Origin: Polynucleobacter sp. UK-FUSCHL-C3
GTDB lineage: Bacteria; Pseudomonadota; Gammaproteobacteria; Burkholderiales; Burkholderiaceae
Length of the DNA: 64,000 bases
NCBI RefSeq assembly: GCF_040409815.1
Contig: NZ_CP099959.1
Coordinates: 1,612,001 to 1,676,000, forward strand
Direction: 5' to 3'
Part shown: positions 1-64,000 of the stretch, piece after piece
Numbering within the stretch: the stretch's first letter is position 1
How the letters are laid out: every line of letters starts with the position of its first letter
Notes under the pieces: model-generated
Database searches by the model: none
Seen by the model: the letters and a program-made list of their open reading frames with translations, nothing else
What the model was told of the DNA's origin: nothing
Position numbers and translations under genes: made by a program

Positions 1-827
1 AGGGTTGCGGTCGAGAAGGAGATGGGCATTTGCACATGCAAGTCACTACCATCACGTTCAAATACGGAGTGTTCTTTAACATGAACCTCGACATATAAAT
101 CACCGGCAGGGCCTCCGTTAACACCAGGCTCTCCATTCCCTACAGAACGAACTCGCATCCCATCATCGATCCCCGCTGGGATTTTGATCTCAAGCGTTTT
201 TTGCTCTTTAGTCTTGCCAGTTCCATGACAACTTTTGCAGGGCTTCGGAATGTATTTTCCAGTCCCTCGGCATTTTGGACAGGTCTGCTGCATCGAGAAA
301 AACCCTTGGGCAATACGCACCTGACCATTGCCATCACAGGTAGGACAAACCTCTACTTTCGAGCCAGGCTCTGCACCTGCTCCGCTACATACTTTGCAAG
401 TACTCCAACTGGGCACTCGAATCTGGGTGGTGTAGCCCTCAGCTGCCTGCTCTAAGGTAATCTCCATGTTGTAGCGCAGATCTGCGCCCTTATAAACCTG
501 GGGCCCAGAACTTCTACCTTGTCCAAAGATGTCGCCAAAGATGTCACCAAAGGCGTCCGCAAAACCGCCTGCGCCGGCAAAGCCGCCCATACTGGGGTCT
601 ACTCCAGCATGACCATACTGATCATATGCGCCACGCTTTTGAGGATCTGACAATGTCTCATAAGCTTCTTTAGCTTCTTTGAAATTTGCCTCAGCCCCTG
701 GATTATCAGGATTACGGTCTGGATGGTATTTCATGGCAAGCTTACGGTAGGCTTTTTTTAAGTCCTCCTCGCTGGCAGTTTTTCCAACCCCTAATACTTC
801 ATAAAAATCTCGTTTACCAGTTGCCAC
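1..827 (-). CDS. dnaJ: chaperone protein DnaJ (5' part; C-terminus outside window)
   Basis: This is the Hsp40 co-chaperone that delivers unfolded clients to DnaK and stimulates its ATPase. The reading frame opens at a GTG (827-825) preceded by an AGGAAAAGG ribosome-binding site and begins [16 protein letters not shown], a typical J-domain start. About 275 codons are visible. A glycine/phenylalanine-rich stretch follows the J domain, and then come the four zinc-finger CxxCxGxG-type motifs ([20 protein letters not shown] and CKSCHG among the decoded segments). The gene runs off the left edge, so roughly the last 100 residues of a usual 375-residue DnaJ are missing. It follows dnaK with an 81-bp gap that contains a hairpin. 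The non-ATG start is supported by both the protein alignment and the ribosome-binding site. Confidence 0.95.
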
Positions 828-847
828 AGCGCACCCTTTTCCTGAAA

Positions 848-879
848 GATAAAAACGAGAAGTCGGCACAGGGCCGACT
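848..879 (-). terminator. dnaK-dnaJ intergenic hairpin, probable partial terminator
   Basis: A perfect 7-bp inverted repeat (AGTCGGC / GCCGACT, 5-nt loop, 861-879) lies between the dnaK stop and the dnaJ start. Read on the minus strand it is followed by a T-rich run (TTCTCGTTTTTATC). This fits a leaky terminator or processing site that makes dnaJ less abundant than dnaK. That role is inferred; the stem and the T-rich tail are visible. Confidence 0.6.
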
Positions 880-908
880 CATCGCATTTACTTACTAATT
901 TCTAGAGA

Positions 909-2837
909 CTACTTCTTATCGTTTACCTCTTTAAAGTCGGCATCCACTACCTCGGGATCATTGGCTTTTGCCTCGCCCGCTGGCTTTGCAGCACCGCCGG
1001 GATTCGCTTTCGCCTGCTCCGCAGCATACGCTTTCTCGCCAAGCTTTTGGCTCACTTTTGCTAAAGCCTCGGTCTTTGTTTCCATGGCCGCCTTATCGGT
1101 TCCTTTAATAGCTTCCTCTAGCTCCTTTAGGGCCGATTCAATAGCATCCTTCTCACCTGCATCCAAACTGCTACCGTGCTCTTCCAAAGCCTTCTTCGTG
1201 GAATGCGCCAGAGCATCTGCAGCATTTCTAGCGGTTACTAACTCGAGTAGCTTACGATCTTCTTCAGCGTTTGCTTCAGCATCTTTTACCATGCGCTGAA
1301 TTTCTTCTTCCGAAAGACCAGAGTTTGCTTTAATCGTGATCTTATTCTCTTTACCCGAGGCTTTATCTTTAGCCGTCACATGCAAAATACCATTGGCATC
1401 GATATCAAAGGTCACCTCAATCTGAGGCAATCCACGGGCTGATGGAGGAATTCCTTCCAAATTGAACTCACCCAGCATCTTATTGGCACTCGCCATCTCG
1501 CGCTCCCCTTGGAAGCACTTAATGGTTACGGCAGGCTGATTATCTTCTGCAGTTGAGAATACTTGCGAGTGCTTGGTTGGAATCGTCGTGTTTTTCTGAA
1601 TCATCTTGGTCATGACGCCACCCAAGGTCTCGATACCAAGGGATAAAGGAGTTACATCCAAAAGTAATACGTCTTTACGATCGCCGGCCAATACAGAACC
1701 CTGAATTGCAGCACCGACAGCAACTGCTTCATCAGGATTGACATCTTTACGTGGCTCTTTACCAAAGATCGCCTTCACTTGTTCTTGAACTTTTGGCATG
1801 CGGGTTTGGCCGCCCACCAAAATGACATCGTCAATATCGGATGAGGATACGCCGGCATCTTTCATGGCAACTTGGCATGGGCCCATCGTGCGAGTGATTA
1901 ACTCTTCGACCAAGGACTCCAACTTAGAACGGGTTAGTTTTAAGTTGAGATGCTTAGGACCGCTTGCATCTGCGGTTACATAAGGCAGGTTAATTTCTGT
2001 TTGCTGGGAAGATGAAAGCTCAATCTTGGCCTTCTCCGCTGCATCCTTTAAGCGCTGTAAAGCTAATACGTCTTTGCTGAGATCAACTCCTTGTTCTTTC
2101 TTGAACTCGGCAATAATCCAGTCAATAATGCGCTGGTCAAAATCTTCACCGCCCAAAAAGGTGTCACCGTTAGTGGACAACACCTCAAACTGTTTTTCCC
2201 CGTCAACATTGGCGATCTCAATAATGGAAACGTCAAACGTACCACCACCGAGGTCATAAACTGCAATTTTGCGATCGACCTTATCTTGCTTGTCCAACCC
2301 AAAGGCTAATGCTGCAGCAGTGGGCTCATTGATAATTCGCTTTACCTCTAAACCAGCAATCCGTCCTGCATCTTTAGTAGCTTGACGCTGACTATCATTA
2401 AAGTAAGCTGGAACAGTAATGACTGCTTCTGTAACCTCTTCACCGAGATAGTCCTCCGCGGTCTTTTTCATCTTACGTAATACTTCAGCTGATACCTGCT
2501 GGGGTGCAATTTTCTTATCACGTACCGATACCCAAGCATCGCCATTATCAGCAGAAATAATGCTGTAAGGCATCAGACCGATATCTTTTTGGACTTCAGC
2601 ATCGGTAAATTTACGGCCAATTAAACGCTTGACCGCGTACACCGTATTCTTAGGGTTAGTAACCGACTGGCGCTTTGCAGGAGCCCCAACCAATACTTCT
2701 CCATCCTCCATATACGCAATGATGGAGGGGGTTGTTCTAGTGCCCTCGGCGTTTTCAATCACCTTCGGTGCATTGTTTTCAATAACGGAAACGCAGGAGT
2801 TAGTTGTTCCTAAGTCAATTCCAATAATCTTTCCCAT
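909..2837 (-). CDS. dnaK: molecular chaperone DnaK (Hsp70)
   Basis: This 642-residue protein is a full-length cytosolic Hsp70, an ATP-dependent chaperone working with DnaJ and GrpE. Its N-terminal ATPase domain shows the phosphate-binding motif [13 protein letters not shown] at residues 5-17, the second Hsp70 signature [13 protein letters not shown] near 195-210 and the third, [14 protein letters not shown], near 340. The substrate-binding domain follows, and the protein ends in the conserved acidic tail [10 protein letters not shown] plus NDKK. It lies downstream of grpE with a 105-bp gap that holds its own near-consensus sigma-32 promoter (2881-2908), so it can be transcribed independently of grpE. 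The ATG start is preceded by TTTTGGAG. No defect is seen. Confidence 0.99.
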
Positions 2838-2880
2838 AATGGCTCCAAAATAAATAAATTAGTACTGCCCAATACTTCAT

Positions 2881-2908
2881 AGATGGGGGCTATTTCATGG
2901 ATTTCAAG
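2881..2908 (-). promoter_or_regulatory. sigma-32 heat-shock promoter of dnaK
   Basis: On the minus strand the sequence reads CTTGAAA (2908-2902), a 13-bp spacer, then CCCCATCT (2888-2881). This matches the sigma-32 consensus CTTGAAA-N11-16-CCCCATNT at every defined base. Transcription would start about 38 bp before the dnaK ATG. The -35 element overlaps an 8-bp inverted repeat (TTCAAGGG / CCCTTGAA, 2903-2925). No CIRCE element is present here, so control by RpoH rather than HrcA is the simple reading. Confidence 0.85.
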
Positions 2909-2942
2909 GGGGCTAAGCCCTTGAATTTACTAAATTCTTTAA

Positions 2943-3488
2943 TTATTTTGCTTGGCTAACCGTTACCAAGGCAGGTCGCAAGACCCGATCGGCAATCAAA
3001 AAGCCCCTTTGGAGAACCGAAACCACTGTATTCGCATCCTGCTCCGATGGAACCATAGAAATGGCCTGATGTTGGTGGGGATCAAATTTAGAACCAGGGG
3101 CTGGATTAATCTCAATCAAGCGCCCTTTCTCAAAGGCAGAAATTAATTGTTTCAGCGTAATCTCTAGCCCCTCTTTAAACGCCTTAGCATCACCCGCTTC
3201 GGTGGCAAGAGCCGCATATAAGCTATCGCTCACTGGAATTAAATGCTCAGCAAAACCTTCAATCGCAAACTTATGTGCTTTTGCAATATCTTCCATTGCG
3301 CGCCGCCGGATGTTCTCGCCCTCGGCCTTGGCTCGTAGAAAGCTGTCCTGCATCTCAGTCAGTTTTTGAGTAGCCTGCGCCAGTTGCTCCTCAATGCTTA
3401 GATTGAGTTCGCCACCTTCACCTGCAGCAGTCTCTTGATTGGCTAAATTTTCTGTATGGAGTTCTTGCTCAGATTTGTTTTCATTCAT
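2943..3488 (-). CDS. grpE: nucleotide exchange factor GrpE
   Basis: This 181-residue protein releases ADP from DnaK and acts as a temperature sensor for the DnaK cycle. The acidic, low-complexity N-terminus (about residues 1-35) is followed by a long coiled-coil-forming helix ([20 protein letters not shown]) and the C-terminal beta domain, which ends in [19 protein letters not shown]. Its length is normal for the family. It sits between hemH and dnaK, and its own sigma-32-type promoter lies just upstream (3514-3542), overlapping the hemH stop codon. The ATG start follows AAGGTACCGTT, which is only a weak ribosome-binding site. Confidence 0.97.
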
Positions 3489-3513
3489 AACGGTACCTTA
3501 TCTACTAAACCAT

Positions 3514-3542
3514 AGTTGGGGGCAATACCCGCCAATTTCAAG
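3514..3542 (-). promoter_or_regulatory. sigma-32-type promoter of grpE
   Basis: On the minus strand CTTGAAA (3542-3536), a 14-bp spacer and CCCCAACT (3521-3514) lie directly upstream of grpE. The -35 is perfect and the -10 differs from CCCCATNT at one base. The -35 overlaps the stop codon of hemH, so the promoter is built into the gene junction. It would make grpE heat-inducible independently of hrcA-hemH. Confidence 0.75.
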
Positions 3543-4647
3543 AGGCTTGGTCGCCAGCGGCAATCTTTGCCGAGACCTCCTGAGCACGACACTCCCGCAC
3601 AGCCAAGTCTGCTGCTGAATCTGGAACGCTCGGCCACCCTTGCATATGGGCTTGCGCAATCTGTTCCAAGGCAGAAATAAATGCAGGATCATCATTTAAG
3701 CAGGGAATATATCGATAATCACCACCACCATACTCATGGAATATCTCTTGCCCCTCCATCGCAATCTCTTCGAGAGTTTCTAAGCAGTCCGCTGGGAAGC
3801 CGGGACACACAATATCAATATGTGGGCAAGAATCCTTACCCAAGCCCTCAAGCGTAAGAGCAGTGTATGGCTTTAACCACTCGGCCCGACCAAAACGTGA
3901 CTGAAAGGTGACGTGGTATTGATTTGGCTCCAACCCCAGAGCCTCTCCTAATAGACGACCTGTTTTTAAACATTCGCAATGGTAGGGATCGCCTTGCATC
4001 AAATTACGCTTGGGCAGACCATGAAAGGACATCACCAACTTCGCGCCCTTCGCAAAATCGGGTCGACCATTTTGGGTCCAATACTCCTCAATTTTCTGGC
4101 GCAAGGCATCAATATAGGCAGGGCTATCGTGGTAGTGCTTGACCAAACGTAATTCGGGTTGATTGCGCCACCGTTTTAAAACGTCAAAAACTTCATCAAA
4201 GCTCGAGGCACTGGTGGTTGCAGAGTATTGCGGATAAAGAGGCAATAAGAGAAGACGTTCAACATTCTCTTGCCGAAAACGCTCCAGCACCTCTGCAATC
4301 GAGGGCTTGCCATAGCGCATCGCCAGATCAACAATCACACTAGGGTTGCTGGTACTAAAGCGTGCCTGTAATCCAAGAGCTTGGGCCTTGGAGTACACCA
4401 ACAAAGGAGACCCTTCCTGCATCCAAATCGAGGCATATTTTTTGGCCGAAGCGCCACTGCGAATTGGCAAAATGATTCCATGCAAAATCAACCACCAGAC
4501 CAAGCGTGGGATTTCAACAACACGGGGGTCTGATAAAAATTGCTTGAGATACGTTCGCACTGCCGAACGAGTTGGTGCTTCTGGTGTGCCCAGATTGATT
4601 ACCAAAATACCAGTACGAGCAGAACGAAGATGAGGGCTGGTGTTCAA
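3538..4647 (-). CDS. hemH: ferrochelatase
   Basis: Ferrochelatase inserts ferrous iron into protoporphyrin IX in the last step of protoheme synthesis. The 369-residue protein has the N-terminal GILVINLGTPEAPT segment (about 13-26) and the active-site signature SFHGLPKRN with the catalytic histidine at about residue 209. The C-terminal CPGFPADCLETLEEI segment contains the conserved glutamate. It lies 20 bp downstream of hrcA and immediately upstream of grpE, so it is probably co-transcribed with hrcA. A heme gene inside the heat-shock cluster is an arrangement I recall from other betaproteobacteria. The C-terminal 30 residues beyond the core are alanine-rich and look lineage-specific. Confidence 0.96.
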   Translation of the reverse strand: MNTSPHLRSARTGILVINLGTPEAPTRSAVRTYLKQFLSDPRVVEIPRLVWWLILHGIILPIRSGASAKKYASIWMQEGSPLLVYSKAQALGLQARFSTSNPSVIVDLAMRYGKPSIAEVLERFRQENVERLLLLPLYPQYSATTSASSFDEVFDVLKRWRNQPELRLVKHYHDSPAYIDALRQKIEEYWTQNGRPDFAKGAKLVMSFHGLPKRNLMQGDPYHCECLKTGRLLGEALGLEPNQYHVTFQSRFGRAEWLKPYTALTLEGLGKDSCPHIDIVCPGFPADCLETLEEIAMEGQEIFHEYGGGDYRYIPCLNDDPAFISALEQIAQAHMQGWPSVPDSAADLAVRECRAQEVSAKIAAGDQAS

Positions 4648-4667
4648 ATGAAATCCAAACTAAATAA

Positions 4668-5681
4668 TTAAGTAGTACTCAGGGCGCCACTTAAAAGCTT
4701 TGAAGTAATGTCCACAATCGGAATCACGCGATCATACGCCATCCTTGTCGGGCCAATAACACCTAAGGTGCCCACTATTTTGCCATCGACACTATAGGGT
4801 GCGCTGATCACTGCTAAATCCTCATAGGGTAATAACTCACTTTCACCGCCAATAAATATCTGAATTCCATCAGCGTGGCTAGAGATGTCAAGTAATTGCA
4901 TCAAAACTGATTTCTGCTCAAGCATGTCAAACATCTTGCGCAATTTACTTAAGTTAGAGCTAAGCTCACCCACATCCAATAAATGCCTCTCCCCAGAGAT
5001 CACCATATCAGGATGCGTTAATCTAGAATCTGCCACTCCATTCTCAAGCGCCAAGGTCATTAAACCCGCAATATCTCCTCGCAAGTGATCAAGCTCGGCA
5101 CGCAATCGAGCGCTGACATCTGAAAAACTCTTTCCAGAAAAATGGGCATTGATATAGTTACTTGCCTCGACCAACTGACTTGGGGTGTAATCCTGGGTGG
5201 TCGGCAAAATACGATTTTGCACATCCCCTTGAGGGGTAACCAAGATCAGTAAAATTTTTCCCTCGCCCAAACGTAAGAACTCAATGTGTTTAAAAATCTG
5301 GGAGCGCTTGGGAGTCATGACAACGCCTGCAAAATGGGTCAAGCTCGATAAAAGTTGCGCTGCTGAATTAATGACCTTCTGAGGGGAGTCTGGATACAAA
5401 GAACGCTCGACCTCTCTCGATGCTAATTCCTCCAAAGGCCTAATGGTCAACATCGTATCGACAAACAAGCGATACCCGCGGGGGGTGGGGATACGGCCAG
5501 CAGAGGTATGCGGGCTCGTTACAAAACCCATCTCCTCAAGGTCGGCCATGACATTGCGGATGGTAGCGGCAGATAAATCAAGGCCAGAGAACCGGGATAG
5601 GGTTCTGGAGCCCACCGGCTGTCCTTCCTCGATGTATCTCTCGATGAGGGTTTTCAGCAGAAGTTTGGAGCGATCATCCAT
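4668..5681 (-). CDS. hrcA: heat-inducible transcription repressor HrcA
   Basis: HrcA binds CIRCE operators and represses chaperone genes until heat titrates its GroE-dependent folding. The 337-residue protein begins [26 protein letters not shown], a winged-helix DNA-binding domain. The HrcA motif [17 protein letters not shown] follows at about 62-78, and then the GAF-like regulatory region. The ATG at 5681-5679 has no clear ribosome-binding site. The only CIRCE in this window is upstream of groES (45086-45112), about 40 kb away. No CIRCE is visible in front of hrcA, grpE or dnaK, so HrcA control here appears restricted to groESL. It is divergent from nadK across 37 bp. Confidence 0.97.
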
Positions 5682-5718
5682 GATTGGAGTAATTTTATGC
5701 CTATGGTTTAATCGTTGT

Positions 5719-6624
5719 ATGTTAAGCCCTTCAAGCCAGCCCTTACAGAAGAAATTTAGACGCGTTACCTTAGTTGGTAAGCATCAGGCCGATGGTATTG
5801 GCCAGCATCTACAGGAATTAGCTAATATCCTTATCCAACAAGGCTGTGAGCTGAGTATTGAGTCTGAAACGGCGGCTCATCTACAGCTCAAAGGCAGCAA
5901 AACCCTGCGTCTGTCTGACTTTAGAGATTCCACCGATTTGGCGGTCATTTTGGGAGGTGATGGGACCATGCTGGGTATTGGGCGCCAAATTGCAGGAAGC
6001 GATGTTCCTCTGCTTGGCATCAATATGGGGCGCCTTGGCTATATGACCGATATCCCTTTTGAGGATGCAAAAACGGTCCTCCCTGAAATCCTCCAAGGGC
6101 ACTATGAGATCGACTCTCGCTCGCTCTTAGAGGCTGCCGTCTCTCGAAATGGCAAAGAAATCCATCGTGGATTGGCCCTCAATGATGTTGTGGTAAATCG
6201 TTCCGGCCTGTCTGGAATGGTTGAACTTAAAGTCCATGTCAATCAGTCGTTTATGTATAACCAACGCTCCGATGGCTTAATTGTTTCAACACCGACTGGC
6301 TCAACCGCCTACGCCCTGTCTGCTGGCGGCCCAATTTTGCATCCTAGGGTTCCGGGTATCGTTTTGGTTCCCATTGCACCTCATGCGCTATCCAATCGCC
6401 CCATTGTCCTCGCTCAAGAATCCATTATTGCGATCGAGGTGGTTGGCGGTCGTGAAGTGATTGTCAACTTTGACATGCAATCGCTTACTAAATTACAAAT
6501 TGGCGACCGTGTTGAAGTACGGCTCTCCGAAAAATCTATTTCTCTCCTACATCCTTTGGGTCACAGCGACTACCAAACCTTACGAGAAAAATTGCATTGG
6601 AACGAATATCCTTCTACGTTTTAA
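5719..6624 (+). CDS. nadK: NAD kinase
   Basis: NadK phosphorylates NAD to NADP using ATP or polyphosphate. From the ATG at 5719 the protein has 301 residues, the usual size. An upstream in-frame extension to 5443 is possible on paper but would run antisense through hrcA and lacks family similarity. The diagnostic GGDG motif is at about residues 79-82 ([16 protein letters not shown]), followed by the NDVVVNR motif and the glycine-rich [20 protein letters not shown] loop. It is divergent from hrcA and is followed 15 bp later by recN, so nadK-recN is probably one transcript. Confidence 0.96.
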
Positions 6625-6639
6625 TCTGGGTAGATAGAC

Positions 6640-8307
6640 ATGCTTCAATCATTAGCTTTACGTGATTTTGTAATCGTCGACCAACTTGAGCTCGACTTTG
6701 TAGAGGGCTTTAGTGTTTTAACGGGTGAAACAGGTGCGGGTAAATCGATTCTGCTAGATGCGCTTGGATTGGCACTCGGTGAGCGGGCAGACAGCAGCCA
6801 GATCCGTGAGGGCTGTCAGCGCGCAGAAATTACAGCTATTTTTAGGATAGACAAAAGACTAGAAACAGAAATGAATACGTGGTTAGGCGCGCATGACCTA
6901 CCTCTTGAGGATGGGGGTAAAAGCCTGATCCTAAAACGAAGTATTGACAACACAGGCCGTAGTCGGTCTTTTATTAATGGCAGTAGCGCCTCTTTAAATC
7001 AACTCCGTGAGGCTGGCGACCGTCTGGTCGATATCCATGGGCAACATGCGCACCAGCTTCTTCTAAAAACAGGTGCGCAACGGGAGTTGCTAGATCGCCA
7101 TGCTGGACTGGATGATTTAATAACCCAAGTTTCTGAATCATTCAAGGCTATGAGTGCCACTCAGAAAAAGCTAGAGCAAGCAGAATCTGCGGGCGCAGAT
7201 ATACAACGAGAACGAGAGCGTTTGGAATGGCAACTCGAGGAACTCAATGATATTGCCCCGCAAGCCAATGAGTGGGCCGAAATCAAAAATGATCACTCAC
7301 GCTTAGCTAATGCAGCGAAGATTATTCAGGGAAGCCAGGCAACAATTGATCTTCTCAGTGAATCAGACCACTCCATTGAGTCGCAACTGAATCAAGCCAA
7401 ACAAGAAATAGATGCTCTCGCAGAGCATGACCCTGCCCTGCATCAAGTAGCAGAAAGTTTAAACGTTGCCCAGATTCAATTGGATGAAGCTCTCCATAGT
7501 CTCAATCGTTATTTGCAAAAAATGGATTTGGATCCAGATCGACTTGCGGAAGTGGATGTGCGAATGCAAGTACTTCATACGGCAGCACGTAAATATAAAG
7601 TGAATCCAGACGATTTAGCCCAACTTTGGATCGATACGCAAGAAAAATTAGATGCATTGACTGCTGCGCAAAATATAGAAGTACTACGTCAGCAATTTCA
7701 AGATCAAGAAGCCAAGTTCATAAAGCTTGCGAAAGAGCTCTCACAAAAGCGCCAGAAGGCGGCTCAACAGCTTAGCAAAGAGATTAGCGCTGCCATGCAA
7801 ACGCTGGCTATGTCTGGAGGTCAGCTACAGATTATGTTAAGCCCATCTGAGCCGAGTGCCAAAGGTATTGACCATGTGGAGTACTTAATTGCAGCGCATG
7901 CTGGAAGCACTCCCCGCCCCCTAGCAAAAGTAGCCTCTGGCGGTGAACTGGCGCGCATTAGCCTAGCGATTAGTGTCATTACCAGCCAGGCAAGCTTTAC
8001 CCCTACTCTTATTTTTGATGAGGTCGATTCTGGAATTGGTGGTGCAGTGGCACAGACCGTTGGTGAGCTACTCAAGCAGCTTGGTCAATCTCACCAAATA
8101 TTGTGCGTAACCCATCTGGCACAAGTTGCCGCTCAGGGCAATCATCACTTTAAAGTCGCAAAAACACAAATGAGTGGAAAAACTAGTTCTGACGTAAGTT
8201 CTTTAGGACGGCAAGAACGAATTGAAGAAATCGCCAGAATGTTGGGCGGCACCACCATTACGGATACCACTCGTCGTCACGCTCGAGAACTTCTTGATCA
8301 GTCTTAA
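6640..8307 (+). CDS. recN: DNA repair protein RecN
   Basis: RecN is an SMC-like ATPase that acts on double-strand breaks together with RecA. The 555-residue protein has Walker A GETGAGKS at residues 29-36 and central coiled-coil segments rich in Q, E and A (about 150-370). The ABC signature is KVASGGELARISLA and Walker B is TLIFDEVDSGIGG near the C-terminus. Length and domain order match the family. It follows nadK closely and converges on glnE with only 9 bp between the two stop codons. No terminator is recognisable there. Confidence 0.97.
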   Translation: MLQSLALRDFVIVDQLELDFVEGFSVLTGETGAGKSILLDALGLALGERADSSQIREGCQRAEITAIFRIDKRLETEMNTWLGAHDLPLEDGGKSLILKRSIDNTGRSRSFINGSSASLNQLREAGDRLVDIHGQHAHQLLLKTGAQRELLDRHAGLDDLITQVSESFKAMSATQKKLEQAESAGADIQRERERLEWQLEELNDIAPQANEWAEIKNDHSRLANAAKIIQGSQATIDLLSESDHSIESQLNQAKQEIDALAEHDPALHQVAESLNVAQIQLDEALHSLNRYLQKMDLDPDRLAEVDVRMQVLHTAARKYKVNPDDLAQLWIDTQEKLDALTAAQNIEVLRQQFQDQEAKFIKLAKELSQKRQKAAQQLSKEISAAMQTLAMSGGQLQIMLSPSEPSAKGIDHVEYLIAAHAGSTPRPLAKVASGGELARISLAISVITSQASFTPTLIFDEVDSGIGGAVAQTVGELLKQLGQSHQILCVTHLAQVAAQGNHHFKVAKTQMSGKTSSDVSSLGRQERIEEIARMLGGTTITDTTRRHARELLDQS

Positions 8308-8316
8308 GTTGTTCAC

Positions 8317-11127
8317 TTAGGGGCGTGATGGCGCACCAAAGACTTGATTCCAGAGAGCACTAACGTAGGTTCTGGCGTTTGCAAATTCAGGGTGTTGGTC
8401 AATATCAATGCGCGTTTTTTCTGCGCCATCCAAACGTAAGCGGTGTTGCTGCGCCCTAAATATTCGATAGGCGTTGGCAATTTCTAAGGCCTGTACATCG
8501 GTAATAAGTTCATGCTCTGCAGCAATTCGGAGTAATGCAATATTCCCTAAATTACCCAGTAAAGCAGGAAATTGCTTCGCATAGGCCAAAACAAAAAATT
8601 GCACCATAAACTCAATATCAACCATTCCCCCAGGGTCATGCTTTAGATCAAAGTCTGAGGATGCATTTGGATGGCCAGCATGGACCTTGTGGCGCATCTC
8701 AATAATCTCATTTTTGAGTTCATTCGTTTTGCGTTCCTGCGATAGAACCTCCTTACGGATCTCCTCAAAGCGCTTGCCAACATCGGGGTTGCCTGCTGCA
8801 AAGCGTGCCCGTGAGATCGCCTGATGCTCCCAAACCCATGCCGCATTATCACCTTCGCGCAACTGATATCGTCTAAACGAATCTAGACTGGTCACCAAAA
8901 ATCCTGCTGCGCCATTCGGACGTAAGCGTGTATCAATCTCAAATAAAGTGCCTGCTGCTGTTAAGGTTGTTAGCCAATTAATCATTCGTTTGCCCAAGAT
9001 TGAAAAAACCTCTTGAGCTGATTGGTCACTCGCTGGGGCATCGTATAAAAATACGAGATCCAGATCGGATGCATACCCTAACTCCTTGCCACCCAATTTG
9101 CCGTAGGCGATGACTGCAAACTGCGGTAATTTCTTGACATCTACAGAAAACTTTTGGGCAACAGTTGGCCAAACACGTTCATAGGTAACCTGCAAAATTA
9201 GATCGGCTAGAGCGGAGAGTCGATCACTTACTCGCTCGACACTTAAACCCTCTGGGGCGCCAATCCCCAAATCTGCTAAGAGAATTAAGAAGGTCTCCGT
9301 GTGGTGTGTAATACGCAAAATATCCATTGCATGATCAGGGCTTGCATGGTCATCAAGAGCGTCATCTAAGCGCATATCCAAATCGATCTTGACCTTTTTC
9401 CAATAACTATCTGGATCGTGGATTAGCTCTGACTGAGCGCTAGCGGATAAAAGGTCATCCAATAAGTGAGGGTGTCTAGCGAGATACTGAGCCGCCCATT
9501 GAGAGGAGCTCAAGAGTAAAAGCACCTTTTGTAATGCATTGGAATACTCTGCCAAAATAGATAAATAAGCACCGCGCCTAGAAATTGCTTCGAGCAAGTC
9601 AAAGAAACGTAATAGGGTTTGATCTGCGTCACCGACATTTGAGACAGTGATATCTGTTGCAGCTTTTTTAAGCAAACCTCGGATCACCAAACGACTTTTT
9701 TCTGGTAAAGCCTTTACGCGAGAGCTATCCTGCCAACTTTGCCAACGCTCGTGCACTTTTGGAAATAGAGCGGGATCGGGCTGCCAATCCATATCGTTTG
9801 CATCGAGTTGCAAACGACCGCCCGCATCCAAAGAGAATGCTTTCTCAAAGTAACGTGCCACTCGATTCTGGTGATCGTTGAACTCTTGTAAAAATGTCTC
9901 GAGCGTAATGACTTGATCTGGTCCGGCCATAGCCTGGGCAAGCTGTAAACGCGCTTCATCACTTTCTGGAAAATAATGGGTTTGCTGATCTTCCCAAATC
10001 TGTATTCGATGCTCTAGGCGTCGTAAGAATACGTAAGCCCCCTTTAAGTCATGAATTTCTTCAGGACTCATCAGTTGATTGGCTTCTAATAGATCTAACA
10101 CCTCTAAGGTTGGGCGAATCCGTAAACGAGGATCTGTGCCGCCACGCATGAGTTGAAACATTTGTGCCAGAAATTCAATTTCACGAATTCCGCCTCGGCC
10201 TAATTTAATATCCCGCGATCGGCCACTACGGTTGCTACTTCGCTTCTCTGCTTCACGCTGAATTTGTGCATGTAACTCACGAATCGCCGCAATCACCCCA
10301 TAGTCCAAATGACGACGATAGACAAATGGACGAATAATTTGCTCTAGACCCTTTTCACACCGAGCGTGATCGGGGTGATCTTTTAGGGGATAAATCATGC
10401 GACCTTTGATCCAAGCGTAGCGCTCCCACTCTCGACCTTGAACAAAGAGATATTCTTCGAGCATTTCTAAACTACAAACCAATGGGCCAGAATCTCCATT
10501 GGGCCTTAGTCGCATATCGACCCGAAAAACAAAACCATTGACATCGTGTTCAGAAATAATTCTGATAAGGCGACGCCCGAGTTTTGTAAACCACTCGTGG
10601 TTCGAGATCGAGCTAGAGCCACCTCGGGTATCGCCCTCTTCTTCATACAAAAAGATTAGGTCAATATCGGATGAAAGATTGAGTTCCTTTCCCCCCAACT
10701 TACCCATGCCCACAATCATGAGCGGCAACTCGTAGTCGGCTAAACGAGCCCATGGCAAGCCAAATCGGCTATTAAGATCTCGGCGAATATAAGCTACCGT
10801 CAATGCCAAACTCTGCTGAGCAAAGTAACTCAGGGCATGCGTAACCTCATCAAGAGTTGCCAAGCCATTAAGGTCTCGATACGCAATCCATAGCATTAAG
10901 CGCTGGCGGGCAAGGCGTAACTCGCTCATTAAGGCAGACTCTTCAAGACCCTCTTGACCCAAGGACTGCCGCAAGGATAGAAGCAATCCGTCTATCTGCT
11001 TAGGCTCAATGGGGGTATGAAGTCTCTCCTCAAGCCATCCTCGCCATTGCTGCTGTGCCCCTAGCCAACGGCTGGCAAATAAGGAGTGGTTCTCTAGAAA
11101 AGTAAGAGCAGTTTGGGTATTGACCAT
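8317..11127 (-). CDS. glnE: bifunctional glutamine synthetase adenylyltransferase/deadenylase
   Basis: GlnE adds or removes AMP on glutamine synthetase in response to PII, tuning nitrogen assimilation. The 936-residue protein has the two nucleotidyltransferase halves expected. The N-terminal, deadenylylating half has GMGKLGGKELNLSSDIDLIF with a DxD metal site. The C-terminal, adenylylating half has AYGKLGGKELGYASDLDLVF. Helical regulatory segments connect them, and the protein ends with the conserved helical domain. Length is normal and both active sites look intact. It is divergent from yhdP over 57 bp. The start used is the ATG at 11127, beginning MVNTQTALTFLENHS. Confidence 0.97.
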   Translation of the reverse strand: MVNTQTALTFLENHSLFASRWLGAQQQWRGWLEERLHTPIEPKQIDGLLLSLRQSLGQEGLEESALMSELRLARQRLMLWIAYRDLNGLATLDEVTHALSYFAQQSLALTVAYIRRDLNSRFGLPWARLADYELPLMIVGMGKLGGKELNLSSDIDLIFLYEEEGDTRGGSSSISNHEWFTKLGRRLIRIISEHDVNGFVFRVDMRLRPNGDSGPLVCSLEMLEEYLFVQGREWERYAWIKGRMIYPLKDHPDHARCEKGLEQIIRPFVYRRHLDYGVIAAIRELHAQIQREAEKRSSNRSGRSRDIKLGRGGIREIEFLAQMFQLMRGGTDPRLRIRPTLEVLDLLEANQLMSPEEIHDLKGAYVFLRRLEHRIQIWEDQQTHYFPESDEARLQLAQAMAGPDQVITLETFLQEFNDHQNRVARYFEKAFSLDAGGRLQLDANDMDWQPDPALFPKVHERWQSWQDSSRVKALPEKSRLVIRGLLKKAATDITVSNVGDADQTLLRFFDLLEAISRRGAYLSILAEYSNALQKVLLLLSSSQWAAQYLARHPHLLDDLLSASAQSELIHDPDSYWKKVKIDLDMRLDDALDDHASPDHAMDILRITHHTETFLILLADLGIGAPEGLSVERVSDRLSALADLILQVTYERVWPTVAQKFSVDVKKLPQFAVIAYGKLGGKELGYASDLDLVFLYDAPASDQSAQEVFSILGKRMINWLTTLTAAGTLFEIDTRLRPNGAAGFLVTSLDSFRRYQLREGDNAAWVWEHQAISRARFAAGNPDVGKRFEEIRKEVLSQERKTNELKNEIIEMRHKVHAGHPNASSDFDLKHDPGGMVDIEFMVQFFVLAYAKQFPALLGNLGNIALLRIAAEHELITDVQALEIANAYRIFRAQQHRLRLDGAEKTRIDIDQHPEFANARTYVSALWNQVFGAPSRP

Positions 11128-11184
11128 ATCTAATCTTAATCTTTACTAGCCCAATTGAATTCGGGTGTCGGATAATAGGGATTG

Positions 11185-14100
11185 ATGACCGAGAAAAAGT
11201 ACCCACTTCGCCTAAAAGACCTCCTTAGGTTACGGCCCACCACCAGTTCTTGGGTCCAATGGTCTCGGCGCCTATTGATCCTTGGCCTAGTTATTGTGAG
11301 CCTTGGGGTCATTGGGCATCTATTGATTCGTTTTGTCGTCTGGCCTCAGATAGAAGCCTCAAAGCCTGCTATTGAAAAATTACTCTCGGAGCGAATTGGG
11401 GTGTCGGTAAAGATTGACCACCTGCATGTACATTGGGAAGGAATTCGGCCCGTATTTGACATGACCGGCCTTGAGTTCATTCCTAACCCAAACCAACAAA
11501 CAGCACTCATCCCCAATAGCCCTGGGCTCAAGATTCGGGAGATTCGGGGGGAATTAAGCTGGTCGTCTGTTTATCACCTTAAACCCCATTTCAACAAACT
11601 GCAGGCTAGCGATGCAATCATTCAAGTGGTTCGCGATAAACAAGAGCGCTTATTTGTTGCGGGCATCTTGGCTGGCACTGGGGCCGATGATCTCGATACC
11701 CAAAACTGGCTGTTTTCACAAAATAATCTTGAACTCAATAATGCGACTATTTTGTGGAAAGACTTTTCTAAATCGAAATCCGATGTAGCAGATCTGCGTA
11801 TTGAGACCTTAGCCCTTCGCAGTGGAATTCGTACTCACGAACTCAATATCGGCCTCTTTAGTCCATGGCACCAAGAGAAACTGAGCCTTTCAGGAAAATT
11901 TGTACACCGTATCGGTGGTGAGCCTGGAAATTGGCGCGATTGGATTGGTGATTTTCAATGGGATGTGCAATCACTTGATATTGGCCAATTAACCCGTGAT
12001 TTTGAAATCCCCTTTAAACAACTAAGCGGGGTCTTACGCTCTTCCGGAGCTCTCTCTCTTTCTAAAGGACTACCAGATGGCGGTCAGTTCGCTCTGTCAA
12101 TTGATCGTCCCATATTTCAACAATCAAAAAGTAATCAAGCGATTGAATTTGCCCAGCTAGAGTTAGATGCCAAACAATTTACCTCTGGTAAATTTGTTTC
12201 ATTAGGCATTCAACGATTTACATGGCGCGAGAAGAACCAAGGCTCCAACACAGCCCCTGAAAGTCTGGCGCCCATGACATTTTCTTGGCAAGTTCCGAAG
12301 AAAAATACGGAGATCGAAAAGTTCTCTTTTTCTTCCTCTAAAATTGGCTTACAAAACCTTAGTCTCTTTGCCTTAAATTTGCCCCTGCCAAGCAGGATTC
12401 GCCAAATCATTGAGCAAAGCGAGCCAAGGGGCGAACTAAACGATGTATCCATTACCTGGTCTGAAAACAAATCAACTATTCCGCTTGTTGGTGGCCTAAT
12501 CAGTGGGCAAGGGCCTAAATTTGACGTCTCCGGAAAACTTAATAATGTCTCCGTTAAGCGCTATCAAGATATTGTTCCTGGAATCACAAACCTTACTGGG
12601 AAAATTCTGGCCAATCAAGATCAGGGCAATATCGATCTAAACTCTAAAAATCTCCAATTAGTAATTGATGGGTTTTTGGCTGACCCAAAAATGAACTTTG
12701 ATACCGTCAAAGGAAAAGTAAATTGGTCTCTAAAGAATAAGCAATGGCTAATTGGGCTTGATGATCTTGCGGTTGCTAATAAAGATCTTGCTCTAAATAC
12801 AAAAGGTAGCTACCTAATTGGTAAAGAAAAGAATCCTGACAGCATGGACCTTGCCATTCAATTTGATCGTGCTGAAATTCAAACCATTTTTCGCTACTTA
12901 CCTTCTGAAATGTCCAAGGACGCTCGAAGCTATATTGAAAAAGCGGTCATTGGTGGTCAAATCAAAAATGGTAGTCTGAAAATAAAGGGGGACCCCAATA
13001 AGGCTCCATTTGAGACTCCCAACTCAGGTGAACTAACTCTAACGCTACCAATTACCAAAGTAGTTTATCGCCCTGCACCCCTATTTCCTGCAAATAAAGG
13101 GTCCTGGCCAGAATTTACTGATCTCGAAGGTCAAATCACCATGCAGCAGGCTAAACTTGCTGCGAACATTCAGAGTGCTCGCTACAAGGGATTGCAAATA
13201 CAAAATCTCAATGCTGAAATTGTAAACATCGCAAGCAAGCAAGCTAGTGTTCAGTTCAAGGCTGTAGTTAATGGTCCCATTGATGACATGATGGACTATC
13301 TCAGAACAACTCCCGTTCTTTTACAAAGGCCGGCTCTTGCAAATCAGTTGAAAATATCGGGTCTCGGTAAATTAGATTTGGGATTTACTTTACCACTCCA
13401 AAATACTAATGACCTCAAATTAAATGCTGCGCTTTATCTAAATAACAATATAGTTCAATGGTCTGATCTAGCGCCATTTAATAAAGTACAAGGAACTGTT
13501 CGCTTAACAGAAGATCTACCTCAATTTGAGCAGATCAGCGCTGAGTTTTTTGGTGGCACCGTTAGCTTAAAACAAAATGCTGTATCTCAAAATAAAAAGG
13601 ATTTGTACGACCTAAGTGGCAAGGTTGATCTTGCGCGGCTCAAAGAGCACTTCTCGGATAAGGTGGGCGCCCAATCACGACAATTACTAAACGCTCTAAA
13701 CGGCAATATTGGTTTTAAAGGAAATTTAGTTTTAAGTAGTAAGCTAACTGAGTTAAACCTGGATCTTGATCTCAATGCACTGGGGTCTAATTTGCCTCAG
13801 CCGCTAGATAAAAAAACGGGCAGCAATCTTAAGGGGCAGTTTAAATATCAATCTGTACTGAATGAGAGTACATCAAAGCGGACCTCGCAATGGTCTAGTC
13901 AGTTAGGAAAAAATATTAGTCTTGAAGGCCGAATCAATGCACAAGGTGTGATGAGTCAGGGTATTGGTATAGGTGTCACACCTCTTGTTCCTGAATCAGG
14001 AATTGGAATTAACTTGCAAGCTAATGATATCAATATCGATGACTGGCATAGTCTGCTTTACCCAAAGGCCCTGAGTAATAAAGCTCCTGTGCAAAAATCT

Positions 14101-15372
14101 ACTCAAGGGAGCATGAAAGGCAGCTCGAGTCCTGATGGGGATGGCCTCAAAGTATTGAATGCGCGCGTTCGAAATGCTGTCGCTCTGAATCGGCAATGGC
14201 CCAATCTCACCCTCAATGCAAAACTAGTAAATGGTAGCTGGCTGATCCAAGCTAAATCCCCCCTCCTTGAGGGGCAAGTTCAGTATGTAGAGCGCCCAGG
14301 ATTTGATCTCGTCAAAGGCAAATTAGTTCGCTTAAATGTTCCAAAATCAACCCCCCGGATAATTAGCGTGGCTGGTGATCCTAAGGCTAAAGCTGTCGCC
14401 AAAACTGTTCCCCTCAACTCTATTCCTGAACTAGATCTCACGATTGACCAGCTATCAATCAACCAATACAAGCCTGGGGGTATTGTGATCAAAACCCAAA
14501 ATAGTCTCAATAAGATCGCTATTCAAAACTTGGTCGTCACCAATGCAGAGGCAAGCACGAAGGTCTCGGGAGAGTGGTCTGTGGATACCCAGGGTAACAA
14601 TGAACGTATTTTGCTAGACGTGAGTTCAGAGATTAAAGATCTTGGTGGAGTGATTGTACACTGGGGTAGTCCAAAAGCGGTGGAAGGTGGCAAAGGAATT
14701 GTTACTGCGCAACTGGATTGGAGCGGTCCTCCGTATGATCCTGCCTATGAAACCCTTAGTGGAAAGATTGCTATTAAACTTGAAAATGGGCGGTTGCTCC
14801 AAGTCGATTCTGGGATTGCCAAAGTCATCGGTGTATTTAGCCTACAAAGTCTCCTAAAATTTGCAAGCTTTGATATTCAGGGAAGTCTCGGAAATGTTGT
14901 GACCGCAGGTACCAGCTTTAATACACTCTCCGGTGACTTTGTCATTCGTAATGGTGTTGCAAGAACCCAAAACTTTACAATGCAATTAAACCAAGCGCGT
15001 GTTGCGACAAGCGGCTTAGTGAACATCCCCAAACAAACACAAGATTTACGTATTACGATTTTTCCAACGATTGATGCGACTGCCGGTGCTCTGGCACTTT
15101 TTGCTGTCAACCCCATCATTGGAGCAAGTGCTTTAATTAGTCAATACCTGATTAGCAACCAGCTAAATCGCACCCTGCAATCGGATTATCTTGTTCAAGG
15201 CAGTTGGGATAAGCCTGATGTTATTGCGTTAGATCAAAATGGACAACCCTTGGATCCAAAAATCATCGAGACTATTCGTTCCCGCAATCTTTTGCGTGAG
15301 CAAAAAATGCCAAGCGCGCCTTCTACACCGAATACCCCCAGCCGTGCTCCAAGCGTTTCTCCTCAGAACTGA
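11185..15372 (+). CDS. yhdP: YhdP/AsmA-like envelope protein, probable phospholipid transport
   Basis: This is a very large protein of 1395 residues with a single N-terminal membrane segment (about residues 30-53, LLILGLVIVSLGVIGHLLIR). It is followed by a long periplasmic beta-rich region and an AsmA-like C-terminal domain with a hydrophobic helical stretch (ATAGALALFAVNPIIGASAL). This architecture is that of YhdP (TIGR02099), one of the AsmA-like proteins thought to carry phospholipids from inner to outer membrane. Sequence identity is low across the middle, so the assignment rests on size, topology and the C-terminal signature. ATG 11185 is preferred over the overlapping TTG at 11182. It is divergent from glnE and followed by a nitrilase-family gene. 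Confidence 0.85.
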   Translation: MTEKKYPLRLKDLLRLRPTTSSWVQWSRRLLILGLVIVSLGVIGHLLIRFVVWPQIEASKPAIEKLLSERIGVSVKIDHLHVHWEGIRPVFDMTGLEFIPNPNQQTALIPNSPGLKIREIRGELSWSSVYHLKPHFNKLQASDAIIQVVRDKQERLFVAGILAGTGADDLDTQNWLFSQNNLELNNATILWKDFSKSKSDVADLRIETLALRSGIRTHELNIGLFSPWHQEKLSLSGKFVHRIGGEPGNWRDWIGDFQWDVQSLDIGQLTRDFEIPFKQLSGVLRSSGALSLSKGLPDGGQFALSIDRPIFQQSKSNQAIEFAQLELDAKQFTSGKFVSLGIQRFTWREKNQGSNTAPESLAPMTFSWQVPKKNTEIEKFSFSSSKIGLQNLSLFALNLPLPSRIRQIIEQSEPRGELNDVSITWSENKSTIPLVGGLISGQGPKFDVSGKLNNVSVKRYQDIVPGITNLTGKILANQDQGNIDLNSKNLQLVIDGFLADPKMNFDTVKGKVNWSLKNKQWLIGLDDLAVANKDLALNTKGSYLIGKEKNPDSMDLAIQFDRAEIQTIFRYLPSEMSKDARSYIEKAVIGGQIKNGSLKIKGDPNKAPFETPNSGELTLTLPITKVVYRPAPLFPANKGSWPEFTDLEGQITMQQAKLAANIQSARYKGLQIQNLNAEIVNIASKQASVQFKAVVNGPIDDMMDYLRTTPVLLQRPALANQLKISGLGKLDLGFTLPLQNTNDLKLNAALYLNNNIVQWSDLAPFNKVQGTVRLTEDLPQFEQISAEFFGGTVSLKQNAVSQNKKDLYDLSGKVDLARLKEHFSDKVGAQSRQLLNALNGNIGFKGNLVLSSKLTELNLDLDLNALGSNLPQPLDKKTGSNLKGQFKYQSVLNESTSKRTSQWSSQLGKNISLEGRINAQGVMSQGIGIGVTPLVPESGIGINLQANDINIDDWHSLLYPKALSNKAPVQKSTQGSMKGSSSPDGDGLKVLNARVRNAVALNRQWPNLTLNAKLVNGSWLIQAKSPLLEGQVQYVERPGFDLVKGKLVRLNVPKSTPRIISVAGDPKAKAVAKTVPLNSIPELDLTIDQLSINQYKPGGIVIKTQNSLNKIAIQNLVVTNAEASTKVSGEWSVDTQGNNERILLDVSSEIKDLGGVIVHWGSPKAVEGGKGIVTAQLDWSGPPYDPAYETLSGKIAIKLENGRLLQVDSGIAKVIGVFSLQSLLKFASFDIQGSLGNVVTAGTSFNTLSGDFVIRNGVARTQNFTMQLNQARVATSGLVNIPKQTQDLRITIFPTIDATAGALALFAVNPIIGASALISQYLISNQLNRTLQSDYLVQGSWDKPDVIALDQNGQPLDPKIIETIRSRNLLREQKMPSAPSTPNTPSRAPSVSPQN

Positions 15373-15405
15373 GAAATTTGTCATTCAGTATTAGTATTGA
15401 GCTAT

Positions 15406-16227
15406 ATGCCTCGATCTCTTAGCGTTGCCGCCATCCAAATGATCTCTTCTGCCTATTTAGAGGGGAATCTAGAGACGGCCCGACGTCTTGTTGGCGAGGC
15501 GGCTAAAGCGGGGGCTAAGGTCATCACACTGCCAGAGTATTTTTGCCTAATGGGTCTTAACGACACCGATAAGGTGAAAGTTCGGGAGGCCTTTGGTAGC
15601 GGGCCAATTCAATCAGCGATGCAAGAGCTTGCACATCAGCATCAGATTTATTTATTCGCGGGCACAATACCCCTTGAAGCAAGTGATCAGCATAAGGTTT
15701 TAAATACCACCCTCGTATTTAATCCTCAGGGTATTTGTACCGCTCGTTACGACAAAATGCATTTGTTTGGCTTCCAAACCGAAAAAGAGCGTTACCAAGA
15801 GTCTGAGACCATTGAGGCAGGCAATCAAATCAGCACGGTGCGCATCCATGATCAAGATGAAGACTGGGTTTTTGGCTTAAGCATTTGCTACGATCTGCGC
15901 TTTCCGGAGCTCTACCGCCAACACGAAACTGTAGACTGCCAAGTAATACCCGCGGCATTTACCCACACAACCGGTAAAGACCATTGGGAGATTTTATTAC
16001 GCGCCCGCGCAATTGAAAACCAATGTTATTTCTTAGCGTCGGCTCAGGGTGGCTTGCATCAGAACCAAAGGCAGACCTGGGGGCAGTCTATGCTAATTGA
16101 TCCCTGGGGTCACATCATTCAAGAACTTCCTAGCGGCGAGGGATTTGTAATTGGTCAAGTCCAAAAAGAAACCCTTGAGGGGGTTCGCTCCAAGCTGCCT
16201 GCTCTAAAACATCGTAAGCTATCGTAA
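15406..16227 (+). CDS. carbon-nitrogen hydrolase, Nit1-type amidase
   Basis: This is a nitrilase-superfamily enzyme of 273 residues from ATG 15406; a TTG at 15397 would add three residues. The Glu-Lys-Cys triad is visible in LPEYFCL (about residue 43), KMHLFGF (about 120) and the nucleophile in SICYDLRFPEL (about 157). The sequence resembles Nit1-type proteins, which deaminate oxidised glutathione (deaminoglutathione amidase). That specific substrate is inferred from family resemblance. Its stop overlaps the ATG of tldD by one base, so the two genes are translationally linked. Confidence 0.9.
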   Translation: MPRSLSVAAIQMISSAYLEGNLETARRLVGEAAKAGAKVITLPEYFCLMGLNDTDKVKVREAFGSGPIQSAMQELAHQHQIYLFAGTIPLEASDQHKVLNTTLVFNPQGICTARYDKMHLFGFQTEKERYQESETIEAGNQISTVRIHDQDEDWVFGLSICYDLRFPELYRQHETVDCQVIPAAFTHTTGKDHWEILLRARAIENQCYFLASAQGGLHQNQRQTWGQSMLIDPWGHIIQELPSGEGFVIGQVQKETLEGVRSKLPALKHRKLS

Positions 16228-17720
16228 TGAATACCTCTGATCTTCCACTACATCATCTTGCAGCACCCCTTGAGGCCAACCAAGCCTTTGATCTCGCAAA
16301 CTCTGTTTTGCTTAAGCCAAATGGGCTGAGCACCTCAGACCTAGATCATCTGTTTGGTGTGATGCATGCACATCGTCTAGACGATGCCGATCTTTATTTT
16401 CAACACACACGAAGCGAACAATGGAGTCTGGAGGAAGGCATTGTTAAATCCGGTAGCTTCAATATTGATCAAGGGGTTGGGGTCCGCGCTATCTCAGGAG
16501 ATAAAACAGCCTTTGCCTACTCGGATGTCATTAGCGCAGAAGCTTTATTAAAAGCAGCCAATGCCACTCGAGTGATTGGACCAAAAGGTGGGATGGTAAA
16601 ACTTCGCAACCCGATCATAGGACAAAGCCATTTAAGTACGTCACTGTACTCCCACCTGAATCCATTGGACTCCTTAAAGCCTCCAGAAAAAATTGCGCTC
16701 CTCGAGCAAATTGAACGTCGTGCTAAAGCACGTGATCCCCGCATCATTCAAGTAATGGCGAGCCTTGCGGGTGAATTTGATGTTGTTCTGGTAGCACGCG
16801 CAAATGGTTTAATGGCAGCCGATATCCGTCCATTAGTACGCGTATCCGTTCACGTCATTGCCGAACAAAATGGTCGTCGTGAATCAGGCTCTGCTGGCGG
16901 TGGCGCACGAACTGACTACGGCTTCTTTAATGCAGAACGAATTCATCAATGGGTTGATGAAGCGGTTGACAACGCTCTACTCAATTTGGGTTCACGGCCC
17001 GCTCCTGCAGGACCAATGACTGTGGTTATGGGCCCAGGCTGGCCGGGTGTACTCTTGCATGAGGCAATCGGACACGGACTTGAGGGCGACTTCAATCGTA
17101 AGGGCTCCTCAGCCTTCTCGGGCCGAATCGGTGAACGCGTAGCCGCCAAGGGTGTAACAGTGGTTGATGACGGTACCTTAAGCGGTCGACGTGGCTCCCT
17201 CAATATGGATGACGAAGGTACGCCAACACAATGCACCACACTGATCGAAGATGGGGTGCTCAAAGGCTACATTCAAGATAGTTTAAATGCGCGTCTGATG
17301 AAGATGCCCTTGACTGGGAATGGCCGACGCGAAAGCTTCGCCTCCCTCCCCCTACCCCGAATGACGAATACATATATGCTGGCTGGCCAATACGACCCCC
17401 AAGAAATTGTGGCGAGCATTGATCGTGGTTTATACGCAGTGAACTTTGGCGGCGGTCAGGTTGATATTACAAGCGGTAAATTTGTGTTCTCTGCCTCGGT
17501 CGCATATTGGGTAGAAAACGGTAAGATTCAATATCCGGTGAAAGGTGCAACCATCATCGGCAATGGCCCTGAATCTCTCAAGCAGGTCACTATGATTGGC
17601 AACGATTTACGTTTAGATAGTGGGGTTGGCGTATGCGGTAAAGAAGGTCAGAGTGTGCCTGTTGGAGTTGGTCAGCCCACCTTACGAATTAATCAAATGA
17701 CTGTAGGTGGAACCGCCTAA
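16227..17720 (+). CDS. tldD: metalloprotease TldD
   Basis: TldD is the catalytic subunit of the TldD/TldE protease, known from microcin B17 maturation and CcdA degradation. The 497-residue protein carries the HExxxH-type zinc motif HEAIGHGLEGDF at about residues 276-287. The C-terminal region is glycine-rich and conserved (CGKEGQSVPVGVGQPTLRI). TldE (PmbA), its usual partner, is not in this window. The ATG start overlaps the stop codon of the upstream amidase gene. It is followed 38 bp later by the DAHP synthase gene. Confidence 0.96.
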   Translation: MNTSDLPLHHLAAPLEANQAFDLANSVLLKPNGLSTSDLDHLFGVMHAHRLDDADLYFQHTRSEQWSLEEGIVKSGSFNIDQGVGVRAISGDKTAFAYSDVISAEALLKAANATRVIGPKGGMVKLRNPIIGQSHLSTSLYSHLNPLDSLKPPEKIALLEQIERRAKARDPRIIQVMASLAGEFDVVLVARANGLMAADIRPLVRVSVHVIAEQNGRRESGSAGGGARTDYGFFNAERIHQWVDEAVDNALLNLGSRPAPAGPMTVVMGPGWPGVLLHEAIGHGLEGDFNRKGSSAFSGRIGERVAAKGVTVVDDGTLSGRRGSLNMDDEGTPTQCTTLIEDGVLKGYIQDSLNARLMKMPLTGNGRRESFASLPLPRMTNTYMLAGQYDPQEIVASIDRGLYAVNFGGGQVDITSGKFVFSASVAYWVENGKIQYPVKGATIIGNGPESLKQVTMIGNDLRLDSGVGVCGKEGQSVPVGVGQPTLRINQMTVGGTA

Positions 17721-17758
17721 AAAGGCAGTCTTTGTAATCAGGCTTTAGAATAGAAGCC

Positions 17759-18880
17759 ATGAGCACTAAACCCCAAAACCCTCAAGAAAGCTGGTACGCG
17801 AGTATCGATAAGACCTCTGCGACCGATGACCAACGCGTAGGTAATATTACGGTTCTGCCTCCGCCAGAGCATTTAATTCGGTTTTTTCCTATTTCTGGCA
17901 CGCCAACGGAGAAGTTAATCGGTCGTACCCGCGAGAAAATCCGCAATCTTATCCATGGCAAAGATGATCGTTTATTGGTCATCATCGGCCCCTGCTCCAT
18001 TCATGATCCAGCAGCTGCAGTTGAGTATTGTCAACGTCTCTTAAAAGAACGTAGCCGCCTGAGCGCGGATCTTGAAATCGTGATGCGTGTCTATTTTGAA
18101 AAGCCACGTACTACGGTAGGCTGGAAGGGTTTAATCAACGACCCCTACCTTGATGAAAGTTTTAAGATCGAAGAAGGTTTGCGTATTGCACGCCAGGTGC
18201 TAATGGAAATTAATCGTCTCGGCATGCCAGCGGGTAGTGAGTTCCTCGATGTAATTTCCCCCCAATACATCGCTGATCTAATCTCATGGGGTGCAATTGG
18301 TGCGCGCACCACCGAAAGCCAGGTTCACCGAGAGCTAAGCTCTGGCCTGTCTGCGCCGATTGGATTTAAAAATGGTACGGATGGCAATATCAAGATAGCG
18401 ACAGACGCCATTCAGGCGGCGCATCGACCACACCACTTCCTTTCAGTGCACAAAAATGGTCAAGTTGCCATTGTAGAAACTAAGGGCAATAAAGACTGCC
18501 ACGTAATTTTGCGGGGCGGCAAAGAACCAAACTATGAAGCGAAGTATGTGCAAGCTGCTTGTGCTGAACTAGAAGCCGCCAAACTTCCAGCGCGATTGAT
18601 GATTGATCTATCGCATGCAAACTCAAGCAAGCAACATCAACGACAAATTGATGTGGCCAATGATATTGCCGAGCAAATTGAGAGTGGATCAAAAAATATT
18701 TTTGGGGTCATGATTGAAAGTCATCTCCATTCAGGTGCACAGAAATTTACACCCGGCAAAGATGATCCCAAGGCTCTAGAGTACGGCAAGAGTATTACGG
18801 ATGCTTGTATTAATTGGGATGACTCTGTACAAGTTCTTGAACGATTGGCGGAGGCTGTTCGTAAACGCCGACGCGCGTAA
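17759..18880 (+). CDS. aroG: 3-deoxy-7-phosphoheptulonate synthase, class I
   Basis: This enzyme condenses phosphoenolpyruvate and erythrose 4-phosphate to DAHP, the entry step of aromatic amino acid synthesis. The 373-residue protein shows the class I motifs VIIGPCSIHDPAAA, VYFEKPRTTVGWKGLINDP, IGARTTESQVHRELSSG and MIDLSHANSSK in the expected order. Whether it is the Phe-, Tyr- or Trp-sensitive isoenzyme cannot be told from the sequence alone. The symbol aroG is used as the generic class I name. A strong terminator follows 14 bp after the stop. Confidence 0.95.
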   Translation: MSTKPQNPQESWYASIDKTSATDDQRVGNITVLPPPEHLIRFFPISGTPTEKLIGRTREKIRNLIHGKDDRLLVIIGPCSIHDPAAAVEYCQRLLKERSRLSADLEIVMRVYFEKPRTTVGWKGLINDPYLDESFKIEEGLRIARQVLMEINRLGMPAGSEFLDVISPQYIADLISWGAIGARTTESQVHRELSSGLSAPIGFKNGTDGNIKIATDAIQAAHRPHHFLSVHKNGQVAIVETKGNKDCHVILRGGKEPNYEAKYVQAACAELEAAKLPARLMIDLSHANSSKQHQRQIDVANDIAEQIESGSKNIFGVMIESHLHSGAQKFTPGKDDPKALEYGKSITDACINWDDSVQVLERLAEAVRKRRRA

Positions 18881-18893
18881 GTACCCAAGTGAT

Positions 18894-18917
18894 ACGCGGA
18901 CCCTGGTCCGCGTTTTT
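18894..18917 (+). terminator. rho-independent terminator of the aroG transcript
   Basis: A perfect 9-bp inverted repeat (ACGCGGACC / GGTCCGCGT, 2-nt spacer) is followed by TTTTT. It lies 14 bp after the aroG stop and before the convergent adenosyltransferase gene. The minus-strand side has no T-run, so it acts mainly in the plus direction. Confidence 0.92.
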
Positions 18918-18924
18918 ATTTCTA

Positions 18925-19497
18925 CTAAGTCTCGTCGACCTTATTTTGGTTTTTCCACAAAACATCATGGCCACCAGCAGCACGATTGAGTACGCGAGCC
19001 AGCACAAAGAGAAGGTCCGATAGTCGGTTGACATATTGACGAGGAGAATCATGAATGGGATCAGCCCAACCCAGTTTCACAATCGAGCGTTCAGCACGAC
19101 GGCACACTGTTCGACAAATGTGTGCTTGAGCGGCAGCGCGAGTACCGCCTGGCAAAATAAATTCTTTCAGGGGAGGCAGGCTGGCGTTGTACTGATTCAG
19201 CCAGACATCTAATTGCTCTACCTGTTCAGTCTTGAGTAAAGTGTAGTTAGGAATACAAAGTTCGCCGCCCAAATCAAATAAATCATGCTGAACCCGCAGC
19301 AGAAGATTTCGTAGATCGTTCGCAATTGAGTCGGGAAACTCTTCGGTCATCAAGACCCCAATCTGAGAGTTGAGCTCATCCACATCGCCCATGGCGCAGA
19401 TCCGCAAATGATCCTTTTCAACCCGGCTACCATCACCTAAACCGGTCATCCCGGCATCGCCGGTTCGCGTCGCTATTTTTGAAAGTCTATTTCCCAT
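18925..19497 (-). CDS. ATP:cob(I)alamin adenosyltransferase, PduO/MMAB type
   Basis: This enzyme transfers the adenosyl group of ATP to cob(I)alamin to form adenosylcobalamin. The 190-residue protein carries the PduO-type hallmarks. These are the N-terminal ATP-binding TRTGDAGMTGLGDG (about 8-21), GDVDELNSQIG near 42-52, and the RTVCRRAERSIV and YVNRLSDLLFVLAR helices near the C-terminus. No other cobalamin gene is nearby. It converges on aroG and diverges from glcD over only 34 bp, so both promoters must lie in that short gap or inside coding sequence. Confidence 0.93.
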   Translation of the reverse strand: MGNRLSKIATRTGDAGMTGLGDGSRVEKDHLRICAMGDVDELNSQIGVLMTEEFPDSIANDLRNLLLRVQHDLFDLGGELCIPNYTLLKTEQVEQLDVWLNQYNASLPPLKEFILPGGTRAAAQAHICRTVCRRAERSIVKLGWADPIHDSPRQYVNRLSDLLFVLARVLNRAAGGHDVLWKNQNKVDET

Positions 19498-19531
19498 GCA
19501 CTGATTATAGGTAAGTGGCTAAAATAGACCG

Positions 19532-21028
19532 ATGAACGCCCCCCACACCGCCGCAGAAATCCTTACTATCCAAGAAAAACAGGCGCTTTTAGTCTCGGCC
19601 CTTAGTCCTATCCTGGCAGAAGATGCTCTCCTATGGCAGCCAGAGGACACTATTCCCTATGAGTGCGATGGTTTAGCAGCCTACCGAAAAATGCCTCTGG
19701 CAGTTGCTCTCCCAGAGACTGAGGATCAGGTTGTGCGTATTCTTAAGGCTTGCCATGCCATGCAAATTCCCATTGTTCCAAGAGGATCTGGGACAGGTTT
19801 ATCGGGAGGCGCGATGCCGATCGAGCAAGGTCTCGTTCTTTCCTTGGCTAAGTTTAAAAAGATTACGAAGATTGATCCGTTCACACGAACCGCTGTTGTG
19901 CAACCGGGTGTGCGTAATCTAGCAATCTCTGAAGCGGTGGCCAAGCATGGCTTGTACTATGCGCCAGACCCATCCTCCCAAATTGCTTGCTCGATTGGCG
20001 GCAACGTTAATGAGAACTCGGGCGGTGTTCATTGTCTAAAGTATGGGCTCACACTTCACAATGTATTAAGAGTACGCGCTGTATTAATGAATGGCGACGT
20101 CGTTGAATTTGGTGGTATGGCCCCTGATGCGCCTGGACTCGACCTGCTTGCAGTACTAATTGGTAGCGAGGGAATGCTGGGTATTGTTACCGAGATTACA
20201 GTAAAGCTCGTCCCTAAGCCCAAATTAGCTCGGGTCATTATGGCGAGTTTTAACGACATAGAAAAGGGTGGTAACGCGGTCGCAGCCATTATTGCGGCCG
20301 GCATCATCCCAGCAGGTCTTGAAATGATGGATCGGGCTACCACTCGTGCGGTAGAAGAATTTGTGCATGCGGGTTATGACCTCGATGCTGAAGCTATATT
20401 GTTATGCGAATCAGACGGCACCCCCGAAGAGGTTGAGGAGGAGATTGCGCGCATGAATGCTGTGCTTGAACAGCAAGGAGCAAGCCGTATCCAGGTCTCA
20501 CAAAATGAGGCAGAGAGATTACGCTTCTGGAGTGGTCGTAAAAATGCCTTCCCAGCTGCCGGTCGAATTGCGGCAGATTATTACTGCATGGATGGCACGA
20601 TCCCGAGACGACACATTGCGACCTTATTACGTCGCATTAAGGGTATGGAAGAAAAATACCGCTTAGGCTGTTTAAATGTATTTCATGCAGGCGATGGAAA
20701 TATGCATCCCCTAATTCTGTTTAATGGCGCCGATCCTGATGAATGGCATCGTGCTGAAGAATTTGGTACCGAGATTCTAGAGGCCTGTGTTGAGTTAGGT
20801 GGCACGATTACCGGAGAGCATGGGGTTGGTATTGAGAAGATTAATTCGATGTGCGTGCAATTTGGTGAGCAAGAGCGTGAACTCTTTTGGGGCGTTAAAG
20901 CAGCATTTGATCCAGATCGCTTACTAAACCCCGACAAAGCAATCCCAACACTCAACCGCTGTGCCGAATACGGCAGAATGCGGATTAGTGGTGGCGCTCT
21001 GCCTCACCCAGAGTTGGAGCGCTTCTAA
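19532..21028 (+). CDS. glcD: glycolate oxidase subunit GlcD (FAD-linked)
   Basis: GlcD is the FAD-binding catalytic subunit that oxidises glycolate to glyoxylate. The 498-residue protein has an FAD_binding_4 domain with the PRGSGTGLSGGAMP motif (about 86-99) and the C-terminal FAD-oxidase domain ending with the TGEHGVGIEKI motif near 429. It is the first gene of glcD-glcE-glcF, with gaps of 2 bp between successive genes. The run continues into yggS and proC. Such clusters support use of algal glycolate in freshwater bacteria; that ecological role is inference. Confidence 0.95.
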   Translation: MNAPHTAAEILTIQEKQALLVSALSPILAEDALLWQPEDTIPYECDGLAAYRKMPLAVALPETEDQVVRILKACHAMQIPIVPRGSGTGLSGGAMPIEQGLVLSLAKFKKITKIDPFTRTAVVQPGVRNLAISEAVAKHGLYYAPDPSSQIACSIGGNVNENSGGVHCLKYGLTLHNVLRVRAVLMNGDVVEFGGMAPDAPGLDLLAVLIGSEGMLGIVTEITVKLVPKPKLARVIMASFNDIEKGGNAVAAIIAAGIIPAGLEMMDRATTRAVEEFVHAGYDLDAEAILLCESDGTPEEVEEEIARMNAVLEQQGASRIQVSQNEAERLRFWSGRKNAFPAAGRIAADYYCMDGTIPRRHIATLLRRIKGMEEKYRLGCLNVFHAGDGNMHPLILFNGADPDEWHRAEEFGTEILEACVELGGTITGEHGVGIEKINSMCVQFGEQERELFWGVKAAFDPDRLLNPDKAIPTLNRCAEYGRMRISGGALPHPELERF

Positions 21029-21030
21029 GT

Positions 21031-22164
21031 ATGAGTGAAGCAATTCTTTCGCAGTTTCGGGAACAGATTATCGAGGCAGGTAAACATAACAAAGCCTTAT
21101 CGATCGAAGGTGGTGCTAGCAAGGATTGGTTTGGCAATCCAAAGCTCCCACAAACCTTAAGTACCAAACCTTATCAAGGAATCTTGGATTACCAACCGGA
21201 GGAGTTAGTCATCACGGCATGTGCAGGCACTCCAATTGCTGAAATTGAAGCGGCGCTCTCTGAAAAAAATCAGATGCTTCCCTTTGAACCACCCCACTTT
21301 GGACAGGCAGCTACTTTTGGCGGAGTAATCGCGGCAGGACTTGCTGGTCCCGCTCGCATCAGTGCTGGCAACTTAAGAGATTTTGTCTTGGGCACTCGCC
21401 TCATGGACGGTCGCGGTGAAGATCTTTCCTTTGGTGGCAAGGTCATGAAAAACGTTGCTGGCTATGATGTCTCACGTCTCTTGCCAGGATCGCTAGGTAC
21501 TCTTGCTCTGCTACTTGAGGCGTCTGTCAAGGTACTACCAAAGCCCGCTGCGACAGCGAGTTTACGTTGCACCATCACACAAGATCGCGCATTACGTATT
21601 CTGAATGAATGGGCTGGACAACCACTCCCCCTTAATGCAAGTGCATGGATTGGCAAGACCAATGAAGAGGGTCAGCTGACGGTTCGCTTAGCAGGTGCTA
21701 ATGCTGCAGTTGCTACCGCAAGCAAAATGATGGTGGCGGAACTAAGCGCCACATTGATGGACTTTACGGATGCAGTTAATTTCTGGAATGAATTGCGTGA
21801 GCAAGCCCATGTTTGGTTCAAGGAGCTTGCTCCGGGCAACGCGCTCTGGCGATTATCTTTACCAGCACACTGTCCTTCCATCCCAATGCCAATCGGTTTT
21901 AATCCGACTAGCATTATGGAGTGGCATGGTCAACAACGTTGGTTTCAGGGGCCAGCTAATCAAAGCATTTCGAACACTCTGATAGCGCTTGCTCAAGAAC
22001 ATGGTGGACATGCTAGTTGTTTTAGAAATAATGGTTCTGAACAGTTTGAACGTTTCACCTCTTTGCAATCAAACCCTCTTACTGCTGGTCTAGAGCTTGT
22101 GCAAAAGCGCTTGCGCCACTCCTTTGATCCATTTGGAGTCTTTACGACAGGTCGCCTACCTTAA
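21031..22164 (+). CDS. glcE: glycolate oxidase subunit GlcE (FAD-binding)
   Basis: This 377-residue second flavin subunit of glycolate oxidase is related to GlcD but contains mainly the FAD_binding_4 half. The glycine-rich ATFGGVIAAGLAGPARISAG segment (about 90-109) and GGKVMKNVAGYDVSRLLPGS (about 131-150) are typical GlcE motifs. The C-terminal region is less conserved. It starts 2 bp after glcD and ends 2 bp before glcF, so the three subunits are almost certainly co-translated. Confidence 0.94.
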   Translation: MSEAILSQFREQIIEAGKHNKALSIEGGASKDWFGNPKLPQTLSTKPYQGILDYQPEELVITACAGTPIAEIEAALSEKNQMLPFEPPHFGQAATFGGVIAAGLAGPARISAGNLRDFVLGTRLMDGRGEDLSFGGKVMKNVAGYDVSRLLPGSLGTLALLLEASVKVLPKPAATASLRCTITQDRALRILNEWAGQPLPLNASAWIGKTNEEGQLTVRLAGANAAVATASKMMVAELSATLMDFTDAVNFWNELREQAHVWFKELAPGNALWRLSLPAHCPSIPMPIGFNPTSIMEWHGQQRWFQGPANQSISNTLIALAQEHGGHASCFRNNGSEQFERFTSLQSNPLTAGLELVQKRLRHSFDPFGVFTTGRLP

Positions 22165-22166
22165 TT

Positions 22167-23417
22167 ATGGAAACTAAATTAGCACCACAATTTATCAATA
22201 CCGCAGATGGTATTGAAGCAAAGCGTATCTTAGGGAAGTGCGTACATTGTGGCTTTTGTACTGCAACATGTCCAACCTATCAGTTATTAGGTGATGAGTT
22301 GGATGGTCCACGTGGTCGCATTTATCTCATTAAACAAATTGCTGAGGGTCAGTTGCCGACCGAGAAGACCCGCGGACACCTAGATCGCTGCCTTACTTGC
22401 CGCAATTGTGAAAGCACGTGCCCTAGCGGCGTCGAGTATGGCAAGCTCGTGGATATCGGACGCAAATGGGCTGAAGAGAAAACCGCACCGCGCCCATCTT
22501 CAGAGCGAATAACCCGCTGGCTGTTAAAAGAGGGTTTAACAAGTCCAACGCTCTTTAACACGGCAATGGCCGTGGGTCGCGTAGTACGACCACATATGCC
22601 TGCTGCGCTTCAGAGAAAAATACCGCAGGGCTTACCTGCAGGACAGCGCCCACAGCGCCACCATGCACGCAAGATGTTGATCCTTGAGGGCTGTGTTCAA
22701 CCGGGCATGCTACCCAACATCAATCACGCCACCGTTCGGGTCTTAGATGCATTGGGTATTGAGCTAATCAGCAGTAGTAAAGCAGGATGCTGTGGTGCGC
22801 TGCGCTATCACCTCAACGACCAAGATGGCGGGCTTACCGATGCCAAACGCAATATTGACGCTTGGTGGCCATCTATTGAGAATGGCAAAGACTCAGTAGA
22901 GGCGATTGTGATGAATGCCTCGGGCTGCGGCGTGATGGTGAAAGACTATGGACATTTATTACACGATGATCCGCTCTACGCAAGCAAAGCAAAGAGAGTT
23001 TCTGAGCTTTGTAAAGATCTATCAGAAATCATGCCGCAATTTCAGGAAAAGTTGATTCAGAAAATTGGGCAAGATAAGAAAGCGGGGGTTGTCTATCACC
23101 CACCATGCACCTTACAGCATGGTCAACAAATTAGGGGTAAGGTTGAAGGTCTTCTAGAAAGTCTGGGTATCGGTGTGAATGTATGTGCCGATAGTCATTT
23201 ATGTTGTGGCTCAGCAGGCACCTACTCGGTATTACAACCAAAACTCTCTGAGCAATTACGTATCCAAAAGATTCAGAATCTAGAAACTGCCTGCGCGAGC
23301 TCTGGTGCTAAGACAGTAGTATCCGGTAATGTGGGCTGCATCAGCCATCTTCATCAAGACCACCTACCGGTTCGTCATTGGGTTGAGATCATCGATCAAC
23401 TTCTAGCTAAAACATAA
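22167..23417 (+). CDS. glcF: glycolate oxidase iron-sulfur subunit GlcF
   Basis: This 416-residue electron-transfer subunit has two N-terminal 4Fe-4S ferredoxin motifs, CVHCGFCTATCP (about 26-37) and CLTCRNCESTCP (about 76-87). Two CCG domains follow, visible as GCCGALRYH near 207 and HLCCGSAGTYSV near 350, each with a partner cysteine motif upstream (EGCVQPGML and HPPCTLQHG). It completes glcDEF, and its stop overlaps the ATG of yggS by one base. Confidence 0.96.
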   Translation: METKLAPQFINTADGIEAKRILGKCVHCGFCTATCPTYQLLGDELDGPRGRIYLIKQIAEGQLPTEKTRGHLDRCLTCRNCESTCPSGVEYGKLVDIGRKWAEEKTAPRPSSERITRWLLKEGLTSPTLFNTAMAVGRVVRPHMPAALQRKIPQGLPAGQRPQRHHARKMLILEGCVQPGMLPNINHATVRVLDALGIELISSSKAGCCGALRYHLNDQDGGLTDAKRNIDAWWPSIENGKDSVEAIVMNASGCGVMVKDYGHLLHDDPLYASKAKRVSELCKDLSEIMPQFQEKLIQKIGQDKKAGVVYHPPCTLQHGQQIRGKVEGLLESLGIGVNVCADSHLCCGSAGTYSVLQPKLSEQLRIQKIQNLETACASSGAKTVVSGNVGCISHLHQDHLPVRHWVEIIDQLLAKT

Positions 23418-24151
23418 TGGGGCGCATTACTAACCAATTAATGGCAATTCAGTATCGTATTGATGCTGCTGCCGAGGAATATGGTCGTGACCCAGAGACC
23501 ATACAACTAATTGCTGTTAGCAAAACCTTTCCGAGTGCAGCTATCGAAGAAGCGATGCATGCAGGACAAAGAGCGTTTGGTGAGAACTACGTTCAAGAGG
23601 CTGTTGATAAAATTAAGCAGCTTGATAAATTACGCCCCTGGCTTGAATGGCATTTCATTGGCCCGCTTCAAAGCAATAAAACGGCTGAGATTGCAGAGCA
23701 CTTTGATTGGATGCACACCATTGACCGCCTGAAGATTGCTGAACGCCTTTCTGTTCAGCGTGAGCCGCATGCTCGTCTTGGCCCCCTTCAGGTCTGTGTG
23801 CAAGTAAATATTAGCGGGGAAGAAAGTAAATCCGGCGTTCATCCCTCTGAAGCGCTTGCCCTGTGTGAGCAAATTGCGCCATTACGCGGTCTTACCTTGC
23901 GTGGACTAATGGCAATACCAGAGCCCACCCAGAATCCCAATGAACAACGTAAATCGTTTGCAGCAGTTCGGGAACTTTTTGAGTCTATTCGTATGCAAAA
24001 AGAAATGACTGCTGGTTTTCATAACTTCGATACCCTATCTATGGGCATGTCGGAAGATCTGGAGGCGGCTATTGCTGAGGGCGCTACGATGATACGGGTG
24101 GGGAGCGCTATTTTTGGACAACGTCCGCCTAGCGCTAAGATAGAGGCATGA
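23417..24151 (+). CDS. yggS: YggS-family pyridoxal phosphate homeostasis protein
   Basis: This 244-residue PLP-binding protein belongs to the YggS/PROSC family, which buffers pyridoxal phosphate and affects amino acid pools. The PLP lysine lies in AVSKTFPSAAIEEA (about residue 36). FGENYVQEAVDK and LEWHFIGPLQSNK are the next family motifs, and LSMGMSEDLEAAI is near the end. It overlaps glcF upstream by one base and proC downstream by four (ATGA). The yggS-proC pairing is widespread and supports both assignments. Confidence 0.95.
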   Translation: MGRITNQLMAIQYRIDAAAEEYGRDPETIQLIAVSKTFPSAAIEEAMHAGQRAFGENYVQEAVDKIKQLDKLRPWLEWHFIGPLQSNKTAEIAEHFDWMHTIDRLKIAERLSVQREPHARLGPLQVCVQVNISGEESKSGVHPSEALALCEQIAPLRGLTLRGLMAIPEPTQNPNEQRKSFAAVRELFESIRMQKEMTAGFHNFDTLSMGMSEDLEAAIAEGATMIRVGSAIFGQRPPSAKIEA

Positions 24152-24999
24152 CAAGATCTAATCACATGAATACCCTTTTTATTGGGGGCGGCAATATGGG
24201 TCGAGCCCTTATTGGCGGCCTTCTAAAAAAAGGATTTGATCCTAAATCTATATCCACTGTTGAGACCGACCCTCAAACTGCAGCACATCTTACCCATGAC
24301 TTCTCCATTCATGTTTTATCGACTCTAATGAATGCGCAAGAGCAATTAAATGCAGCACACGTTGTGATCGTTGCGGTAAAGCCCCAAGACTTCAAGTCTA
24401 TCGCTTTTGAGTTAGCCCACCTTATCAAAAATTGTTCAGGTGAGCGTCCTCTTATTCTAAGTATTGCAGCAGGTATTCCGACTGCCAGTATGGCCCACTG
24501 GTTGCACTACGAGTGCTGCGTTCGTGCAATGCCCAATACACCTGCCCTGATTAATCAGGGTATGACTGGCTTATTTGCGCCAGCAACTGTGAGTGAGGCA
24601 CAACGCAAGCATGCTGAAACTATTTGTTCATCCGTTGGCAAAACAGTATGGATTCATGATGAGTCTTTGATGGATGCGGTTACTGCAGTTTCGGGAAGCG
24701 GGCCTGCGTATGTGTTTGCATTTTTAGAGGCTCTGCAGTCTGGTGGTGAACGTATGGGGCTACCTACTGACACGGCTCGGCTATTAGCCTACCAAACCGT
24801 AGTTGGCGCAGCCGCCCTGGCGATGCAGTCGAGTGATTCTCCGTCTACTTTGCGTCAGAAAGTGACCTCTAAAGGGGGTACCACGGCAGCAGCCCTAGAT
24901 GTTTTACATGAAAAACAGTGGCAAGGTATTTTGGAAGAAGCCCTTGCTGCAGCCAAAGAGCGTGGAGTACAAATGGCTAAAGAGCTGGGTGGCTCTTAA
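24148..24999 (+). CDS. proC: pyrroline-5-carboxylate reductase
   Basis: ProC reduces pyrroline-5-carboxylate to proline with NAD(P)H. The protein is 283 residues from the ATG overlapping the yggS stop. A second ATG at 24166 (MNTLFIGGGNMG) would give 277 residues and places the Rossmann motif at the usual distance from the N-terminus. The start is therefore uncertain. The glycine-rich FIGGGNMGRALIGGL and the C-terminal signature AVSGSGPAYVFAFLEAL are clear. It converges on ubiA with an 8-bp gap and no visible terminator. Confidence 0.95.
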   Translation: MTRSNHMNTLFIGGGNMGRALIGGLLKKGFDPKSISTVETDPQTAAHLTHDFSIHVLSTLMNAQEQLNAAHVVIVAVKPQDFKSIAFELAHLIKNCSGERPLILSIAAGIPTASMAHWLHYECCVRAMPNTPALINQGMTGLFAPATVSEAQRKHAETICSSVGKTVWIHDESLMDAVTAVSGSGPAYVFAFLEALQSGGERMGLPTDTARLLAYQTVVGAAALAMQSSDSPSTLRQKVTSKGGTTAAALDVLHEKQWQGILEEALAAAKERGVQMAKELGGS

Positions 25000-25007
25000 T
25001 CAATTGC

Positions 25008-25895
25008 CTACTCCAATATCAAGCCCAAAAAGATTCCTAAAAATAAACTGGCTCCCAGCCAATTATTGTGCAAGAAAGCCTTGAAGCAGGCATCACGCTT
25101 ACGGCTTGAAATCAAACGCAGCTCATAGATTGCGCACCCCAGAGCAGCGATCCAGCCAAGATAGAACCATTTGCTAAGCCCAGCTAACTCAGCGACCCAA
25201 ATTTGAGAAGCAAACAAGATACCGTAACAAATTGTGATTGCAGTGACATCAAATCGCCCAAATGTAATGGCGGAGGTTTTTAATCCGAGGCGAATATCGT
25301 CATCACGATCAACCATTGCGTAAGCCGTATCGTAGGCAATGGCCCAAAAGATATTACCAATCAACAAAATCCAAGCTTCGATGGGGATCATATTTTGAAT
25401 AGCCGCATATGCCATGGGTATCCCAAAACCAAAGGCAACTCCTAATACTGCTTGCGGTATCGAAAAAAATCGTTTTGTAAATGGGTAGATGCCAGCAATG
25501 ATCACAGCAAAAACGGATAAGTGTTTTGTGAGTATATTTAAAGGTTGTATCAACAGAAAAGAAACCAGTGCAAGGCCTATCGCAATCAATACAGCCTCTT
25601 TTTTGCTGATCTTGCCACTGGTTAGAGGACGTTCTTTGGTTCGTAATACATGCTTATCAAAATCTCGATCTGCATAATCATTAATTGCGCATCCAGCACT
25701 TCGCATTAGTACGGTACCCACACAAAAGATAAGTAGCATTGAAAGAGCGGGCCACCCATCGCTAGCCAGGAATAAGCCCCAGAGAGTTGGCCATAGCAGT
25801 AACAAAATACCGATGGGCTTATTTAAGCGCACCAGCGCGATGTAGGACTGCAAACGCTCGGGAATCAGAGCAGCCTCGCTCCAGGAAGATCGCAA
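25008..25895 (-). CDS. ubiA: 4-hydroxybenzoate octaprenyltransferase
   Basis: UbiA prenylates 4-hydroxybenzoate in ubiquinone synthesis at the inner membrane. The protein has about eight hydrophobic helices and both aspartate-rich motifs (NDYADRDFD and the later [15 protein letters not shown]). The start is not settled because no in-frame ATG exists near the expected N-terminus. TTG 25895 overlaps oxyR by 31 bp, GTG 25955 overlaps by 91 bp, TTG 25853 lies just after oxyR, and a CTG at 25868 would overlap the oxyR stop by four bases. Family alignment ([17 protein letters not shown]) suggests the true start is close to 25868. Translational coupling to oxyR is likely. Confidence 0.9.
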
Positions 25896-26791
25896 GCCCG
25901 AATCGTGCGTGCTAAAGCTTTCATCGCCTCTATTCGGGGGTAGCCCTTGCGCCACACTAAGCTCACGCGTCGAGTGGGCTCAGGGTCATTAAACGGAATA
26001 TAAATAATTAAGCCGTCTCGATCATTGGGATTGATCACCGAGGTACGAGGCAATACGGTTATGCCAATACCACCTGCTACCATTTGGCGAATGGTCTCTA
26101 AGGAAGAGCCCTCAAAGCTGCGATGCTCACCTAATGTAAGGCCGGAACCAAAACGGTTTAACTCTGGGCAAACCCCCAAGACGTGATCTCTAAAACAATG
26201 GCCAGCACCCAGCAATAAGGTGTTTTGCTCTTTGAGCTCTTTTTGGCCAATGGTGGGACGATCTGACCACTCATGTCCCTTGGGAATGGCTACTAAAAAG
26301 GGTTCCTCATACAGATCCAGAAAATCTAATCCAGCGCTCGGAAATGGGTCGGCTAAGATGGCGCAATCCAACTCACCTTGGCGCAGCATCTCAATTAAGC
26401 GTACGGTAAAGTTCTCTTCCAAAAATAGAGGGGCCTTTGGTAAGGTATCGCGTGCAACCCGAACTAAGCTTGGAAGTAAATAAGGAGCAACGGTATAAAT
26501 AGCCCCTAAGCGTAATGGTCCGGACAAGGGGTCTTGCCCATGTTTGGCCAAGTGCTTTAGAGCGTTAGCTTCTTCTAATACGCGTTGGGCTTGCTGAATA
26601 ATGACCGCGCCGAGAGTGGTAAGAGCAACATCAGAACTAGTACGCTCAAAAATTTGGGTCTGCAGCTCTTCTTCAAGCTTCTTAATAGCAACCGACAAGG
26701 TTGGTTGAGAAACATGACAGGCCTCGGCAGCCCGTCCAAAATGGCGCTCCCTAGCAACGGCAACGATATAACGGAGTTCGGTTAAGGTCAT
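25865..26791 (-). CDS. oxyR: hydrogen peroxide-sensing regulator OxyR
   Basis: This 308-residue LysR-type regulator has an N-terminal helix-turn-helix ([21 protein letters not shown], about 20-40) and an effector-binding domain. The pair of redox cysteines expected in OxyR is present in [12 protein letters not shown], spaced C-x8-C as in the Escherichia coli C199/C208 disulfide. That identifies it as a peroxide sensor rather than a generic LysR protein. It lies 10 bp downstream of recG and upstream of ubiA, an order I recall from Burkholderia and Ralstonia. Confidence 0.95.
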
Positions 26792-26801
26792 AGTGCAATT
26801 A

Positions 26802-28931
26802 TCAAGCCTTTAGAAATTCTGTGCGTGATCCGACCCAACGGCCTAAATGGGCCTGTACTAGATCAGGGTGCTGTATTAACAAACGATCAGCCAGATCTTG
26901 GGCAATCTTAATTAACCATGCATCCCGCTGCAGGTCAACAAAACGTAGCATCGCCTCACCGGATTGCTTCGCGCCCAGGAGTTCACCAGGCCCTCGCAAA
27001 GCCAAATCCCGCTCTGCGATTACAAATCCATCAGAAACCTCTCGCAGGGTCTGTAAGCGCTCTTTGGCGGCCAAGGATAAGGGCTCTGAATACATCAATA
27101 TGCAGGTTGACTCGGCAGATCCCCTCCCTACTCGTCCCCGCAACTGATGAATCTGGGCATAGCCAAAACGCTCCGCATGCTCAATAACCATCAAAGCGGC
27201 ATTGGGTACATCAACCCCAACTTCAATCACCGTGGTGGAAACCAAGACCTTGGTCTTGCCAGACTTGAAGTTTGCCATGATGGCTACCTTCTCCTCTGCC
27301 TTTAAGCGTCCATGAATCAATCCAACTGGGTAGTTGCCAAGGACACTGGATAACTCTGCATGACTATCAACCGCCGTTTGCAATTGCAAGGCCTCCGACT
27401 CCTCAATCAAGGGACAGACCCAATAGGCTTGCAAGCCTTTTTGGAGCCACTGCTCAAGCCCGGTAATAACTTCTTGACGTCTCCCATCTTTCACCAGCTT
27501 GGTTGTGATTGGCTGTCGCCCTGGAGGAAGCTCATCAATCACGGATACATCGAGATCGGCGTAATAGGTCATCGCCAAAGTACGCGGTATGGGCGTAGCC
27601 GACATCATGAGTTGATGGCAGTAGTAGGTTACTGAGCCAATCCGCTGAGAGATTTCTAGACGTTGACGTACACCAAAGCGATGTTGTTCATCAATGACCG
27701 CCAGACCCAACGCAGCAAAATGTACCGCATCCTGAATTAAGGCATGTGTCCCCACCACAATTTGCGCTTGACCAGATTCAATTAAATCTTGGGCTTGTTT
27801 CTTTTCCTTAGCCTTCATGCCCCCCGCTAACCAAATCACTGAAACGCCCAAGGGTTCAAACCATTCCTTAAACTTCAAATAATGTTGCTCAGCCAAAATT
27901 TCGGTGGGCGCCATAATGGCAACCTGATAAGAGCGCTCTACCATTTGTGCGCTTGCCAAAGCAGCTACGATCGTTTTGCCACTTCCTACATCACCCTGCA
28001 ATAAACGATTCATGGGATAACTTGCCTGCAAATCATTACTAATTTGTGCCCATACCTTGTTCTGAGCAGCGGTCAATTCAAAAGGAAGTGCCTCGTGTAA
28101 TTGGTGCGTGAGTGATTTTGTTTTTACTGGAGACAAGGATCTTGCTGGCTGATCGGTCAATATCGAAGGAGGAGATGCGCGGCCCTTGCGTATTTCATGA
28201 GCTTGCTTAAGTGATATTTGTTGAGCAAGCAACTCTTCGAGCTGTACTCTGCGCCAAGCGGGATGCGTTCGCTCCATTAATGCATTCGTATCAGCATCTG
28301 CAGGCGGTTGATGTAAATACATCACTGCATCCCGAAGACTAAATTGCATCGCCGCCTTCTCGGCACTAACTAAGATTGAAGGGGGAAGAATTTCAGCTAG
28401 AACCATTTGCATACTAGGGTGATCTAGGGCTCCTAAAACTGCTTTACGAATAGCTGCTTGACTAATGCCTGCAGAGACTGAATAAACTGGGCTTAAGCTC
28501 TTTGGCAAGGGCGCATTTGCCGGCACTGCACGTACAGTAGGATGCACCATCTCCGCGCCCAAATAACCATCCCGAATCTCTCCACGAACGCGTAAGTGAG
28601 CTCCGACTGCCATTTGCTTTTGCTGACTCGGATAAAAATTAAGCCAACGAAGATTTAGCTCGGAATGATCATCCTCAATGGTGACCACCAACTGTCGACG
28701 GGGCCGATACAGAACTTGACTACGAATTACCACCCCTTGAGTTTGTACCGCACCCTCACCCGACTGAGCCATGGCTTCTGCAATAGTCCAAAGCTGGGTT
28801 TCATCCTCATAGCGCATGGGGAGATGCAAAGCCAAAGCGGCAGGAGTCCCCAACCCAATCTTTTCAAGGAGGGCTTGAGACCCTATTCGAGTCGGTGTTT
28901 TGCTTAATTTTGGCAAGGGCTTTGTGCTCAT
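26802..28931 (-). CDS. recG: ATP-dependent DNA helicase RecG
   Basis: RecG remodels stalled replication forks and branch-migrates Holliday junctions. From ATG 28931 the protein is 709 residues. An upstream ATG at 28967 would add 12 residues but would overlap the divergent queA start and has no support. The wedge/OB domain lies in the N-terminal third. The helicase core shows Walker A LLQGDVGSGKT, the DEQHRFGVRQR motif and the C-terminal helicase motif QLRGRVGRG. It heads the minus-strand group recG-oxyR-ubiA. Confidence 0.96.
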   Translation of the reverse strand: MSTKPLPKLSKTPTRIGSQALLEKIGLGTPAALALHLPMRYEDETQLWTIAEAMAQSGEGAVQTQGVVIRSQVLYRPRRQLVVTIEDDHSELNLRWLNFYPSQQKQMAVGAHLRVRGEIRDGYLGAEMVHPTVRAVPANAPLPKSLSPVYSVSAGISQAAIRKAVLGALDHPSMQMVLAEILPPSILVSAEKAAMQFSLRDAVMYLHQPPADADTNALMERTHPAWRRVQLEELLAQQISLKQAHEIRKGRASPPSILTDQPARSLSPVKTKSLTHQLHEALPFELTAAQNKVWAQISNDLQASYPMNRLLQGDVGSGKTIVAALASAQMVERSYQVAIMAPTEILAEQHYLKFKEWFEPLGVSVIWLAGGMKAKEKKQAQDLIESGQAQIVVGTHALIQDAVHFAALGLAVIDEQHRFGVRQRLEISQRIGSVTYYCHQLMMSATPIPRTLAMTYYADLDVSVIDELPPGRQPITTKLVKDGRRQEVITGLEQWLQKGLQAYWVCPLIEESEALQLQTAVDSHAELSSVLGNYPVGLIHGRLKAEEKVAIMANFKSGKTKVLVSTTVIEVGVDVPNAALMVIEHAERFGYAQIHQLRGRVGRGSAESTCILMYSEPLSLAAKERLQTLREVSDGFVIAERDLALRGPGELLGAKQSGEAMLRFVDLQRDAWLIKIAQDLADRLLIQHPDLVQAHLGRWVGSRTEFLKA

Positions 28932-28961
28932 GGTTAGAATCCCAACACCGATGGTAATACC

Positions 28962-30026
28962 ATGCAACTATCTGACTTCAATTACGACCTTCCCCCTGAG
29001 CTAATTGCTCAGCACCCATTAGCGGAACGCTCTGCCAGCCGGCTCTTAGAGCTTGCGCATACTGCGGACGGAAAACCTCTATGCCTTGATCGTTCATTTA
29101 GCGATATTGTGCAATTAATTAATGAGAACGATCTTCTAGTCTTTAACGATACCCGAGTAATCCCAGCTCGCCTGTTTGGACAAAAAGAAACTGGGGGTCA
29201 GGTTGAACTTTTAATTGAACGCATTACAGGCTCTAATCAGGCCCTCGCCCAGATTCGGGCTTCAAAGGTTCCAAAGCCGGGCGGTCAAATTATGCTGCGC
29301 TCTCGGTCACATGAGACTGGCTCAGACAATACGCCAATCACAATCACTGTTTTAGGTCGAGCTAATCTTGGGGGGAGTAATGATTTTTATGAAATCACTT
29401 TCCCAGAAAATGCGATGTCAGTACTCGAGGCATATGGTGAGTTACCCCTCCCACCTTATATTGACCACACTCCGGATAGCGATGACGCCAAACGTTATCA
29501 AACGGTCATGGCTAAAAATCCTGGAGCAGTTGCCGCTCCAACAGCGGGGCTTCATTTTGATGAAAGTATTTTGACAAGCCTTAGAGAACGCGGTGTTCGG
29601 CAGGCTGCGATTACCTTGCATGTTGGCGCAGGTACCTTTACACCAGTGCGGCACGAAGATCTCTCTTTACACCAAATGCATTATGAGTGGTATTCCATTC
29701 CAGATGAAACGCTACAAGCGATTCAAGAAACAAAAAAAAGGGGTGGCAAGGTCATTGCGGTAGGCACAACTAGCATTCGAACCATAGAAAGCTATGCCAT
29801 CACTCAACGATTAGAGGGCGAGACCAATCTCTTTATTACGCCCGGCTTTCAATTCCAGATCGTTGATGCGCTCATCACCAACTTTCATTTACCAAAATCA
29901 ACCCTGCTGATGCTGGTGAGCGCCTTTGCAGGAGTAGAGGCAATTCACCAGGCTTATCAACACGCTATTCAAAAGCGATATCGATTCTTTAGCTATGGTG
30001 ATGCGATGTATCTACGGCGAACCTGA
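28962..30026 (+). CDS. queA: S-adenosylmethionine:tRNA ribosyltransferase-isomerase
   Basis: QueA transfers the ribosyl moiety of SAM to preQ1-modified tRNA to make epoxyqueuosine. The 354-residue protein starts MQLSDFNYDLPPELIAQHP, has LLVFNDTRVIPARLFG near 60, and AAPTAGLHFDE and LHVGAGTFTPVR in the middle. It ends with FSYGDAMYL, all family hallmarks. It is followed 12 bp later by tgt, the preceding enzyme of queuosine formation, and then by the Sec genes. Confidence 0.97.
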   Translation: MQLSDFNYDLPPELIAQHPLAERSASRLLELAHTADGKPLCLDRSFSDIVQLINENDLLVFNDTRVIPARLFGQKETGGQVELLIERITGSNQALAQIRASKVPKPGGQIMLRSRSHETGSDNTPITITVLGRANLGGSNDFYEITFPENAMSVLEAYGELPLPPYIDHTPDSDDAKRYQTVMAKNPGAVAAPTAGLHFDESILTSLRERGVRQAAITLHVGAGTFTPVRHEDLSLHQMHYEWYSIPDETLQAIQETKKRGGKVIAVGTTSIRTIESYAITQRLEGETNLFITPGFQFQIVDALITNFHLPKSTLLMLVSAFAGVEAIHQAYQHAIQKRYRFFSYGDAMYLRRT

Positions 30027-31193
<1,167 letters not shown>

Positions 31194-31286
31194 AGTTTTT
31201 TAGGGTCAAAACTAGTCAAAACCCAGGCAAATCCCATACAGTTTAGAATTGCTGCTCTAGATTGATAATTTTTTGGAGGCCCCAAG

Positions 31287-31610
31287 ATGTTAATTAGTAA
31301 TGCCTTTGCGCAAAGCGCTCCTGCTGGTGATGCTGGCGGATTAATGAGCTTTATTCCTTTAATCCTGATGTTTGTAGTGCTCTACTTCATCATGATTCGT
31401 CCCCAAATGAAGCGCCAGAAAGAAATGAAAGCCATGCTAGAAGCTCTAGCTGCCGGCGATGAGGTGATTACAGTTGGCGGTATTTTGGGCAAAGTCACAG
31501 CGGTCAAAGATCAATACATCACTGTTGAGATTGTTGCTGGTACTGAAGTACAAATGCAAAAAAATGCCGTCACTAGCGTGTTGCCCAAGGGAACTATTAA
31601 GTCGATTTAA
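31287..31610 (+). CDS. yajC: preprotein translocase subunit YajC
   Basis: This 107-residue inner-membrane accessory protein belongs to the SecDF-YajC complex. One transmembrane helix (about residues 21-37, SFIPLILMFVVLYFIMI) is followed by the conserved RPQMKRQKE segment and a small cytoplasmic domain. A strong GGAGG ribosome-binding site precedes the ATG by 8 bp. It is 50 bp upstream of secD. That gap contains an 8-bp stem (31620-31638), which may separate or process the messages. Confidence 0.96.
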   Translation: MLISNAFAQSAPAGDAGGLMSFIPLILMFVVLYFIMIRPQMKRQKEMKAMLEALAAGDEVITVGGILGKVTAVKDQYITVEIVAGTEVQMQKNAVTSVLPKGTIKSI

Positions 31611-31660
31611 TAATGAACTGCGCTCTTTTAAAGAGTGCTAAATCCCAAGCTACCTAGATC

Positions 31661-33520
31661 ATGAATCGCTACCCTCTTTGGAAATACCTCGTTATTGCGG
31701 TAGCGCTTCTGATTGGCTTTTTATATTCATTGCCCAATATTTTTGGGGAAGCCCCTGCGGTACAAATCTCTTCTGCAAAGCCAACAATTAAGGTTGACCT
31801 TGCTACCCAATCTCGGATTGAGAGCATATTGAGCGAGGGCAGTATTAAAAACACAGGCCTGTTCTTCGAGCGGACTGGCAATATTGGTAGCATCAAGATT
31901 CGATTTGACAATACGGATACTCAATTAAAAGCGCGCGATCTCATTAATCAAAAGCTCAACGTTGATCCTAAAGAGCCTAACTTTATTGTTGCTCTGAACT
32001 TACTGTCCAATACACCGCACTGGCTTGGTTCCATTAATGCCCTGCCAATGCCGCTTGGTCTTGATTTACGGGGTGGTGTGTACTTCTTATTGCAAGTAGA
32101 CATGCAAGGCGCCGTCCAAAAGAAGTTGACCTCGCTCGCAACAGATATTCGTGGTCAGTTACGAGATAAAGGCTTGCGCCATCAAGGAATTGAGCGAACG
32201 GGTGATGTGATTAATATCCGCTTTGGTTCAACTGCGGAAGCAGATGTTGCTCGCACAGCCCTAATTGGGCCCCAAGCTGAGCTTGAGTGGCAAGTAGAGA
32301 AGTCAGCGGATGGCGCCAAATTAGTGGGGCGTTTTAAATCTGCATCCCTCAAAGAAGTTCAAGAAAATGCAGTAAAGCAAAATATTATTACGCTCAATAA
32401 ACGCGTGAATGAACTTGCCGTTAAAGAACCCGTCATTCAGCAACAAGGCGCAGAACGTATTGTTGTCCAGCTGCCTGGCGTGCAAGATACGGCAAGAGCA
32501 AAAGATATTATTGGCCGCACCGCTACTCTAGAGTCACGTTTGGCAGATCCAGTCGCTTCGAGTATTGGCTTGAATGAAACCCCTCCCCCGGGAACGGATG
32601 TGTTCCGCTTTGGCGAAAATCGTCTGGGGGTCTTTAAGAAATCGGTGATCTTTACAGGCGATCGCATTACTGATGCGAGTGCTGGATTTGATCAAAACCA
32701 ACGCCCCTCCGTGAACATTTCTTTAGATGCTGCCGGTGGCCGTGTCATGCAAGAAATCACGCGCGAGAACATTGGTAAACCAATGGGCATGATTCTGTTT
32801 GAAAAGGGCAAAGGCGAGGTATTGACCATTGCAACCATTCAAAGCGAATTCGGCTCCAAGTTCCAAATCACCGGTCAACCCACTACAGAGAGTGCTAATG
32901 ATCTAGCCCTTCTCTTACGCGCTGGCTCTTTAGCAGCGCCGATGGAAATTATTGAAGAGCGCACTATTGGTCCTAGCCTTGGTCAAGAAAATATCGAGAA
33001 GGGCTTTAAATCCTTGATATATGGATTTGCAGCCATTGCTCTTTTCATGACCGCCTACTACATGCTGTTTGGCCTCTTCTCTGTGATCGCCCTCGCTGTA
33101 AATATCGTCTTACTGATCTCATTGCTATCCATGTTGCAGGCCACTCTAACCTTGCCAGGGATTGCAGCGATGGCCCTTGCCATTGGTATGGCGATTGACT
33201 CAAACGTTCTTATTAATGAACGTATTCGGGAAGAATTACGTAATGGCGTAGCGCCTCACACCGCCATCGCAATTGGCTTTGATAAAGCATGGGCAACCAT
33301 CTTGGATTCAAATATCACCACCCTAATTGCCGGCCTTGCCTTGCTTGCGTTTGGCTCCGGTCCTGTGAAAGGCTTTGCAGTCGTTCATTGTTTGGGTATT
33401 TTGACCTCGATGTTCTCGGCAGTGTTCTTTGCACGAGGGGTTGTTAATTTTTGGTATGGTCGTCAAAAGAAATTACAGGCGATTTCAATTGGCCAAGTCT
33501 GGCGCCCAGAAGGAAAATAA
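31661..33520 (+). CDS. secD: protein translocase subunit SecD
   Basis: This 619-residue subunit of SecDF uses the proton gradient to pull preproteins across the inner membrane. It has an N-terminal membrane helix (about 9-28), a large periplasmic domain with the LGLDLRGGVYFLLQVD motif (about 128-143), and five C-terminal membrane helices. The TM4 signature is MALAIGMAIDSNVLINERIREEL. It lies between yajC and secF, with secF starting 3 bp after its stop. The ribosome-binding site at the ATG is weak. Confidence 0.97.
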   Translation: MNRYPLWKYLVIAVALLIGFLYSLPNIFGEAPAVQISSAKPTIKVDLATQSRIESILSEGSIKNTGLFFERTGNIGSIKIRFDNTDTQLKARDLINQKLNVDPKEPNFIVALNLLSNTPHWLGSINALPMPLGLDLRGGVYFLLQVDMQGAVQKKLTSLATDIRGQLRDKGLRHQGIERTGDVINIRFGSTAEADVARTALIGPQAELEWQVEKSADGAKLVGRFKSASLKEVQENAVKQNIITLNKRVNELAVKEPVIQQQGAERIVVQLPGVQDTARAKDIIGRTATLESRLADPVASSIGLNETPPPGTDVFRFGENRLGVFKKSVIFTGDRITDASAGFDQNQRPSVNISLDAAGGRVMQEITRENIGKPMGMILFEKGKGEVLTIATIQSEFGSKFQITGQPTTESANDLALLLRAGSLAAPMEIIEERTIGPSLGQENIEKGFKSLIYGFAAIALFMTAYYMLFGLFSVIALAVNIVLLISLLSMLQATLTLPGIAAMALAIGMAIDSNVLINERIREELRNGVAPHTAIAIGFDKAWATILDSNITTLIAGLALLAFGSGPVKGFAVVHCLGILTSMFSAVFFARGVVNFWYGRQKKLQAISIGQVWRPEGK

Positions 33521-33523
33521 ATC

Positions 33524-34498
33524 ATGGAATTTTTCCGGATCCGTAAAGATATTCCCTTCATGCGCCATGCATTGCTTCTCAATGCATTCTCGTTGATTAC
33601 TTTTATAGCGGCCGTTTTCTTCATCTGGCAAAAAGGCTTACATTTATCCATCGAGTTCACTGGTGGAACTGTGATGGAGATTACATATCCTCAAACCGCA
33701 CCTCTAGACTCTATTCGTGATCAGATTACGAAGATAGGCTATACAGATACCCAGATCCAAAATTTTGGTAGCTCTCGGGATGTAATGATTCGTCTTCCTT
33801 TGCAAAAGGATCAAACAGGTCAAATTATTCCCTCTGCTGTTCAGAGTGCTTCTGTAATGAAAGTGCTTGAAGCAAATAATTCTGGAGCAAAACTACAACG
33901 GGTTGAATACGTAGGGCCCCAGGTAGGCAAAGAGCTTGCGATTGACGGTTTGAAAGCCTTAGCCTTTGTCGTAATTGGCATCATGATCTATCTATCCTTC
34001 CGTTTTGAGTGGAAGTTTGCGGTCGCCGGTATCTTGGCCAACTTACATGACATTGTTATCATTTTGGGCTTCTTTGCCTTCTTTCAGTGGGAGTTCTCGC
34101 TCTCTGTGCTGGCAGCCGTGTTGGCGGTCTTGGGTTACTCCGTGAACGAGTCAGTGGTGATCTTTGACCGAATCCGCGAGAACTTTCGTAAGCAACGCAA
34201 AATGGATACTAAGGCGATTATTGATAGCGCGATCACTGGAACAATCAGTCGAACCGTTATTACGCATGGCAGCACAGAGATGATGGTGATTGCCATGCTC
34301 ATCTTTGGCGGCCCTACCTTGTTCTACTTTGCTCTCGCCCTAACCATCGGTATTTTGTTTGGTATTTATTCGTCGGTGTTCGTTGCGGCTGCGATTGCCA
34401 TGTGGCTTGGTGTTAAACGTGAGGATCTAATTAAGGGCGATCGCAAAGCGAGCGACAATAATCGCCCAGATGATCCTAACTTTGGAGCGCAGGTCTAA
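33524..34498 (+). CDS. secF: protein translocase subunit SecF
   Basis: This is the 324-residue partner of SecD, with six membrane helices. The first is at about 18-36, and the periplasmic loop begins IEFTGGTVMEI. The SecF motif VLAVLGYSVNESVVIFDRIREN is in TM4. The ribosome-binding site AAGGAAAA overlaps the end of secD. The last 23 bp of secF overlap the 3' end of the convergent waaA gene. Confidence 0.97.
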   Translation: MEFFRIRKDIPFMRHALLLNAFSLITFIAAVFFIWQKGLHLSIEFTGGTVMEITYPQTAPLDSIRDQITKIGYTDTQIQNFGSSRDVMIRLPLQKDQTGQIIPSAVQSASVMKVLEANNSGAKLQRVEYVGPQVGKELAIDGLKALAFVVIGIMIYLSFRFEWKFAVAGILANLHDIVIILGFFAFFQWEFSLSVLAAVLAVLGYSVNESVVIFDRIRENFRKQRKMDTKAIIDSAITGTISRTVITHGSTEMMVIAMLIFGGPTLFYFALALTIGILFGIYSSVFVAAAIAMWLGVKREDLIKGDRKASDNNRPDDPNFGAQV

Positions 34499-35858
34499 TC
34501 CGATCTAAGATTCTTTGAGTTGCGCCTTGATGCTGGGAGGCGTACTGCAAGGCTTTTGCAGACATCATCTGACGTTGACTGGTATTCGTGAGCAAAGCCT
34601 TAAGACCCTCGCTCAATGATTGCACGAGATCATGGTTGGAGCCTACAATCCGCACCGCCGCCCCACAGGTAATTGCATCTTCACTAGCCTGCTGAAAGTT
34701 ATACGTGTGCTCTCCCAAAATGACTGGGCACCCATTGGCACAAGCTTCAATCAAATTTTGTCCACCGGTTGGCAAAAGACTGCCACCCATTACCACCAAA
34801 TCACTAGCGCTGTAATAAGCTGCCATCTCACCCATTGAATCTCCCAGCAAGATATCCATGGAGGCCCAATGCAAAGATGGGTCAAGCTCCGCACTTGAGC
34901 GCGGGTCACTAAAACTAGATCGTCGCTCAAATGACAAGCCGGATTGATAGAGTAAATCGGCGACTTCTGTAAATCGGTCGGGATGGCGAGGAACCAAAAT
35001 GAGTAAGGGCTTTTTAAGAGAGTCGTGTTGCTGAAGATACCTTTTCCATGACTCAATAATGAGGCTCTCTTCGCCTGCGCGTGTACTTGCTGCGCATGCT
35101 GCCAAACGCCCTTGATTACTTAGGGCACGCTTCCATTGCTTTCCTAAAGACTGAATAGAGGTCTGCTCATGTACATCAAATTTCATATTACCGGTAACGA
35201 TGACATCGTTGACACCGAGTGCTTGGTAATGTTTTGCATCTGGCTCAGATTGTGCCAAGATGCCTGCAAAGGATTGGAAGAGGGATCTGCCTGCAGAACC
35301 AAAGTGCTGAACGCGCTTAAAACTACGATTTGATAAACGGGCATTGATCAAAAATAAGGGGATGCCAAGTTGCTTGGTCCGAAATACAAAACCTGGCCAC
35401 GCCTCAGTTTCCATAAAAAGCCCTATTTGGGGACGAAAGTATTTTAGGAAAGCTTCAATTGCCCAGCAAATGTCGTAAGGTAAATAAACTTGGCGAAGTT
35501 GACCTGAGGCAATCGCCTTACGATACAACTCTGCCCCGGTATTACGACCTGTTGGGGTCATATGGGTCAATAGGATTGTCTTACCCTCTTTTAATAAAGA
35601 TTCGATCAGTGCCTGAGTGGCACGGGTCTCGCCAACCGATACCGCATGAATCCATACAGCCCGATGAAATGAAGATTTGACCCCATAAAAGCCAAAGCGC
35701 TCACCAATTTTTTTAAGGTAGTCTGGATTACTGCGACTACGCCACAACAAACGCACTAGAACGAATGGAATAGCAACGTGCCAAAGGGCCTCATACAGAA
35801 AGTAGAGGCCAATAGGTAATTTTGTTACCTGATGAGATGAAGCGCCCAAAGGTTCCAA
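34476..35858 (-). CDS. waaA: 3-deoxy-D-manno-octulosonic acid transferase
   Basis: WaaA adds Kdo residues to lipid A precursor on the inner membrane. The protein has an N-terminal hydrophobic anchor (YEALWHVAIPFVLVRLLW), then WIHAVSVGETRA and HMTPTGRNTG in the GT30 acceptor domain. The C-terminal donor domain contains GGSLLPTGGQNLIEA. No in-frame ATG is present before the anchor, so the TTG at 35858 directly after the purB stop is the best available start (460 residues, slightly long). The 3' end overlaps secF by 23 bp. Confidence 0.93.
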   Translation of the reverse strand: MEPLGASSHQVTKLPIGLYFLYEALWHVAIPFVLVRLLWRSRSNPDYLKKIGERFGFYGVKSSFHRAVWIHAVSVGETRATQALIESLLKEGKTILLTHMTPTGRNTGAELYRKAIASGQLRQVYLPYDICWAIEAFLKYFRPQIGLFMETEAWPGFVFRTKQLGIPLFLINARLSNRSFKRVQHFGSAGRSLFQSFAGILAQSEPDAKHYQALGVNDVIVTGNMKFDVHEQTSIQSLGKQWKRALSNQGRLAACAASTRAGEESLIIESWKRYLQQHDSLKKPLLILVPRHPDRFTEVADLLYQSGLSFERRSSFSDPRSSAELDPSLHWASMDILLGDSMGEMAAYYSASDLVVMGGSLLPTGGQNLIEACANGCPVILGEHTYNFQQASEDAITCGAAVRIVGSNHDLVQSLSEGLKALLTNTSQRQMMSAKALQYASQHQGATQRILDRIRPALQS

Positions 35859-37286
<1,428 letters not shown>

Positions 37287-37366
37287 TTAGTGACAAACGG
37301 CTTGATACGCATTTTTGGTGATTTCCGCACGGCTTAAATGACTGATTGATTGCTATACTGCCCCTT

Positions 37367-37981
37367 ATGAAAATTATTGGCTCGCTCACTAGCCCCTTTG
37401 TCCGCAAAGTACGGATCATGATGGCTGAAAAGAAAATAGATGCTGAACTAGTGCTTGACAATGTTTGGGATGCATCAACGGCAATTGCAGACTTCAACCC
37501 CCTGGGCAAAGTTCCCTGCCTGGTCATGGATGATGGTGGTGCTATGTTTGACTCCCGCGTCATTGCTGAGTACATCGATACCCTAAGCCCGGTGGGCAAA
37601 CTAATTCCTGCGACTGGGCGCGAGCGAGCTGCTGTTAAAACTTGGGAAGCGCTGGCCGATGGTGTAACGGATGCTGGTATTTTGGTTCGCTTAGAAAAAA
37701 CCTTCCGCAATCCAACCGAACAAAGTACCAAGTGGTTAGATCGCCAAATGGAGAAGGTTGATCATGGTTTTAAAACCATCGCTAAAGGACTGGGTGATGC
37801 GAAGTGGTGTCATGGCAATCAATTTAGTTTGGCCGATATTTCTGTTGGCTGCGCACTTGGCTGGTTTGAGTTGCGTTTTGGTTATTTAGACTGGAAAACT
37901 CAATACCCTAATTTACGAGGGCTCTATGAGCGACTTTCCGAACGTCCTTCTTTTGTTCAAACAGTCCCACCAGCGGCTTAG
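37367..37981 (+). CDS. glutathione S-transferase family protein
   Basis: This is a 204-residue GST from ATG 37367; an upstream extension to 37346 has no similarity. The N-terminal thioredoxin-fold domain shows the GSLTSPFVRKVRIMMAEKKI helix with a serine in the usual catalytic position. NPLGKVPCLV and DSRVIAEYID form the glutathione-binding turn. The C-terminal helical domain contains FSLADISVGCALGW. The substrate is unknown. A TATACT element (37354-37359) lies 7 bp before the ATG, suggesting a nearly leaderless message, but no good -35 was seen. It converges on mnmA with a 3-bp gap. Confidence 0.92.
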   Translation: MKIIGSLTSPFVRKVRIMMAEKKIDAELVLDNVWDASTAIADFNPLGKVPCLVMDDGGAMFDSRVIAEYIDTLSPVGKLIPATGRERAAVKTWEALADGVTDAGILVRLEKTFRNPTEQSTKWLDRQMEKVDHGFKTIAKGLGDAKWCHGNQFSLADISVGCALGWFELRFGYLDWKTQYPNLRGLYERLSERPSFVQTVPPAA

Positions 37982-37984
37982 TTC

Positions 37985-39127
37985 TTAGCGAACAATAATA
38001 CCGCCGCCAAGGCAGCGTTCACCCTGATAAAGAACGGCTGATTGCCCTGGTGTTACAGCCCACTGGGCACTCTCAAAACGTAGGTCAAATGAACTATCGT
38101 GCTCCGCAGTGATGGTGCAAATAGCATCTTCCTGACGGTAGCGTGTTTTAGCGCTGTATTGTCCTAATTTAGGTTCGCAACCCGCTACCCACGATGCATC
38201 CATCGCCGATAAGGTATCGCTAAGTAGCCAAGGATGATCGTGTCCTTGAGCAACATACAGGGTATTGTTAGCAATATCTTTGCGAGCCACATACCAAGCA
38301 TCACCAGTTCCGTCTTGACTACCGCCAAGCCCAATCCCTTTGCGTTGACCCAGAGTAAAAAACGCTAAGCCCATATGCTCACCCAATACTTTGCCATCGA
38401 CACTTTTGATGGGGCCGGGAACTCTTGGTAAATACCGATTGAGAAACTCTCGGAAGGGTCGTTCTCCAATAAAACAAATGCCGGTGGAATCTTTTTTACG
38501 AGCATTCGGCAGACCAAGGTCTGCGGCGATTTGTCTCACCTCTTTCTTAGTGATTTCTCCGAGAGGAAATAAAACTTTGGATAACTGCATTTGAGTTAAA
38601 CGATGTAAAAAGTAACTTTGATCCTTGGTCGTATCAACCGCTTTTAATAACTGCACTTCCTGATCATGGTGTTTAACGCGCGCATAGTGCCCCGTAGCAA
38701 TTAAATTAGCGCCCAAGCTGATGGCATGATCTAAAAATGCCTTGAACTTAATTTCAGCATTGCAGAGTACATCTGGATTTGGGGTGCGGCCCGCGGCATA
38801 CTCTCTTAGAAAATCAGAAAATACCCGTTCGCGATATTCCGCAGCAAAGTTAACAGCCTCCACATCAATCCCTAAGATATCGGCAACCGAGACCACATCT
38901 AACCAATCTTGTCGGGCGGAGCAATATTCCTCGCCATCGTCGTCTTCCCAGTTCTTCATAAAAAGGCCTACGACCTCATAACCCTGTTGCTTAAGAAGCC
39001 ATGCCGCTACCGAAGAGTCCACCCCCCCGGACATCCCAACTACTACCTTCTGCGGGACAGAATAGTTGCCCAAAGCCTTACTGGTAGGGCTTTGGGGGAC
39101 GGGGCTTTGGATATTGGGGCTAACCAT
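37985..39127 (-). CDS. mnmA: tRNA-specific 2-thiouridylase MnmA
   Basis: MnmA installs the 2-thio group on U34 of tRNAs for Lys, Glu and Gln. The 380-residue protein has the PP-loop [18 protein letters not shown] (about 28-45). The two catalytic cysteines lie in VLCNAEIKF and STGICFIGE. The N-terminus carries about 20 residues rich in S, P and Q before the core, so a later start is possible. It is divergent from pntAA over 168 bp. Confidence 0.95.
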
Positions 39128-39175
39128 TAAAAAAGTGCGAAAATACAGTTAATTGTTTCAAGCTCATATTGTAAA

Positions 39176-39234
39176 AGTCTCGGTCAAGGTCTGGCCAAAG
39201 GGATATACAGGAGACTGAGCGGGCTAGCTCACAA
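39176..39234 (+). other. possible structured leader upstream of pntAA
   Basis: The 168 bp between mnmA and pntAA contain a 6-bp inverted repeat (AGTCTC 39176-39181 and GAGACT 39211-39216) enclosing GG/CC-rich sequence. A short GAGC / GCTC stem follows (39217-39230). Together these could fold into a 5' leader for the transhydrogenase operon. I do not recognise a known riboswitch class, and the stems are short, so the function is open. Confidence 0.25.
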
Positions 39235-39295
39235 GGCGTGGCTAATTTATTAAAATAGGTCCTTTTTTAGAAATCGTTGCTTTTGGAGATAAGCC

Positions 39296-40432
39296 ATGCG
39301 CATTGGAGTGCCGCTGGAGACGAGGGCCGGGGAAACCCGTGTTGCCGCAACCCCTGAGACTGTCAAAAAATTAATTAGCCAAGGCCATCAGGTCTTGATA
39401 CAAGCTGGTGCTGGCGTAGGTGCTAGCCAACCTGATTCAGCCTATGAGGCCGTGGGAGCCAGTATTGGCTCTGCAGCCGACGCCTTGGGATCTGAGATTG
39501 TTTTGAAAGTTCGCTCCCCAGAGGCTGCTGAACTAAAACAAATGAAATCGGGTGCTGTTTTATTAGGCATGCTCGATCCATTCGATAATGCCGGTATTCA
39601 GGCAATGGCCGGACAAGGCATTACAGCCTTTGCCCTAGAGGCGGCACCTCGTACTACCCGTGCTCAGAGCATGGACGTACTATCTTCCCAAGCGAATATT
39701 GCTGGCTATAAAGCTGTGATGGTCGCTACGAATGAATATCAACGCTTTATGCCGATGCTCATGACCGCCGCAGGAACTGTTAAAGCTGCGCGTGTGCTCA
39801 TTTTAGGTGCTGGTGTTGCTGGTTTACAGGCTATTGCTACTGCCAAACGTTTAGGCTCAGTAATTGAGGCATCCGATGTGCGCCCTGCCGCTAAGGAGCA
39901 AATTGAGTCTCTTGGGGCTAAGTTTGTAGACGTCCCTTACGAAACCGATGAAGAGCGCGAGATTGCTCAAGGCGTAGGTGGTTATGCGCGCCCAATGCCA
40001 GAGGCTTGGATGAAGCGTCAAGCGGCCCTCGTTGCTGAACGGGCTATGCAAGCTGACATCGTGATTACTACGGCATTAATCCCTGGTCGTAAGCCACCGG
40101 TCTTGTTACATACCGATACAGTTAGCAAAATGAAACCCGGTTCAGTGGTGATTGATATTGCTGCGGGTCGGGGCGACAATGGCTCTGGTAATTGCCCACT
40201 CACTCAAGCTGATAAGGTGGTTAATCATCATGGCGTGAAGATCGTGGGATACACCAATCTACCTAGTATGGTAGCTGCTGATGCGTCTGCCTTATATGCC
40301 CGTAATTTGCTTGATTTCATGAAACTCATCATTAATAAAGAAGCGCAACTGGCGATTCCTGCTGCTGCAGATGACGATATCGTCGCAGCTTGTTTGATGT
40401 GTCGTGATGGTCAAGCCATTCGTACCAATTAA
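39296..40432 (+). CDS. pntAA: NAD(P) transhydrogenase subunit alpha, NAD-binding part
   Basis: This 378-residue soluble domain I of the proton-translocating transhydrogenase binds NAD(H). The Rossmann motif [21 protein letters not shown] is at about 163-183, and the alanine-dehydrogenase-like N-terminus is [28 protein letters not shown] ribosome-binding site precedes the ATG. Unlike the single long PntA of Escherichia coli, the alpha chain is split here: the membrane part is the next gene 17 bp on, as in Rhodospirillum. The operon is pntAA-pntAB-pntB. Confidence 0.95.
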
Positions 40433-40449
40433 TTTCTGAAGGAACCAAA

Positions 40450-40785
40450 ATGGATGCTGCTGCTATTCAAAGTCTATTAACTGTTCAAAACATCACTGTC
40501 TTCGTATTAGCTATCTTTGTTGGCTACCATGTTGTTTGGAACGTTACCCCCGCATTACACACTCCCTTGATGGCAGTGACCAATGCCATTTCTGGAATCA
40601 TCATCGTGGGCGCTCTCTTGCAAACCGAAATTATTAATGGGGATGAGATCACTCTTACCAGCCTCATTGGTGCGCTTGCTGTGTTCCTGGCATCGATCAA
40701 TATATTTGGTGGCTTTATGGTGACGCGACGCATGCTGGAGATGTTTAAGAAAAAAGCTCCCAAGAACGAAGCGGCTGGTAACTAA
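40450..40785 (+). CDS. pntAB: NAD(P) transhydrogenase subunit alpha, membrane part
   Basis: This 111-residue hydrophobic protein forms the membrane portion of the split alpha subunit (domain II). Three to four membrane helices are apparent (about 15-32, 38-57 and 70-92). The conserved [20 protein letters not shown] segment lies in the first half. AAGGA precedes the ATG. It lies between pntAA and pntB with gaps of 17 and 14 bp. Confidence 0.95.
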
Positions 40786-40799
40786 AAAGAGATCGAATC

Positions 40800-42164
40800 A
40801 TGTTAAATATCACAGCCCTTTCTTATCTAGTCTCTTCAGTACTCTTTATCTTAGCCCTGAAGGGTTTATCCTCCCCAACGACCTCACGCCAAGGCAATAC
40901 CTACGGCATGATTGGAATGGCCTTAGCGGTCGTTACCACTTTTTTAATTCCGAGCTTTAAACCGGTCTATTGGTTAATTGGTGTTGCGATTGTTGCAGGT
41001 GCCATCATTGGCTCAATCGCGGCGAAACGCGTCCAGATGACCAAGATGCCTGAGCTTGTTGCTCTAATGCACTCTTTCGTTGGTCTATCTGCTGTACTGA
41101 TTGCGATTGCGGCAGTATTTAATCCTGCCCAAGAACATTCGGGCGCGCAAAAGATCGAGTTATTTATCGGAGCGTTCATTGGTGCAATCACCTTTACAGC
41201 CTCGATCATTGCCTTTGGAAAACTATCTGGCAAAGTTAGTGGTAAGCCCGTTAGTTTTTCTGGTCAGCATTTGCTCAACCTAATTATGGCTATTTTGATG
41301 GTTGCCGCTGGTTTTGCATACTTCTTGACTGGAAGTCATGCAGCCTTCTTGATGATGTGTGCCATTGCTCTCGTTCTCGGTGTCACTCTAATCATTCCAA
41401 TTGGCGGTGCAGATATGCCAGTGGTTGTATCGATGCTCAATAGCTATTCAGGTTGGGCGGCGGCTGGTATCGGTTTCACTTTAAATAACCCCGTATTGAT
41501 TATTGCGGGAGCCTGCGTTGGCTCTTCGGGCGCGATCCTGTCTTACATCATGTGCAAAGCCATGAATCGCTCCATTGTTGCAGTATTACTGGGTGGGTTT
41601 GGTGCCGAAGCTGCTGCCGGTGGAGAAGATAGCGGTCCGAAGAACTACAAAACCGGTTCAGCAGAAGATGCTGCTTTCTTAATGACCAATGCGGATACCG
41701 TCATCATCGTTCCAGGCTATGGTTTAGCAGTAGCACGTGCTCAGCATGCCCTTAAAGAATTAACTGAGAAATTGATTCATCACGGAGTAACGGTTAAATA
41801 TGCCATCCACCCCGTCGCTGGTCGTATGCCTGGCCACATGAACGTTCTTCTCGCCGAAGCCGAGGTTCCATATGACCAAGTATTTGAGATGGAAGATATC
41901 AATAGTGATTTCGGTCAAGCTGACGTAGTTTTAGTGCTTGGCGCCAATGACGTAGTTAACCCGGCAGCACGTACCCCAGGCAGCCCTATTTTCGGCATGC
42001 CAATCCTTGAAGCCTTTAAAGCCAAAACCATTATTGTTAATAAGCGCTCCATGGCCGCAGGCTATGCCGGTCTAGACAATGAACTCTTCTATTTGGATAA
42101 AACCATGATGGTCTTTGGTGATGCCAAGAAGGTCGTTGAAGATATGGTCAAGGCTGTGGAGTAA
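40800..42164 (+). CDS. pntB: NAD(P) transhydrogenase subunit beta
   Basis: This 454-residue subunit has an N-terminal block of membrane helices (about 1-260) for proton movement and a C-terminal NADP(H)-binding domain III. Domain III carries VIIVPGYGLAVARAQH and HPVAGRMPGHMNVLLAEA (about 300-345), and LGANDVVNPAA near 380. The complex couples proton import to NADPH formation. It is the last gene of the operon, and a terminator follows 22 bp after its stop. Confidence 0.97.
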   Translation: MLNITALSYLVSSVLFILALKGLSSPTTSRQGNTYGMIGMALAVVTTFLIPSFKPVYWLIGVAIVAGAIIGSIAAKRVQMTKMPELVALMHSFVGLSAVLIAIAAVFNPAQEHSGAQKIELFIGAFIGAITFTASIIAFGKLSGKVSGKPVSFSGQHLLNLIMAILMVAAGFAYFLTGSHAAFLMMCAIALVLGVTLIIPIGGADMPVVVSMLNSYSGWAAAGIGFTLNNPVLIIAGACVGSSGAILSYIMCKAMNRSIVAVLLGGFGAEAAAGGEDSGPKNYKTGSAEDAAFLMTNADTVIIVPGYGLAVARAQHALKELTEKLIHHGVTVKYAIHPVAGRMPGHMNVLLAEAEVPYDQVFEMEDINSDFGQADVVLVLGANDVVNPAARTPGSPIFGMPILEAFKAKTIIVNKRSMAAGYAGLDNELFYLDKTMMVFGDAKKVVEDMVKAVE

Positions 42165-42186
42165 GCAAGCTAAAGAAATCCAGTCC

Positions 42187-42219
42187 AAACGGAGTAGCCA
42201 TCTACCCCGTTTTGCTTTT
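42187..42219 (+). terminator. rho-independent terminator of the pnt operon
   Basis: An interrupted 10-bp stem (AAACGG-A-GTAG / CTAC-C-CCGTTT, CCAT loop, 42187-42212) is followed by TGCTTTT. It closes the pnt transcript and abuts the convergent lipoprotein gene. Confidence 0.8.
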
Positions 42220-42544
42220 AGCGGTAGCCTAATTGATCTTTATGTGTTCTTTCTTGCCCATCAACAAATAACTTTTTACACAAACCGCCTCCACTGCTAT
42301 AAGGCTTTTGACTGGCTTCTTTCTGCATCTTAAACATTGCTTCAAAACAATCTCTGCGATGCTCATACTGCGAGATAACCGTTTGGGTCTCTTTGCCCTT
42401 ATAAAAATATGTAAAGTCTAGGGTCCAGTATTGATCTCCCATCGGTACTACTATTTTTTCTTTAGCCTGCTCTACTGGTTTTTCTTTTGGAGCAGCGCAT
42501 GCGCCGCAAAGGATTGCAATGGAAATAATGAATATTTTTTTCAT
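42218..42544 (-). CDS. small putative lipoprotein of unknown function
   Basis: This 108-residue protein from ATG 42544 begins MKKIFIISIAILCGACAA. That is a signal peptide with a clear lipobox (LCGAC), so Cys15 or Cys16 should be lipidated after signal peptidase II cleavage; aspartate is not at +2. The mature part is hydrophilic, with two cysteines and aromatic residues (WTLDFTYFYKGKE). I do not recognise a family. An extension to 42598 is open but would place 18 residues before a perfect signal peptide. It is downstream of the cupin gene on the same strand. Confidence 0.75.
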   Translation of the reverse strand: MKKIFIISIAILCGACAAPKEKPVEQAKEKIVVPMGDQYWTLDFTYFYKGKETQTVISQYEHRRDCFEAMFKMQKEASQKPYSSGGGLCKKLFVDGQERTHKDQLGYR

Positions 42545-42594
42545 GATTCTAAAATGAAAGGTTAGCAAATTGGAATCATGAGCTAGAAGAACTC

Positions 42595-42864
42595 TCAATC
42601 TTTTCGTCCGGCGAGATACGTCACCCCTCTAGGGCCGTAAGATTCAGAGTGCTCCTGATCTTTGCGAAGATGAAATATATTTCCAGATCGATAACTTGTT
42701 TTTATTCCATCAACAGTTATATCAATCTGCCCGCTAATGATTAATGCCTTTGCCTCAAACGGATGGGCATGAACATCAAGGGAGCTATTAGCCTCTCGCT
42801 CCACCATCACGGGGGTTGGAAAACCCTCATTGGATAATTGCTCTAAAAATTGACTCTTGTTCAT
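42595..42864 (-). CDS. small cupin-domain protein
   Basis: This 89-residue single cupin fold has HAHPFEAKALIISGQIDITV, the first cupin motif with two histidines and a glutamate (about 32-51). FHLRKDQEHSESYGPRGVTYL corresponds to the second motif, giving a probable metal site. No enzymatic role can be assigned. It lies between the groESL terminator and the lipoprotein gene. The upstream 72 bp is AT-rich, with a TAGAAT element but no convincing -35. Confidence 0.8.
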   Translation of the reverse strand: MNKSQFLEQLSNEGFPTPVMVEREANSSLDVHAHPFEAKALIISGQIDITVDGIKTSYRSGNIFHLRKDQEHSESYGPRGVTYLAGRKD

Positions 42865-42931
42865 ATCAAAGGATATTCTATCTCTTGAAAGTTTTTTAAT
42901 ACCTAAATCAAGGTTTTTTAAATACTAACAA

Positions 42932-42965
42932 ATAAAAAGGGCAGCCTAGGCTGCCCTTAGTTTTT
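42932..42965. terminator. bidirectional terminator downstream of groEL
   Basis: A perfect 11-bp inverted repeat (AAGGGCAGCCT / AGGCTGCCCTT, 42937-42958) has a T-rich tail on both sides: TTTTATTTGTT reading minus and AGTTTTT reading plus. It lies 22 bp after the groEL stop and ends the groES-groEL transcript. Confidence 0.92.
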
Positions 42966-42979
42966 GGACTAATACTGTA

Positions 42980-44659
<1,680 letters not shown>

Positions 44660-44664
44660 CTAAA

Positions 44665-44955
44665 TTACTTCTGAACAACAGCCATGATGTCTTCTTCGCG
44701 CATTACGAGAAGCTCATCACCGTCGACTTTTACAGTTTGACCAGCATATTTTCCGAAGAGAACGCGGTCTCCAACTTTTACGTCGGGGGCATTCAACTTG
44801 CCGCTATCGTCACGCTTTCCGGGTCCAACTGCTAATACCTGACCTTGGTCTGGTTTTTCAGCAGCATTGTCTGGAATAACAATCCCAGAGGCAGTTTTTG
44901 TTTCTTGATCTAAACGCTTAATAATGACGCGATCGTGTAAAGGACGCAGATTCAT
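44665..44955 (-). CDS. groES: co-chaperonin GroES
   Basis: This 96-residue Hsp10 caps the GroEL ring. The start [18 protein letters not shown] and the mobile-loop region [15 protein letters not shown] are typical. AGGAG precedes the ATG. The gene heads groES-groEL and has a leader of about 150 nt, at whose 5' end a CIRCE operator overlaps the promoter (45086-45141). Confidence 0.99.
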
Positions 44956-45085
44956 TCCTTCTCCTATGTTAGTAAGTGTTAACTAATTAAATTGACCTAA
45001 ATGCATGGTTTATAATCCCTGCACAGATTGCTAAGATCATGATTTATATGTTTATTTCGTATTATGTCATAAACATTCATCATTA

Positions 45086-45112
45086 TTAGCACTCTTGTGT
45101 AGCGAGTGCTGA
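45086..45112 (-). promoter_or_regulatory. CIRCE operator (HrcA-binding site) of groESL
   Basis: The sequence TTAGCACTC, a 9-bp spacer and GAGTGCTGA matches the CIRCE consensus TTAGCACTC-N9-GAGTGCTAA with one mismatch. It lies immediately downstream of, and touching, a TATAAT -10 element, where bound HrcA would block transcription. The cognate repressor gene hrcA is at 4668-5681. Confidence 0.95.
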
Positions 45113-45141
45113 TTATATAGGTCTTATCTCAAGATTTTCAA
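45112..45141 (-). promoter_or_regulatory. groESL promoter, sigma-70 type
   Basis: On the minus strand TTGAAA (45141-45136), an 18-bp spacer and a perfect TATAAT (45117-45112) stand directly before the CIRCE. The start point would fall inside CIRCE. The -35 also matches the CTTGAAA of sigma-32, but the -10 does not contain CCCCAT, so vegetative sigma with HrcA repression is favoured. Confidence 0.85.
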
Positions 45142-45318
45142 GAGCTTTTCCTAAATAAGCCTTTATTAGCCCAGGATTTCACAGAGATCCAAGTCAAACC
45201 CCCATTTGTAGGAAATTTCCTTCAGATAAATCAACAATATGCCCTTACTTAAGCTGATTTAGAAAGTCAGCTGCATCAACACTCAAGTTACCGTAGTCGG
45301 TTCTTTAATAGCCCCATT
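45142..45318 (+). other. intergenic region groES-HU; possible small RNA
   Basis: Together with the groES leader this stretch has no coding potential I can support. It holds a GGAAATTTCC palindrome (45211-45220) and a stem-loop AGCTGA / TCAGCT (45252-45272). It is followed by a terminator whose better T-run is on the plus strand, where no gene precedes it. A short plus-strand RNA ending there is possible, but no promoter was convincing. It could equally be only the 3' flank of the HU gene. Confidence 0.25.
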
Positions 45319-45345
45319 AAAACCCCACTAGGCAGGGGTTTTTTT
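45319..45345. terminator. bidirectional terminator between groES and HU genes
   Basis: AAAACCCC (45319-45326), an 8-nt loop and GGGGTTTT (45335-45342) continue into TTT on the plus strand. On the minus strand the stem ends in GGGGTTTTAA, giving a weaker tail. It lies 19 bp after the HU stop and most simply terminates the HU message. Confidence 0.8.
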
Positions 45346-45363
45346 AATCAAACGTCAGCCATA

Positions 45364-45642
45364 CTACCGCCTATTCACTATATCTTTGAAGGTCTTACCA
45401 GCTGAAAATTTAATGGTTTTGGATGCTGCAATCTTAATTGCCTCTCCAGTTTTTGGATTTCTGCCCATACGCGCCGCGCGCGAACCCAAGGAAAAGCTAC
45501 CAAACCCAATAAGCTGAACGGCATTTCCTTTTGCGACGCTCGCTTTAATTGAATCTAATAGTAGATTTATAGCTTCCTCAGCCTTTGTTTTACTTAAATC
45601 TGCACTATCTGCAATCACATCCACTAGGTCTGCTTTTGTCAT
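45364..45642 (-). CDS. hup: DNA-binding protein HU
   Basis: This 92-residue histone-like protein bends and compacts DNA. It begins MTKADLVDVIADSADLSKTKA and has the conserved arm and core IGFGSFSLGSRAARMGRNPKTGE, followed by the C-terminal helix. AAAGGAAA precedes ATG 45642. The frame continues upstream to a GTG at 45720, which also has an AGGA in front and would add 26 residues. The canonical HU N-terminus argues against it. It diverges from dacB across 139 bp. Confidence 0.95.
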   Translation of the reverse strand: MTKADLVDVIADSADLSKTKAEEAINLLLDSIKASVAKGNAVQLIGFGSFSLGSRAARMGRNPKTGEAIKIAASKTIKFSAGKTFKDIVNRR

Positions 45643-45781
45643 AATAGATTTCCTTTGCTTTGTCACTTCGCTATGAAATTTGGGGCTCTTCGACCATTTC
45701 AGGTCAAATAGATCCTCCACGTTTATCCTAGCAAACTAATTACGAAAATACTGAAAAGCTTTTTGACAAATTGAATAAAAA

Positions 45782-47377
45782 ATGAGCAGATTTATATTTA
45801 AGTGTTTGAGATTGCGGGGTTTCTTGCTCAATATAGGGTTTTTACTAGCCTCTTCTTTATTATTTCTTTTAACCGGTCATCATGTTGCAGCGCAATCACA
45901 GAGCCAAGCTTCCATTCGACTACCAACATCGGTTGACCAAGCAATCAAACGAAGTGGCATTGGTAAGGATTCGATCAGCATTTCTGTGACAGAAATTCTA
46001 GTACCCACTAATCCCAAATCGCAATCTCGCACGATTCTGGCATGGCGTGATGAAGTAAGCATGAATCCTGCATCAACCATTAAGTTGCTAACGACTTTGG
46101 TTGCATTGGATATTCTTGGGCCTAAATATCGGTGGCGCACAGATCTTTTTACAGATGGCGTTATCAAGAATGGAACTTTAAAAGGAAATATATATTTTTT
46201 AGGGCATGGCGACCCTAAATTGATTCCAGAGGAACTCTTAAAGCTAACAGGTAAATTAAGAGAGCTTGGTATACAGCATATCGATGGTAATTTGATTTAT
46301 GATCGCAGTGCTTATGCCCCCCAAGTAATGGAGGATCAGACTATTGATGGAGAGTTATTTCGGTCCTACAACGTACCACCAGATCCACTTTTATATTCTT
46401 TCCGAACCCTTTCTTTTAAGATTGATTCCAATAAAAATAGTGATACTTTTAATATTACTTACACGCCTAGGCTTGCGCGCCTTAGTATTCAAAACAATAT
46501 TTCAGTCAACTCAAATCAGTGTGATGCTGGTAAGCGTGATGTTAATGTTGAGATAAATCCTGATCCAAATTTAGTTTCTGGCAATCAACTCAAGAACCAA
46601 TCTGCAATACAGTGGGTAGCCACTTTTAGAGGTGATCTGTCTAAAAATTGTAGGGGTATCGGCTACAACACCGTTAAATTTGACCCTAATACTTTTTTTA
46701 CTCTTGGGTTTACTGCAGCCTGGGAAGATGCTGGTGGAACTTGGATTAAATCCCCACGCGGTCTTTCTGGAACTGTTCCTGTGTATGCTCGCCCCCTTCT
46801 AAGCTACGAAGGACTTAATCTTGCTGAGGCTTCACAAGATATTAATAAATTTTCTAATAATGTGATGGCCCGTCAAGTGTTTTTAACCTTGGCACTTGAA
46901 AAAATTGGTAAGCCCGCTGATATACCTGGTGGCGAAAAGGTCGTTAAAGCTTGGCTCATGCAACAAGGCTTATCTTTTCCTGAACTTGTTATTGAAAATG
47001 GGTCAGGCCTATCTCGCAATGAGGCTATCTCTGCAAAAAATCTGAATACACTACTAATAACTGCCCAAGGCCTTCCGATTTCTGAGGTATTTATTGACTC
47101 TTTACCAATAGCGGGGTCTGAAGGAACGGTACGTCATCGCCTTGTAAAAGAACTACGTAAATTTTTACATCTCAAGAAAAAGCCCGAAGTTCGAATTAAA
47201 ACGGGCGCGCTTAATCAAGTAAGAAATATTTCTGGCTATGTCTTTAGTAAGTCGGGTCGTATTTATGCAGTGACATCATTTATCAATGATCCCAAAGCTA
47301 ATCGCGGCCAAGAAATCCATGATCAACTACTAGGGTGGTTAATGGAAGACGGGCCGGATCCAAAAGAGGCGCGCTGA
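45782..47377 (+). CDS. dacB: D-alanyl-D-alanine carboxypeptidase/endopeptidase (PBP4 type)
   Basis: DacB trims peptidoglycan cross-links and pentapeptides in the periplasm. The 531-residue protein has an N-terminal signal sequence (about 14-38, hydrophobic LLASSLLFLLTG). The three penicillin-binding motifs are present in order: SxxK in PASTIKL (about 98), SxN in FSNN (about 359) and KTG in RIKTGALNQ (about 477). The long insert between the first two motifs is typical of the PBP4/S13 family. Its last 55 bp overlap the 3' end of the convergent sua5-type gene. Confidence 0.95.
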   Translation: MSRFIFKCLRLRGFLLNIGFLLASSLLFLLTGHHVAAQSQSQASIRLPTSVDQAIKRSGIGKDSISISVTEILVPTNPKSQSRTILAWRDEVSMNPASTIKLLTTLVALDILGPKYRWRTDLFTDGVIKNGTLKGNIYFLGHGDPKLIPEELLKLTGKLRELGIQHIDGNLIYDRSAYAPQVMEDQTIDGELFRSYNVPPDPLLYSFRTLSFKIDSNKNSDTFNITYTPRLARLSIQNNISVNSNQCDAGKRDVNVEINPDPNLVSGNQLKNQSAIQWVATFRGDLSKNCRGIGYNTVKFDPNTFFTLGFTAAWEDAGGTWIKSPRGLSGTVPVYARPLLSYEGLNLAEASQDINKFSNNVMARQVFLTLALEKIGKPADIPGGEKVVKAWLMQQGLSFPELVIENGSGLSRNEAISAKNLNTLLITAQGLPISEVFIDSLPIAGSEGTVRHRLVKELRKFLHLKKKPEVRIKTGALNQVRNISGYVFSKSGRIYAVTSFINDPKANRGQEIHDQLLGWLMEDGPDPKEAR

Positions 47378-48396
47378 AGTCGGTCTCGAATTGCATCCCA
47401 ACCCTCACCACTCGGCGGGCTTGGTATGTAGATTGTCTGATACTGGGATTGATCTAGAAGACGAAGCAAACGGTATAAACCGTGAGCAAACGCAATGGGC
47501 TCTTTTGGAACTTGGATAAGCTTACTTTTCTTGGTTAGCTCTTTTAATTGAGCAAGATCATGCAAGTTCTTATCTTCCCAGACAACTAAAGCAATACTTT
47601 GATCAAGTATTCTTCCTTGCTTAATGCTTTGTAAGAAATCACTTAATCCCTGTTTATATAAATGAAGTGGCGTATTGGGTGCATAGTGCGCCTTCAGGCT
47701 ACCCGAAACGCGCGGTATCTTCTGATCCTTTATAGGGTCAATAGAAACATTAATCCCTGTTGCTTCCTTAATTTGTTTTGGACTAATACTGCCCGGCCGA
47801 AGAAGCCGTGGCTCCCCATCTCCTGAGACATCTAAGATTGTCGACTCAATGCCGAACTGACAATCGCCCCCATCTAAGATCAATAAATCATCTTGATCTA
47901 TAAATTCTGAGCGAACGTGAGCAGCGGAGCTCGGTGAAACCTTACCAAATCGATTGGCCGAAGGAGCGGCAATACCTCCCCGAAATCCTCTTAGCAGTTC
48001 TTGTGCAAGTGGGTGCGACGGGGAGCGAATGGCAATAGTATCTTGACCGCCGGTTACAGCATCCAAGACCAATCGGCTTTTCTGAAAAACCAGGGTAAGT
48101 GGGCCAGGCCAAAAGTGCTCGATAAGAACAAAGGCTGATTCGGGAATATGCCTTGCCCAAGGACTTAGAATGGCTAACCAATCGTGGGCTTTATCTTGTG
48201 AATATTCCAATGGCGCTTGGACATGAACTATGAGTGGATGGTTTGCTGGTCGACCCTTAAGTTGATAAATCGCTTGTATGGCCAAGGGATTACTAGCATC
48301 TGCACCCAAACCGTAAACAGTCTCTGTGGGGATGGCCACAAGTTTGCCAGCATGAAGTGCGCTCAGGGCTTTGGTAACGGACTCGGAATCAGACAA
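47323..48396 (-). CDS. L-threonylcarbamoyladenylate synthase (Sua5 type)
   Basis: This enzyme makes threonylcarbamoyl-AMP for the t6A37 modification of ANN-decoding tRNAs. The 357-residue protein is the long Sua5 form. An N-terminal YrdC domain (LVAIPTETVYGLGADA and KGRPANHPLIVHV) is followed by the linker and a C-terminal Sua5 domain beginning near PRVSGSLKAHYAPNTPL. The start is a TTG at 48396 with no in-frame ATG before the purK stop. It ends the run pgk-pyk-purC-purE-purK and overlaps dacB by 55 bp at the 3' end. Confidence 0.93.
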   Translation of the reverse strand: MSDSESVTKALSALHAGKLVAIPTETVYGLGADASNPLAIQAIYQLKGRPANHPLIVHVQAPLEYSQDKAHDWLAILSPWARHIPESAFVLIEHFWPGPLTLVFQKSRLVLDAVTGGQDTIAIRSPSHPLAQELLRGFRGGIAAPSANRFGKVSPSSAAHVRSEFIDQDDLLILDGGDCQFGIESTILDVSGDGEPRLLRPGSISPKQIKEATGINVSIDPIKDQKIPRVSGSLKAHYAPNTPLHLYKQGLSDFLQSIKQGRILDQSIALVVWEDKNLHDLAQLKELTKKSKLIQVPKEPIAFAHGLYRLLRLLDQSQYQTIYIPSPPSGEGWDAIRDRLQRASFGSGPSSINHPSS

Positions 48397-48420
48397 ATGC
48401 TTCTCGAATAAATCGTAAGA

Positions 48421-49626
48421 TTATGGTGCGATACCTAAATCATGGGCTACCGCTACACAGGCATCTTTTGCCTCCTGAATACCCTTACCCAGACAATTAA
48501 TATGTCCCATCTTGCGTCCTAACTTGGGGCTAGCTTTACCGTACAAATGTAATTTAGCACTGGGATGGGCAAGTACATGATGCCAGGCAGGCTCTCTCGC
48601 TTGATCTTTATCAAACCACACATCCCCCAAAATATTCAACATGGCGACTGGTTCCATGAGGGTGACATCACCAAGCGGTAAACGCGCCATAGCTCTTACC
48701 TGTTGCTCAAATTGACTCGTAACAGAGGCATCCATGGTGTAGTGCCCAGAATTATGGGGGCGAGGCGCTATCTCATTGACGAGCACTGAGCCATCTTGCA
48801 AGACAAAGTACTCAACACATAAAACACCCACATACGCCATCTTCTCGGCGATTTCAAAGCTCGCTCCAATAATTTTTTTTGATACATTAGGATGTTTTAC
48901 AAGGGATGGGGATGGCACTGTACTGGTATGCAAAATACCATTACGATGAATATTTTCAGCAATTGGATAGGCCGTGACCTGCCCGTCATGAGCACGAACA
49001 ATTAATGCCGAGACCTCAAATGCAAGAGGCATTCTTTTTTCTAATACGCAAGCATTTCCACCAAGGCCCTGCCAAGCAACTGCAAGCTCATCCGCATCCC
49101 TAACATTCACTTGACCCTTACCGTCATAACCCATTCGTGCAGTTTTTAAGATTGCTGGAAATAATTGGGTAGGGACTGTTGCAAGATCACTTTGCGTTTT
49201 AATCACATGGTGTGGGGCTGGGCCAATGCCCGATAAAACAGAGCACTGTTGGAGAAATTCTTTTTCAAGGATCCGGTCTTGGGCAATCGAAACGCACCTG
49301 CCCATGGGAGCAACAAAAATATCTTTATTCTGAAAATAATCAAGGGTCTTGGCAGGCACATTCTCAAACTCGGTACTAACTGCTGCACACAAGTTAGCCA
49401 TTTCATTTAAGGCCTTCTCATCACCATAATCTGCACATATATGCTTCTCAGCAACTGCACCCCCAGGGCTTAGCGGATCTGGATCAAGAACACATACCTT
49501 ATAGCCAAGCGATTGAGCTTCATGAATAAACATGCGGCCCAACTGTCCACCCCCTAATATTCCTAACCAAGCAGGTGGGAGAATGGGTGACAGATTCGTT
49601 ACAGCAGAATTTCCAGACTTCGTCAT
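48421..49626 (-). CDS. purK: N5-carboxyaminoimidazole ribonucleotide synthase
   Basis: PurK carboxylates AIR with bicarbonate and ATP in purine synthesis. The 401-residue ATP-grasp protein starts with GILGGGQLGRMFIHEAQSLGY (about 22-42). KTARMGYDGKGQ is the ATP-binding segment, and VNEIAPRPHNSGHYT is the active-site motif near 285. It follows purE by 24 bp and precedes the sua5-type gene by 24 bp. Confidence 0.97.
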   Translation of the reverse strand: MTKSGNSAVTNLSPILPPAWLGILGGGQLGRMFIHEAQSLGYKVCVLDPDPLSPGGAVAEKHICADYGDEKALNEMANLCAAVSTEFENVPAKTLDYFQNKDIFVAPMGRCVSIAQDRILEKEFLQQCSVLSGIGPAPHHVIKTQSDLATVPTQLFPAILKTARMGYDGKGQVNVRDADELAVAWQGLGGNACVLEKRMPLAFEVSALIVRAHDGQVTAYPIAENIHRNGILHTSTVPSPSLVKHPNVSKKIIGASFEIAEKMAYVGVLCVEYFVLQDGSVLVNEIAPRPHNSGHYTMDASVTSQFEQQVRAMARLPLGDVTLMEPVAMLNILGDVWFDKDQAREPAWHHVLAHPSAKLHLYGKASPKLGRKMGHINCLGKGIQEAKDACVAVAHDLGIAP

Positions 49627-49650
49627 GATGGAATTAAGATGCTTTCCCCA

Positions 49651-50139
49651 TTAGGGCAATTTCATTGCTTGAGCAGCTTGGGTTTGCATGGTTCGATAAT
49701 CGTGCAATCGCTTTGCTAATGACGCATCCGAGCTGGCCAACATTGCCACAATATGTAAGGCTGCATTTGCAGCTCCAGCCTCACCAATTGCAAAACTGGC
49801 AACCGGAATTCCTTTTGGCATTTGCACAATCGAGTAGAGAGAGTCTTCGCCTCGTAAATATTTACTAGGTACCGGGACTCCCCAGATAGGTACGATCGTT
49901 TTTGCTGCAAGCATGCCCGGAAGGTGGGCTGCGCCACCAGCACCCGCAATAATGGCCTTTAAGCCCCGTGCTTCGGCTTTCTCCGCATAGGCAAACATCT
50001 CATCTGGCATGCGATGTGCTGACAAAACCTGCTTCTCATGCGGAATATTGAACTGCTCCAATATCTGAACAGCGTATTGCATGGTATCCCAATCTGAATT
50101 GGATCCCATCACAACTCCTACCAGAACCTGATCAGCCAT
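49651..50139 (-). CDS. purE: N5-carboxyaminoimidazole ribonucleotide mutase
   Basis: PurE moves the carboxyl group to give CAIR, using the product of purK. The 162-residue protein has GVVMGSNSDWDTMQ (about 8-21), the SAHRMPDEM motif near 41-49 and GAGGAAHLPGMLAA near 68-81. This is a class I PurE of normal length. It is separated from purC by 65 bp and from purK by 24 bp. Confidence 0.97.
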   Translation of the reverse strand: MADQVLVGVVMGSNSDWDTMQYAVQILEQFNIPHEKQVLSAHRMPDEMFAYAEKAEARGLKAIIAGAGGAAHLPGMLAAKTIVPIWGVPVPSKYLRGEDSLYSIVQMPKGIPVASFAIGEAGAANAALHIVAMLASSDASLAKRLHDYRTMQTQAAQAMKLP

Positions 50140-50204
50140 TGGCTCTCCAAAAGGGCTTGAAAAACATTATTATCGCAGTCTTTAGGCTCTTAACGTCATG
50201 AGCA

Positions 50205-51098
50205 CTATTGGGTCAACCTGCGTAATGCCTCACGATATTTTTCTGCAGTTTTTTCGATAATCTCAGCCGGTAAATGGGGCGCAGGGGGCGCTTTAGCCCA
50301 AGGCTTACCATCGACCCGAACAGACTCTAACCAATCTCGCAAAAATTGTTTATCAAACGATGGTGGGTTAGTTCCTACCCGATAAGTAGTCGCAGGCCAG
50401 AATCGTGATGAATCGGCCGTCAGAATTTCATCCATTAAGACCAGTTGTCCAGTTTCATCTAAACCGAACTCAAACTTCGTATCGGCAATGATGATGCCTT
50501 TTTCTAAAGCATATTGAGCGGCTTCGCGATACAAACGAATGCTTGTTTCTTTAATCTTGTGCGCAAGCTCAGTACCAATCCGTTTTTCTACTTCTGAATA
50601 CGAAATGTTCTCATCATGATGACCCATCTCCGCTTTAGCTGCTGGTGTAAAAATAGGCTTTGCTAAGACTTGGGCATTTTGCAGACCAGCGGGTAAACGA
50701 ATCCCACAAACCGCCCCAGTATCTTGATAATCCTTCCAGCCACTACCTGCTAGATAACCACGAACTACTGCCTCAACAAGAATGGGTTTGAGGCGCTTTG
50801 CAACAACAGCTCTGCCCTTGACCTGATCGATTTCATTAGAAGCCACTACAGTACTTGGATCAATTCCTGTCAAATGATTAGGAATCACATGAGCCAAATG
50901 AGCAAACCAAAAATTACTCATTTGATTTAGGACCATGCCCTTTTCAGGAATGGCTTCTTGCATAATCACATCAAATGCTGAAATGCGATCGGTAGTGATC
51001 ATTAATAGCCGATCATCACCCACAGCATAGACATCGCGTACCTTACCCTGAGAGATTAGAGGTAAAGAACGAATTGAGGTGCTGTGCAACGCATTCAT
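50205..51098 (-). CDS. purC: phosphoribosylaminoimidazole-succinocarboxamide synthase
   Basis: PurC joins aspartate to CAIR to form SAICAR. The 297-residue protein shows [19 protein letters not shown] (about 16-34), [15 protein letters not shown] and [12 protein letters not shown], all family signatures. It begins 2 bp after the pyk stop. In related Burkholderiales I recall a class II aldolase gene between pyk and purC; none is present here. Confidence 0.96.
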
Positions 51099-51100
51099 GA

Positions 51101-52537
51101 CTAGCGAACTTTCACAATCTTTAGGGTATTCGTGCCACCCGCTTGATCCATTGGCTCACCAATCGTTAAGACGATGGTATCGCCTGATTTTGCTACCCCT
51201 AATTCTTTTAGGCGTTTCTCAACTCCCAACAATGCCGACTCACGGTCAACTCCCGCCTCAATGCTAAAAGGCCTGACATTACGATAAGTGCTCAACGCAC
51301 GCTGGGTTTCAATTCGGCTCGTTAGTGCCACGATTGGGACACGGATATTATGGCGACTCATCCAAATCGGGGTTGAACCCGAATCGGTTAATGCGGCAAT
51401 GGCCGTTGCATTTAAATGATGTGCAGTAAATAATGCGCCAAGAGCAATCGCTTGATCAATCCGCTCAAAACGTTGGTCCAAGAAATCGGTATCCAAGTTC
51501 ACAACTTCAGATTTTTCAGCCTCAATGCAAATCGCTGCCATTTGTTCAATGGTTTTTACTGGAAACTGTCCGGTCGCAGATTCTGCAGAGAGCATCACTG
51601 CATCAGTACCATCCAATACTGCGTTAGCAACATCGCTCACCTCGGCGCGCGTTGGTACGGGTGCATTGATCATCGACTCCATCATCTGGGTTGCTGTAAT
51701 CGTGAACTTGTCTGCCTCTAAGGCCAAGCGAATCATGCGCTTTTGTAAGGCTGGTACCGCAGGGTTACCAACCTCAATAGCCAAATCGCCGCGGGCTACC
51801 ATAATGCCGTCACTCTCAGCAATAATGCTTTCAAGCGCTCCGGGCGCAATTGCTTCAGCTCGCTCAACCTTGGCGATTAAACGTGCCTTGCCCTTACCAT
51901 GCTTGACACTGGCAGCATCGGCAAGCTTGCGGGCATAGGCCATGTCAGCGCCATCTTTAGGAAAGCTAATTGCTAAGAAATCAACGCCCATTGAGATAGC
52001 GGCGTCCATATCCTGAATATCTTTTTCTGTTAAGGCTGGGGCCGTTAAACCACCACCGGCTCGATTAATTCCTTTGTTATTCGATAAGGGGCCACCGGTC
52101 TCCACCTTGGTATAAATCTCGCCACCCACAACCTTATCGACTATCAAAACAATCAGCCCGTCATTCAGAAGTAAACGATCTCCTGACTTTACATCTTTAG
52201 GTAAATCTTTATAGTCCAAACCAACACGGTCTTGATTACCAAGTTCGCAGGCGATATCTAAAATAAATTGAGCGCCTTCTTTAAGAACAACCTTCCCATC
52301 GGCGAACTTACCCACCCGGATCTTTGGGCCTTGCAAGTCAGCCATGATGCCGACCTCTTTATCCACTTCTTTTGAAATTTGTCGCACCAGATCGTAACGC
52401 GCGCGGTGGTCAGCAACCGTACCATGCGAGAAATTCAGGCGCACCACATTGAGCCCCGCGCGGATCATGTCCCGCAAGACCTCGGGTTTCTCAGAAGCGG
52501 GTCCCAGAGTAGCAATAATTTTTGTTGCTCGTTGCAT
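51101..52537 (-). CDS. pyk: pyruvate kinase
   Basis: Pyruvate kinase makes pyruvate and ATP from phosphoenolpyruvate and ADP. The 478-residue protein starts [19 protein letters not shown], has [15 protein letters not shown] near 35-50 and the active-site lysine segment [22 protein letters not shown] and the [26 protein letters not shown] region follow (nucleotide-binding and catalytic). It is 2 bp downstream of pgk and 2 bp upstream of purC, so the three are tightly coupled. Confidence 0.97.
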
Positions 52538-52539
52538 GA

Positions 52540-53751
52540 TTAGTCCTTAGCGCGCTCAGCAAGCACGGCAAATGCAGGCAAGGTCTTACCCTCGAGGAAT
52601 TCGAGGAAAGCACCCCCACCAGTTGAAATGTAATCCACTTGATTCTCAATTCCATACTTCGCGATCGCTGCCAACGTATCACCCCCACCCGCAATAGAGA
52701 AGGCTGGTGAATGGGCAATTGCAGCAGCAATCATTTTGGTACCACCGCCAAACTGATCAATCTCAAAAACTCCTAATGGGCCATTCCATACAATAGTTCC
52801 GGCATGGGCCAACATCATCGACAACTTTGCTGCTGTTTTGGGACCTACATCCAAAATCATGTCGTCTTGGGCCACTTCATCAACCGGCACTCGATTGGCA
52901 CGCGCTAAAGGCGAAAGCTCATTAGCAACTACTACATCCTCAGGAATGGGGACGCGCGCGCCCCGCTTTTCCATCAAGGCAATAATTTCTTTTGCTTCAT
53001 CGACTAAATCAGGCTCTGCCAAGGATTTGCCAATCGATAGGCCCTTAGCTAATAAAAAAGTATTTGCAATTCCACCGCCCACAATCAACTCATCAACCTT
53101 TTCGGCCAATGACTTCAAAATCGTTAACTTGGTAGAGACCTTGGAACCCGCCACAATAGCAACCAAGGGACGCTTTGGTTCTGCCAGAGCGCGACTTAGA
53201 GCGTCAAGCTCAGCAGCCATCAACGGGCCTGCACAAGCTACTTTGGCATAACGCGCTATGCCATAGGTCGTTGCCTCGGCACGATGTGCTGTTCCAAATG
53301 CATCATTAACATACACATCACAGAGTGCAGCCATTTTCTTGGCTAGTACATCGGTATTCTTTTTTTCACCCACATTGACACGACAATTTTCTAAAATAAC
53401 AACATCGCCAACGGCAAGATCAAAGCCGCCATCCACCCAATTACTGATTAGTGGCACTTTGCGATTGAGCAACTCAGCAATGCGATGAGCGATCGGCGCC
53501 AAACTGTCCTCGGGCTTAAAAGCCCCCTCACTAGGTCTTCCTAAATGAGATGTCACCATCACCGCGGCGCCACTATCCAAACACATCTGAATTGCAGGAA
53601 TTGATGCGCGGATACGGGTATCTTCAGTAATATTGCCTGCCTCGTCTTGCGGAACATTTAAATCAGCACGAATAAAAACACGTTTCCCTTTTAACTGGCC
53701 AGTAGCAGCAAGTTCATTTAAGCGTTTAACTTTGAGAAGCGGAGTGAGCAT
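52540..53751 (-). CDS. pgk: phosphoglycerate kinase
   Basis: Pgk transfers phosphate between 1,3-bisphosphoglycerate and ADP. The 403-residue protein has [15 protein letters not shown] (about 24-38), [13 protein letters not shown] near 65, the [12 protein letters not shown] hinge near 208 and the C-terminal GGGDTLAAI nucleotide site near 355. It heads the pgk-pyk-purC-purE-purK-sua5 run. The upstream neighbour on the same strand is azlD, 40 bp away. Confidence 0.97.
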
Positions 53752-53791
53752 AAAACAGACTATTCATCTAGGAAGGTTGGAGTCCTCCATT

Positions 53792-54139
53792 TTAGATCCA
53801 GTGGCGTACCAGGCTAAATACTGCCATTCCGACCAATAAGGTCGGTAGCATCTGGCGGGTCCAAAAATACACCCCAAAAGCAGCAATACCGCCCCAAATA
53901 TTGGGTAATTTCCAGTCCAACTGGCTAATCTCAAGGGCTCCAGGGGGTAATACAAGCTCCGGAGCCAAAATGCCCACAATCGCTGCCAGCGGGGCGAAGC
54001 GTATGGACCGAAGAACGAGCTCTGGAACCTTGACCCGATCGCCTAAAAATACGAAGAACGAACGGGTTAATCCAGTAATGATGGCCATCCCTAGAATTAG
54101 GAAGATGATTTCTAAAGAACTTAAAGGCTCTGGCCTCAT
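53792..54139 (-). CDS. azlD: AzlD-family branched-chain amino acid export subunit
   Basis: This 115-residue hydrophobic protein has about four membrane helices and the AzlD pattern (LRSIRFAPLAAIVGILAPELVL). AzlD is the small partner of AzlC in export of branched-chain amino acids and analogues. Its start overlaps the stop of azlC by four bases (ATGA), which supports a two-subunit complex. The substrate here is inferred from the family only. Confidence 0.88.
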   Translation of the reverse strand: MRPEPLSSLEIIFLILGMAIITGLTRSFFVFLGDRVKVPELVLRSIRFAPLAAIVGILAPELVLPPGALEISQLDWKLPNIWGGIAAFGVYFWTRQMLPTLLVGMAVFSLVRHWI

Positions 54140-54897
54140 TGCGCCCCCTTGGGAGATCGATCTGCAAGAATCCCCACCATAATTGCCGCAATAATGGCCA
54201 AAGTAAGGTTTAGCTTAAATGGCATGGAATACGCCAATACAGCGACGACCGCTGCAGCCCCTGCCGCCCAGCGAGCCGAGCGATGATCTAGCATCGGTAT
54301 GATCACTGCAATTAAAGCTAGAGTACCGGCAAACTCCAATCCCCAACTGTCCGGAATCTGGCTGGCAAACAAAATACCGATAATTGAGCCTGTTTGCCAA
54401 ATGGTCCAGTTACCACAAGCCAAGCCATACATAAAGTGGCTTCGGTAATAGCCGTCAGCCTTTCTCTCCTGAGCGTTTTGAACTTCAGTAAAGCGGTTTG
54501 TGAACATGAGATAGCCGAAGTCTGCCGTGAAATACCCCAAGATCACCCTTCTCCAGTAAGGCAAATGAGAAAAATGAGCCTGAACGCCAACACTAAAAAT
54601 GATGAAGCGCAGATTAACGACGAAGGCAGTAATCAAAATCGTGCCGATGGAGAATCCGCCAGCAATTAGGGGCAAGGCTGCTAACTGGGCAGTTCCTGCG
54701 AACACAAAGAGGCTCATTGCTAGCGCCTGCTCTGTGCTCAATGGGGATTTACCCATTGCCAGCCCAGTAACTAAGGCCCAACTAAAAATGGTCACTGCTG
54801 AGGTCGACATGGTTTTTAGTCCGTCTCGCCAAGCCCCTTGTTGCAAAGGGGTCCAGCCCCAGTAGGGCAACTTGGAAACGAATGGATTAAAACGCAT
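54136..54897 (-). CDS. azlC: AzlC-family branched-chain amino acid permease
   Basis: This 253-residue protein from ATG 54897 (a GTG at 54906 would add three residues) has six to seven membrane helices. The AzlC hallmark ALAMSLFVFAGTAQLAALPL is at about 60-79, and the NLRFIIFSVGVQAHF segment also fits. A perfect TATAAT lies 12 bp before the ATG (54914-54909, minus), suggesting a very short leader. It is divergent from ilvE, a branched-chain aminotransferase gene, so the two functions fit together. Confidence 0.9.
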   Translation of the reverse strand: MRFNPFVSKLPYWGWTPLQQGAWRDGLKTMSTSAVTIFSWALVTGLAMGKSPLSTEQALAMSLFVFAGTAQLAALPLIAGGFSIGTILITAFVVNLRFIIFSVGVQAHFSHLPYWRRVILGYFTADFGYLMFTNRFTEVQNAQERKADGYYRSHFMYGLACGNWTIWQTGSIIGILFASQIPDSWGLEFAGTLALIAVIIPMLDHRSARWAAGAAAVVAVLAYSMPFKLNLTLAIIAAIMVGILADRSPKGAQ

Positions 54898-55047
54898 AGG
54901 AGGCACCTATTATAGAAACCCCCTGGTTCGGCAAGCCTGTTTCAAAGCCATCCCCCGCCATTTCTCTGCTCTACAATAAGACTTTTAATGGCTTATGCCA
55001 GTTTTCTAGTGCTAGCCAGCCCGCCCACAACATAAAAGGTGCTAAAG

Positions 55048-55968
55048 ATGTCGATGTCTGACCGTGATGGAGTTATTTGGTTTGATGGCAAGCTCGTCCC
55101 CTGGAGAGATGCCAATGTTCACGTACTAACCCATAGCCTGCACTACGGCATGGGCGTGTTTGAAGGAATCCGAGCATACAAAACGCAAGATGGTACCGCC
55201 ATCTTTCGCCTCACAGAACACGTCAAGCGTCTTTTTAATGGTCTGAAAATTTTTCAGATGAAAATACCTTACACCGAAGAACAGATTGCCCAAGCAATCA
55301 CTCAGGTCGTGCGTGATAACAAATTAGCATCTTGCTATATTCGTCCTATTATTTTTATCGGCTCACAAAAGCTTGGCATCTCCCCGACGGGGAACTCAAC
55401 TCATACAGCCATCGCCGCTTGGCAATGGGGTGCTTATTTGGGTGAAGACGGTCTCAATAAAGGGATTCGGGTCAAGACCTCTTCCTTCACCCGTCATTTT
55501 GTTAACTCCTCCTTGGTGAGAGCAAAAGCCTCAGGCTATTACATCAACTCCATTCTTGCTCATCAAGAAGTCGCTGCGAACGGTTACGATGAAGCATTGC
55601 TCTTAGACACCGAAGGCTATGTGTCTGAGGGTTCTGGTGAAAATATGTTCATGGTTCGTAATGGTATTGTCTTTACTCCAGATCTCGCATCCTGTCTTGA
55701 CGGCATTACCCGTGATTCGATTATTCGGATTGCAAAAGATTTAGGCTTTGAGGTACGCGAGAAACGTATCACGCGAGATGAGGTGTATTCAGCAGATGAG
55801 GCTTTCTTCACCGGAACGGCTGCAGAGGTTACCCCAATTCGTGAGCTTGATGATCGCACCATTGGCGACGGTACGCGCGGTCCGATCACCAAACAAATCC
55901 AAGATGTATTCTTCGACACGGTATATGGCAAAAATGATCGCTACCGTGAGTGGTTAAGTCCTGTCTAG
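55048..55968 (+). CDS. ilvE: branched-chain amino acid aminotransferase
   Basis: IlvE interconverts Leu, Ile and Val with their 2-keto acids using PLP. From ATG 55048 it is 306 residues; the AAAAGG site 8 bp upstream favours this over GTG 55039. Class IV motifs are clear: the LHYGMGVFEGIRAYK region near 30-44, the PLP lysine in RAKASGYYINSILAHQE (about 162) and LDTEGYVSEGSGENMFMV. A TACAAT element (54972-54977) may be its -10. It is followed 5 bp later by the zinc-finger gene. Confidence 0.95.
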   Translation: MSMSDRDGVIWFDGKLVPWRDANVHVLTHSLHYGMGVFEGIRAYKTQDGTAIFRLTEHVKRLFNGLKIFQMKIPYTEEQIAQAITQVVRDNKLASCYIRPIIFIGSQKLGISPTGNSTHTAIAAWQWGAYLGEDGLNKGIRVKTSSFTRHFVNSSLVRAKASGYYINSILAHQEVAANGYDEALLLDTEGYVSEGSGENMFMVRNGIVFTPDLASCLDGITRDSIIRIAKDLGFEVREKRITRDEVYSADEAFFTGTAAEVTPIRELDDRTIGDGTRGPITKQIQDVFFDTVYGKNDRYREWLSPV

Positions 55969-55973
55969 TTAAG

Positions 55974-56171
55974 ATGAGCGAACTCAAGGAACTAAATGCG
56001 GTGATGATTCATGGCAATGATTTGCCACTCCATTGCCCTACCAAAGATACTCCTTCGTGGAACTATCACCCACGCGTCTTTCTAGATGTTTTAGAAACTG
56101 GCGTGGTACGCTGCCCATATTGCGGCACGATATACCGACTCATCCCTGGTACCGAGCCTCACGGCCATTAA
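55974..56171 (+). CDS. small CHCC-type zinc-finger protein
   Basis: This 65-residue protein from ATG 55974 (MSELKELNAVMIHG) resembles the zf-CHCC family, related to the NDUFS6 zinc-binding domain. Ligands are the cysteine in LHCPTKD, the histidine in NYHPRVFLD and the pair in RCPYCGTIYRL. Its cellular role is unknown. It lies 5 bp after ilvE, and a terminator-like hairpin follows its stop by 4 bp. Confidence 0.88.
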   Translation: MSELKELNAVMIHGNDLPLHCPTKDTPSWNYHPRVFLDVLETGVVRCPYCGTIYRLIPGTEPHGH

Positions 56172-56175
56172 TAAC

Positions 56176-56197
56176 AGCCCTCCATGGAGGGCTTTTT
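56176..56197 (+). terminator. terminator-like hairpin whose 3' arm is the waaF ribosome-binding site
   Basis: The perfect 8-bp stem AGCCCTCC / GGAGGGCT (2-nt spacer, 56176-56193) is followed by TTTT (run 56193-56197). The GGAGGG of the 3' arm is the only ribosome-binding site for waaF, whose ATG is at 56200. The same element can therefore end the ilvE message and hide the waaF site. Confidence 0.85.
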
Positions 56198-56199
56198 CT

Positions 56200-57216
56200 A
56201 TGCAACGTACCCTCATCATTGCCCCTCAATGGATTGGTGATGCGGTTATGTCGCAGCCTTTACTCGCTGGTCTCAAACAAACAAATGCTTCACAAACGAT
56301 TGATGTTCTTTGCACGCCTTGGGTTGCTCCTATCTATCGAGCTTGCAAGGAGATTACGAAGGTCATCGAGGTTGATTTTCAGCATGGCATTTTGCAATGG
56401 GATCTACGTCGCTCCATTGCTAAGCAAATTAAAGCGAACGCATACAACAGAGCGTTTGTCCTACCCAATAGTTTTAAGTCTGCCTTAATTCCTTGGCTCG
56501 CTGGTATCCCAATTCGTATTGGCTATCGGGGCGAACTTCGCTTCGGCTTTATTAATCATGTTCTCGCTAACCCATCACGTCAGGCACGCACACCGATGGT
56601 GGAGCATTACGGCCAATTACTAAACATTTCAGAAAACTCATCTCCATCCTTTGACCATACATCACAACCCAAACTTTCTATTGCCGATGAAGGTGTTCAG
56701 GAAGTGAAAGCGCGTATCGATGCATTGGACACGAGAACTCTATATGTGTTTGCACCTGGAGCGGAATATGGTCCTGCAAAGCGCTGGCCAAGCTCACACT
56801 TTGCCGAGCTGGCGACAAAAATATTAGGTAAGGATACAGATGCCCAGATCGTTATTTTGGGGAGTAAAGCAGACTACTCGCTCGCCCAAGAAATCCAAGA
56901 CCATACCAAGCCAATAGAGCGGATCCATAATTGGTGTGGAGTGATTAGTCTTGAAGAAGCAATGGCAGTGATTGCACAATGCAAACAAATCATTAGCAAC
57001 GACTCGGGGCTTATGCACATTGCTGCAGCTCTAGCGATTCCACAAATTGCAATCTTTGGGTCTAGTAATCCTAAGCATACGCCACCCCTATCCAAGCAAG
57101 CGAAGGTTGTTTGGCTTGGCTTAGCCTGCAGTCCTTGCTACCAACGAAACTGCCCCTTAGGGCATCTTGATTGTTTAACTAAAATTGAGGCTGAGCAGGT
57201 CTACACTATGCTGTAG
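56200..57216 (+). CDS. waaF: lipopolysaccharide heptosyltransferase II
   Basis: WaaF adds the second heptose to the LPS inner core from ADP-heptose. The 338-residue GT9 protein begins MQRTLIIAPQWIGDAVMSQPL. FAPGAEYGPAKRWPSSHFAEL is at about 185-205, and ISNDSGLMHIAAALAIPQIAIFG and SNPKHTPPLS are GT9 donor-site motifs. Upstream genes are ilvE and the zinc-finger gene; a terminator-like hairpin sits across its ribosome-binding site. Confidence 0.95.
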   Translation: MQRTLIIAPQWIGDAVMSQPLLAGLKQTNASQTIDVLCTPWVAPIYRACKEITKVIEVDFQHGILQWDLRRSIAKQIKANAYNRAFVLPNSFKSALIPWLAGIPIRIGYRGELRFGFINHVLANPSRQARTPMVEHYGQLLNISENSSPSFDHTSQPKLSIADEGVQEVKARIDALDTRTLYVFAPGAEYGPAKRWPSSHFAELATKILGKDTDAQIVILGSKADYSLAQEIQDHTKPIERIHNWCGVISLEEAMAVIAQCKQIISNDSGLMHIAAALAIPQIAIFGSSNPKHTPPLSKQAKVVWLGLACSPCYQRNCPLGHLDCLTKIEAEQVYTML

Positions 57217-57237
57217 CTTAACCAGCCAGAGATCCTT

Positions 57238-57669
57238 ATGCCACGTTTTGCCAGACTTTTTCAAAACCCAGACGACGTTGTTGATGCGTGGCGCGAGACC
57301 TTGCGCCAAGCCGATGTTGAGGGGGCCTTAGCGCTCTGGCTGGATGATGATTCGATTACCTGTGTGCTACCTGAAGGCAATCGACTCAGTGGACATGCTG
57401 AAATCCGCTCGGGTATAGAACGGATGTTGAGTAAACCACTCTATCTAGAACCCATTGCCTGTATTGAACATATCACTATGGGTGCGGCTATCTTTGATTC
57501 CACCGAAGCAGTCTATTTTGAGAACAATCAAATTGAAGCAGATTTCTTGATCAATATTACTTTGGTTCTAATGCAAGACGGTAAGGGCTGGCGAATTGCA
57601 CATTTACATGCCAGCCGCTCACACGATGATGATTTTGAGTTTCCGAACGATCAACACGAACTGCACTAG
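57238..57669 (+). CDS. SnoaL-like (NTF2 fold) protein of unknown function
   Basis: This 143-residue protein has the cone-shaped NTF2/SnoaL pattern: an N-terminal helix pair (DDVVDAWRETLRQADVEGALALW), then LSGHAEIRSGIERML and a C-terminal strand pair ending GWRIAHLHASRS. No catalytic assignment is possible. The tail is acidic. It starts 21 bp after waaF and overlaps the convergent M48 peptidase gene by 4 bp. Confidence 0.85.
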   Translation: MPRFARLFQNPDDVVDAWRETLRQADVEGALALWLDDDSITCVLPEGNRLSGHAEIRSGIERMLSKPLYLEPIACIEHITMGAAIFDSTEAVYFENNQIEADFLINITLVLMQDGKGWRIAHLHASRSHDDDFEFPNDQHELH

Positions 57670-59318
57670 CTTTTTCTTTTCTCGTTTTGTTCTTCGCGGT
57701 ATTGATTCTGAAACGCTCGTAAGCGGGCATCAATCACTGAGCCTAAGTAAAAGTCAGTTCCAGCAGCGGCACGTGCAATTTTTAACTGCTCAATAGCAGA
57801 TGGCCAGGCACCCTCGGTAGCAAACTTTTCAGCAAGAGCGTAATGCCGTAGACCGATCTTTTTATCTTGGTCATAAGCACTTGCTAATAACTCCCACCAA
57901 ATTGTTTCATTGGGTTGAGCTTTTGTTTTAGCACGAAGAAGTGTGATCGCATCATTCGTTCGACCTAATTTGAGCTCTGCCTTAACCATAGCTACAACTG
58001 CAGAAAAAGAATATGGATCAGCTTTAGCAGCATTTTGTGCAAACTGCAAAGCATCTTCTGCCTTTCCTCTCGCCAAGGCCAATTCTGAGGCAGTGTAATC
58101 AAAGGATAGGCTTTGACGCTGCACTGGAGAACCTGGTGCGAGTACATTCTGCGCTACAGCGCGCGCCTTTTGTAAAAAACCCTCCGCCTGCTCAAGACGA
58201 CCCTGTTTCTGGGCAACCAACGCTAAGCCATAAAAGCCCTCCATTTGCTTCTCAGGGGCAGCTTGCTTGGAATAACTCTCAAACACATTGCGTAGGTCAA
58301 ACAAACCACTTGAGCTATCACTTTGCTCAACCCGCGCCCGCGCTTTAACTAAGTAAAACTCCAAGGTACTGGGAACCCGACTTTGTTGAACTGTGCGAGC
58401 ACGATCTTGCATATCTGCAATGCGGTCGATCGTTAGTGGATGTGTACGTACGTATGCAGGTACGCCGCTATCCATGACGCCGTAGAATTTTTGCAGGCGC
58501 TGAAAAAATGCTGGGGCACCATTTACATCATAACCACTAGCCTGAAGTATCTGAAAACCAATACGATCGGATTCGCGTTCTGCATCGCGTGAGTATGAGA
58601 GTTGATTTTGAATCGCCAAGGCTTGACCCCCAGTAATTAATCCAGCAGCAGCACTTGGATTACTTGCGGCAGCCAATGCACCAAGAACAATACCTGCCAA
58701 GGCAATAATTGAATTTGTGCCCTGACGCTCTAGAGACCGAGCGATGTGGCGTTGTAAAACGTGTCCGATCTCATGCCCCATCACAGAAGCTACCTCAGAG
58801 TCGGTCTCTGCAGTAATTAACAAACCCGTATGAAAGCCAATAAACCCACCAGGTAACGCAAAGGCATTAATCGATGGATCTTTGATTGCAAAAACCTCAT
58901 AGTCATACGCAGCACTCCCCTGAGCGTTGGCGCCGCCCAATTGCAATCGTTTGGCAGCTTGCATTAAGCGGCGCTCCATTTGATTAAGGTAGTCGTAGAT
59001 TGGCCAATCATTTGAGAAATCCCGATCACGCCGAATCTCGCGCATGATTTGCTCGCCGATCTTACGCTCATCCAAAGGGCTGAGCGCATCTCCACCCGGA
59101 TCACCCATATCAGGCAATATAAGTGTGGGTTGAGATTGCAGGGTATTACGGGTTGGTAAATTGGGGGAGCGGGCCTCAGGTGACTGGACGACGCGCCCCA
59201 AGTTTTGCTGAGCGGCTGAGTCTTGTTGAACGGAAACTCCGCTCTGTTGGGCAAAAGAGGGAGCACTCAAGATTAAACTTAAGTGAAGTGCCAAAATACG
59301 TTTCAATTGCATACCCAT
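57666..59318 (-). CDS. periplasmic M48 metallopeptidase with TPR region (BepA-like)
   Basis: This 550-residue protein has a signal peptide (about 1-23, ending SAPSFAQQ). The M48 zinc protease domain shows [10 protein letters not shown] (HExxH) and the third-ligand motif [12 protein letters not shown]. The C-terminal half is helical and TPR-like. This is the architecture of BepA/YfgC, which assists assembly and quality control of outer-membrane beta-barrel proteins such as LptD. The first ATG is used; a second two codons later is equally possible. Confidence 0.92.
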
Positions 59319-59341
59319 CCCTCTATGGTAAAACCTTAGCT

Positions 59342-59821
59342 ATGAACAAACTGACGCACTTTGATTCCAGTGGACAAGCCCACATGGTAAACGTTGGCGA
59401 TAAAGCCTCCACCCACCGAATAGCCATTGCTAGTGGTTGCATTCAAATGCATCCTACCACCTATGAGCTTATTCAGGCAGGCGGTCATAAAAAAGGGGAT
59501 GTCCTTGGAATAGCCCGAATTGCAGGCATTCAGGCCTCCAAGAAGACCTCCGATTTGATCCCCCTCTGCCACCCTCTTGCCCTAACGCATGTCAGCGTAG
59601 AATTTGAGTCCACGCCTACAACCAACATCATTCGATGCACAGTGAGGGCAGAAACAACTGGGCAGACCGGCGTAGAAATGGAAGCCCTCACAGCAGTCCA
59701 AGTTGCTCTCCTCACAATCTACGATATGTGCAAAGCAGTCGATCGTGGCATGGTCATGAGTGATATTAAATTACTAGAAAAGAGCGGTGGTAAATCTGGA
59801 GAGTGGAAGGCGAGTAAGTAA
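59342..59821 (+). CDS. moaC: cyclic pyranopterin monophosphate synthase MoaC
   Basis: MoaC acts in the first stage of molybdenum cofactor synthesis, rearranging the GTP-derived intermediate to cyclic pyranopterin monophosphate. The 159-residue protein from ATG 59342 has [17 protein letters not shown] (about 74-90) and [12 protein letters not shown] near 110-121. It ends [14 protein letters not shown]. An extension to 59123 would run antisense through the peptidase gene and is rejected. The last 129 bp recur in diverged form at 62509-62634, so this gene marks the left edge of an inserted segment. Confidence 0.96.
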
Positions 59822-59979
59822 CCAAAAGTATATATAGCAATAACAGGGGCAATAAAAAATTTTGGCGCAATCCTGACCTACCAAGAAATAGGTAAATAGT
59901 AACTTTTTGAAACCAAGGCTACAAGAAGCAAACCCGCATTACCCACAAAGGGCAACAAGTAATTTTAAGCACTTACTAA

Positions 59980-62163
59980 CTAAATAATAGAGATATGATC
60001 TGGCTCTAAACCAGCTTGATATCGGTCATACATCTGGATATAGGCTGCTTCAAGATTTTTAGTAAAAAGCGGTGTATCAAATAAGGGGGTAGTCAAGCGA
60101 TTGTTAGCCAGCTTCAATTTAATCTTTGCAAGTTTCTGAGGATTCGTGGCTAACTCAATTGCTAAGGCTTCATACTGCTCTTGATTCGTTGTAATGAGCT
60201 CAGGTAAGTCAATCGCATTCAAAAGACTCGCTGCTACCCGACTGGCGAACGACTGACCCATGAGCGTTAATACTGGTAGTCCAGTCCATAGGGCATCACT
60301 AGCAGTTGTTCCAGCGTTATACGGAAAAGTATCTAAAAATAAATCGCAAACTTGATAGCGAGTCAGATATTCACTATAAGAAATATGCTCACCAAAGACT
60401 AATCTAGAACAATCAACACCTCTGACTCTTGCTTCCTTTATAAGATTAGCTTTTGACCACTTACTATCAGCATAAAGAAAAAGTATACTACCATCCACCG
60501 CCTTCAAAATATGCATCCAGCTATCAAAGGTAGCGGGCAAAAACTTGTAGTTATTATTAAAGCAGCAAAAAATAATTCCCGCGCTGGGAAGCCCAAATCC
60601 TGTACGTGTAAATTTCTTATCGGAGATAGCACGTTTTCGATCATTTGCTTGGTAGTTTGGCAGACGTACAATTTTTTCTGCATAGAAATGGTCAAACCCA
60701 CTAGGAATTATGGTTTTATCTGCTACCAAATAATCGTAATACTCAGCGCCTATTGTTCCTAAATACCCAATATAACTTAACTGAATAGGGGCCGCTCTAC
60801 AAGCAAAAATACCTACTCGAGCGCTATCGGTATGCCCACCTAAATCAACTGCAATATCAATTTCTAAGTGTCTCGAAAGTTGGGCAATTTGCTGATCAGA
60901 CTTTGTTTTTACATCTATAAATAGATCGAAAGCCTGTTCTAAGCGTGAACGCAGTAGAGTTTGACTGTCGACACCAAAAGAAAAGGCAACAATTTCAAAT
61001 CTATTTTTATCGTGTAGCTCAAATAGTTCTGCGGTTAAGAATGCAACAGGATGCTCTCTAAAATCGCCAGAAAAATATCCAACTCGGATTTTCTCTTTTT
61101 GGGAGTATTTATGGTTTAGACCTAAAATATCGTTATGTGGATATTTGGATAAAGTATAAATTTCAGCAGCTTTTTTATGAAATAAAGTATTATCAGTAAA
61201 ACCAAGGGCAGGAAATGGTCTTAAAACTCTTTTATTGGTCATTACGCTATTAGAAAGCTCATCAAAATCATCATTAAAATGCGACCAATCACATATTTTC
61301 ATTTTAGTATGGAGTAAATCACCAAAGACCCATTCAATATCATTCTTTAAAGTGAGTGCCTTATCGAAGCAAGAAATTACCTCGTCGTAGCGTTTAAGCG
61401 CATTTAGTGTGACTCCTTTGTTATACCAACCCTCTGCATAATTCGGCTTTAAACTTAAAGCCTTATCGTGGTTTGTAATTGCTTCATCATAGCGTTTGGT
61501 TTCATATAAGGCATTTCCTTTGTTCGACCAACCCTCGGCAAAGTCGGGCTTTAGACTTAAAGCATTAGTAAAGTGTTCAATTGCCTCATCATATTGTTTG
61601 ATTTCATATAGAGTATTTCCTTTATTTGACCAGATTTCTGCAAAGTCAGGCTTTAGACTTATGGCTATATCGAAGTGTGTAATTGCCTCTGCATAACGCT
61701 GAATTTGATGCAATGCAATGCCCTTATTGATCAGCGCCTCAACATAATCTGGTGTCAGTTTTAGTGCCTCATCAAAACAATCCAAGGCTTGTAAATATTG
61801 ACTTAAATCTAATAACGTTTTTCCATAACTAAGCCAAGCTCTTGGATTTTTTGGAGCTAGTTCTACTGCTTTTTTGTGATGAGGTATCGAATCCCAAAGA
61901 TTGCCTAAGTCATGCAAACTTTTAGCTAAGTTATATTGAATAGCAGCATCATTTGGTTGAATGCTTGTAGCTTTCTTTAAATAATCAGATGCTTCTTTAT
62001 AATTTGCTTGTGTAACTCTAATTAATCCGAAAATACTCAATGCAGAGTAGTTTTTTGGATCTACCTTCAAGATCTTTTTTATAATCGATTCAGCCCGCTC
62101 GAAATTACCAGTCTCAAAAGCCTGTATTGCTTGGGAAAGCATAATTTGTAGTTGAGGATTCAT
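59980..62163 (-). CDS. TPR-containing GT41 glycosyltransferase (SPINDLY/OGT-like)
   Basis: This 727-residue protein has about eight TPR units in residues 1-280. A GT41 catalytic domain follows, with RVGYFSGDFREHPVAFLTAE (about 366-385), DIAVDLGGHTDSARVG, FDSWMHIL and LFLDTFPYNAGTTASDALW as the nucleotide-sugar and acceptor motifs. Such proteins transfer GlcNAc or other sugars to Ser/Thr of proteins, or build glycans. No signal peptide is seen, so action is cytoplasmic. The gene is clearly more AT-rich than its neighbours, stands alone between two moaC 3' ends and adjoins the pilin gene. Horizontal acquisition is likely. The substrate is unknown; nearby pilin is one guess. Confidence 0.93.
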   Translation of the reverse strand: MNPQLQIMLSQAIQAFETGNFERAESIIKKILKVDPKNYSALSIFGLIRVTQANYKEASDYLKKATSIQPNDAAIQYNLAKSLHDLGNLWDSIPHHKKAVELAPKNPRAWLSYGKTLLDLSQYLQALDCFDEALKLTPDYVEALINKGIALHQIQRYAEAITHFDIAISLKPDFAEIWSNKGNTLYEIKQYDEAIEHFTNALSLKPDFAEGWSNKGNALYETKRYDEAITNHDKALSLKPNYAEGWYNKGVTLNALKRYDEVISCFDKALTLKNDIEWVFGDLLHTKMKICDWSHFNDDFDELSNSVMTNKRVLRPFPALGFTDNTLFHKKAAEIYTLSKYPHNDILGLNHKYSQKEKIRVGYFSGDFREHPVAFLTAELFELHDKNRFEIVAFSFGVDSQTLLRSRLEQAFDLFIDVKTKSDQQIAQLSRHLEIDIAVDLGGHTDSARVGIFACRAAPIQLSYIGYLGTIGAEYYDYLVADKTIIPSGFDHFYAEKIVRLPNYQANDRKRAISDKKFTRTGFGLPSAGIIFCCFNNNYKFLPATFDSWMHILKAVDGSILFLYADSKWSKANLIKEARVRGVDCSRLVFGEHISYSEYLTRYQVCDLFLDTFPYNAGTTASDALWTGLPVLTLMGQSFASRVAASLLNAIDLPELITTNQEQYEALAIELATNPQKLAKIKLKLANNRLTTPLFDTPLFTKNLEAAYIQMYDRYQAGLEPDHISII
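61327..61734 (-). repeat. four tandem 102-bp TPR-coding repeats
   Basis: Residues 144-279 of the GT41 protein are four consecutive 34-residue units starting LINKG, WSNKG, WSNKG and WYNKG. The second and third units are alike in DNA as well as protein over the 102-bp period, which suggests recent duplication and possible copy-number variation. Confidence 0.85.
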
Positions 62164-62508
62164 AATTTATATTCTAAATATATATGTAGAGCTTTAGCAA
62201 AAATCCAACTGTTACCACCACTTTAAAAAATATTAAATTATTTAAGATAAATACTGGGCATAGATAGGCTGGATGGTGAGAATGCGGCAGGTGAGTCAGC
62301 TTCTAGAAAATCATAAAGGGCACCTGTCTTTAGTTATTATATTCATGAGACCTCACTAGCCAATCTACCATGAATATATTTTGCAATTATGAGGCTCTTG
62401 TTGTCTTTTTCTTGCCTTTTTTCCATTTTTTTATTTATTAATTAATTAATTTGACGGTGTTTGGTTTTATGATCTTTTAGTTTTTCTTTTTTAGCGGGTT
62501 TTCTCTCC
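62164..62508. other. AT-rich non-coding stretch between GT41 gene and moaC remnant
   Basis: No gene is supported here. Upstream of the GT41 start, TTGCTA and TAGAAT with an 18-bp gap are a possible minus-strand promoter. A short plus-strand open stretch ends in a stop near 62340 (encoding DRLDGENAAGESASRKS), which could be a gene remnant. A 10-bp inverted repeat and a TTAA-type simple repeat (about 62434-62453) follow. The composition resembles a recombination scar rather than normal spacing for this genome. Confidence 0.5.
62338..62378. repeat. 10-bp inverted repeat in the AT-rich spacer
   Basis: TATATTCATG (62338-62347) and CATGAATATA (62369-62378) are perfect inverted copies with a 21-bp centre. 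There is no T-run after either arm, so a terminator is unlikely. A binding site or the trace of a mobile element end are possible. Confidence 0.6.
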
Positions 62509-62634
62509 GCAGTCCAAGTTGCTCCCCTCACAATCTACGATATGTGCAAAGCGGTAGGCCGTGGCATGGTGATGGGGCATGTCAAGCCCTTTGAGAAGAG
62601 TGGCGGTAAGTCTGGAGAGTGGAAGGCGAGTTAA
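62509..62634 (+). pseudogene. moaC: diverged remnant of the moaC 3' end
   Basis: The 41 codons plus stop here align without gaps to codons at 59693-59815 of the intact moaC. I count 102 of 123 bases and 34 of 41 residues identical by hand. The remnant reads [19 protein letters not shown] and ends [12 protein letters not shown] then stop, one residue shorter than the intact copy. No start codon or upstream moaC sequence is present, so it is not expressed as MoaC. The pattern of substitutions (LL to PF, SDI to GHV) indicates a copy from another lineage rather than a fresh duplication. Confidence 0.92.
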
Positions 62635-62651
62635 TTAAAAGCTCGCCTTCC
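62621..62651. terminator. hairpin at the moaC remnant/pilin junction
   Basis: GGAAGGCGAG (62621-62630, the last moaC codons) and CTCGCCTTCC (62642-62651) form a perfect 10-bp stem with an 11-nt loop, 5 bp after the pilin stop. No T-run follows on either strand, so it is at best a weak or rho-assisted terminator. The intact moaC end at 59821 lacks the complementary arm. Confidence 0.6.
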
Positions 62652-62656
62652 CTACC

Positions 62657-63157
62657 TTATTTACCAGCCCTGCATTCTGCAGGAAGCAATTTTGCTGAAA
62701 GACTGGTTTGCTCCGAACGACACGACCAACCCCCAGACCAGCTTGTAACACCACTTTGTGATAAGTCTATTGCCCGTGGAGATGCAACGTCCGGTTCATT
62801 GGTGGGGATCAATATCAAACTATTTTTACCATCTGGGGCAACAGTAGTTTGGTAATCAATAGCAATCGCCCCGTTTGCAAGGATCTCAATCTCTTTGACA
62901 CTGCGTGTTGCCGTAAATGAGAAAGCCTCTTGAGTCGCTCGATCCATCGGTGAAGGGCCCTTAGTCGCGTAGGCTTCGGCTACTGCTAATTTGGCACTAG
63001 AAGCTAAATTTAAGCCCTCAACCACTCTGCCACGGGCTATGTAATCCTGATACTGAGGCACTGCAACCGCAACCAAGATACCAATGATGGCAACGACTAC
63101 CATCACTTCAATTAAAGTAAAACCTTTTTGATTTATATCTTTATTATTTTTAAGCAT
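62657..63157 (-). CDS. type IV pilin (PilA/PilE-like major or minor pilin)
   Basis: This 166-residue prepilin has leader MLKNNKDINQKG and the prepilin peptidase site before FTLIEVMVVVAIIGI, with the conserved Glu at mature position 5. The hydrophobic N-terminal helix is followed by VPQYQDYIARGRVVEG and a beta-rich head. Two cysteines near the end (CRSEQ..PAEC) form the expected C-terminal disulfide loop. It is a lone pilin gene between terC and the moaC remnant. Its ribosome-binding site AAGGAGG lies inside a long stem-loop (63164-63213). Confidence 0.95.
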   Translation of the reverse strand: MLKNNKDINQKGFTLIEVMVVVAIIGILVAVAVPQYQDYIARGRVVEGLNLASSAKLAVAEAYATKGPSPMDRATQEAFSFTATRSVKEIEILANGAIAIDYQTTVAPDGKNSLILIPTNEPDVASPRAIDLSQSGVTSWSGGWSCRSEQTSLSAKLLPAECRAGK

Positions 63158-63163
63158 AAAAAT

Positions 63164-63213
63164 CCCCTCCTTAATGAGCCTCTATCATCAGATAAAAACT
63201 CATTACAGAGGGG
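63164..63213 (-). promoter_or_regulatory. stem-loop enclosing the pilin ribosome-binding site
   Basis: On the minus strand CCCCTC-TG-TAATGAG pairs with CTCATTA-AG-GAGGGG, giving 13 base pairs with one 2-nt internal mismatch. The loop is 20 nt and contains a smaller TATC/GATA stem. The 3' arm includes AAGGAGG, the pilin ribosome-binding site, 8 bp before the ATG, and is followed by ATTTTT. The element can act as the terC terminator, as a translational block on pilin mRNA, or as both. Confidence 0.8.
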
Positions 63214-63214
63214 T

Positions 63215-63253
63215 GGTTTGTTGTAATTAGTATCTGATTTTGCTGTCAGTCAA
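63215..63253 (-). promoter_or_regulatory. possible pilin promoter between terC and the leader hairpin
   Basis: TTGACT (63253-63248, minus) begins right at the terC stop and matches the -35 consensus at five of six bases. The -10 region is poor: GATACT and TACTAA lie 13 and 15 bp away. A start here would place the full hairpin at the 5' end of the pilin message. No sigma-54 TGGC-N-TTGC element was seen. Confidence 0.35.
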
Positions 63254-63955
63254 TTAAGTGCTAACTTTTTTACTGCTACGCTTCACCAATTCACCAACAG
63301 CCATCACTCCAATCGCACCAGCAATACCAGCAATGGTGGCGTAATCCGCCAAGCCTTCACCAAATTGCTTAATAAGCGCAGGGTCGGTCATCATCATGCC
63401 ACCCGCAATCCAACCCAAGAGACCCGCACCAGCAGTCACAATGAGTGGGAAACGATCGATAAGGTATAGAACAACCTTGCTACCAGCAACAATAATGGGA
63501 ACCGAGACGATCAAACCAAAGATCACATAGCCCACTTGATGGGCTGCATTATCAACTTGACCCGCTGCACCTGCAATTGCAAGTACGTTGTCTAGACTCA
63601 TTACGATATCCGCAATGATGATAGTTTTAATAGCAGCAAAGAGTTTGTCTGGTGCATCAAGATTGTGCTCTTCTTCATCGTGCTGCACCATGAGTTTGTA
63701 GCCAATCCATAACAGTAATGCGCCACCAACTAATTTCAAGAACGGTATTTGTAATAAAGTGACTGCAAAAGCAACTAGGATGACGCGTAAGATAATCGCG
63801 CCGGCAGTTCCCCAAATAATGCCCTTCTTTCTTTGATTGGGATGCAAGTTGCGGCAGGCTAGCGCAATCACTACGGCATTATCGCCGCCCAAAAGAAGAT
63901 CAATGATGATGATTTGGATCACCACAGACCAGTCAATCATTGCTAAAAATTCCAT
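63254..63955 (-). CDS. TerC-family integral membrane protein
   Basis: This 233-residue protein has about seven membrane helices. The TerC motifs LLGGDNAVVIALACRNL (about 21-37) and ADIVMSLDNVLAIAGAAG (about 114-131) each carry the paired acidic residues thought to bind metal. Many members export manganese or support metalation of exported proteins; the role here is inferred from the family. GAGGAAG precedes the ATG. Only 45 bp of its upstream region is in the window, so a riboswitch cannot be assessed. Confidence 0.93.
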   Translation of the reverse strand: MEFLAMIDWSVVIQIIIIDLLLGGDNAVVIALACRNLHPNQRKKGIIWGTAGAIILRVILVAFAVTLLQIPFLKLVGGALLLWIGYKLMVQHDEEEHNLDAPDKLFAAIKTIIIADIVMSLDNVLAIAGAAGQVDNAAHQVGYVIFGLIVSVPIIVAGSKVVLYLIDRFPLIVTAGAGLLGWIAGGMMMTDPALIKQFGEGLADYATIAGIAGAIGVMAVGELVKRSSKKVST

Positions 63956-64000
63956 GTCTTCCTCTATTTGTTATTGATATTGACCCAAAACACTTTTATA

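Follow-up and report, generated by a model that had tools for sequence, protein, structure and literature searches.

Elements that carry a tyrosine recombinase and insert into the 3' end of a protein-coding gene are represented in Escherichia coli by e14 and phage 21, both of which are found in icd. Searches of the open-licence literature brought up no paper that describes moaC as the target of an integrase, and the titles and abstract openings that were covered yielded no open-licence paper on Polynucleobacter islands at moaC. The Cupriavidus metallidurans island CMGI-A is listed as bordered by a moaC gene, Rmet_4428 (PMC7019866); moaC does not figure in the passages covered of a second paper (PMC2864759).

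In this study, we analyzed 64,000 nucleotides of Polynucleobacter sp. UK-FUSCHL-C3 (the window; contig NZ_CP099959.1, positions 1,612,001 to 1,676,000), in which a glycosyltransferase gene lies between moaC and a pilin gene. It is concluded, with a probability that we put at about 0.88, that the 3' end of moaC is the attachment site of integrative elements with tyrosine recombinases and that the island in the window is a dead member of this group that carries a GT41 glycosyltransferase. We postulate that the element's own recombinase would cross over within a core of about 11 bp over the codons for DMCKA, so that the element would bring a new moaC 3' end and the old one would stay behind as a remnant beside the pilin gene; moaC would remain intact after insertion because the element supplies the replacement. 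In the window the element would subsequently have died, leaving a leader and an integrase stub after the loss of the remaining integrase, with GT41 between the stub and the right end; the sequence in which the integrase was lost and GT41 came in is inferred. Later homologous recombination may have reworked moaC or moved the finished island.

A second moaC tail beside the pilin gene

Intact moaC (159 codons; 59342..59821, forward strand) is followed, about 2.8 kb away, by a second copy of its tail: nt 59687-59815 match 62503-62631 without a gap over about 129 bp at 82-83% identity, and in a search of the whole genome at E ≤ 0.001 this copy (82%, E = 8.8e-31) was the sole second match. Alignment to the intact gene delimits a remnant that extends from moaC nt 346 to the stop (62503..62634, forward strand, on the attR side), its reading frame closed by a TAA at 62632-62634. 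Between the two copies lies the AT-rich GT41 gene (59980..62163, reverse strand; 37% GC versus 46% for the window), which encodes an OGT-like protein of 727 amino acids with a Glyco_transf_41 domain (Pfam, 1.2e-75) and TPR repeats. The first-pass annotation of this DNA had described this arrangement, with a gap-free remnant that has its own stop, and had added that the hairpin partner stays with the remnant and not with the intact gene; both descriptions were borne out. A terminator-like hairpin (62621..62651, forward strand; GGAAGGCGAG/CTCGCCTTCC) is formed at the remnant end with DNA from the pilin side at -22.1 kcal/mol, versus a fold of only -2.3 kcal/mol at the intact moaC end. Farther right are a type IV pilin-like gene with a prepilin motif (62657..63157, reverse strand) and terC (63254..63955, reverse strand), which the genus survey and the comparison of loci identified as the constant right flank.

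Two direct copies in one genome could also reflect a simple duplication, tandem or segmental, of the end of moaC; however, copies so divergent in sequence, in an arrangement that recurs in at least 24 other loci of the genus, many of them with an integrase or its relics, make this origin extremely improbable. Neither of the outcomes that the first-pass annotation had named as contrary to its own reading, namely a recent duplication within the genome or a GT41 gene with a single moaC end in all relatives, was seen.

Integrases and moaC remnants in relatives

moaC was present in 176 of the 186 genomes of the genus, from which 140 loci were taken for comparison. The pilin gene followed moaC after 7 to 172 nt in 57 of these loci (empty gaps), after 200 to 11,544 nt in 68 (filled gaps) and was out of sight in 15; the moaC-pilin gap is therefore a variable site with constant flanks. 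The first-pass proposal of a hot spot with variable cargo was supported across the genus, with inserts of 0.2 to 11.5 kb in 68 of the 140 gaps. Among the moaC-to-pilin stretches that were filled or truncated (83 stretches, 352 kb), 25 contained a copy, at least 60 nt long, of the moaC tail of the same locus; the control, 1,504 kb of sequence from the 140 loci lying upstream of moaC or past the pilin gene, contained none. A tblastn match to GT41, which may include matches to TPR repeats only, was obtained in 18 of the 68 filled gaps. A block of symporter and DUF294 genes recurred in five loci that have no remnant, and the idea that every filled gap is an integrase island was rejected on these grounds. 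We also observed that the gap 3' of moaC in L115 holds extra terC-like genes, one of them fused to a universal stress domain, and that a pilin gene and moaC also lie near each other in two Methylococcales records (L083 and L096).

A complete tyrosine recombinase gene was found in 13 of the 140 loci, always on the same strand as moaC and starting 45 to 81 nt 3' of its stop; the L133 product matched PF00589 at 97.9 bits. In all 11 of these loci whose contig extends to the pilin gene, a remnant of the moaC 3' end is found on the side of that gene, so that the recombinase adjoins a rebuilt gene while the old 3' end lies at the far side. In the remaining two, L131 has a remnant and the contig of L201 ends with none before that point. 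Filled gaps that lack a complete integrase had a remnant in 10 of 57 cases versus 11 of 11 (Fisher's exact test, P = 2.3e-7). No remnant was detectable in the other 47 of the 57, and some inserts at this site may therefore stem from outside the integrase family; empty gaps are uninformative in this respect because they are too short to contain a remnant. Beside a complete integrase the remnant had a median identity of 98.8% to the intact end (12 loci); remnants elsewhere have decayed, with an identity of 82.5% (13 loci). In L129 and in L187 the gap contains a pair of remnants, as would be expected of serial insertions at one site. The start of most remnants lies near nt 346 or nt 330 of moaC, with flanks shared within each set, and a few start elsewhere. 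By eye, paired direct repeats resembling TTGTCCAAAT were seen near both element ends, at the left ends of L126, L173, L174 and L281-L286 and the right ends of L126, L173 and L190; they are possibly arm-type binding sites for the integrase. A phage origin was considered and rejected, the only viral matches being four contigs at 29-35% identity.

The moaC side of the window island resembles the left ends of some of these elements. Window nt 59831-59914 align to the leader and first integrase codons of L195 and L244 (score 61 each) and L133 (46) and, over a shorter stretch, L250 (37); for these 4 of 15 leaders the match exceeded all 500 shuffles, and for the other 11 there was no match above shuffles. 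The relic of the left leader, from the moaC stop to the integrase start, occupies 59831..59895 (forward strand), and comparison of reading frames with the integrases places directly after it a decayed 5' stub of a tyrosine recombinase gene of about 27 codons with an internal stop (59896..59976, forward strand). Codons 7 to 27 of the stub scored above all 5,000 random sequences against 11 of 16 integrases and were beaten by two and one of the 5,000 against those of L190 and L195, respectively; they were not distinct from random against L131, L134 and L187, in two of which (L131 and L187) the start used lies upstream of the true start. The similarity stops at 59976, beside the GT41 stop at 59980. 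A genome-wide search at E ≤ 1e-60 found no such integrase; only the stub remains, and the island would not be a living element. On the pilin side, a probable right end of the element (62459..62502, forward strand) adjoins the remnant; its resemblance to other right ends is weak, with only one flank reaching ≤10 of 500 shuffles.

Similar truncations were found in other loci. L244, from another species, has moaC, the leader, about 35 integrase codons and a GT41 gene in matching orientation (65% identity over 372 residues before the contig ends), and in L132 the integrase breaks after about 12 codons and GT41 lies further on; since the break points differ among the window, L244 and L132, the cuts look separate. 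A leader-like stretch scoring above all 60 shuffles was present in 18 of the 127 loci that lack a complete integrase, where about two would be expected by chance.

These data bear on the earlier proposal that a cassette was swapped by homologous recombination inside moaC, with no integrase ever involved. Cargo that varies between constant flanks fits such a swap, as do a moaC that is mosaic relative to the same-species genome and a remnant body foreign to the species (see below). However, the window retains an integrase leader and 5' stub at the junction, relatives carry an integrase together with a remnant at exactly this site, and the remnant start points are recurrent with shared flanks, all of which makes such a swap a distinctly improbable sole origin. 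The claim that no integrase was needed is accordingly not supported, and exchange inside moaC does not explain the structure; what survives of the proposal is that such recombination may have moved or reworked the finished island, and we regard it as a likely later step.

Related integrases also occur outside the genus. Of 299 genomes searched across the family, 96 had a match at E ≤ 1e-60, and among 30 loci taken from these, 12 adjoin moaC, 2 of them in Polynucleobacter and 10 in six other genera. Across the order, 14 of 399 genomes had a match at E ≤ 1e-100; moaC adjoins the integrase in 2 of the 14 loci, which belong to two further families. When the 10 loci of other genera were taken at greater length, a moaC remnant lay 5 to 17 kb on in 7, with pilin and terC past the remnant in 6; those with no remnant were two short contigs and L281, which has none within 18.7 kb. 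Other genera of the family thus share the order moaC, integrase, cargo, remnant. Among 55 integrases placed in a tree, those linked to moaC and three linked to pntB split from 27 others with weak support (84/56). The pntB-linked integrases are nested within the moaC-linked group (100/98 for the branch uniting them with the Polynucleobacter set); therefore, the target of the integrase may have switched. They come from three Polynucleobacter genomes (L253, L254 and L255), in which the integrase runs from position 1501 on, 80 to 160 nt past the 3' end of an apparent pntB, which we take the gene for the upstream neighbour protein to be.

The proposed crossover core and the possible later history of the island

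Two lines of evidence suggest that crossover takes place within 11 bp, ATGTGCAARGC, over the DMCKA codons of moaC. In L123, the remnant departs from the intact end as far as nt 384 and matches it fully from nt 385 on, and in L177, sites become mostly native to the remnant from nt 396. The remnants of L287 and L290, from other genera, start at ATGTGCAARGC and count as a single line because one flank is common to both. The core covers codons 129 to 132 (nt 385-395) within the motif YDMCKA, which is also present in the best-matching MoaC structure, and Asp128 and Lys131 of MoaC are presumably active-site residues. Should the core indeed fall on active-site codons, this would explain how a single site can work across genera. 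By comparison with relatives, the putative core in the window is ATGTGCAAAGC at 59726..59736 in intact moaC, with its counterpart in the remnant at 62542..62552 (both forward strand), and the codons 3' of the core in the intact gene are expected to be element-borne.

The polarity comparison covered 26 pairs of intact end and remnant, of which 5, including that of the window, were skipped for indels; counts over all pairs are muddled because the remnants have decayed. In L195, six sites spoke for a crossover at the core and three against, and a single crossover there fits L126, L183 and the window poorly. The window and L126 had suggested the extreme 3' end of moaC as a general crossover point, an idea that was dropped on the evidence of L177, L287 and L290; for the window itself, a crossover at that position is possible.

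The only same-species reference was one other genome, G049, which is 59% complete. Relative to G049, the M48 side of the window is 94-100% identical, moaC is a mosaic at 85-100%, and the pilin-terC side is 93-98% identical except at 63435-63634 (8 and 84% per 100 nt). Identities of both moaC ends to the 140 loci, remnants included, were also compared. On the right side of the core, identity to G049 moaC is 91.7% for the intact tail but only 77.8% for the remnant, whose identity to any of the 140 loci is at best 86.1%. Plain integration predicts a native-type remnant, which the window does not have; its polarity is the reverse of that prediction, the intact tail being nearer to G049 than the remnant is, and mixed polarity was also seen in the pairs of L126, L183 and L195. 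The DNA 3' of the remnant stop matches the empty site of G049, and the last codons of intact moaC are non-native. The first-pass view of the remnant as the original moaC end is therefore sustained for the DNA after its stop but not for its body.

A non-native remnant implies either that the finished island came by homologous recombination or that moaC was reworked later. In the first case the dead island would have been imported whole, through homologous recombination or one crossover close to the stop of moaC, after the integrase had acted in an earlier host. We give this history slightly less than an even chance; it is a version of the preferred explanation, and its share is counted within the estimate given above for an attachment site with a dead element. 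It is favored by the foreign remnant with native DNA beyond it and by the non-native last codons of intact moaC, but with one other genome of the species, itself incomplete, the native moaC tail is poorly known.

Cargo and relation to described systems

GT41 proteins scored over the cut-off in 134 of the 186 genomes of the genus, at many sites. Modification of the neighbouring pilin by the window enzyme is conjectural. The cargo of some integrase-bearing elements includes an autotransporter, an SRA-HNH protein or an ATPase that is RepA-like and has primase-type domains. The ATPase noted at L133:4867-6273 and L166:4777-6360 is of the AAA_25 type, likewise with primase-type domains, and is possibly a replication module. 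None of 10 cargo proteins matched PADLOC defence systems, and the scan of cargo proteins named no phage or conjugation genes. It can be envisioned that an undescribed integrase family, spread over at least three families of the order, docks on the active-site codons of MoaC, that its dead copies have repeatedly been fixed in this genus as glycosyltransferase cassettes by separate integrase truncations and that the GT41 enzymes decorate the adjacent pilin; taken as a whole, this scenario is unlikely.

As for described systems, the window GT41, like other bacterial GT41/OGT-like enzymes, combines Glyco_transf_41 with TPR repeats and is ordinary. Island CMGI-A similarly abuts a moaC gene; unlike the elements reported here, it is described, in the part of the source available to us, with no attachment site, remnant or moaC-specific integrase (PMC7019866). 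The analysis names the moaC 3' end as a docking site, together with a matching recombinase family; islands at this site can therefore be predicted, and their moaC remnants allow them to be ordered. The case also illustrates how the site of a mobile element can turn into a stable place for surface-modification genes.

The organization at moaC is reminiscent of that of e14 and phage 21 at icd. In both cases the integrase lies next to the restored end of the gene, the former end persists as a remnant at the opposite side of the element, and the core, as proposed here for moaC, falls within a conserved coding stretch. Unlike e14 and phage 21, the elements described in this study are small and have moaC as their target.
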